Assembly: GCA_008638005.1 (NCBI GenBank)
Contig: VTPE01000003.1
Span: 1 to 36,179 of the forward strand
DNA from: Pelagibacteraceae bacterium
Lineage (GTDB): Bacteria > Pseudomonadota > Alphaproteobacteria > Pelagibacterales > Pelagibacteraceae
Reading direction: 5' to 3'
Length of the DNA stretch: 36,179 nt
The notes under the pieces were generated by a model. That model worked only from the letters and a program-made list of their open reading frames with translations, was not told the DNA's origin and searched no databases. Below, in pieces: positions 1 through 36,179 of the stretch (position 1 is its first letter; every line of letters begins with the position of its first letter). Position numbers and translations under genes: made by a program.

Positions 1-896
1 TATAATTTTTCGTAAGTCCAGTTTTCAATACGACTATCAAAAAATCTAATGATACCAAGATCTTTAAACAAATCAAAAAATCTCTGAAATCGATAATCGT
101 TTTTTACAGAATTTAACTTAATTACATATACTGGCTTATTAGTTGTAGCAGCTTCTGAAATCATTGAAGTTGAGTCACACGTTATCATTAAGTGCGAAGC
201 CTCTGACAAAGCTTTGGTATAATTTGTTTTTTTTAGACTTATATCAAAATTAAATTTGGGTTCAGAAAATTCCAGTTGTAATTTTTTAAATATTTCTTGG
301 GGAGTTCTTCTTGAGGCAACAATATTTATTTTTTTTAAGTCCTGGTTGTTTCTCAAATAAAAAAAAATATTTTTCAATTCATCATAACTAAAACTGTAAT
401 ATTTATTTGGTCCTCCTAAAATTAAACTTAATATTAAATCTCCTTTATTAGTATTTAGAACCTCTTTTTCACTCAGATAATGCAAAGCGCCTTTTGAATA
501 AATTATATTATCTCCTGAAACTTTATTATCATGCTCAGGAACAATTATGTAATCAAAGCTTGATGCTGCAATTTTAGGATCTTGAATATGAATATTCTTT
601 ACTTTCTTATTAAATTTTTCTTTTAAATATTTTTTAATAACTAAATTTGGTATTACACTCTTTCTTCCACATGAAATAATATAATCTGGACACGAATTGA
701 CGCCGCTCATCAACTCTTCAAAATTAAATAAGCTTGAAACTTTGGGTGTAAGTATTGGTGGAAGAAATCTTGAGAAATAAGATAGCTTGATAAATTTATG
801 CTCAAAAGTTGAATTTAATCCATTGGCTAAACCTTCAACTTGGCTGATCATTCCATGCGCACCTTCTGTGAGTAACCAAGAGTGTAATGCTTTCAT
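1..896 (-). CDS. ELM1-like (DUF1022) protein, 3' end cut off by the window
   Basis: The reverse strand is open from the ATG at 896 to the window edge, giving 298 codons without a stop. I translated it by hand. The start reads MKALHSWLLTEGAHGMISQ, followed by VEGLA. The middle has IHIQDPKIAASSFDYIIVPEHD-type sequence, and near the end comes TCDSTSMISEA. These three blocks are characteristic of the ELM1 / DUF1022 family, known from plant mitochondrial fission factors and many alphaproteobacteria, with a glycosyltransferase-like fold. The bacterial function is not established. The family is usually a little over 300 residues, so only the last few residues should be missing. The gene diverges from trxB with 45 bases between the two start codons. 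A weak promoter-like pair (TGATAA at 927-932 and ATAATA at 905-910, read on the reverse strand, spacer 16) would give an almost leaderless transcript. Confidence 0.85.
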   Translation of the reverse strand, partial: MKALHSWLLTEGAHGMISQVEGLANGLNSTFEHKFIKLSYFSRFLPPILTPKVSSLFNFEELMSGVNSCPDYIISCGRKSVIPNLVIKKYLKEKFNKKVKNIHIQDPKIAASSFDYIIVPEHDNKVSGDNIIYSKGALHYLSEKEVLNTNKGDLILSLILGGPNKYYSFSYDELKNIFFYLRNNQDLKKINIVASRRTPQEIFKKLQLEFSEPKFNFDISLKKTNYTKALSEASHLMITCDSTSMISEAATTNKPVYVIKLNSVKNDYRFQRFFDLFKDLGIIRFFDSRIENWTYEKL

Positions 897-941
897 TATA
901 ATAAATAATATTTTATTAGATTGTTTTGATAAACATTTCAA

Positions 942-1886
942 ATGAGTCAAAATAAAGAGCATAAAACAAAAGTTTTAATTATCGGGTCTGGACCTGCAGG
1001 CTATAGCGCTGCAATCTATGCAGCTAGAGCTATGCTTGAACCTGTTTTAGTTACTGGAATGGAGCCTGGCGGACAGTTAACAACAACTACCGACGTAGAA
1101 AACTACCCAGGATTTGCAAATGCAATACAAGGACCGTGGTTAATGGATGAAATGAAAAAACAAGCTGAGCATGTTGGAACCAAATTCATTACCGATATTA
1201 TCAAAGAAGTTGATTTCTCAAAAAAGCCCTTTGTCAGCCTAGGGGAAAGCGGAAATAAAATAATATCTGATACCATTATTATTTCTACTGGTGCGCAAGC
1301 TAAATGGCTTGGAATAGAAAATGAAAATAAGTTTAAAGGTTTTGGAATTAGCGCTTGCGCTACATGTGATGGATTTTTTTATAAAAACAAAGAAGTAGCA
1401 GTAGTTGGTGGTGGCAATACCGCTGTTGAAGAGGCAATCTATCTTACTAATTTTGCATCAAAAGTTTTTCTTATTCATAGAAGAGATGAATTGAGAGCAG
1501 AAAAAATGTTACAAAAAAAACTTTTTGATAATAAAAAAATTGAAATGATATGGGACAGTGCAGTTGATAAGATTAATGGAACAGAAAATCCAAAAAATCT
1601 TGAGTCTCTTTCATTAAAAAATCTTAAAACTAATGAAATTACTGAACTTAAAGTCCATGGTTTATTTGTTGCAATAGGACATCAACCGGCAACCAAGATT
1701 TTTAAAGATAAAATTAATATGGATAATGAAGGATATATTATTACAAAACCAGATTCGACTGCCACAAATTTAGAAGGAGTATTTGCAGCAGGCGATGTTA
1801 AAGATAAAATTTTTAGACAAGCCATCACAGCAGCTGGAATGGGTTGTATGGCTGCTCTTGAAGCTGAAAAATTACTAAATCACTAA
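942..1886 (+). CDS. trxB: Thioredoxin reductase
   Basis: Cytoplasmic FAD enzyme that uses NADPH to reduce thioredoxin. The 314 residues match the usual bacterial length. The FAD-binding GSGPAG lies at residues 15-20. The redox-active pair is Cys139-Ala-Thr-Cys142 in the SACATCDGFF motif. The NADPH-binding GGGNTA lies at 156-161, followed by HRRDELRA, and the C-terminal FAD motif GVFAAGDV is present. It stands alone on its strand. It diverges from the ELM1-like gene and converges on aspC, with the two stop codons sharing four bases (1883-1886). Confidence 0.97.
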   Translation: MSQNKEHKTKVLIIGSGPAGYSAAIYAARAMLEPVLVTGMEPGGQLTTTTDVENYPGFANAIQGPWLMDEMKKQAEHVGTKFITDIIKEVDFSKKPFVSLGESGNKIISDTIIISTGAQAKWLGIENENKFKGFGISACATCDGFFYKNKEVAVVGGGNTAVEEAIYLTNFASKVFLIHRRDELRAEKMLQKKLFDNKKIEMIWDSAVDKINGTENPKNLESLSLKNLKTNEITELKVHGLFVAIGHQPATKIFKDKINMDNEGYIITKPDSTATNLEGVFAAGDVKDKIFRQAITAAGMGCMAALEAEKLLNH

Positions 1887-3082
1887 CTGAGATCAGAGCA
1901 AAACTCCGATATTCTCTTTACTGCTTTTTCTAAGTTTTCCATCGATGTTGCGTAAGAAATTCTAAAAAAACCTTCAAGACCAAAAGCAGAACCTTGAACA
2001 ACCGCAACACCAGTTTTTTCTAAAAGTTTCGTTACAAAATCTGTATCATTATTAATCTTCCCTAAATCCTTATGTTTTTTTCCAATACAATCTTTGCAAC
2101 TTGGAAAAACATAAAAGGCACCTTGTGGATTTAAACAGCTAATGCCCTGAACTTTATTAAGCGAAGTAACAACGAAATCTCTTCTACTTTTAAATGCTAT
2201 TGTTCTTTCAGTAATAAAACTTTGGTCCCCATTTAAAGCTTCTACTGCTGCCGCCTGGCTAATTGAAGAAGGGTTAGTTGTAGATTGGGATTGAATCTTC
2301 GCCATAGCTTTTATTAAATCAGCTGGTCCACCTGCATAACCTATTCTCCATCCTGTCATTGAATAAGATTTGCTTACCCCATTAATTGTCAAAGTTCTAT
2401 CTGAAACAATTTTGTTTTGACCAATAGTATAAAATTGAAAGTCATCATACAAAACATGCTCATAAATATCATCGCTCATAATCATCACGTTTGGAAAGTC
2501 TTTTAATACTTCAGCAATCTCATTTAATTCATCTTTGCTATAACAAGATCCCGTTGGGTTTGATGGAGAATTTAAAATCAGCCATTTTGTTTTTTTTGAC
2601 AAATTCTCTCTTAATTTTTTTGCATTAATTTTAAATTCATCTGCCTCATCACAAATTACTACTTTTGGTGTTCCGCCTGCCAACAAGACAATATCGGGAT
2701 AGGAAACCCAATAAGGCGCTGGTATCAAAACTTCATCACCAGGATTAATTGAGGCTAAAATCGCATTAAATATAACCTGTTTACCTCCTGCCCCAACACT
2801 AATTTGCTCTTTTAGAAAAACCAAATTATTTTCTCTTTTAAATTTATTTATTATTGCTTCTTTAAGTTTTGGAGTTCCGTCTACAGCTGTATATTTAGTA
2901 TCTCCATTGTTAATCGCATCTATCGCTGCTTTTTTTATATTTTCAGGAGTATCAAAATCAGGCTCACCTGCGCCCAAGGAAACAACGTCAACTCCACTTT
3001 CCTTTAACTCTCTTGCTTTTTGCGTTACAGCTATTGTCGGAGAAGGTTTTATTCTTGATAAAGAACTTGATAGTATAGTCAT
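1883..3082 (-). CDS. aspC: Class I/II aminotransferase, aspartate aminotransferase type
   Basis: PLP-dependent transaminase, probably aspartate to oxaloacetate with 2-oxoglutarate. It has the alphaproteobacterial AspC N-terminus [16 protein letters not shown] and the [11 protein letters not shown] motif. The LNSPSNPTG motif and the PLP-lysine motif [13 protein letters not shown] are also present. I place the start at the ATG at 3082 (399 residues, [14 protein letters not shown]), where family members begin. Two in-frame upstream ATGs (3094 and 3106) would add up to eight residues and run into uvrB. The start lies only 5 bases from that of divergent uvrB. The stop interlocks with that of trxB. 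Exact substrate preference cannot be read from the sequence. Confidence 0.93.
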
Positions 3083-3087
3083 TAAAT

Positions 3088-5235
3088 ATGTCATTATTAG
3101 ATACAATTAATAACCAAGAAAGCAAGCTGTCTGATAAGTTATCTGTTAACAAATTAGAGGGTGGAAAATCTTTTAAAATAACAAGTAATTTTTCACCTGC
3201 AGGTGATCAGCCAGCTGCAATTAAAGAACTTTGCAGCGGACTAGTCAGCAATGAAAAAAATCAGGTCCTTTTAGGTGTTACTGGATCTGGAAAAACATTC
3301 ACGATGGCAAAAATTATAGAAACCTTAAACAGGCCGGCTATAATTTTAGCACCAAATAAAACACTTGCCGCACAACTCTATGGAGAGATGAAAAGTTTCT
3401 TTTCGAATAACTCGGTTGAATATTTTGTTTCATACTATGATTACTATACTCCCGAAGCCTATGTGCCTAGGTCGGACACGTATATAGAAAAAGAGTCATC
3501 TATTAATGAACAGATTGATAGGATGAGACACTCAGCAACTAGATCATTATTAGAAAAAGACGATGTTATTATTGTATCAAGTGTATCTTGTATCTATGGA
3601 TTAGGATCTGCTGAGTCATATAGCAAAATGACTTTTACATTCATTAAAAACGAAAACTATGAGAGAGAAGAAGTTATTAAAGGGTTAATAGAACTTCAAT
3701 ACAAAAGAAATGATCAAAATTTTCAAAGAGGTACTTTTAGAGTAAGGGGTGAAAATATAGAAATTTTCCCTTCTCACTTAGAAGATCGAGCCTGGAAACT
3801 CAATCTTGATGAAGGGAAATTAATTTCCATTAAAGAATTTGATCCTTTGACTGGAGATAAAACTGAAGACCTAAATATTATTAAAGTATACGCAAACAGC
3901 CATTATATTACTCCTAGACCTACGGTGAACCAGGCAATTAAAGATATTAGAGAGGAATTAAAAACTACTATAGAAAAGTTTAGATCTGAAAACAAATTGT
4001 TAGAAGCTCAAAGGATTGAGGAAAGAACAAGGTTTGATCTCGAAATGATTGAAGCAACAGGTTCATGTTCTGGTATTGAGAATTATTCTAGATTTCTTTC
4101 AGGACGTAAAAAGGGAGAGCCCCCTCCTACTCTATTTGAATATTTACCAGACAATGCAGTTGTATTTGTTGACGAAAGTCACGTTACAGTTCCGCAACTA
4201 AATGGAATGTATAAAGGTGATTACACTAGAAAAAAAACACTTTCAGATTATGGATTTAGATTGCCTTCTTGTATGGATAACCGTCCATTAAAATTTGAAG
4301 AATGGAATTTAATGAGGCCTCAAACAGTATTTGTTTCTGCAACGCCAGGGCCTTGGGAGTTAGAACAAACTAAAGGTGTGTTTGCGGAACAAATAATAAG
4401 GCCGACAGGTTTAACAGATCCTGATGTTGAAATAAGGCCTGCAAAAAACCAGGTCGATGATTTATTAAATGAGTGTCAGCACATAATAAAGAAAAAACAA
4501 AGAGTTTTGGTTACAACTTTAACTAAAAAAATGGCTGAGGATCTCACTGAATATTTAGATGAAAACGGTATTAAAGTTAGATATCTACATTCAGATATAG
4601 ACACTCTCGAAAGAATAGAAATCATAAGAGATCTTAGACTGGGTCACTTTGATGTTCTCATTGGTATCAATCTTCTTCGTGAAGGGCTTGATATTCCTGA
4701 ATGTTCCTTAGTGGCAATTTTAGATGCAGATAAAGAGGGTTTTTTAAGATCAGAAACTTCGCTTGTTCAAACTATCGGTCGTGCAGCAAGAAATTTAGAG
4801 GGAAAGGTAATTCTATATGCTGATAAAAAAACTAAAAGCATCATTAAAGCAATGGAGGAAACAGACAGAAGAAGAGCAAAACAAAAGGAATATAATTTAA
4901 AAAATAATATTAATGCATCATCAATTAAAAAAGAGATTGGGGATATCCTAGAAAGTGTTTATGAAAAAGATTACCTCAATACAGATAAATTTGTAACACC
5001 GGGTCATAACCTAAAAAAACATATGAAAGCTTTAAAAAAAGATATGCAAAATGCAGCAGATAACCTAGAATTTGAAAAAGCTGCAAAAATTAGAGACGAA
5101 ATAAGAAAACTAGAACAATCAGACATGGGCTTAACTGTAAATTCATTCACAAAAAATTATAAATCTAAAGACTCGGCTCGATCTACCCAAGGTAGAGCAG
5201 GAACTAAATCTGGAAAAAGATATCAAAAAAAATGA
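3088..5235 (+). CDS. uvrB: UvrABC system protein B (excision nuclease helicase subunit)
   Basis: Central subunit of nucleotide excision repair: it verifies damage delivered by UvrA and recruits UvrC. Walker A GVTGSGKT is at residues 63-70. The beta-hairpin region ([20 protein letters not shown]), the DESH Walker B box and the helicase motif QTIGRAARN follow. A C-terminal UVR motif around residues 653-676 ([13 protein letters not shown]) contacts UvrC. The 715 residues include an N-terminal extension of about 27 residues and a basic tail. The start is fixed: an in-frame TAG at 3076 precedes it and no other start codon lies between. It is the first gene of the uvrB-SDR-folB-uvrC-pgsA block, and the next gene begins inside its stop (ATGA at 5232-5235). 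Confidence 0.98.
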
Positions 5236-5981
5236 ATATTTTAATTACAGGGGGTAGCAAAAGAATTGGTAAAGAAATTGCAATAAATTTTGCAAAACAA
5301 GGCTACAATATAATTTTACATTACAACACTTCAAAAAAAGAAGCTCTTCAAACAAAGCGCGAGATAAATAAAATTTCTAATTGTGAAATTATCAAAGGCG
5401 ATTTAAGAAATTTTAAATCTACAAAAAAAATTTTTTCTGAAGCTAAAAAAAAATTCAAGCACATTAACCATTTGATAAACTGTGCATCTTTATTTGAAAA
5501 TGATGATTTAACTAAATTTAATGAAAAAATGTGGAATAATCATATAAATGTTAATGCCAAAGCGCCAGCAATTCTTATGTCGGAATTTGCAAAACAAAAA
5601 TTTCAAAAGGGAAAAAATTTTTCAATTATTAATATTTTAGATCAAAGGGTTTTTAAATTAACCCCATTTTTTTTCTCATACACTGTAAGTAAAATGATAT
5701 TATTCAATATAACAAAAACAGCAGCTATGAGATTGGCTCCGAATATAAGAGTTAATGGAATTGCTCCTGGTCCTGTCATAAAAAATGCCAGACAATCAAA
5801 TCTTCATTTTAAAAAGCAATACAAAAACACATTGTTAAAAAGACAAGTAAATAAAAAAGAAATTTCAAACGCTTGTCAGTTTTTGATTGAAAATCAAAAT
5901 ATTACAGGTCAAATCATTGCAGTAGATAGCGGTCAAAGTTTAAATTGGCAAACTAAAGATTTAATAAATATTAATGAGTGA
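5232..5981 (+). CDS. folM: Short-chain dehydrogenase of pteridine reductase / FolM type
   Basis: A 249-residue NADPH-binding short-chain dehydrogenase. The cofactor loop reads TGGSKRIG (residues 6-13), like the TGxxxRxG of pteridine reductases, and LINCAS follows around residue 81. The catalytic set is Asp137 - Tyr150 - Lys154. Asp replaces the classical Ser, exactly as in trypanosomatid PTR1 (Asp-Tyr-Lys), and [11 protein letters not shown] follows. It overlaps folB by 8 bases, so a role in pterin or folate reduction (dihydromonapterin or dihydrofolate reductase activity, as for FolM) is a good inference. The symbol is given on that basis and is not certain. It could instead be another SDR that happens to share the Asp. 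Confidence 0.75.
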
Positions 5982-6372
5982 AAAGAAAATTATTCATCTT
6001 AAAGATAATATATCTTCAGAAGAAGAGATTATCCTCATTAACGATTTAATGTTAAATGCAAAATTTGGTTTTTATGAATATGAGAAATTAAAAGAGCAAA
6101 AAATTATTTTTAATCTTAAATTATTTATAATGCCAAAAATATATGAAGATAAAAGCTTAGAGGAAATTGTTGATTACGATCAAGTTATTAATATGATTAA
6201 AAAAATTATATCAGATCCTATAAATTTTCTAGAAACGCTTGCAGACAAAATTATTAATGAAATTTTCAAAGACCAGAGGGTATTTAAAGTTTCTATTAAA
6301 ATCGAAAAGCCTGAAGCTATCGAAGAATGTAAAAGTGTTGGGTATGAGGTAACTAAAGTTAGAAACTTTTAA
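5974..6372 (+). CDS. folB: Dihydroneopterin aldolase
   Basis: Folate pathway enzyme that cleaves dihydroneopterin to hydroxymethyl-dihydropterin and glycolaldehyde. The 132 residues carry the family pattern: LMLNAKFGFYEYE with acidic residues Glu35/Glu37 where the family has its conserved Glu, VDYDQV around residue 66, FLETLADKI, and the KIEKPEA motif with the expected active-site Lys112. It starts 8 bases inside the upstream SDR gene, and its TAA shares one base with the ATG of uvrC (TAATG). Translation of the block is therefore probably coupled. Confidence 0.9.
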   Translation: MSEKKIIHLKDNISSEEEIILINDLMLNAKFGFYEYEKLKEQKIIFNLKLFIMPKIYEDKSLEEIVDYDQVINMIKKIISDPINFLETLADKIINEIFKDQRVFKVSIKIEKPEAIEECKSVGYEVTKVRNF

Positions 6373-8207
6373 TGAACTCCTTAGAAACTGGAAAAGAAAT
6401 ATTTAAACAAAAATCTAGGCAATGTTCAAATAGCCCTGGAGTATATCAAGTCCTCAATGAACAAGAAAAAATTATTTACGTAGGTAAAGCGAAAAGTCTA
6501 CCTAAAAGACTATCTAATTATGCATCAGGAAGTGCTCTGCCTATAAGGACAGAGCGTATGATAGCTTCAACTTTTAGAATTGATACAATTAGTACAGTAA
6601 ATGAATCTGAAGCATTATTGCTCGAGGCTAATTTAATCAAAAAAAACAAACCAAAATATAATGTTCTTCTAAAAGATGATAAATCATTTCCTTATATTCA
6701 AATAAGATTAGGTCACAAATATCCTCAAATTACTAAGTTCAGAGGAAAACATAATGATAGAGATATTTATTTCGGTCCCTTTGCATCTATAGCATCAGCA
6801 AACTGGACTATTAAAATGTTACAAAAGGTTTTTCAGCTTAGAGTTTGTGATGATAATACTTTTAATGGAAGAACAAGACCCTGCATCCTATATCAAATCA
6901 AAAGGTGTTCTGGTCCATGCACTAAAGAAATAAGGGAAACAGAATATGAAATAACTGTAAAAGAGTGCATAGATTTTTTAAATGGCAAAACAAGAGATAT
7001 TCAAAAAAAATTATCTAACGAAATGGAGATTTGCAGCAAAAATTTAGATTATGAAAAAGCTGCTATTTTAAGAGATAGAATAAAATCACTGACCTATATT
7101 CAATCCTCTCAAAAAATTCAAAAAAGCAATCTTAAAAATGCAGATCTTATCGTTTCTTATCGAAGAGAAAATATAACTTGCGTAATAGTGTTTTTTTACA
7201 GATCAAAACAAAATTGGGGAAGTCAATATTTCTATCCAAAACATGATTACGAAGATGATGATAGACATATTTTAAAATCTTTTCTGATGCAATTTTACGA
7301 TAATAAAGAACCCCCTGAAGAAATTGTTTTAAATATTAGTCCAGAGAATAAAGACTTAATTTTAAAGGCATTAGAAAAAAAATATAATAAAAAAATATCT
7401 CTTAAGGTAAATGCAAAAAATTCACTTGTGCAAAATGCTTTAAAAAATGCCAAAGAACAATTGCAACTTAAAATTTTATCTCAAGATAAAAATAATGATT
7501 TACTCATATCAATGGCAGAAAAATTTAAATTAAATTTTACACCAAGCTTAATTGAAGTTTACGATAATAGTCATAATCAAGGAGATAGTAATATTGGAGC
7601 CTTAATTGCATTTGGAAAAGAAGGGTTTATTAAAAATCGTTATAGAAAATTTAATATTAAAAATAAAAAAATAAAGTCTAATGATGACTATGGAATGATG
7701 TCAGAAGTAATACAAAGACGATTTTCTAAATTGCAATCATCAAGTGATCAATTACCTGATTTACTGCTTATAGATGGTGGAAAAGGTCAATACTCTGTAG
7801 TCAGAGAAAAATTAAATGATTTAGGTTTTCATGATTTAAAAATTATTGCAATTTCAAAGGGTAAAGATCGAAATAAAGGTAATGAAAAATTTATTACTGA
7901 AGATGGCTTAATTCAATTAGAGAGGAATGATCCAGTCTTATTTTTAATGCAGCGAATTAGAGATGAGGCTCATCGATTTGCGATTACAACCCATCGAAAG
8001 AAAAAAATAAAAAAAATGTTTAAATCGCCCTTAGAGGAAATTGATGGTATTGGAGCAAAAAGAAAAAAAGCTTTGCTTAATCATTTTGGTTCAGCTAAAG
8101 CAATTGAAGGAGCTAGTTTAGATGATATTAAAAGCGTTGATGGAATTAACCTTTCTACAGCAGAAAAAATTTACAACTTTTTTCATAAAGAAAAAAATAT
8201 GATCTAA
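6372..8207 (+). CDS. uvrC: UvrABC system protein C (dual-incision nuclease)
   Basis: Makes the 3' and 5' cuts in nucleotide excision repair after binding UvrB. The 611 residues match the family length. The order is an N-terminal GIY-YIG nuclease (SPGVYQVLNEQEKIIYVGKA, about residues 18-100), a UVR domain (LDYEKAAILRDRI) that binds UvrB, and an RNase H-like endonuclease domain (IEVYDNSHNQG, LLIDGGKGQ, DEAHRFAITTHR). A C-terminal helix-hairpin-helix pair (IDGIGAKRKKALL, VDGINLSTAEKI) closes it. It overlaps folB and pgsA by one base each (TAATG). Having uvrB and uvrC in one block around folate genes is an uncommon arrangement. Confidence 0.98.
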   Translation: MNSLETGKEIFKQKSRQCSNSPGVYQVLNEQEKIIYVGKAKSLPKRLSNYASGSALPIRTERMIASTFRIDTISTVNESEALLLEANLIKKNKPKYNVLLKDDKSFPYIQIRLGHKYPQITKFRGKHNDRDIYFGPFASIASANWTIKMLQKVFQLRVCDDNTFNGRTRPCILYQIKRCSGPCTKEIRETEYEITVKECIDFLNGKTRDIQKKLSNEMEICSKNLDYEKAAILRDRIKSLTYIQSSQKIQKSNLKNADLIVSYRRENITCVIVFFYRSKQNWGSQYFYPKHDYEDDDRHILKSFLMQFYDNKEPPEEIVLNISPENKDLILKALEKKYNKKISLKVNAKNSLVQNALKNAKEQLQLKILSQDKNNDLLISMAEKFKLNFTPSLIEVYDNSHNQGDSNIGALIAFGKEGFIKNRYRKFNIKNKKIKSNDDYGMMSEVIQRRFSKLQSSSDQLPDLLLIDGGKGQYSVVREKLNDLGFHDLKIIAISKGKDRNKGNEKFITEDGLIQLERNDPVLFLMQRIRDEAHRFAITTHRKKKIKKMFKSPLEEIDGIGAKRKKALLNHFGSAKAIEGASLDDIKSVDGINLSTAEKIYNFFHKEKNMI

Positions 8208-8764
8208 TGATTAAAATTCCAAACATATTAACTATAGGTCGAATTATTCTTGTACCCGTACTCGTATTTGTTTTTTTTTTACCAGGTCCTTTAGGAAACT
8301 GGCTTTCGTGTGGTATATTCGTCTTTGCAAGTTTTACTGATTTCATAGATGGGTTTTTAGCCAGATTACTTAAGCAACAATCTAGATTGGGTGAAATGCT
8401 TGATCCAATAGCTGATAAAATTATTGTAGTTACTGCTTTAGCGTTGTTAATCAAAAATGACACTATTGCGGATATTAATGTAATTGCAGCAATTATTATT
8501 CTTTGTCGAGAAATTTTAGTTTCAGGTTTAAGAGAATATTTATCAAAATTTAAACTCAAAATGCCTGTTTCTCAACTAGCAAAGGTAAAAACTTTTTTCC
8601 AAATGTTTTCTATTTCAATTTTATTAGCTGGAAAATCAGGGGATATACTTTTATTCAATTACGGAATTGAAATTGGACTCGCGCTCCTTTGGGTATCTGC
8701 GATTTTGACTGTCTATACAGGCTATGACTATGTAAAAAAAGGCATAGATCACGCTTTAGATTAA
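8207..8764 (+). CDS. pgsA: CDP-diacylglycerol-glycerol-3-phosphate 3-phosphatidyltransferase
   Basis: Inner-membrane enzyme of phosphatidylglycerol synthesis. The 185-residue protein shows the full CDP-alcohol phosphotransferase signature: Asp45, Asp48-Gly49, Ala52-Arg53, Gly62, Asp66 and Asp70. It also has several hydrophobic segments and begins with the typical IPNILTIGRI. The uvrC-pgsA order is widely conserved in Proteobacteria. It converges on ilvE: the two TAA stops lie on opposite strands of the same TTAA (8761-8764), leaving no room for a terminator. Confidence 0.95.
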   Translation: MIKIPNILTIGRIILVPVLVFVFFLPGPLGNWLSCGIFVFASFTDFIDGFLARLLKQQSRLGEMLDPIADKIIVVTALALLIKNDTIADINVIAAIIILCREILVSGLREYLSKFKLKMPVSQLAKVKTFFQMFSISILLAGKSGDILLFNYGIEIGLALLWVSAILTVYTGYDYVKKGIDHALD

Positions 8765-9651
8765 ACTGTAACTTTTCTATTTACGATATCTAAGTACCTA
8801 TCAAAAAACTTTCCAATTGAAGGTGTGACTTTAAATTTATAATTCCCGATTTCAGAAACCGGGGTAACTTCAGCAGCTGTTCCTGTTAAAAAACATGCAT
8901 CAAAATCTTTTAACTCCTCAAGTTTAATTTTTCTCTCATTAATTTTAAAATTATTTTCTTTAGCAATATCAATAATAGTCCTTCTAGTAATTCCATCTAA
9001 GAAACAATCCGGTACTGGTGTATGAATTTCTTTTGAATTCTCTTTTATAAAAAAAATATTTGCTCCAGTGGCCTCAGCAACAAAATCTTGATGATCTAAC
9101 ATTAATGAATCGTTATATCCCTCTTTTTCAGCTTCGTGCTTAGATAGTGTGCATATCATGTATAATCCTGCTGCTTTTGTGTCCCAAGGTATTGTATTTG
9201 GAGCGGGTCTTCTCCATTTAGAGATATTAAGTTTTATTCCATTCTCTTTAATTTTTGGATCGAAATAAGATCCCCACTCCCAAGTTGCAATAGCAAAATG
9301 AATTTTATTTTTTTGAGCTGAAATTGCCATCATTTCGCTTCCTCTCCATGCGACCGGCCTAACGTAGCCATTTTTTACATTTTGAATTTTTATAATCTGA
9401 TTACAAGCATCATCAATTTCATCAACCGAGTATGGAATATCAAATCCCATTCTATTAGCCGAATAAACCAAACGATTAGTGTGCTCTCTTAATTTAAAAA
9501 TTTCGCCATTGTAAACTCTTTCACCTTCAAACACACAACTTCCATAATGCAAACCATGTGTAAGCACATGTAGTTTTGCATCTTTCCAGTCAATGATATC
9601 ACCATTAAACCAGATCTTGCCTTCTCTTTTGTCGTACGGGATAGGTTCCAT
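8761..9651 (-). CDS. ilvE: Branched-chain amino acid aminotransferase
   Basis: PLP fold-type IV transaminase for Leu, Ile and Val. Recognised by the N-terminal IWFNGDIIDW, HVLTHGLHYGSCVFEGERVY, the PLP-lysine motif WDTKAAGLYM, EATGANIFF and LTGTAAEVTPV. I use the ATG at 9651 (296 residues, MEPIPYDKREGKIWFNG), which matches where the family begins. An upstream in-frame ATG at 9696 would add 15 residues without homology and would cover the inverted repeats in front of marR. It diverges from the MarR gene with 64 bases between starts. Confidence 0.95.
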   Translation of the reverse strand: MEPIPYDKREGKIWFNGDIIDWKDAKLHVLTHGLHYGSCVFEGERVYNGEIFKLREHTNRLVYSANRMGFDIPYSVDEIDDACNQIIKIQNVKNGYVRPVAWRGSEMMAISAQKNKIHFAIATWEWGSYFDPKIKENGIKLNISKWRRPAPNTIPWDTKAAGLYMICTLSKHEAEKEGYNDSLMLDHQDFVAEATGANIFFIKENSKEIHTPVPDCFLDGITRRTIIDIAKENNFKINERKIKLEELKDFDACFLTGTAAEVTPVSEIGNYKFKVTPSIGKFFDRYLDIVNRKVTV

Positions 9652-9670
9652 ATTGAAAATTGAATAGAAA

Positions 9671-9707
9671 TTATATTTGAATGTAATATAAGTCAATAAA
9701 ACTGACT
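9671..9707. promoter_or_regulatory. Two inverted repeats between ilvE and marR (candidate operator)
   Basis: A perfect 7-base inverted repeat, TTATATT-N7-AATATAA, covers 9671-9691. A second, AGTCA-N7-TGACT, covers 9691-9707 and shares one base with it. Both lie in the 64-base divergent space, 9 bases before the marR start. MarR proteins commonly bind such palindromes and repress their own genes, so this is a candidate autoregulatory site. AT-rich palindromes also arise by chance here. Confidence 0.35.
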
Positions 9708-9715
9708 AATGTTTC

Positions 9716-10150
9716 ATGCTTAAAGATTTCCTTTACTTAAAAGAAAAGAACTTAAAAGATATCATTGAATTACTTTTAAAGGCATATAGCTCATCTTTCT
9801 CAGACAGTGAACAAACACTAAAAAGAAATCATCTAGGAAAAGCACATCATAGATTAATTATATTATTGGATAACAACCCAGGAATAAAAGTAACTGAAAT
9901 CCTTAATCATTTAAAGGTTACTAAACAAAGTTTGAACCGTGTAATTCAAGATCTTTTAAAAAATCAACTAATTGTTCAAAAAAAAGGTATTAAGGATGGA
10001 AGGGAAAAAGAAATATTTCTATCAGATAAAGGCACTGAGTTAAGTAATAATCTATTTAATTCTCAAAAAACAAGAATTTTAAATGCCTTAAAAAAATCGT
10101 CGCCAGATGAAGTTCTTTATTTCAAAAATGTGTTAAAAAGGATCCTGTAA
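9716..10150 (+). CDS. MarR-family regulator, possible PetP homologue
   Basis: A 144-residue winged helix-turn-helix protein. The DNA-binding part runs from about residue 45 to 105: GIKVTEILNHLKVTKQSLNR forms the helix-turn-helix, and KKGIKDGREKEIFLSDKG the wing with the Asp-Gly-Arg turn typical of MarR. It is one base from the following response regulator and surely cotranscribed with it. In Rhodobacter capsulatus a MarR-type gene (petP) and an OmpR-type gene (petR) form a pair needed for cytochrome bc1 production. The arrangement here is the same, so PetP is a reasonable guess. The ligand is unknown. Confidence 0.85.
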   Translation: MLKDFLYLKEKNLKDIIELLLKAYSSSFSDSEQTLKRNHLGKAHHRLIILLDNNPGIKVTEILNHLKVTKQSLNRVIQDLLKNQLIVQKKGIKDGREKEIFLSDKGTELSNNLFNSQKTRILNALKKSSPDEVLYFKNVLKRIL

Positions 10151-10151
10151 A

Positions 10152-10832
10152 ATGATCGAAGAAAAAAAACATATTCTCGTAATTGATGACGAAGAAGGCA
10201 TTCGTGAGCCATTAAAAGAATATTTAGAAAGTGAAAATTTTTTAGTTTCGACTGCTAAAGATGCTGAAGATGCCAAAAATAAAATACAATTACTTGAATT
10301 TGATTTATTAATTGTTGATATTATGATGCCCGGTCAATCAGGACTGGAATTTACTAAAGAAATAAGGCAATTCAAAAATACACCAATCATTTTTTTAACT
10401 GCTATGGGTGAGGCGGCAAGTAGAATCCAAGGTTTGGAAACAGGTGGGGATGATTATGTGCCTAAACCTTTCGAACCAAAAGAACTGGTTCTTAGAATAA
10501 AAAATATTTTAAAAAGAATTAAAAATCTCAAAGATGGTCTGCATTTAATAAAATTTGGTGAAAGAAAAGTTGATTTAAAGAAAATGACTGTAACATTTAA
10601 AAAAAATATAGAAAAAATTAATCAATCAGAAAAATTGTTACTTGAAACAATGCTTATGTCTTTGGGAAAAGTATTTCAAAGAGAAGACATATCTAAAATA
10701 ATTAATTTAAGCAAAGAACGAGCAGTTGATGTTGTAATTACAAGACTAAGGCAAAAAATTGAACCAGATCCAAAAAATCCTATCTATCTTCAAACTGTAA
10801 GAGGTAATGGATATGTTCTTTGGGCTGATTAA
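10152..10832 (+). CDS. OmpR-family response regulator, PetR-like
   Basis: A 226-residue two-component regulator. The receiver domain has acidic residues Asp12-Asp13-Glu14, phosphoacceptor Asp56 in LLIVDIMMPG, Thr83 in FLTAM and Lys105 in VPKPFEP. The C-terminal winged helix ends in RLRQKIEPDPKNP and TVRGNGYVL, the usual OmpR/PhoB pattern. It lies directly between the MarR gene and a sensor kinase that starts at the base after its stop, so the kinase is its likely partner. OmpR and PetR are close relatives, and only context favours PetR. Confidence 0.92.
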   Translation: MIEEKKHILVIDDEEGIREPLKEYLESENFLVSTAKDAEDAKNKIQLLEFDLLIVDIMMPGQSGLEFTKEIRQFKNTPIIFLTAMGEAASRIQGLETGGDDYVPKPFEPKELVLRIKNILKRIKNLKDGLHLIKFGERKVDLKKMTVTFKKNIEKINQSEKLLLETMLMSLGKVFQREDISKIINLSKERAVDVVITRLRQKIEPDPKNPIYLQTVRGNGYVLWAD

Positions 10833-12134
10833 ATGTTTAAAAAATTTTTACCTAAGACACTATTCTATCGTTACTTTTTAATAATTATAACTCCTGTTAT
10901 TTTTCTTCAGATTTTATTATCAATCGTTTTCTTTGATAGTTTGTGGCTTAAAACCAACAAAGGATTAGTAAACTCATTATCAGATGAAATAGTAACCTTT
11001 ATAAATTTATTTGAAAACGAGAAGGATACAAACAAACAAGAAAAGATTGTTGAAACATTTCAAAAAAATAAACCATACCTGATTAAAATAATTAATAGCA
11101 AAATTAATGAAGTAGAAAATTATTCAAAATTTTCATTTTACGACAGGTTACTTAAAGAAGAGCTCTCAAAAAATTTAAACTATAAGTTTTGGTTTAATAC
11201 TAAAATCCATAAAGATTATGTTAAAGTGTTAGTTGAATTTAATAATCAACATATTGAATTAATTGTTCCAAAATCTAGAGTTAGAAATTCATCTGGAAGA
11301 ATTTTCATTTTATGGATTCTTGTACCTGCCTTTATATTAATGATTATCTCGCTTTTATTTTTAAGGAACCAGATCAAACCTATCGCTAACTTAGCATCAG
11401 CAGCAGAAAAATTTGGAAAGGGTCAATACGTTGCTGAAGCTAGACCGTCTGGTGCAATAGAAATTCGAAAAGCTATTAATGAGTTTGAAAAAATGAAGAA
11501 AAGGATTTTAAGACATATCAGTCAACGAACTTCAATGCTTTCAGGAATAAGCCATGATTTAAAAACCCCATTAACAAGACTTAAACTTCAAATTGAAATT
11601 TTAAACAAAGATGGAAAATTAAATAAAATAAAAGAAGATGTTAATGAAATGCAAAAAATGATTTCGGATTATCTAGATTATTCAACATCTCAATCAGATA
11701 AAACATCAAATAAATTTAATCTTTCAATAATGCTTAATGAAATTTATCATAAATTTAGTGGATCTAAAATTAAGTTAGAATGTAAAAAAAATTACTTCAT
11801 TGTAGGAAGGCAGCACCTTATCAAAAGATCTATACTAAATGTGATCGAAAACGCTTTAAAATATGGAAATTCAGCAGATATTAAAGTTACAGATCAAAAT
11901 AACAAAATTGTTATTACCGTAGATGATAACGGACCTGGTATTCCTGACCGTGAAAAAGAAAGGGTTTTAAGGCCATTTTATAGACTAGACAAAAGTCGAA
12001 CTTCAAACTCTGGGAGTGTTGGACTTGGCCTATCAATTGTACAAGATATCGTTAATTCTCATGGTGGTAAAATTGAACTTCAAGATAACCCTAAAGGAAC
12101 AGGACTTAGAGTGAATTTAATATTTCCAGTTTAA
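10833..12134 (+). CDS. EnvZ-like sensor histidine kinase
   Basis: A 433-residue inner-membrane kinase. Transmembrane segments lie at about residues 14-34 and 157-177 and flank a short periplasmic domain of about 120 residues. A HAMP segment follows (about 180-232). The HisKA box is GISHDLKTPLTRL with His241. The ATPase domain has NVIENALKYG (N box), DNGPGIPD (G1), the F-box-like LRPFYRLDKSR and VGLGLSIV (G2). It immediately follows the response regulator gene, and its TAA shares a base with the ATG of lgt. The signal sensed is not evident. Confidence 0.93.
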   Translation: MFKKFLPKTLFYRYFLIIITPVIFLQILLSIVFFDSLWLKTNKGLVNSLSDEIVTFINLFENEKDTNKQEKIVETFQKNKPYLIKIINSKINEVENYSKFSFYDRLLKEELSKNLNYKFWFNTKIHKDYVKVLVEFNNQHIELIVPKSRVRNSSGRIFILWILVPAFILMIISLLFLRNQIKPIANLASAAEKFGKGQYVAEARPSGAIEIRKAINEFEKMKKRILRHISQRTSMLSGISHDLKTPLTRLKLQIEILNKDGKLNKIKEDVNEMQKMISDYLDYSTSQSDKTSNKFNLSIMLNEIYHKFSGSKIKLECKKNYFIVGRQHLIKRSILNVIENALKYGNSADIKVTDQNNKIVITVDDNGPGIPDREKERVLRPFYRLDKSRTSNSGSVGLGLSIVQDIVNSHGGKIELQDNPKGTGLRVNLIFPV

Positions 12135-12907
12135 TGTTCATAAATAATTTAGATCCCGTAGCTGTAACAATATTTAACATAGATATTAGATGGTACTCGT
12201 TAGCTTATATATTTGGATTAATTCTTGCGATTCAATTTGGCAAGTTTTTAATAAAAAAAAACAATTTCTTTAACTTTAATTTGAACATACTCGATGAATA
12301 TTTACCTTTCGCTATAATTGGTATTATTTTAGGTGGTAGGCTAGGTTATGTATTTTTTTATGATTTAAATTTCTTTATTCAAAACCCTATAAATATTTTT
12401 TTTATTTGGGAGGGTGGAATGTCTTTTCATGGAGGCTTAGTAGGCATAATCATTATTAGTATCTTTTTTGCAAAAAAAAATAATCTGGAGTTTTATAAGT
12501 TTACTGACCTATTATCCTTAATCACACCCATTGGGTTATTTTTAGGAAGATTGGCAAATTTTATAAACTCAGAATTAATTGGTATTCCAACTAGTGTTCC
12601 GTGGTCTGTAATTTTTATAAAAGTTGATAATTTGCCTCGTCATCCTTCACAACTATATGAAGCCTTATTAGAGGGGATTTTATTATTTTTATTATTAAAT
12701 ATCATTTTTAAATTTAAAAAAATAAAGGGATTAATATCATCTTGCTTTTTAATTTTTTATTCAATTTTTAGAATTTTTTCAGAGCAATTTAGATTACCAG
12801 ATGAACAAATTGGATATATTTTTAATATGATAAGCATGGGAACTTTATTGAGTTTGATAATGCTCATTACTGGAGTTTTTTTATTAAAATATGCAAAAAA
12901 TAATTGA
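12134..12907 (+). CDS. lgt: Prolipoprotein diacylglyceryl transferase
   Basis: Polytopic inner-membrane enzyme that transfers diacylglycerol from phosphatidylglycerol to the lipobox Cys of prolipoproteins. The 257 residues carry the family motifs RWYSLAYIFG, GGRLGYVFFYD, MSFHGGLVG with His99, GRLANFINSELIG with Arg139, and RHPSQLYEALLEG. It overlaps the sensor kinase gene by one base and midA by 17. The order lgt-midA-pgeF is common in alphaproteobacteria. Confidence 0.96.
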   Translation: MFINNLDPVAVTIFNIDIRWYSLAYIFGLILAIQFGKFLIKKNNFFNFNLNILDEYLPFAIIGIILGGRLGYVFFYDLNFFIQNPINIFFIWEGGMSFHGGLVGIIIISIFFAKKNNLEFYKFTDLLSLITPIGLFLGRLANFINSELIGIPTSVPWSVIFIKVDNLPRHPSQLYEALLEGILLFLLLNIIFKFKKIKGLISSCFLIFYSIFRIFSEQFRLPDEQIGYIFNMISMGTLLSLIMLITGVFLLKYAKNN

Positions 12908-13922
12908 TAATATTAAAAAAAAACCAATTTCATTAGACCAATATATTAATGATTGTCTTTATAAATATAAAAGCAGCTATTATGAAAAAGATTTAATATT
13001 TGGACCGCGGGGAGACTTTATTACCTCCCCATATATATCAAGTATCTTTGGAGAAATAATTGCTATTTTTATAATAAATTATTTTTTAAAAAAAAAAATT
13101 TTTAGTTTTAAAATTTTAGAGATTGGTGCGGGTGAAGGTTTATTAGCCGAAGATATAATCAAGACAATTTCAAAGTTTAAAAATATTAAGTGTCAATATT
13201 ACATTATTGAAAAAAGTAAAAAACTAAAAAAAATTCAAAAGAATAAACTTAGTAAATTGAAAGTGAAATGGTTTGAATCTCTCGAAGATGTAAAGATAAA
13301 GGATTGTTTTATTGTATCTAATGAACTTTTGGATGCGTTTGCAGTAAAACATTTTAAAAAGATTAATGACGTGTGGAACGAAAAATTCGTAAAATATGAT
13401 TTTAAGAAAAAAAACTTAATTACAAAATATTTTAAAATTACAAAAAAAAACCACAAGATTTTCAACTTCGTTGATAAAGAATGTAATTTTATTGAGTTTT
13501 CTCCAGATATTTTCAAATTTGTTACAGGCATTTCTAAAGTGTTAATGAATAGTAAAAACAACTTTTTTCTTACAATTGACTATGGATATAATAGTGAGCG
13601 CTATAGAAATTCACTACAAGGTTTAATGAAACATAAAAAAGTTGACATATTTTCTAATCAAGGATTTGTCGATATTACTTACTTAGTAAACTTTAATTTA
13701 ATCAAAAGTATTTTTCAAAAAAATAAAGTTTCAAATGTAAATATTTCTACTCAATCAGATTTTTTAAAAAAAAATGGAATAATTGAGAGATTTAATCAAT
13801 CAAAAAAACTTCTGGATAGTGATGAAAAAATTTCTAAGTTACATTTGGCTGTTAATCGATTAATAAATGATAAGCAAATGGGATCTTTATTTAAAGTAAT
13901 GACAGCATCAAATAATGATTAG
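12891..13922 (+). CDS. midA: MidA/NDUFAF7-family SAM-dependent methyltransferase
   Basis: A 343-residue class I methyltransferase of the COG1565 (DUF185) family. The mitochondrial relative NDUFAF7 dimethylates an arginine of a complex I subunit during assembly. The family signature GPRGDFITSPYISSIFGE is at residues 38-55 and the SAM-binding ILEIGAGEG at 75-83. SNELLDAFAVKHF, FIEFSPDI and LTIDYGY follow. A complex I role is inferred from the mitochondrial homologue. The composition is very Lys- and Asn-rich, like its neighbours. Confidence 0.88.
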   Translation: MQKIIDNIKKKPISLDQYINDCLYKYKSSYYEKDLIFGPRGDFITSPYISSIFGEIIAIFIINYFLKKKIFSFKILEIGAGEGLLAEDIIKTISKFKNIKCQYYIIEKSKKLKKIQKNKLSKLKVKWFESLEDVKIKDCFIVSNELLDAFAVKHFKKINDVWNEKFVKYDFKKKNLITKYFKITKKNHKIFNFVDKECNFIEFSPDIFKFVTGISKVLMNSKNNFFLTIDYGYNSERYRNSLQGLMKHKKVDIFSNQGFVDITYLVNFNLIKSIFQKNKVSNVNISTQSDFLKKNGIIERFNQSKKLLDSDEKISKLHLAVNRLINDKQMGSLFKVMTASNND

Positions 13923-14685
13923 CTCAAAAAAATTAAATAAAATAAAAAATACCAAAAATTTATTTTTCTCCAGAAAAGGAGGTGTATCAGCTGGAATATA
14001 TAAATCGTTAAATTGTGGAATTGGTTCCCGTGACAGTAAAGCAAATGTTCTAAAAAACTTAAATATTGTAAAAGAAAAATTTAGATCTAATAATTTAAAT
14101 TTAGTAAATCAAATTCATAGTAACAAAATTATTACTTTAACTAAAAAAACAAAGGCGCTCAGACTGGGAAAAGCTGACGGAATTTTTACATCATTAAATA
14201 ATAATTTAATAGGTATACTTACTGCCGACTGTATTCCCATTCTTATGTCATCAAAATGTGGTTATTATATTTGTGCTTTGCATGGCGGATGGAAAGGTTT
14301 GTATAAAAATATTATTAAAAATGCTGTTAATCTTTTTAAGAAAAATAATGTTAATCCTAAAGATATTATTTGCGGTATTGGACCTTCTATTGGTCAAAAC
14401 AGCTATGAAGTTCAAAAAAAATTTATGATGAAAATCATTCGTCAAAATCAAAATTATCAAAAACTTTTTTTATTTAAAAAAGACAAAATTTTTTTTAATC
14501 TTCAAGGTTACGCATTAGAAAAATTTAAAGAGCAAAATATAAAAATTAATCAGATTGATTTAATTCAAAAAGATACATACTCCTTAACTAATCATTTTTT
14601 TAGCTATAGAAGATCTGTGCATAAAAATGAATATGATTATGGAAGAAATATTTCTATAATAGTAAAAACAGAATCATCATTATGA
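13915..14685 (+). CDS. pgeF: YfiH/PgeF-family multicopper-oxidase-like protein
   Basis: A 256-residue protein of the YfiH (laccase-domain, DUF152) family. Members have been assigned purine nucleoside phosphorylase activity and, in E. coli, a peptidoglycan-editing role. The metal-binding set is visible: His68 in NQIHSN, Cys106 in LTADCIPIL and His123 in ALHGGWKG. KADGIFT, GIGPSIGQNSYEV and a C-terminal YRR are also present. It overlaps midA by 8 bases and prsA by 4 (ATGA). The native substrate is uncertain. Confidence 0.9.
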   Translation: MISSKKLNKIKNTKNLFFSRKGGVSAGIYKSLNCGIGSRDSKANVLKNLNIVKEKFRSNNLNLVNQIHSNKIITLTKKTKALRLGKADGIFTSLNNNLIGILTADCIPILMSSKCGYYICALHGGWKGLYKNIIKNAVNLFKKNNVNPKDIICGIGPSIGQNSYEVQKKFMMKIIRQNQNYQKLFLFKKDKIFFNLQGYALEKFKEQNIKINQIDLIQKDTYSLTNHFFSYRRSVHKNEYDYGRNISIIVKTESSL

Positions 14686-15614
14686 AAATTATTTCTTGCA
14701 CTAATAATAAAGATCTCTCTAAAGAAATAGCGAATAAACTCGGACAAAAAATTGTTGATACAAAAATAACAAGATTCGCGGATGGTGAGGTTTATGTAGA
14801 AATTAATGAAAATATGAGGGGACAAGATGTTTTTGTCATTCAAAGTACATCTTCTCCTGTCAATGACAGTATAATGGAATTATTAATTTGTGTTGATGCC
14901 TTAAGAAGAGCTTCAGCAAAAAGTATTACTGCAGTACTTCCTTATTATGCATATGCAAGACAAGATAGAAAGGTAACTCCAAGATCGCCTATTACTGCTA
15001 AACTATTTGCTAATTTATTAGTTGGCTCTGGTGTTAACAGAGTACTCACAATGGATTTGCACGCAAACCAAATTCAGGGATTTTTTGATATTCCAGTTGA
15101 TAATCTTTTTGCTGCACCAACTTTAGTTAAACATATCAAAAAAAATATTAAGCACAAAAATATTGTTTGTGTTGCACCTGATGTTGGTGGCGTTGAAAGA
15201 GCTAGAGCTATAGGAAAAAGGTTAGCAGCAGATTTAGCGATTATTGATAAACGAAGATCCGGTCCAGGTAAATCAGAAGTGATGAATGTTATTGGAAATG
15301 TAAAAGGTAAAACTTGTATTGTTATAGATGATTTGGTTGATAGCGGAGGTACAATCGTGAATGCAGCAAGCGCTTTAATAAATAAAGGTGCTAAAGATGT
15401 TTATGCCTATGTTGTTCATGGTGTTTTGACTGGTGATGCTGTTAAAAAAATTAACAAATCAAAAATTAAGAAATTTGTTATTTCAAATTCAATTTTAAAT
15501 AATAAAAAAATTGGATCTTCAAATAAATTCCAGATAATAAGTGTTGGAAGTTTATTGGCTGAGGCAATTAAACGTATCTCTATCTCAAAATCTGTCTCAA
15601 AGCTGTTTAAATAA
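14682..15614 (+). CDS. prsA: Ribose-phosphate pyrophosphokinase (PRPP synthase)
   Basis: Makes PRPP from ribose 5-phosphate and ATP for purine, pyrimidine, His, Trp and NAD synthesis. The 310 residues match the class I enzyme. ITRFADGEVYVEI is near the N-terminus. YYAYARQDRKVTPRSPITAK is the ATP-binding flexible region. MDLHANQIQGFF and the PRPP-binding loop VIDDLVDSGGT complete the set. It is followed by a 60-base spacer, one of the larger gaps in the window, so the transcription unit may end or restart there. Confidence 0.97.
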   Translation: MKIISCTNNKDLSKEIANKLGQKIVDTKITRFADGEVYVEINENMRGQDVFVIQSTSSPVNDSIMELLICVDALRRASAKSITAVLPYYAYARQDRKVTPRSPITAKLFANLLVGSGVNRVLTMDLHANQIQGFFDIPVDNLFAAPTLVKHIKKNIKHKNIVCVAPDVGGVERARAIGKRLAADLAIIDKRRSGPGKSEVMNVIGNVKGKTCIVIDDLVDSGGTIVNAASALINKGAKDVYAYVVHGVLTGDAVKKINKSKIKKFVISNSILNNKKIGSSNKFQIISVGSLLAEAIKRISISKSVSKLFK

Positions 15615-15674
15615 GACTTTTTTTTACTAAATCCTTCTTGTTTTTTTAATTGTATATTGTAAAAAATCAGCGCG

Positions 15675-16367
15675 ATGAGTACAGAAAATAACATTTTAGA
15701 GGCGTCACCAAGATCAACTAAAACCAAATCAGAGCTTAACAAACTAAGATCTGAAGGTCTTGTTCCTGGAATTCTATATGGAGATATTGAAAAAAATATT
15801 AGTTTAAGTGTTAAAAAAAGCAGTCTCGATCATTTTTTAAAAACGACCAATTTTAAAAGTAAAGTAATAAAAATTACAATTGATGGTAAAGAATTTGAAG
15901 TACTACCAAGAGATATAGAGTTTGATACTCTAACTAATCAACCAATTCATGTTGATTTTCAAAAACTATCTGCAAATACAAAAGTGGTTGTTTGGATTCC
16001 AGTTAGATTTTTAAATGAAGAAACCTGCCCAGGTTTAAAAATGGGCGGTGTATTAAATATTGTAAGAAGAAAAGTTGAGCTAAGTTGTCCAGCAGATAAA
16101 ATACCATCAGAGCTCATTGTGGATTTAGCAAGCAGAGAGATTGGTGAGAGTATTCATATCTCTGCAATTAAATTACCAGACGGAGTATTGCCCACTATTA
16201 AAGACAGAGATTTTACTATAGCAACGGTTGCGGCACCTACGGTTGTTAAAGAACCTGAACCAGCAGCGGAAGCAGCGGCAACTGAAACAGATGCGGACAC
16301 AGAAGCTAAACCGGCAGAAGGTGATAAGGCAACTGAGGATAAAAAAGATACACCTGACAAGAAATAA
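15675..16367 (+). CDS. rplY: Large ribosomal subunit protein bL25, TL5/CTC type
   Basis: 5S rRNA-binding ribosomal protein of the long CTC type: an N-terminal L25 barrel (about residues 1-95, LVPGILYGD, PIHVDFQ) followed by a C-terminal beta domain (about 96-190). After residue 192 comes a tail of about 38 residues made almost only of Ala, Glu, Asp, Pro, Lys and Thr, probably disordered. Its GC is higher than the surroundings. The 60-base space upstream (15615-15674) has T-runs and a TTGTTT at 15638, but no convincing hairpin or spaced promoter. The TAA shares one base with the ATG of pth. Confidence 0.95.
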   Translation: MSTENNILEASPRSTKTKSELNKLRSEGLVPGILYGDIEKNISLSVKKSSLDHFLKTTNFKSKVIKITIDGKEFEVLPRDIEFDTLTNQPIHVDFQKLSANTKVVVWIPVRFLNEETCPGLKMGGVLNIVRRKVELSCPADKIPSELIVDLASREIGESIHISAIKLPDGVLPTIKDRDFTIATVAAPTVVKEPEPAAEAAATETDADTEAKPAEGDKATEDKKDTPDKK

Positions 16368-16918
16368 TGCTCTTGTTTTCTGGCTTAGGTAATCCTGGTC
16401 AAAAATTCAAACATAACAGACACAACATTGGTTTCATTTTAATTGATGAGATAAGTAATAAATGTGAATTCAAAAAAAAATTTAAAGGATTATTTGGTGA
16501 AAATCAAATTGGTCAAATCAAATCTTATTTTTTAAAACCTATGACTTTTATGAATCTTTCTGGAGAGTCATTGCTTGAAATTAAGCAATTTTTTAAATTA
16601 AAAAATGAAAATATTTTTATAATACACGATGACCTTGATTTAGAGATAGGTAAAGTTAAGGTTAAAAATGGAGGTTCAAACGCAGGACATAATGGACTTG
16701 AATCTATTTCATCGAAAATTGGAAATGACTATAACCGATTAAGAATAGGTATTGGTCATCCAGGACAAAAAGACCTTGTAGACAAATATGTTTTATCAAA
16801 TTTTAAAAGTGATGAATATGATCTAATTTTAAAAACTATCACATCAGTAAAAGATAATATTAATGTATTAATTGATAAAAAATTTGATGAATTTTCGAGT
16901 AAGGTAAATAATTTATGA
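16367..16918 (+). CDS. pth: Peptidyl-tRNA hydrolase
   Basis: Recycles tRNA from peptidyl-tRNAs that drop off the ribosome. The 183 residues show the bacterial Pth motifs: FSGLGNPG at the N-terminus, NRHNIGF with catalytic His19, KPMTFMNLSG, HDDLDLEIGK with the catalytic Asp, and GGSNAGHNGL. It sits between rplY (one-base overlap) and ychF (four-base ATGA overlap). The order rplY-pth-ychF is conserved in many Proteobacteria. Confidence 0.97.
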   Translation: MLLFSGLGNPGQKFKHNRHNIGFILIDEISNKCEFKKKFKGLFGENQIGQIKSYFLKPMTFMNLSGESLLEIKQFFKLKNENIFIIHDDLDLEIGKVKVKNGGSNAGHNGLESISSKIGNDYNRLRIGIGHPGQKDLVDKYVLSNFKSDEYDLILKTITSVKDNINVLIDKKFDEFSSKVNNL

Positions 16919-17991
16919 GTTTTAAATGTGGAATCGTTGGATTGCCCAACGTTGGTAAATCAACAACTTTTAATGCCCTCACTAAATCAAAAAATGCAGA
17001 GGCAGCAAATTTTCCTTTTTGTACAATTGAACCAAATGTAGGTGTCGTTTCAGTTCCTGATGAAAGATTAAAAAAAATATCTGATATTGCTAAATCTGAA
17101 AAAATAATACACACGTTAATCACTTTCGTTGACATTGCCGGACTTGTTGCAGGGGCATCGAAAGGTGAAGGTTTGGGAAATAAATTTTTATCTCATATAA
17201 GAGAAGTTGATGCAGTAGTTCACCTTTTAAGATGTTTTGACTCAGATAATATTCAAAATGTTAATAAAACTGTCGACCCAAATAGAGATCTTGAAATAAT
17301 TGAGACAGAACTAATGCTAGCTGACTTAGAATCATTAGAAAAAAGATTAGATAAAAAAAAGAAAAATAAGTCGGAAAATGAAGAATTGGATAATCTATTA
17401 TTTGAAGCATTAGAATTGTTAAGAAAAGGTGATTCAATTAACCATTTAAGAAATCATCACGAAGAAAAGATAGTTAAAATGTCTAATCTTTTAACACTAA
17501 AACCTAAAATTATAGTTTGTAACACTGATGAAGCAAGTGTTGTGAATGGAAATGAATATACAAAGAAAGTAACAGAAAAAAATAAAGATAATGAAGTAGT
17601 ACTTATCTCTGCAGAAATAGAACAGCAAATTAATGAACTAGAAGCAAATGACGCTAAAGATTTTATGAATGAAATTGGATTAAAAGAAACTGGCTTAGAT
17701 CGATTGATTAAATCAAGTTATAAATCCCTTGATCTCGCAACCTATTTTACTGCTGGTCCTCAGGAAACTAGAGCTTGGACAGTAAAGAGAAACAGCAAAG
17801 CACCAGATGCAGCGGCAGTCATACATACTGATTTTAAAAAAGGTTTTATTAAAGCAGAAGTAATTGATTATGAAAATTATATAAAATTTAATGGTGAGGC
17901 CGGCTGTAGAGATAATGGTAAGTTAAGAATTGAAGGAAAAGAATATATTGTACAAGATGGTGATGTCTTACACTTTCGTTTCAATACGTGA
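16915..17991 (+). CDS. ychF: Ribosome-binding ATPase YchF
   Basis: Obg-family P-loop protein that prefers ATP and associates with ribosomes. The 358 residues have G1 GLPNVGKS (8-15), the G3-type DIAGLVAGASKGEGLGNKFL, and CNTDE in place of a canonical NKxD. A coiled-coil insertion contains LEKRLDKKKKNK. A C-terminal TGS domain (TYFTAGPQETRAWTV to the end) completes it. Its last 24 bases overlap the end of petC on the other strand. Confidence 0.97.
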   Translation: MSFKCGIVGLPNVGKSTTFNALTKSKNAEAANFPFCTIEPNVGVVSVPDERLKKISDIAKSEKIIHTLITFVDIAGLVAGASKGEGLGNKFLSHIREVDAVVHLLRCFDSDNIQNVNKTVDPNRDLEIIETELMLADLESLEKRLDKKKKNKSENEELDNLLFEALELLRKGDSINHLRNHHEEKIVKMSNLLTLKPKIIVCNTDEASVVNGNEYTKKVTEKNKDNEVVLISAEIEQQINELEANDAKDFMNEIGLKETGLDRLIKSSYKSLDLATYFTAGPQETRAWTVKRNSKAPDAAAVIHTDFKKGFIKAEVIDYENYIKFNGEAGCRDNGKLRIEGKEYIVQDGDVLHFRFNT

Positions 17992-18741
17992 CCATATTTT
18001 TTTCATAGAGAAAAATACTAAAATACTAAAAATTAAAAGATAAACGATAGTTTTAAAACCAATTCTTTTTCTTTTTTCTAAATGTGGTTCTGCAGACCAT
18101 GTTAAAAAGGCCGTAACATCTTTTGACATTTGGGATACAGTAGCTTTTGTTCCATCTGCGTATTCAACACTACCTTCGTTTAAAGGTTTTGCCATTTTTA
18201 TCTTATTGCCAGGCATATATTTATTATAATAAACACCATCTTCTAGTTTCAAATTTGCTGGTGGATTTTCATCGTATCCCATTAAAATTGAATAAATATA
18301 ATTTGCTCCACCTGCTCTTGCTTTTACCAACACAGACATATCTGGAGGATAAGCGCCACCATTCACAGCCCTGGCAGCTTTTTCATTTGGGTATGGGCTT
18401 TTAAATTTATCTTTAGGCAATCCAGCTCTTTCAAACATTTCACCTTCTTCATTTGGTCCATCTTTAATTTGATATCCAGCGGCAATCGCTTTAACTTCAG
18501 CATCTGAAAACTCTGGACCGCCCTTTTCTCCTAAATTTCTATAACTTAAATATTGCATTGAATGACAAGATGCACAAACTTCTTTGTAAACTTGAAATCC
18601 TCTTTGCAATTGAGATCGGTCAAATTTTCCAAACAAACCATTGAAAGACCAATCAACTTTTAAAGGTTTTGCCGCATCTCCCGCAGCATACAAATTAAAA
18701 CAGATAAAACTAAAAAAAATAGTTATAAAAAATTTTTTCAT
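17968..18741 (-). CDS. petC: Cytochrome c1 of the bc1 complex
   Basis: Membrane-anchored c-type cytochrome that passes electrons from the Rieske protein to soluble cytochrome c. The 257 residues comprise a cleavable signal peptide (about 1-20), the haem motif Cys56-Ala-Ser-Cys59-His60, YLSYRNLGEKGGPEF, and the likely axial Met183 in IKMAKPL. A C-terminal anchor helix follows (about residues 229-247). It is the last gene of petABC, 3 bases after petB. It overlaps ychF by 24 bases tail to tail. Confidence 0.97.
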   Translation of the reverse strand: MKKFFITIFFSFICFNLYAAGDAAKPLKVDWSFNGLFGKFDRSQLQRGFQVYKEVCASCHSMQYLSYRNLGEKGGPEFSDAEVKAIAAGYQIKDGPNEEGEMFERAGLPKDKFKSPYPNEKAARAVNGGAYPPDMSVLVKARAGGANYIYSILMGYDENPPANLKLEDGVYYNKYMPGNKIKMAKPLNEGSVEYADGTKATVSQMSKDVTAFLTWSAEPHLEKRKRIGFKTIVYLLIFSILVFFSMKKIWSRIETKV

Positions 18742-18744
18742 TAT

Positions 18745-20007
18745 TTAATTTAAATTTTTATCTTTTTTTGCTGCAGCCAAATTGCCTGAACCAGAAATAA
18801 TTGGATCGGCAATACTAAGAGGTACTGGTTTTGTTTTTTCAACAAATCCGAGAACAGGCATAATAATTAAAAAGTGAGCAAAATAATAAACCGTAGCCAC
18901 CCTACCTATCGCAACATAAGCACCCTCTGCAGGCATTGCACCAATGTAACCAAGTATCAGAACATCTAAAACTAGTATCCAAAAAAACTGTTTATATATT
19001 GGTCTAAATACTGCTGATCTTACCTTAGAAGTATCTAACCATGGAAGCGCCGCTAAAATCAAGATTGCGCTAAACATTAAAATTACACCGCCTAGTTTAT
19101 CTGGTACAGATCTTAAAATTGCATAAAATGGCAGTAAGTACCACTCTGGAACAATATGTGCTGGGGTGATTAAGGGGTCAGCAGGTATATAATTATCCGA
19201 GTGTCCCAAAACATTTGGAGCATAAAAAACAAACCCTGCAAAAATAATCATAAATATTACTAGAGCAAATAAATCTTTGATTACAATGTATGGATGAAAT
19301 GGAACTGTATCAGACCCATCTTTTTTTAAATCAATACCAACAGGATTGTTATTACCAGGAACATGTAATGCCCAAATATGAAGAACAACTAAACCCAAGA
19401 TTAAAAAAGGTATTAAATAATGCAAACTAAAAAAACGAGTTAAAGTTGGATTATCAACCGAATAACCACCCCATAGCCACTGGGTGATACTTTCACCGAC
19501 TAATGGTATTGCACTAAATAAATTAGTAATCACTGTTGCGCCCCAAAAACTCATTTGTCCCCATGGTAAAACGTAACCCATGAATGCAGCAGCCATCATT
19601 AAAATATAAATAAATATTCCTAATATCCAAATAACTTCTCTTGGTGATTTATAAGAACCATAAAATAGAGCTCTAAAAATATGAATGTAAACAGCTAGAA
19701 AAAACATCGAAGCGCCATTTGCATGAATGTATCTTATTAACCAGCCGTAATTTACATCTCGCATGATATGTTCTACGCTTGAGAAAGCCATATCTGCATG
19801 TGCAGTATAGTGCATCGCCAATACAATTCCGGTTATAATCTGAGTCATTAAACAAAAAGTTAAAATTCCTCCGAACGTCCACCAGTAATTTAAATTTTTT
19901 GGAGTTGGATACTGCATGAGATGCCCATTAAAAAGAGTTAGTAATGGTAATCTTTCATCAAACCATTTTCCAAAGGAAGATGTAGGTTTATAATTAGTTT
20001 CACTCAT
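18745..20007 (-). CDS. petB: Cytochrome b of the bc1 complex
   Basis: Polytopic subunit holding haems bL and bH and both quinone sites. The four haem ligands are present with normal spacing: His95/His109 in helix B and His196/His210 in helix D. The Qo-site PEWY lies at 287-290. At 420 residues it is a full-length bacterial cytochrome b of the unsplit type. It lies between petA and petC with gaps of 7 and 3 bases. Confidence 0.98.
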
Positions 20008-20014
20008 AACTATT

Positions 20015-20539
20015 TTATCCTATTAATATTTTTGTATCAGATACAAATTCATAATTTGGAACTTCCATGTTGACCGGCGCTGGTCCTTTTCGAATTCTGC
20101 CTGAAATGTCATAGTGTGAACCGTGACAAGGACAAAACCATCCTCCAAATTCACCTTGTTGTTTTAATGGGACGCAGCCTAAATGCGTGCAAACTCCAAC
20201 CATGACCAACCACTCGTCTTTACCCTTTTTAACTCTTTCCTGATCCTTTTGCGGATCTTTAAGATCCTCTATTTTTACTTCTCTAGCCTTCTGAACTTCT
20301 TCGTCAGTTCTTCTTCTAATAAAAATAGGTTTTCCTCTCCACATAATTGTTACTTCATTGCCTTTTTCTATTTTACTAATATCAACCTCAACCTTTGCTA
20401 AAGCCTTCACTGATGCATCTGGATTCATCTGGGTAACTAAAGGTAATGCAATGCACCCTGCCCCAACAGCTCCAACTGCTGTAGTTGCTATATGAATAAA
20501 TTCTCTTCTAGTTGGTTTTTTATTATTTTCTTCACTCAT
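20015..20539 (-). CDS. petA: Rieske iron-sulphur subunit of the bc1 complex
   Basis: Carries the 2Fe-2S cluster that oxidises ubiquinol. The N-terminus has a twin-arginine motif ([11 protein letters not shown]) and a hydrophobic anchor. Cluster ligands lie in CTHLGC and CPCHGSHYD, with both His and all four Cys present. I choose the ATG at 20539 (174 residues, [14 protein letters not shown]), the usual family start. An in-frame ATG at 20554 would add five residues but overlaps a TATAAT box on this strand. It is the first gene of petABC. Its start codon lies in the 3' arm of a short inverted repeat (20534-20549). Confidence 0.96.
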
Positions 20540-20558
20540 TTTTATGAGTTTCATTATA
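20534..20558 (-). promoter_or_regulatory. Candidate -10 box and start-codon hairpin of petABC
   Basis: Reading the reverse strand, a perfect TATAAT lies at 20558-20553. A perfect 6-base inverted repeat (ACTCAT-AAAA-ATGAGT) lies at 20549-20534, and its 3' arm contains the petA start codon. If the box is used, transcription would begin near 20546 and the leader would be only a few bases. No well-spaced -35 box is visible (a TTAGAA lies 19 bases upstream), so the promoter call is weak. Confidence 0.3.
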
Positions 20559-20612
20559 TTATTATTTCAATATGTTTTTCTAATACTAGAATGACGCAGA
20601 TTGGATAGTTTA

Positions 20613-21065
20613 ATGATCAATGTAGCACTTTATCAACCTGATATACCCCAAAACACAGCCGCTATTATTCGGACGTGCGCTTGTTTTGATATAAAGTTAG
20701 AGATCATAAAGCCAGCAGGATTTGTCTTAAATGAAAAAAAGCTAAATCGAATCTACATGGATTATGTAAAAAACTGCGAGATTAAAATTTTTGAAAGTTT
20801 TGATAGTTTTATTAATGCGAAACAAAATAATAGAGTAATTCTTTTTACAACAAAGTCTAAAAAGTATTATTATAATTTTCAATTTGAAAAGGGTGATACT
20901 TTATTATTTGGCAGTGAAAGTCATGGCGTCAGCGAGGAAGTGCACAATACTATAAAAAATAAAATGATAATTCCTATAAAAAAAGATACAAGATCATTGA
21001 ATTTATCCTCATCAGTTGCTATTGCAGCATCAGAGGCTTTGAGACAAATTTCTTTAAAAAATTAA
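20613..21065 (+). CDS. trmL: tRNA (cytidine/uridine-2'-O-)-methyltransferase TrmL
   Basis: SPOUT-family methyltransferase that modifies the wobble 2'-hydroxyl of leucine tRNAs. The 150-residue protein starts MINVALYQPDIPQNTAAIIR. It carries motif 2 LLFGSESHGVS and motif 3 RSLNLSSSVAIAASEALRQ, which form the knot. The start is the ATG at 20613; an in-frame TTG at 20601 would add four residues and is less likely. It diverges from petA with 73 bases between starts, the largest gap in the window. Confidence 0.94.
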   Translation: MINVALYQPDIPQNTAAIIRTCACFDIKLEIIKPAGFVLNEKKLNRIYMDYVKNCEIKIFESFDSFINAKQNNRVILFTTKSKKYYYNFQFEKGDTLLFGSESHGVSEEVHNTIKNKMIIPIKKDTRSLNLSSSVAIAASEALRQISLKN

Positions 21066-21102
21066 AACTTTTTTCAATCAAAACAAAATGATAAAATAAT
21101 TT

Positions 21103-21579
21103 ATGGATAAACAACCAATAACAGTATCAGGTCTTAAAAAAATAAAACTAGAGTTGGATGAAAGAAAAAATATCATCAGACCTAAAATTGTTCAAGCTAT
21201 AGCAGAGGCAAGATCGCATGGTGATTTAAAAGAAAATGCCGAATATCACGCTGCTAAAGAAGAGCAAGGTTTGAATGAAAAAAGAGTTCAAGAGTTGGAA
21301 ACCACTATAGCAACTGCGAATGTTATTGATATTACAAAAATTAAAAAAGATGACAAAGTTATTTTTGGAGCAACAATAATAGTAAAAGATTTAGAAACTG
21401 AAAAAGAAAATAAATATAAAATAGTTGGAAAAGATGAAGCTGATGTAAAAAGCGGTCTTATTTTTTTTCAATCCCCAATGGGAAAAGGATTTATAGGTAA
21501 ATCAAAAGGTGAATTCGCTGAAATTAAAACGCCATCTGGAGAAAAAAATTTTGAAATTATAGATGTTCAATATATTTAA
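21103..21579 (+). CDS. greA: Transcription elongation factor GreA
   Basis: Binds the secondary channel of RNA polymerase and stimulates cleavage of backtracked RNA. The 158 residues show the standard layout. An N-terminal coiled coil (about 1-75) carries the acidic tip SHGDLKENAEYHAAKEEQ, and a C-terminal FKBP-like domain (about 80-158) contains FQSPMGKGFIGK. It follows trmL after 37 bases. Its TAA directly abuts the stop codon of the CCA enzyme gene on the other strand, with zero bases between them. Confidence 0.97.
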   Translation: MDKQPITVSGLKKIKLELDERKNIIRPKIVQAIAEARSHGDLKENAEYHAAKEEQGLNEKRVQELETTIATANVIDITKIKKDDKVIFGATIIVKDLETEKENKYKIVGKDEADVKSGLIFFQSPMGKGFIGKSKGEFAEIKTPSGEKNFEIIDVQYI

Positions 21580-22806
21580 CTACTTGAATAGCTTTGTAGC
21601 ATCATCAATGTCTTTTTCACGAATTTCATAACTATTTGCTAGCCATCTTTTTTTTAAAAAATTTAGAGCGTTTCCTAATTTCTCTCCTTCTTTAAAACCT
21701 TTTTGAAAAAGAATATTGGTATCAAAATTAAAAATAGGTGGTTCAGTCTCCTTAATAATTTTTAAATTATTTTCATATAATTCCTGCTCATATTTTTCAT
21801 TAACCAGATACTGAAAGTGTACAAAATCTACTACAGAAGAGACGCCATATTCTAAAACTTTTTTTTTCAAAGTATCTAGTTTTTCAATATTATCAGTAGT
21901 TTTGAAAGTAAATTGAGATTGCAGGTTATTAAGTCTTTTTTTAACTTCATTTGATAAACTAAAATCTTTTACAAATCTCTCAAAATTTTTAGTTTGATCA
22001 ATTAAAAGTAATGATAATAAAACTACCCAATCGACCTCTTTTTTCAAAATTTTTTTTTTTCTATCAAATTCAAGTCTGGTCAAATATTTTATACCTTTAA
22101 ATACTGAAAGATATAAATCTTTAGAAAAATCATTTTGAAATAATTTGTAAGCTTTACCACTTGTAAGAGTTTTTTTTAGTTCATCTAAAAGCCTGGCTTT
22201 TGAAAGCTGTTCAATATTTGAAAAATTTTTTTGTATTGCGCTAATAATATACTCTTCATGATGAGTTTTTGAAAATTGAATAAAAAATCTGAAGTATCTT
22301 AAAGCTCTTAAATAATCTTCTTTAATTCTTTTAACAGGATCACCTATAAAACGAATAATGCCATTTTTTAAATCATCTACGCCTTTGAATGGATCATAAA
22401 TTCTACCTTTTAAATCGCAATAGATTGAATTAATTGTAAAATCACGTCTTAGAGCATCTTGTCTCCAATCATTGGTGAATACTACATTTGCATGCCTTCC
22501 ATCATGATCTAAATCTTTTCGAAGTGTATTAACCTCATAAAAATTGTTATTTAAAAAAACTTTAATTGAACCATAATTTTCATAATGATCATCAAATGAA
22601 ATATTATTTGCATTTAGCTTTTTTTTAATTTCCAGTGGAGTTAACGATGTTGCAAAATCAATATCTGCAAGTTCTTTTCCAAATATTAAATCTCTAACAC
22701 ATCCCCCTACAAATAAACAAACAACTTCATTTTCTTCTGCATTCAGTAGATTAAAAATCCGCTTTGCGTCCTCAAGATCATTGAATTTTTCTAGATTACT
22801 TATCAT
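21580..22806 (-). CDS. cca: CCA-adding tRNA nucleotidyltransferase / poly(A) polymerase family protein
   Basis: Class II nucleotidyltransferase. The N-terminal catalytic domain has LFVGGCVRDL (about 31-40), the two metal-binding Asp in DIDFAT (Asp48, Asp50), GRHANVVFTNDW, RRDFTINSIY and EDYLRALRYFRFF. The rest is helical. The form is that of alphaproteobacterial CCA-adding enzymes; poly(A) polymerase cannot be excluded by motif alone. I place the start at the ATG at 22806 (408 residues). The longer reading from a GTG at 22824 would begin inside the tRNA gene and is rejected. Only 6 bases separate the encoded CCA end of tRNA-Gln from this start. Confidence 0.88.
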   Translation of the reverse strand: MISNLEKFNDLEDAKRIFNLLNAEENEVVCLFVGGCVRDLIFGKELADIDFATSLTPLEIKKKLNANNISFDDHYENYGSIKVFLNNNFYEVNTLRKDLDHDGRHANVVFTNDWRQDALRRDFTINSIYCDLKGRIYDPFKGVDDLKNGIIRFIGDPVKRIKEDYLRALRYFRFFIQFSKTHHEEYIISAIQKNFSNIEQLSKARLLDELKKTLTSGKAYKLFQNDFSKDLYLSVFKGIKYLTRLEFDRKKKILKKEVDWVVLLSLLLIDQTKNFERFVKDFSLSNEVKKRLNNLQSQFTFKTTDNIEKLDTLKKKVLEYGVSSVVDFVHFQYLVNEKYEQELYENNLKIIKETEPPIFNFDTNILFQKGFKEGEKLGNALNFLKKRWLANSYEIREKDIDDATKLFK

Positions 22807-22812
22807 CTGGTA

Positions 22813-22886
22813 TGGCTGGGGCACTAGGATTCGAACCTAGGATGGCGGTACCAAAAACCGCTGCCTTACCGCTTGGCTATGCCCCA
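22813..22886 (-). tRNA. tRNA-Gln (anticodon TTG)
   Basis: A complete cloverleaf can be drawn on the reverse strand. The acceptor stem is TGGGGCA/TGCCCCA (7 pairs) with discriminator G and an encoded CCA at 22815-22813. The D arm reads AGCCAAGCGGTAAGGC. The anticodon stem is GCGGT/ACCGC with loop TTTTGGT, giving anticodon TTG. The T arm is CTAGG-TTCGAAT-CCTAG. It lies 11 bases after ispE and 6 bases before cca on the same strand, so it is very probably cut out of a polycistronic mRNA by RNase P and a 3' nuclease. Confidence 0.97.
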
Positions 22887-22897
22887 ATATTTTTCAA

Positions 22898-23752
22898 TTA
22901 TAATGTTTTGGTCAGTGTAGTCCAAAACTTTAATTTGTGCTTTTTAATGATTTTTTTTACATTTAAAAGTGATTTCTTATTTTTTGCAATTACAAAAAAG
23001 GCAGACCCGCTTCCTGTCATTGAATAATAATAGGTATTATCGATACTTTCTATTAATTTAATCAAACTATTTAGGCTGGGAAATAATCTTGCTGCAGGTT
23101 TTATTAAGTCATTTCCATAAAAGCTCAAAGTTTTAAAAAGTTTATCTTTATCTCTAAAGCTAAATACTTTTTTTTTATTAGTTATTGGTTTTTTAGAGAA
23201 TTCTTTAAACACTCTCTTAGTTGAAAGATTTTTATTTGGAAAAATGATAAGCATCTGCAAGTTAAGTTTTTTGGTATACTCCTTAAATTTCTCACCAAAT
23301 GAACTGACTAATTTTAAATTTTTATTAACAAATAAAGGACAATCCTTGCCAACCTGACTTAAAATTTTAATTGTCTCTTTTTTAGATATTTTTAATTTGA
23401 ACTTTTTCTTTAGAAAAAAAAACAACGCAGTAGCATTTGATGATGCACCACCCATACCAGATCCGCTTGGAATATTTTTTTTTATATAAATACTAAAATT
23501 TTTTTCTTTTATCTGTTTAAAATTTTTTTTCATTAATTCTAAAAGCAGTAAAAGAGTGTTACTATTTTTTTTCACTTTTAGGTTATTGCTAAATTTACAT
23601 ATATCTTTACCAAGATTATTTTCTGTTATTGAAATTTTATCGTGTAAATTAATGAGGGTTATCAAGCTATACAGCCGGTGATAGTTATTTTTTTTTCCTA
23701 AAATCTTTAAAAATAAATTTATTTTTGCATATGATCTGATTGTTTTAGTCAT
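22898..23752 (-). CDS. ispE: 4-diphosphocytidyl-2-C-methyl-D-erythritol kinase
   Basis: GHMP-family kinase of the non-mevalonate isoprenoid pathway. The 284 residues have SYAKINLFLKI at the N-terminus, the ATP loop PSGSGMGGASSNA, and the C-terminal MTGSGSAFF motif. All three are diagnostic. It overlaps the upstream TPR gene by 8 bases and is followed after 11 bases by tRNA-Gln. The protein is unusually Lys-rich with many Phe, as is common in AT-rich reduced genomes. Confidence 0.95.
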   Translation of the reverse strand: MTKTIRSYAKINLFLKILGKKNNYHRLYSLITLINLHDKISITENNLGKDICKFSNNLKVKKNSNTLLLLLELMKKNFKQIKEKNFSIYIKKNIPSGSGMGGASSNATALFFFLKKKFKLKISKKETIKILSQVGKDCPLFVNKNLKLVSSFGEKFKEYTKKLNLQMLIIFPNKNLSTKRVFKEFSKKPITNKKKVFSFRDKDKLFKTLSFYGNDLIKPAARLFPSLNSLIKLIESIDNTYYYSMTGSGSAFFVIAKNKKSLLNVKKIIKKHKLKFWTTLTKTL

Positions 23753-25427
23753 TCAAACCATTTAAAATTTTTCTCTCAATTGTATCTTTTCTTTTCTCGT
23801 CAATATTTTCTAAATTCAAGGCATTTTGCCATACATATCTTGCCTGCAAATATTTTTTTTGCTTCCACAAGACGTCACCATAATGGTCATAAACCTCGCT
23901 CTCAGAAGAAGTTTTTTCATAAGCAAGTCTTAGCAGGTCTTCTGCTTTATCATAATCACCTTGAAGATAATAAGCCCAACCTAATGAATCAATAATATAT
24001 CCCAATTCCCAGCGACTTAACTTGACGGCATCTTCAAGCATGGCTTTGGCTTCACTTATATTTTGTTCTCTTTCTAACCAACTGTAAGCTAAATAATTAA
24101 TGACCGAATATTGCCTTGGAGATAAGCTTAATGATTTTTTAAAACTTTTTTCTGCACTCTTCCATAAATTTAATCTCTCATAACAAATTCCTTTAAAATA
24201 AAAAAAGGACCAATCAAGTTTATCTGAACTTTCAATTTCCACTTTTTCATAAAATTCTAATGCTTTTTTAAATTGTTTTTTAATTCTGTAGTAATTAGCT
24301 AAATCTAAATACTTATCGCTTTTAAAAATATCATCGGAAATAATTTTTTTCTCTAAATTTTTAATATTATCTAGATCATTCTTATTTGCTGCAATTCGGT
24401 AATTGACCAGCCATTCATATTCTGATCCTATATTTTTAATTCTATATAAAATTCTATTATCAAAATTATAAGCGTTGCTGTAAAAAATCATATTCTCAAA
24501 GCGTAAAAGATTATTTGATAAAAACTTATTATTAAAATCTAAGGATATTGATAATAAAATTTCAGCAAATTCTAGATCATCTCTTTGCTGATATAAGTTT
24601 GAAAATAAGTAAAAAATCTCAGAAATATTATCCTCAATACTACTAAAGTTATAAAAATTAATAATCCTAAAATCTTCTTTTTCAAAATTTAAATAACTTT
24701 GTTTAAGTAAAATATTTTTTTTGTCTTTTGTTAAAAGATTTTTTAAAATTTGCTTAGCTTTCTTTTTATTATTATTTCTAATTTCGTTCCAAGACGATAA
24801 AATTTGATATCTAATATAATTGTCTGAGCTTAAAATTTTTTTATTATATATATTGTAAAGATTTGCATTATTGATGTAATTTGAAGCTAGAAACTGATTA
24901 ATCAAAGAAATGGTTGGGTATCTTGAATTAATATTTTTTATTAATTGAATTTTTTGAAACTCATCGGCTTTTTCGAGCAAAATCCAAAATTCTAATGATG
25001 ATTTTAATTCTGTAAACAAAAGATCATTAATATTTAAACTTCTCAACAGATCTAGCGCTACATCATAATCTTTGGCTTTAATAAAATGTATAACTTTAAT
25101 AAAATCAAATAATAAAATATTTTCATATTTATCTTCAGTTTTTAAAACTTGCTTTACTGCCTGATCAAATTGTCCATTAACTATCAATGAGTTAATAAAT
25201 TTTATATCATAATCAGAATGCTTTCCCTCTAAACGATCTATTTTATTAAAATTTAATGCAGCTAAATTATGCTGTTTTTGTTGATGCAAAATCGAAGCAT
25301 ATAAATAGTTTTTAATATAATCTTTTGATTGAATTTTTTCTTGATCATTGAATAAGAATGCATAACCATTACTGATTGATAATATGACTAAAAATATTCC
25401 AATTGATAAAATTTTTTTTAAAGACAT
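23745..25427 (-). CDS. Exported TPR-repeat protein
   Basis: A 560-residue protein with an N-terminal signal sequence (hydrophobic residues about 6-22, cut probably after GYA). The remainder is helical repeat. The clearest TPR units are C-terminal, for example WSFFYFKGICYERLNLWKSA, ISEAKAMLEDAVKLS, YYLQGDYDKAEDLLRLAYEK and YDHYGDVLWKQKKYLQARYV. Such a protein next to ispE is common in alphaproteobacteria, and a role in the cell envelope is a guess. The start is fixed: the next upstream in-frame codon of note is a stop at 25445-25443. Only 8 bases separate it from the divergent udg start. It leads the operon TPR-ispE-tRNA-cca. Confidence 0.85.
   Translation of the reverse strand: MSLKKILSIGIFLVILSISNGYAFLFNDQEKIQSKDYIKNYLYASILHQQKQHNLAALNFNKIDRLEGKHSDYDIKFINSLIVNGQFDQAVKQVLKTEDKYENILLFDFIKVIHFIKAKDYDVALDLLRSLNINDLLFTELKSSLEFWILLEKADEFQKIQLIKNINSRYPTISLINQFLASNYINNANLYNIYNKKILSSDNYIRYQILSSWNEIRNNNKKKAKQILKNLLTKDKKNILLKQSYLNFEKEDFRIINFYNFSSIEDNISEIFYLFSNLYQQRDDLEFAEILLSISLDFNNKFLSNNLLRFENMIFYSNAYNFDNRILYRIKNIGSEYEWLVNYRIAANKNDLDNIKNLEKKIISDDIFKSDKYLDLANYYRIKKQFKKALEFYEKVEIESSDKLDWSFFYFKGICYERLNLWKSAEKSFKKSLSLSPRQYSVINYLAYSWLEREQNISEAKAMLEDAVKLSRWELGYIIDSLGWAYYLQGDYDKAEDLLRLAYEKTSSESEVYDHYGDVLWKQKKYLQARYVWQNALNLENIDEKRKDTIERKILNGLND
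25384..25412 (+). promoter_or_regulatory. Candidate promoter of udg, inside the TPR gene
   Basis: ATGACT at 25384-25389 and TAAAAT at 25407-25412 are separated by 17 bases. The second box is preceded by TG plus one base, an extended -10 feature. It would give a leader of about 17 bases for udg. It lies in the signal-peptide codons of the opposing TPR gene. This is a pattern match only. Confidence 0.28.
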
Positions 25428-25435
25428 AGAGTTAC

Positions 25436-26092
25436 ATGCATATTAATAAAAATATCTTAGATTTTTATCAATCATCAGGCTTATATGATAGAGTCATTTT
25501 AAGAAAAAGTAATATAGAAAATAAACTTACCCTTATAAATCTTAAAACAAAAATAGCTTCACTAGCGAGTTTTTATAATAAGAATAAAAATCAAGCTGTT
25601 TTCTCGGATGGCAATGAAAATTCTAAGATTATGATAATTGGAGATATGCCGGGTGTCTCAGATGAAATTAAGAAAAAACCATTTTCAGGTGATGCAGGTG
25701 AATTGCTCGATAAAATGTTATTAGCAATTAATTTAGATCGAAACAAAGTATACCTTACCAACATTATTAATTATAGATTAGAAGATAATAAGAAACCAAG
25801 TGAAAAAGACATTCAAAAATTTTTACCATTAATCATAGATCATATTAGTATTATTAATCCAAAAGTCGTTTTGTTAATGGGTGCGGTAACATCACAAGCG
25901 TTGATCGGTAAAGAGAATTCAATATCAAAAATAAGAGGAAAGTGGTTTAATTTAAAAATAAAAAATAAATTTATTAATTTTATGCCGACGTTACATCCTG
26001 TGTTTCTTATGAGACAAAGTGAACAAAAAAAATTAGCGTGGGAAGATCTAAAAAGATTTTATAATAAATTAGTTTCTGAAAAATTGTGTTAG
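25436..26092 (+). CDS. Family 4-like uracil-DNA glycosylase without iron-sulphur cysteines
   Basis: Removes uracil from DNA at the start of base-excision repair. The 218 residues follow the family 4 layout: motif 1 GDMPG (69-73), KPFSGDAGELLDKML, VYLTNIINYR, INPKVVLLMGA, GKWF and motif 2 TLHPVFLMR (His187). The family normally binds a 4Fe-4S cluster with four Cys. Here the only Cys in the whole protein is the last residue (218), and the usual CRPPGNR-type loop reads YRLEDNKKP. The start is fixed by an in-frame TAG at 25427 just upstream. The gene overlaps rnhB by 7 bases. Activity is likely but not proven, given the lost cluster. Confidence 0.85.
   Translation: MHINKNILDFYQSSGLYDRVILRKSNIENKLTLINLKTKIASLASFYNKNKNQAVFSDGNENSKIMIIGDMPGVSDEIKKKPFSGDAGELLDKMLLAINLDRNKVYLTNIINYRLEDNKKPSEKDIQKFLPLIIDHISIINPKVVLLMGAVTSQALIGKENSISKIRGKWFNLKIKNKFINFMPTLHPVFLMRQSEQKKLAWEDLKRFYNKLVSEKLC
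25443..25471 (-). promoter_or_regulatory. Candidate promoter of the TPR-ispE-tRNA-Gln-cca operon, inside udg
   Basis: On the reverse strand a TTGATA (25471-25466) and a TATTAA (25448-25443) are separated by 17 bases, matching sigma-70 spacing. The implied start of transcription is about ten bases before the TPR start codon. It lies within the first dozen codons of udg. This is a pattern match only. Confidence 0.3.
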
Positions 26093-26691
26093 ATAAATTT
26101 GTAGAAAAAAAAATTTCTAATTTTATTATAGGCGTGGATGAAGTTGGCAGAGGTCCGTTAGCAGGACCTGTAGTTTCTGCAGCTGTTATTCTATCTGAAG
26201 ATTTTGATACTAATGATATCAATGACTCTAAAAAATTATCAAAGTCAAAAAGGGAATTAATTTATGAGCAAATTATTAATAAATGTGATTTCAAAATTGG
26301 AATAGCTAGTGTTAATGAAATTGATAAATATAACATTTTACAAGCTTCGTTGTTATCAATGCAAAGAGCAGTGAGTCAGTTTAAATCTAAAGATCATTAT
26401 ACGGTTTTAGTAGACGGTCCTTGGTCATACGATAACAGCAACAGTCTAATCATACCAAAGATCAAAGGTGACTCCATATATCCATCTATTGCTGCCGCTT
26501 CAATTATTGCAAAAGTTTATAGGGATAATTTGATGTCATCACTATCAAAAAAATTTTCTAATTATCTTTGGGAAAAAAACTCTGGATACGGAACAAAAGA
26601 GCATTTGAGTGCAATTAAAAAATATGGAATATCTTCACACCACAGAAAATCTTTTGCTCCAGTACACAAAATATTGAGTCTACAAAAATAG
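26086..26691 (+). CDS. rnhB: Ribonuclease HII
   Basis: Cuts the RNA strand of RNA-DNA hybrids and misincorporated ribonucleotides. The catalytic set is Asp18-Glu19 in IGVDEVGRGPLAGPVV, Asp110 in VLVDG and Asp147 in AKVYRD. NDSKKLS and the C-terminal HHRKSFAP motif are also present. The 201 residues are typical. The start codon appears to be GTG at 26086, inside the end of udg; no nearby in-frame ATG precedes the GVDE motif. Confidence 0.95.
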   Translation: MLDKFVEKKISNFIIGVDEVGRGPLAGPVVSAAVILSEDFDTNDINDSKKLSKSKRELIYEQIINKCDFKIGIASVNEIDKYNILQASLLSMQRAVSQFKSKDHYTVLVDGPWSYDNSNSLIIPKIKGDSIYPSIAAASIIAKVYRDNLMSSLSKKFSNYLWEKNSGYGTKEHLSAIKKYGISSHHRKSFAPVHKILSLQK

Positions 26692-26717
26692 AGGGCACTA
26701 AAACTCTTTTAAGTCAG

Positions 26718-26746
26718 TTGACATTTAAAGCTTAATCTAGTCTATT
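26718..26746 (+). promoter_or_regulatory. Candidate promoter of ccrM
   Basis: The 72-base space 26692-26763 contains a perfect TTGACA (26718-26723). Seventeen bases later comes TCTATT (26741-26746), a poor -10 box. An alternative TATTCT at 26743-26748 would give a 19-base spacer. The space contains no GANTC site and no TTAA-N7-TTAA CtrA-type box. A weak AGAG/CTCT pairing after rnhB is too short to call a terminator. Confidence 0.35.
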
Positions 26747-26763
26747 CTACCTCCGGTTGAAAT

Positions 26764-27825
26764 ATGACTTTAACTAAACTTTATAATTCAGATTGTCTTC
26801 AACAACTTAAAAAATTGGAAAGTGAGACAGTAGACTTAATATTTGCTGACCCTCCGTACAATTTACAACTTAAAAATCAACTTTCACGTCCGGATAATTC
26901 TAAAGTGAATGCAGTCAATGATTATTGGGATCAATTTAATTCTTTCAAACACTATGATGAATTTACTTACGAATGGTTGTCAGAATGTAAAAGAGTTTTA
27001 AAAAAAAATGGGGCTCTATGGGTTATTGGAAGCTATCATAATATTTTTAGAGTTGGAAAAATACTTCAAGACCTAAATTATTGGATTTTAAATGATGTTA
27101 TTTGGAATAAAAAAAATCCCATGCCAAACTTCAGGGGAACGCGATTAACTAATGCTCATGAAACTTTAATTTGGGCGACCAAATCTGAAAAATCAAAATA
27201 TACTTTTAACTATCATTCTATGAAAACATTTAATGATGATAAGCAACTAAGATCAGATTGGAGTATAGCTATATGTAACGGATCAGAGAGAATTCAAAAT
27301 AATAGTAAAAAAGCACACTCCACTCAAAAACCAGAAGCCCTACTTTACAGGGTCATTATGTGCTCAACAAAAAAAAATGATATTATCTTAGATCCATTTA
27401 TGGGATCTGGTACAACTGGTGCAGTTGCAAAAAAATTAGGTAGAAATTTTATCGGTATTGAAAAAGATAAAAATCACTTCAAGGTTGCAGAACAAAGAAT
27501 TGCTAAAATCAAACAAATTCAAGATAACTTTAATAATCAAATGTCTGACAAAAAAAATGAAAAAAGAATACCTTTTGGGTATCTTGTTGAAACCGGTATA
27601 GTTGAACCAGGGCTAGATTTATTTGATCCTAAAAGAAAATATAAAGCAAAAGTAATGGCAGATGGGTCTATTTACTGTAATAAAATTCAAGGATCGATTC
27701 ACAAAGTTGGTGCAGAAATACAAAATTTACCATCATGTAATGGCTGGTCTTACTGGCATTTTAATATTGAGGGAAAAATTGAACCCATTGATTATTTAAG
27801 AAAAAAAATCAGAGATTCTATCTAA
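26764..27825 (+). CDS. ccrM: CcrM-type adenine DNA methyltransferase (GANTC)
   Basis: Beta-class N6-adenine methyltransferase. The catalytic DPPY is at residues 29-32 (FADPPYNLQL) and the SAM-binding FMGSGTT at 212-218, in the beta-class order. HSTQKPEALL lies before the latter. The C-terminal 90 residues (from about 262, IPFGYLVETG to the end) match the RAMA-type extension of CcrM. The 353-residue length equals that of Caulobacter CcrM to within a few residues. It is a solitary enzyme with no restriction gene nearby, consistent with cell-cycle methylation of GANTC. Its stop interlocks with that of the flavin monooxygenase gene (27822-27825). Confidence 0.95.
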   Translation: MTLTKLYNSDCLQQLKKLESETVDLIFADPPYNLQLKNQLSRPDNSKVNAVNDYWDQFNSFKHYDEFTYEWLSECKRVLKKNGALWVIGSYHNIFRVGKILQDLNYWILNDVIWNKKNPMPNFRGTRLTNAHETLIWATKSEKSKYTFNYHSMKTFNDDKQLRSDWSIAICNGSERIQNNSKKAHSTQKPEALLYRVIMCSTKKNDIILDPFMGSGTTGAVAKKLGRNFIGIEKDKNHFKVAEQRIAKIKQIQDNFNNQMSDKKNEKRIPFGYLVETGIVEPGLDLFDPKRKYKAKVMADGSIYCNKIQGSIHKVGAEIQNLPSCNGWSYWHFNIEGKIEPIDYLRKKIRDSI

Positions 27826-28943
27826 AAATCACTTTTATTCGCATTATAATCAAAAATATAAGAATTGATTGTTTTAGTTAAAAAATGAATTTTGCATATT
27901 ATTTTTATGATCTGATTTCTAATATTTCTAAGCACAAAGCTTGATAAGTGAAATATTATTAAATTATTTTCTGATTTACTAATTACTTTTAAAATTCTTT
28001 TTTGTCTTAACTTGGACAATTTATCAGCACTAACTAAATTTTTGTTAATTAAATTAAATAAATGCATTGAGTCTTCTAACGCCATTGATGCCCCTTGGGC
28101 TCTAGAAGGTATAAAACCATGAGCACTATCTCCGATAAAAATTGATTTGTCATGTCCATAAAAAATTTTATTTAGTTTATAAATTGGCCAAATAACAGTC
28201 TTAGTTGTTTTAAAAATCTCGTGGTGATCCTGCGGAATAATATCTTTGTAATCATTAAAAAAATTTTCAAGAGGGTAATTATAATGATTAATATCTTGTT
28301 TGAGTTCAATTTTTTTTACAAGTGTAAATGATTTATTTAATTTTTTATCAATTGGATATTTAACTAAATGACAGTTTTTACCTAAACAAACATCAATGTG
28401 ATCTTCAATTTCTAAGTTCTTATAAAAACCTCGAATAGCGCTGTAACCTGAATATACTGGCTTAATGTTATTAATTCTTAGCTTCGAAAATATTCCATCA
28501 GCAACTATTATAATATCAAACTCTAATTGATTATTATCCTCTAATATTATTTTTTTTTCATCAAAGCTTACAACTTTTTGTTTTATTATGTTTTTGCTTA
28601 ATGAATATTCATGAATCAAAAATTTTATCAATTCAGATCTATTCAAAGTGATATAGCTCTCATTTTTTAGATAGTTCAAATTCATATCTGAAATTCTACT
28701 TGATGATACCATGTCAAAAAAAGAAATTTTTTTGATCGAACAAAAGTTATCTTTTTGAAAATTTGAAAAATTTAGATGTGATAGAACTTTTTTTCCGTTT
28801 GGGGAAATTTGAATACCGCTAACATTGGTATCTTGAATATTATCTTTTTCAAAAATAGATATATCGAAATCTAACGATTTCTTTAATAAACTGGCAAGTG
28901 CTAAACCCGCAATTCCACATCCAATAATTCCAATTTTTTTCAT
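27822..28943 (-). CDS. FAD-dependent monooxygenase, UbiH / salicylate hydroxylase-like
   Basis: A 373-residue class A flavin monooxygenase. The N-terminal dinucleotide fold has GCGIAGLALA (about residues 8-17). The DG motif reads IIVADGIFSKLR and the FAD-ribityl GD motif FIGDSAHGFIPSRAQGAS. The C-terminal 50 residues are Ile-, Lys- and Asn-rich without clear motifs. Ubiquinone hydroxylases and salicylate-type hydroxylases share all these features, so the substrate cannot be told. It follows mutY with a one-base overlap; no ubiquinone gene is adjacent. Confidence 0.8.
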   Translation of the reverse strand: MKKIGIIGCGIAGLALASLLKKSLDFDISIFEKDNIQDTNVSGIQISPNGKKVLSHLNFSNFQKDNFCSIKKISFFDMVSSSRISDMNLNYLKNESYITLNRSELIKFLIHEYSLSKNIIKQKVVSFDEKKIILEDNNQLEFDIIIVADGIFSKLRINNIKPVYSGYSAIRGFYKNLEIEDHIDVCLGKNCHLVKYPIDKKLNKSFTLVKKIELKQDINHYNYPLENFFNDYKDIIPQDHHEIFKTTKTVIWPIYKLNKIFYGHDKSIFIGDSAHGFIPSRAQGASMALEDSMHLFNLINKNLVSADKLSKLRQKRILKVISKSENNLIIFHLSSFVLRNIRNQIIKIICKIHFLTKTINSYIFDYNANKSDF

Positions 28944-29965
28944 TATAAAAATTTTATTTTAGATAATATCTTTTTTAAAAAACTGGAAACAAATTCTTTT
29001 TTTAATTGATCATTACTATAAAATTTAAACTGATTTAATTTAATCTTTGTAAGGTCTGAAGGTTTTATTTCAACCAGAGTAATATCGGCTTTAAAGTTTG
29101 AAATAAAAATATTAATTTTATGATTAACTGAAAAAGTAAATTTTTTCGAAAATAAAGCCGTTATATTATTCTTAAGTTTTTTTTCTGAAACCTCCAATAA
29201 AGGTACGTTTAAAAATCCATTTAATGGTCCAAATTTAGTCTCAAAATTTAATAAAATTTTTTTTTTAACAATATAAATTAATGCATAAAACTTTCTTACT
29301 TTAATTTTAGTTAAAGATTTTTTTTTAGAATTTTTTTTCAAGCCATTAAAAAATTTACAAGTGAAATTTAAACAACACTGATCACACAAAGGTTTTTTGG
29401 GTCTGCAAATAAGAGCACCCAATTCCATAATGCCTTGCATCAATGAACTTGAATTTTTTTTAACTTTGACTTCATTTAATTTTATTAAAATTTTTTTGTT
29501 ATCTTTAATATTATGTAATCTTGAAAATACTCTTTTTACATTTCCATCAATACCAATCTCACTTTTATCAAAAGCTATAGATAAAATTGCTTTGGCGGTA
29601 TAATCTCCAATCCCAGGAAGATTAATGAGTTTATCGTATGTACTAGGTAAGCGAGAATTATATTTATCAGATATAATTTGTGCTGTTTGTAATAAATTTT
29701 TTGCTCTTCGATAATAACCAAGTCCTTGCCATAACTTATTAATTCTGTCTAATCTAGTTTTGGCTAACAAATCAATTCTAGGTATTTTTTTATAAAAATT
29801 ATTAAAATAAGGGATAACTGTTTTGACTTGTGTTTGCTGTAGCATAAACTCACTAAGTAAAACTTTATAATGTCTATCTGATTGATTTTGATAAGATCTC
29901 CAGGGTAAATCTCTCTTATGTTTTTTATACCAGGCTAAAATTTTATTTGATATTGATGATGACAT
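28943..29965 (-). CDS. mutY: Adenine DNA glycosylase MutY
   Basis: Removes adenine paired with 8-oxoguanine. The 340 residues have the catalytic Glu39 (SEFMLQQTQV) and a helix-hairpin-helix NLPGIGDYTA with Asp140 in GIDGNVKRV. The 4Fe-4S loop is Cys187-X6-Cys194-X2-Cys197-X5-Cys203. The C-terminal NUDIX-like domain that reads 8-oxoG is present but diverged; its Phe-Ser-His recognition loop reads Phe-Ser-Val-Asn-His (278-282), two residues longer. The start is the only canonical one before an upstream in-frame stop. It is 6 bases from the dciA start. Order mutY/dciA-dsbA-smc is conserved in alphaproteobacteria. Confidence 0.95.
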   Translation of the reverse strand: MSSSISNKILAWYKKHKRDLPWRSYQNQSDRHYKVLLSEFMLQQTQVKTVIPYFNNFYKKIPRIDLLAKTRLDRINKLWQGLGYYRRAKNLLQTAQIISDKYNSRLPSTYDKLINLPGIGDYTAKAILSIAFDKSEIGIDGNVKRVFSRLHNIKDNKKILIKLNEVKVKKNSSSLMQGIMELGALICRPKKPLCDQCCLNFTCKFFNGLKKNSKKKSLTKIKVRKFYALIYIVKKKILLNFETKFGPLNGFLNVPLLEVSEKKLKNNITALFSKKFTFSVNHKINIFISNFKADITLVEIKPSDLTKIKLNQFKFYSNDQLKKEFVSSFLKKILSKIKFL

Positions 29966-29971
29966 AAATAA

Positions 29972-30421
29972 ATGAAAAAAAATCGTACTTTTAGTTCACT
30001 AAAACCTATCAGAAGTTTAATACCAGACAATATAAAGAAAATAATTAAAAATACTCCAACTACAGATATTTCTAACTTAAAGCGCTCATGGGAAAAGATA
30101 TTGGGAAAAGAGCTTTCTAATAAGTGCACTCTTTTAAAAGTTCAAAAAAATAACAGTGAAAATTCTTTATTTCTCAAAGTAGATAGATCTGATTTAATTG
30201 ATATTGATTACTCCAGAGATGAAATTGCGGAAAAAATCAATTCATTCCTGGGCTTTAAATATATTTCTAAAATTTTAATAAATCCTCATGATAATAAGAG
30301 TCCACAAGAAACAAAAAAGTCTCTAAATTTAAACAAAAAAATGGAAAATTTGATAGATTCGATACAAGATGAGGATTTAAAAGAAAAGTTAAAAAATTTT
30401 AATAAAAAAAATGAAAAGTAA
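29972..30421 (+). CDS. dciA: DUF721 protein, DciA-like helicase loader
   Basis: A 149-residue protein with the DUF721 core at about residues 10-100 (IKKIIKNTP, LKRSWEKILGKELSNKCTL, LFLKVDRSDLIDIDYSRDEI, KYISKILINP). DciA proteins of this family load the replicative helicase DnaB in bacteria without DnaC. The C-terminal part (about 115-149) is charged and helical. The start is fixed by an in-frame TAA at 29969-29971, immediately before it. It overlaps the dsbA-like gene by 11 bases. Function is inferred from family and neighbourhood. Confidence 0.82.
   Translation: MKKNRTFSSLKPIRSLIPDNIKKIIKNTPTTDISNLKRSWEKILGKELSNKCTLLKVQKNNSENSLFLKVDRSDLIDIDYSRDEIAEKINSFLGFKYISKILINPHDNKSPQETKKSLNLNKKMENLIDSIQDEDLKEKLKNFNKKNEK
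29989..30004. repeat. 16-base palindrome in the first codons of dciA
   Basis: TTTTAGT-TC-ACTAAAA is a perfect inverted repeat with 7-base arms. It lies within codons 6-11 of dciA and 24-39 bases upstream of the mutY start codon on the other strand, where an operator or promoter of mutY would be expected. It may be chance in AT-rich sequence. Confidence 0.3.
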
Positions 30422-30998
30422 ACTCTTTAAATTTATTGCTGTAGCCTTGTTAATTTTTAATACCTCTAATGCAAAAACTGAAGATTTTCCTTATTATGGT
30501 AAATTTAATCCTGAACCAAAAATTATAATTAAAGTTTTTTCCTCATTAACCTGTCCTCACTGCGCTGATTTACATATTAATTATTTGCCTAATATTATAG
30601 AAAAATTTGTAAATTCTGGACAAGCTGCAATAAAATTAATGGATTACCCTTTGGATTTGCCTGCACTAAAAGCGGCTCAAATTGCTAAATGTTTTCCTAA
30701 TGAGACACAACTTAAATATTTAGATGAAATTTATCTAACGCAGTCAGAATGGACTCAGGCAAAAACACTTTCTGATTTACTGAGCAATTTAGAAAAGATT
30801 GCTACAAAACAAGGTTTGGGTGAAGCTGAATTTAAAAAATGCGCAAATGATAAAAAAAGTGAGGATATTGTTTTAAAAAGTCGAATTGACGGGCAATCAA
30901 AATATGAAATTAATTCAACACCAACACTAATAATTAATGAAAAAAAATTTAATGGTACTTTTAATGAGCTTGAGGAGTATCTTAAAAAATTATTATAA
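30411..30998 (+). CDS. DsbA-family thiol-disulphide oxidoreductase
   Basis: A 195-residue periplasmic thioredoxin-fold protein. The signal peptide spans about residues 1-21 (hydrophobic FIAVALLIF, then NTSNA). The redox site is Cys48-Pro-His-Cys51 in SSLTCPHCADL, followed by a helical insertion and the cis-proline loop STPTL (Pro171). Two further Cys (94 and 144) may form a second disulphide. It belongs to the shorter DsbA-like group seen next to smc in alphaproteobacteria. Smc starts 3 bases after it. Confidence 0.9.
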   Translation: MKSKLFKFIAVALLIFNTSNAKTEDFPYYGKFNPEPKIIIKVFSSLTCPHCADLHINYLPNIIEKFVNSGQAAIKLMDYPLDLPALKAAQIAKCFPNETQLKYLDEIYLTQSEWTQAKTLSDLLSNLEKIATKQGLGEAEFKKCANDKKSEDIVLKSRIDGQSKYEINSTPTLIINEKKFNGTFNELEEYLKKLL

Positions 30999-31001
30999 TT
31001 A

Positions 31002-33431
31002 ATGAAATTTAAAGAAATTGAAGTCTCTGGATTTAAATCATTCGCGGATAAAACTCATTTATTCATTGAGCCAGGCTTAACGGGTATTGTAGGGCCAAAT
31101 GGTTGTGGAAAATCAAATGTCGTCGAGGCGCTACGTTGGTGCATGGGTGAAACATCTGCTAAAAGTTTAAGGGGTTCTGGAATGGAGGACGTTATTTTCA
31201 ACGGAACATCTAATCGACCTTCAAAAAATATTTGCGAAGTAACTATTAAAATTGATAACAATGAAGACTCCCCTCAGTTTAAAGGAATTCCGGAGATTGA
31301 GGTTAAAAGAAAACTCGAAAAGGATAAAGGCTCTAAATATTATATAAATGGAAAAGAAGTTAGGGCAAAAGATGTTCAAATACTTTTTGCAGACCTATCA
31401 ACCGGTCCTCACTCTCCATCAATGGTCAGTCAAGGACGAGTAGGTGCACTGATCACCGCCAAACCAACTGATCGAAGAGCCATTCTAGAAGAAGCTGCAG
31501 GAATAGCGGGTCTGCATGCTAGAAGGCACGAGGCTGAACTTAGATTAAATGCTGCAGAGAATAATTTAAAAAAAGCTGATGATCTAATGAAGCAAACCGA
31601 AAACCAACTTAAAAGTTTAGTGAAACAAGCAGAAGAGGCTTCTCGTTACAAAGAAATATCTGATGAAATTAGAAGATATGAAGCAATTACAATTTTTTTA
31701 AATGCTAAAAATGTTGAAGACGAGATAGAAGAAAATAAAGAAAAATTAAATGAATTTGAAGATGAAATTAGTGCTGTAAATATTGAAAAGAATTTTAATG
31801 AAAGTGAAATTGAAAAATTAAAATTAGAAATTACACCGATTATCAATAAATCTAATGAGCTTAATAATAATTTACAAAAACTAAAAATAGAATTTGATCA
31901 AATCAATAAAGATGAGGAAAGAGCTAAATTAGAAATTGAAAAAACAAAAAAAGATATAAAACTTACTTATAACGATATTAGTAGAGAGAAAGAGATTGTA
32001 GCTAATTCAACAAATAACGAAGAGCGATTAAATAAAGAACAAGAAGATATAATTAATATTGAAAAAAATTATTACGATATCGAAAAATCCGCAACTGATG
32101 ATTACAAAGAATCACTTAGTGCCCTAAATAAAGCAAAAGAAAGTCTTAAACTTTTTTTTAATAAGCTTATTCAAATCATCAAAGATAAAGAAGATATTGA
32201 TGAAAATCTAATTCAGAGAGAGTTTGACCAAAATTTTAATGATGTTGAAGACAAACAAGAAAAATACGCATCAAGATTTGGTAAATATGATTTGGTTAAA
32301 CAAGAAGCAAATAAAAGAAAGGAGAGATTAAATAATATTGAAAAAGAAATTAAAAACTGGAGAGATCTTAAAGAAAATTCTTCAAACAAATTAAATGAGC
32401 TGAATGAAAAGGTTAATAATCTTGAAAAAAATCTTGAAGTCGAAGAGGATAAGCCAAGACAAATTGCGGAAAAAAGAGGTTCTTATCTACAGAATATTAA
32501 AAATGTAGAAGAAGATATTTTGATTATCAAATCAGATATTTTGCTTAGAGAAAACAAAGTCAATGAGCTAAACCTGGCTCTAAAAAAAATAAATGAGAGT
32601 ACTCTACAAAAAACAGAGTTTAGGGTTCGGTCACAAACAATTATTGAAGGTTTAAAAGTAAAACTTAAAGAACTTGAACAAAGATCACTTTTAGAATTTA
32701 ATATTGACTTAAAAAGTATACCCGATTTTTCAAAAATTGAAAATTTACAAGACCTCACATTTGAGGATACTCAAAGTCACCTGGAAATCTTAAAAAAACG
32801 AAGAGAAGCAATGGGTGCTGTAAATTTAAGAGCTGATAACGAAACCAAAGAACTTCAAGATAAAATTGATAAAATGATGGAAGACAGAAAAGATCTTGTT
32901 CATGGATTGCAAAAATTAAAATCAAGTATCAATGATCTAAATCAAAAAGGCAGGGAAAGACTTTTGGATGCTTTTGAAAAAGTAAATAGAAAGTTTAACG
33001 ATGTTTATACAAAACTTTTTGCGGGTGGAAATGCAAGATTAGAATTAATTGAGTCTGATGATCCATTAGAAGCAGGCCTAGAACTCCTTGTGAGCCCTCC
33101 TGGAAAAAAACTTCAATCTATTACTCTCTTGTCAGGAGGTGAACAGGCTTTAACAGCTTTGGCATTAATTTTTGCAGTCTTTTTAATTAACCCTGCTCCT
33201 ATATGTGTATTAGATGAGGTTGATGCCCCTCTTGATGATGCTAATGTTACACGTTTCAATACACTGGTTGAAGAACTAACGAGAATAACAAATACAAAAT
33301 TTTTAATTGTCACTCACCATGCTTTAACGATGTCAAAGATGAACAGATTATACGGTGTGACAATGGCGGAAAGAGGAGTTAGCCAACTCGTTGCCGTTAA
33401 TCTTGATAAAGCAGAAGAATTAGTCGCTTAA
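31002..33431 (+). CDS. smc: Chromosome segregation ATPase SMC, short form lacking a hinge
   Basis: Condensin ATPase that organises and helps segregate the chromosome. Both half-heads are intact: Walker A GPNGCGKSN (31-39), Q-loop Gln144 in MVSQGRVG, signature LLSGGEQALTALAL (from 709), and Walker B VLDEVD with Glu739 followed by APLDD. The head sequence is alphaproteobacterial (ALRWCMGETSAKSLRGSGMEDVIFNGTS region). The total is 809 residues against about 1150-1190 for typical SMC. Residues 171-426 contain no glycine. No Cys occurs between 79 and 735, so neither the globular hinge nor a zinc hook is present. The predicted arms are about 200-240 residues each. A hydrophobic stretch LKLFFNKLIQIIK (382-394) lies near the middle. 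The reading frame is unbroken. Confidence 0.95.
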   Translation: MKFKEIEVSGFKSFADKTHLFIEPGLTGIVGPNGCGKSNVVEALRWCMGETSAKSLRGSGMEDVIFNGTSNRPSKNICEVTIKIDNNEDSPQFKGIPEIEVKRKLEKDKGSKYYINGKEVRAKDVQILFADLSTGPHSPSMVSQGRVGALITAKPTDRRAILEEAAGIAGLHARRHEAELRLNAAENNLKKADDLMKQTENQLKSLVKQAEEASRYKEISDEIRRYEAITIFLNAKNVEDEIEENKEKLNEFEDEISAVNIEKNFNESEIEKLKLEITPIINKSNELNNNLQKLKIEFDQINKDEERAKLEIEKTKKDIKLTYNDISREKEIVANSTNNEERLNKEQEDIINIEKNYYDIEKSATDDYKESLSALNKAKESLKLFFNKLIQIIKDKEDIDENLIQREFDQNFNDVEDKQEKYASRFGKYDLVKQEANKRKERLNNIEKEIKNWRDLKENSSNKLNELNEKVNNLEKNLEVEEDKPRQIAEKRGSYLQNIKNVEEDILIIKSDILLRENKVNELNLALKKINESTLQKTEFRVRSQTIIEGLKVKLKELEQRSLLEFNIDLKSIPDFSKIENLQDLTFEDTQSHLEILKKRREAMGAVNLRADNETKELQDKIDKMMEDRKDLVHGLQKLKSSINDLNQKGRERLLDAFEKVNRKFNDVYTKLFAGGNARLELIESDDPLEAGLELLVSPPGKKLQSITLLSGGEQALTALALIFAVFLINPAPICVLDEVDAPLDDANVTRFNTLVEELTRITNTKFLIVTHHALTMSKMNRLYGVTMAERGVSQLVAVNLDKAEELVA

Positions 33432-33438
33432 TTCTTAG

Positions 33439-33711
33439 ATGGAAATTAAAGAAATCAAAGAAAAAGTTAAAAAATTAAAAGACGAATTAAAATCAAAGGA
33501 ACTAAAAAAAGAAGGTTCAAGTTCTATGGGCATTGCTCTTAAAATGGGAACCGAATTTGTTGCTGCTGTTTTTGTCGCAAGTTTTATTGGTTTTCATGTT
33601 GATAAATGGCTACAAACTACGCCAATTTTTATAATAATTTTTTTTATTATCGGATCAGTTGCAGGCATTTTAAATGTTGTGCGCTCTTCTAAAATGATTA
33701 ATAAAGACTAA
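33439..33711 (+). CDS. atpI: ATP synthase protein I (AtpI-like)
   Basis: A 90-residue membrane protein at the head of the F0 genes, 7 bases after smc. The N-terminal 35 residues are charged. Two transmembrane segments follow (about 36-53 and 62-80), with [12 protein letters not shown] between them, typical of the AtpI / AtpZ family. It is thought to help c-ring assembly or ion homeostasis. Identification rests on topology and position. Confidence 0.85.
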
Positions 33712-33716
33712 ATTTT

Positions 33717-34445
33717 ATGGCAAATCCAATGCAACAGTTTGAAGTTAAGACTATCGGTCCAAAGATAGTTTTTGGGAACTTTGATGTATCTTTTACTAAT
33801 TCTAGCCTTTTTATGGTTATTACGGTTGCTACTATTTCTATTTTATTTACCCTGGCCACTCAAAAAAAATCACTTGTCCCATCAAGAATACAGTTTTTAT
33901 CCGAAATGACATACGAGTTTGTAGCAAAAATGATATCTGAAACAGCGGGTTCTAAGGCAAGACCTTTTTTTCCTTTTGTTCTAACACTTTTTTTATTTAT
34001 TTTATTTTGCAATATGATTGGAATGATACCCTATTCTTTTACCGTTACGAGCCATATCATTGTAACGTTTGCATTAGCAGCATTTGTATTTATTGGAGTT
34101 ACAATCGTCGGCTTTGCGAAGCATGGCTTAGGTTTTTTAAAACTTTTTGTACCCTCGGGGGCTCCAGCAATATTACTTCCTCTCATAATTATTATTGAGA
34201 TTGTATCTTACCTAAGCAGACCAATAAGTTTATCAGTAAGATTATTTGCAAATATGATGGCAGGACATGCAGTTCTTAAAGTGTTTGGGGGATTTGTAGT
34301 AAGTTTGGGAGTAATAGGTGGTTGGTTACCACTTGGATTTTCAGTTGCATTAACAGGCTTAGAGTTTCTTGTTGCGTTTCTACAAGCTTATGTTTTTGCA
34401 ATACTATCGTGCATCTATTTAAATGATGCATTAAATTTACATTAA
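33717..34445 (+). CDS. atpB: F0F1 ATP synthase subunit a
   Basis: Forms the proton half-channels against the c-ring. The 242 residues contain [15 protein letters not shown], the essential Arg in [14 protein letters not shown], and a C-terminal [16 protein letters not shown] segment. It is polytopic throughout. It starts 5 bases after atpI and ends 20 bases before atpE. Confidence 0.97.
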
Positions 34446-34453
34446 CTTTAACA

Positions 34454-34459
34454 AAGGAG
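34454..34459 (+). promoter_or_regulatory. Strong Shine-Dalgarno site of atpE
   Basis: AAGGAG lies 6 bases before the atpE ATG. It is the clearest ribosome-binding site in the window, where most genes are translationally coupled or have none. It fits the need for many c subunits per enzyme. Confidence 0.8.
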
Positions 34460-34465
34460 AAAACA

Positions 34466-34693
34466 ATGGAACTAGAAGCAGCAAAAATGATTGGAGCGGG
34501 ATTAGCATCTTTAGCATTAATTGGTGCAGGTTTGGGTATCGGAAATATTTTCGGTAACTTTTTATCAGCAGCAATAAGAAATCCATCAGCAGCTCAGAAA
34601 CAGTTTCCAAATTTACTATTAGGTTTCGCATTAGCCGAAGCTACTGGGTTATTTGGATTGGTACTTGCGTTCATTATACTTTTTGCATTTTAA
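34466..34693 (+). CDS. atpE: F0F1 ATP synthase subunit c
   Basis: Forms the proton-driven rotor ring. The 75 residues form two membrane helices (about 8-32 and 49-73) around the polar loop IRNPSAAQKQFPN. The first helix has the Gly-rich LIGAGLGIGNIFGN, and the second the proton-carrying Glu58 in FALAEATGLFG. I see no sodium-binding pattern, so a proton ring is likely. Confidence 0.97.
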   Translation: MELEAAKMIGAGLASLALIGAGLGIGNIFGNFLSAAIRNPSAAQKQFPNLLLGFALAEATGLFGLVLAFIILFAF

Positions 34694-34704
34694 TAAAGGT
34701 AATA

Positions 34705-35280
34705 ATGTTTAGAGCGATTATTTTATTCGTGGGACTGTCCACTGCCTCGGCCTTATCTGCCGAAAGTAGTGGCATGCCCCAGTTAGATCCTGGCGTTTGG
34801 GTTCCTCAAATTTTCTGGTTAATCATTACTTTTGGTTTTTTGTATGTTGTAATTTCAAAAGTAGTTTTTCCAAGACTTTCTGAAAGTATAGAACAAAGAA
34901 ATGATTATATCAGTGACCTTTTAGATGAGGCAAAAAAACTCTCTGAGCAGACAGAAAAATTAAATAAAGAATATTCAGAATTTATTGCAAATTCAAAGAA
35001 AGAAGCGCAAGAAATAATTGCTACCGACAGAAAAAAACTTAATTCAGAATTTAATACAAAAAGAGATGAACTTGATACAAAGATCAAAAAGATGACAGAT
35101 GAAGCTGAAAAAGAGATTAATAATTTTAAAAATAACTCTATTAATCAAATCAAAGATATCGCAAATCAAGTTACCTCTGAAATTTTAAATGAGCTATCTA
35201 TTAAAAATTATGTTGATGAGAAAATTATCTCATCCAAAATTGATGAAATAAGCAAAAAAAGAATTGGGGACTTAAACTAA
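34705..35280 (+). CDS. atpF': F0F1 ATP synthase subunit b'
   Basis: Peripheral-stalk subunit, the second b-type chain of alphaproteobacteria and photosynthetic bacteria. The 191 residues begin with a signal-peptide-like stretch (FRAIILFVGLSTASALSA). The membrane helix follows (about 34-53, QIFWLIITFGFLYVVISKVV), then a long coiled coil. PQLDPGVWVPQIFWL is typical of b'. An AAGGT ribosome site precedes the start. The next gene begins at the base after its stop. Confidence 0.92.
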   Translation: MFRAIILFVGLSTASALSAESSGMPQLDPGVWVPQIFWLIITFGFLYVVISKVVFPRLSESIEQRNDYISDLLDEAKKLSEQTEKLNKEYSEFIANSKKEAQEIIATDRKKLNSEFNTKRDELDTKIKKMTDEAEKEINNFKNNSINQIKDIANQVTSEILNELSIKNYVDEKIISSKIDEISKKRIGDLN

Positions 35281-35772
35281 ATGTTTGATGCAACATTTTG
35301 GGTTGGTATAGCCTTTATCTTATTCTTTGCTCTTTTAATTTACAAAGGAGTTCCAAAACTAGTACTTAATCAGATTGATCATAAAATTAATGAACTTAAA
35401 AACAAAATTAATGAAGCTGAAAATCTGAAAAATGAAAGTGAAAATTTATTAAGCAAAGCTCAAGGAAAGCTTCAAAACTCTAAAACTGAAAATAATGATA
35501 TTTTGACAAAAGCACAAAAAATCAGTGATGATGAAATTGCTATTGCGTTAGAAAAAATGAAAGCTTCATTAGATAATAAGGAAAAGTCGGCTCAAAATAA
35601 AATTGAGCAATCTAAAAATGATGCGATTTATCAGGTCAAAAAAGTAGCTACACAAGTTGCTCTAGAGACTGTTGAAAAGGTTTTGATTGAAAACTTGGAT
35701 CAAAAGAAACAAGAGGAAATTAATGTTTCTAAACTTAAACAATCTATAGAAAAATTAAAAAATATTAATTAG
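35281..35772 (+). CDS. atpF: F0F1 ATP synthase subunit b
   Basis: Peripheral-stalk subunit that holds F1 against rotation. The 163 residues have a single N-terminal membrane helix (about 4-24, FWVGIAFILFFALLIYKGVP) and then a charged coiled coil to the end. It pairs with b'. No F1 genes follow; the next gene is on the other strand, so F1 (atpHAGDC) must lie elsewhere, as in other alphaproteobacteria. Confidence 0.93.
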   Translation: MFDATFWVGIAFILFFALLIYKGVPKLVLNQIDHKINELKNKINEAENLKNESENLLSKAQGKLQNSKTENNDILTKAQKISDDEIAIALEKMKASLDNKEKSAQNKIEQSKNDAIYQVKKVATQVALETVEKVLIENLDQKKQEEINVSKLKQSIEKLKNIN

Positions 35773-35773
35773 G

Positions 35774-36004
35774 TTAACTATTGTGCGAGCCATCACAATA
35801 TGGTGGGTTTTTAGTTAACTTACAACTACACAAGTAGTAATCTTTAGTTTCTTCAACTCTAAAACTTTGGGATTTCTTTTCTGACTTTCCTTTATGAGAT
35901 CCATCACACATTGGTTGTTTTCCAGATAGACCGCAAGTGCACCAGAAATATACTCTATCTTTATCAAGCTTAACTTGTATAGGTTGTTTAATTTTTTTTT
36001 CCAT
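35774..36004 (-). CDS. Tandem CDGSH iron-sulphur protein
   Basis: A 76-residue protein, taking the ATG at 36004; an in-frame ATG at 36016 would add four residues. It has two complete CDGSH motifs: Cys22, Cys24, Cys33, His37 and Cys59, Cys61, Cys70, His74, each able to bind a 2Fe-2S cluster. This is the two-motif arrangement seen in the mitochondrial CISD3 (MiNT) group. No membrane segment is visible. The role is not established. It ends one base from the end of atpF and diverges from thrB. Confidence 0.9.
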   Translation of the reverse strand: MEKKIKQPIQVKLDKDRVYFWCTCGLSGKQPMCDGSHKGKSEKKSQSFRVEETKDYYLCSCKLTKNPPYCDGSHNS

Positions 36005-36050
36005 GAGTCTATACATACGTATTCTAAAATATAAAAATGTAAAATAGAAA

Positions 36051-36179
36051 ATGGCAGTTTTTACAAAATTACAAACTCACGAGATAAATAAAATTCTAGG
36101 TAACTACAACTTAGGACGATTAAAAAAATTTCACGGAATTAAACAAGGAGTGGAAAACACAAATTACTTTATCAAAACT
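36051..36179 (+). CDS. thrB: Homoserine kinase, 5' end only
   Basis: The last 129 bases encode 43 residues, MAVFTKLQTHEINKILGNYN continuing to FHGIKQGVENTNYFIKT. The pattern of a start MAVYT-like, LGxLxxFxGIxxGVENTNY matches the ThrB of the aminoglycoside-phosphotransferase fold used for threonine synthesis in alphaproteobacteria. The rest lies outside the window. The 46 bases between its start and that of the CDGSH gene are A/T-rich, with an 8-base ATACGTAT palindrome (36015-36022) and no clear promoter. Confidence 0.88.
   Translation, partial: MAVFTKLQTHEINKILGNYNLGRLKKFHGIKQGVENTNYFIKT

Follow-up and report, generated by a model that had tools for sequence, protein, structure and literature searches.

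Both the co-transcription of tRNAs with mRNAs in bacteria and the punctuation of mitochondrial transcripts by tRNAs are already known: mixed tRNA-mRNA operons include secG-leuU, tyrT-tpr and thrU...tufB in E. coli, and in mitochondria it is the excised tRNAs that set the ends of the mRNAs, whose leaders are absent or just a few nucleotides long. The secG-leuU pair is also cited as a tRNA-mRNA operon in a paper on the opening of polycistronic E. coli tRNA precursors by RNase E (PMC3985628). In actinobacteria, leaderless mRNAs have been described, on which the start codon is also the transcription start (PMC4633059, PMC3848588). For SAR11, a literature search on start-site maps, tRNA-gene junctions and leaderless mRNAs returned no direct data, which is weak evidence as few subscription journals were covered.

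The locus compared here with these systems lies in a stretch of 36,179 nucleotides from a Pelagibacteraceae bacterium (contig VTPE01000003.1), hereafter the window. On its minus strand, a TPR gene, ispE, an 11-nt spacer, tRNA-Gln(UUG), a 6-nt gap and cca follow one another, with greA convergent on the far side:

23745..25427, minus strand: gene of a TPR-repeat protein (open reading frame with profile support), head of the presumed operon, with an 8-nt overlap with ispE
22898..23752, minus strand: ispE, 4-diphosphocytidyl-2-C-methyl-D-erythritol kinase (TIGR00154 of NCBIfam above cut-off)
22919..22924, minus strand: weak candidate -35-like element TGGACT in ispE codons, 16 nt before TATAAT
22897..22902, minus strand: candidate -10 box TATAAT, which overlaps the stop codon of ispE and lies about as far from the tRNA as TGNTATA does in other genera
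22887..22897, minus strand: spacer of 11 nt from the ispE stop codon to the tRNA 5' end (sequence)
22813..22886, minus strand: tRNA-Gln, anticodon UUG, with encoded CCA and 3' end GCCA (ARAGORN and Rfam)
22807..22812, minus strand: gap of 6 nt, 5'-TACCAG-3', from the CCA of the tRNA to the start codon of cca (sequence)
21580..22806, minus strand: cca, class II tRNA nucleotidyltransferase of 408 aa (PolyA_pol and PolyA_pol_RNAbd above cut-off)

The gene order, both spacings and the encoded CCA, which an earlier note had read directly from the letters, all agree with the coordinates and with the tRNA calls. ARAGORN and Rfam each called a single tRNA, the same tRNA-Gln(UUG), even if the Rfam model ends short of the CCA, and this gene was the sole match within its own assembly, which is 84% complete. 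Pfam and NCBIfam profiles also support greA and the upstream TPR protein. At the far end of the locus, the stop codons of cca and greA are adjacent and convergent (21579-21580), leaving no room for a terminator, so that the two transcripts probably overlap. At the other end, the TPR gene (minus strand) and a family 4 uracil-DNA glycosylase gene (plus strand) have start codons just 8 nt apart (25427-25436), so their divergent promoters must overlap coding sequence.

The cca product displays the GGxxR, DxD, RRD and EDxxR motifs of class II enzymes in its nucleotidyltransferase head domain, and its best NCBIfam match is CCA tRNA nucleotidyltransferase, at a score below the equivalog cut-off. Since the DID, RRD and EDYLR catalytic motifs are kept across ten relatives, Cca very likely functions as an enzyme that adds or repairs CCA ends. 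Its start is likely the ATG at 22806-22804: the mechanically called open reading frame reaches up to a GTG at 22824, inside the tRNA, a start that we rejected because in-frame starts within the tRNA are rare (8/86 distinct loci).

The earlier note had asked for this gene order to be looked for in relatives, and we found the junction in nearly all genera of the Pelagibacteraceae (SAR11; labelled f1, with f2 for the sister family and g1 for the genus of the window), where the tRNA-Gln ends 3-7 nt ahead of the cca ATG; gaps of 6, 12 or 17 nt occur in genus g12. A pattern consisting of the tRNA-Gln end followed by an ATG at a distance of 1-14 nt was found in 293 of the 397 genomes of the order that were searched, every match falling in f1 and none in f2. 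Consistently, no tRNA was seen ahead of cca in f2, nor in 26 other cca loci with upstream sequence (mostly alphaproteobacterial). Being found across the Pelagibacteraceae, the junction is not a product of chance, and its absence from f2 and from these other loci makes an origin at the root of f1 probable. In Fonsibacter (g6; L156, L025, L027), a gene whose product we take, by the look of its sequence, to be a GNAT-like acetyltransferase lies between tRNA-Gln and cca. In two of these loci (L027, L156), an in-frame ATG takes the last A of the tRNA CCA.

The length of the gap appears particularly regular in g4, the largest genus. Among the matches listed, it was exactly 3 nt in 133/135 cases, and a T occupied position -1 in 133/133 of these 3-nt gaps while positions -3 and -2 varied, keeping in mind that related g4 sequences are not independent. 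Such free variation beside an invariant base and an invariant length suggests a constraint on both the length and the T at -1. A T precedes about 44% of the ATG-started open reading frames in G010 (27/62), so base composition alone does not explain the invariant T. In three g4 genomes, the gap between tRNA-Leu and tig measures 9, 10 and 16 nt, which argues that short gaps behind tRNAs are not simply frozen.

Between the tRNA and cca, the two genes are co-directional with neither a promoter nor a terminator in the sequence: the tRNA end and the gap hold no suitably spaced -10-like hexamer, the 6-nt gap itself is also devoid of a Shine-Dalgarno sequence, and the sole terminator-like site of the 20.5-25.5 kb region sits away from the junction. 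Since no promoter fits there, cca must, judging from the sequence, be transcribed through tRNA-Gln. Ahead of the tRNA, most f1 genera have an ispE-tRNA spacer of 28-37 nt carrying a TGNTATA element, nearly always 11-17 nt before the tRNA and thus at a near-fixed distance. It was detected in 69/86 distinct loci, versus a mean of 4.4 and a maximum of 11 in the shuffle control. This element resembles an extended -10 promoter that would serve tRNA-Gln and cca; as a general tRNA promoter it was rejected, being present in 0/32 upstream regions in G005 and 4/31 in G010. The spacers of g1, g8 and g12 measure 8-13 nt (11-13 nt in g1) and lack TGNTATA. In the window, the candidates TATAAT and TGGACT are of a type whose matches are common in such AT-rich sequence. 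Thus, of the earlier claim that there was little room for a separate promoter or terminator, the part concerning the space between tRNA and cca stands, while the space ahead of the tRNA suffices in most genera; the lack of a separate promoter for the tRNA may be true of the window's genus, and it is not true of the family. The related proposal that tRNA and cca are co-transcribed, tying cca expression to the tRNA transcript, agrees both with the missing promoter between them and with the conserved order.

Similar junctions were then found at many other tRNA genes. In two complete genomes (G005 and G010), a co-directional protein gene starts 1-12 nt behind 10/32 and 7/31 tRNAs, respectively, so that tRNAs abut genes at many sites (17/63), as expected for mitochondrial-type punctuation. 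With open reading frames called mechanically and distances compiled by hand, 17/35 co-directional versus 0/23 divergent genes started within 12 nt of a tRNA (Fisher p=2.4e-5), none of the 23 divergent genes starting less than 23 nt away. All 63 tRNAs called in these two genomes encode their CCA. The genes found behind tRNAs include hisS, cca, tig and those for an AMP-binding enzyme, an aldehyde dehydrogenase, an EamA transporter, a NAD kinase, NDUS4 and GIY-YIG nucleases. The tRNA-Leu(UAG)-tig junction occurs throughout the order, almost all of its loci having gaps of 4-18 nt. tRNA-His lies directly ahead of the gene of its own synthetase, hisS (L083:9383-9465 in G005; L230-L249), the two being 3-7 nt apart in each f1 genome read (among g1-g10, plus g12), and no such junction was seen in f2. 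The hisS junctions were checked directly, a search with the short tRNA-His pattern GCTGTACCA...ATG having been dropped for too many chance matches. An enrichment of tRNA-related genes behind tRNAs was also considered and, by inspection, appeared unconvincing, cca and hisS being the sole such genes in a set of about 13 distinct ones. Altogether, from the genome sequences compared, the tRNA-Gln-cca junction is one case of a genome-wide SAR11 habit. Two other features were seen near tRNAs: GIY-YIG nuclease genes of 83-84 aa, in two genomes belonging to two genera, lie behind tRNA-Arg UCU with a gap of 5 (L093 in G005) and behind tRNA-Glu with a gap of 2 (L114 in G010), and a truncated tRNA, perhaps a remnant, that has a CAT anticodon but no normal 3' acceptor half is located in G010 (L117:5300-5560; G010:C1:838387-838444).

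As to how such transcripts might be processed, RNase E scored above cut-off in 5/5 genomes tested and RNase Z in 0/5, its matches being weak and below cut-off, as were RNase D-like matches. RNase PH was over cut-off in three g1 genomes (G000, G005, G006) and was not found in the complete g4 genomes G010 and G023; g4 is also the genus with the 3-nt tRNA-Gln-cca gap. The reading that we favor, and hold to be fairly probable, is that tRNA-Gln and cca form a tRNA-mRNA dicistron that is cut to yield a near-leaderless cca mRNA. Transcripts would begin either upstream, reading through from the TPR gene and ispE, or just before the tRNA, and would run into cca. RNase P would cut at the tRNA 5' end, and RNase E or another endonuclease within a few bases after the CCA. 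The cca message would then be left with a leader of a few nucleotides at most (no more than 6 here) and be translated as a near-leaderless mRNA. Such punctuation by tRNAs might be favored by extreme genome compaction, acting at many SAR11 tRNA genes.

Compaction may also have left these neighbors side by side with no functional consequence, cca being translated from the uncut co-transcript, and a very short gap alone indeed needs no functional reason in genomes so compact: tiny gaps are the rule around tRNAs in G005 and G010, convergent genes included. The start codon might, moreover, also be reached on the uncut precursor; predicted pairing around the cca AUG hardly changes whether the folded tRNA is present or absent, so that folding neither points to an occluded AUG nor separates cut from uncut RNA. 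Against this passive explanation speak the g4 gap held at 3 nt with T at -1 beside freely varying bases, when the tig gaps of the same genus vary, and the position of a tRNA folded 3-7 nt ahead of the AUG, inside the usual ribosome footprint; the passive explanation is, in our opinion, rather unlikely. Least probable of all, with hardly any weight in our judgment, is that the tRNA has a promoter of its own and its transcript terminates before cca, the latter being expressed separately: the TGNTATA element seen in 69/86 distinct loci would provide the first promoter, but the junction shows no terminator-like site and the 3-7 nt behind a constrained tRNA sequence offer no place for the second.

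The earlier note had gone further in suggesting a feedback loop, in which processing of the tRNA 3' end would set the level of Cca and Cca would act back on that processing. The conservation of the tRNA-Gln-cca pairing in the family speaks for such a loop, as does the existence of a second, likewise conserved, pair of a tRNA with a tRNA-related enzyme, tRNA-His and hisS. An autoregulatory loop would, however, need the enzyme for the release of its own mRNA, and we found that the CCA is encoded here and in all the tRNAs called in two relatives, so that Cca would serve repair rather than primary maturation. Since excision is the work of endonucleases and not of Cca, the enzyme does not act on the step that would free its message. 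Comparable junctions also precede unrelated genes (those of trigger factor, aldehyde dehydrogenase, EamA transporter, NAD kinase and GIY-YIG nucleases), and in Fonsibacter the intervening gene parts tRNA-Gln from cca. The loop is thus unsupported and appears highly improbable; an indirect feedback link through tRNA decay or repair is conceivable, though nothing in our analysis supports it.

The tRNA-Gln-cca dicistron that we favor resembles the E. coli mixed operons in that a tRNA and a protein gene share one transcript, from which RNase P and RNase E free the tRNA in E. coli and would do so here; it differs from them in that the gene follows only 3-7 nt behind the tRNA, with no room for a Shine-Dalgarno sequence, and that about a quarter of the tRNA genes are concerned. 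As in mitochondrial punctuation, the sequence suggests that tRNA excision would define mRNA ends with very short leaders; unlike mitochondria, these are free-living bacteria that encode the CCA and have an ordinary RNase E, in which only some tRNAs would be concerned by the presumed cleavage. The message would begin at or close to its start codon, as do the leaderless mRNAs of actinobacteria, except that the cca 5' end would come from tRNA processing. What seems new is a tight junction that is family-wide and found at many tRNAs of a free-living bacterium. A broader proposal, which we put forward tentatively and consider possible rather than probable, is that mitochondria-like punctuation regularly makes near-leaderless mRNAs in SAR11, that the cca leader length (3 nt in g4) and the U at -1 are selected, and that expression of the essential tRNA-related genes cca and hisS scales with how much tRNA is made and processed. 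If excision does make the 5' ends of the cca, hisS and tig mRNAs, tRNA processing would set the supply of both tRNAs and proteins, as in mitochondria, and a free-living bacterium would routinely translate messages whose leaders are about 3-7 nt long.
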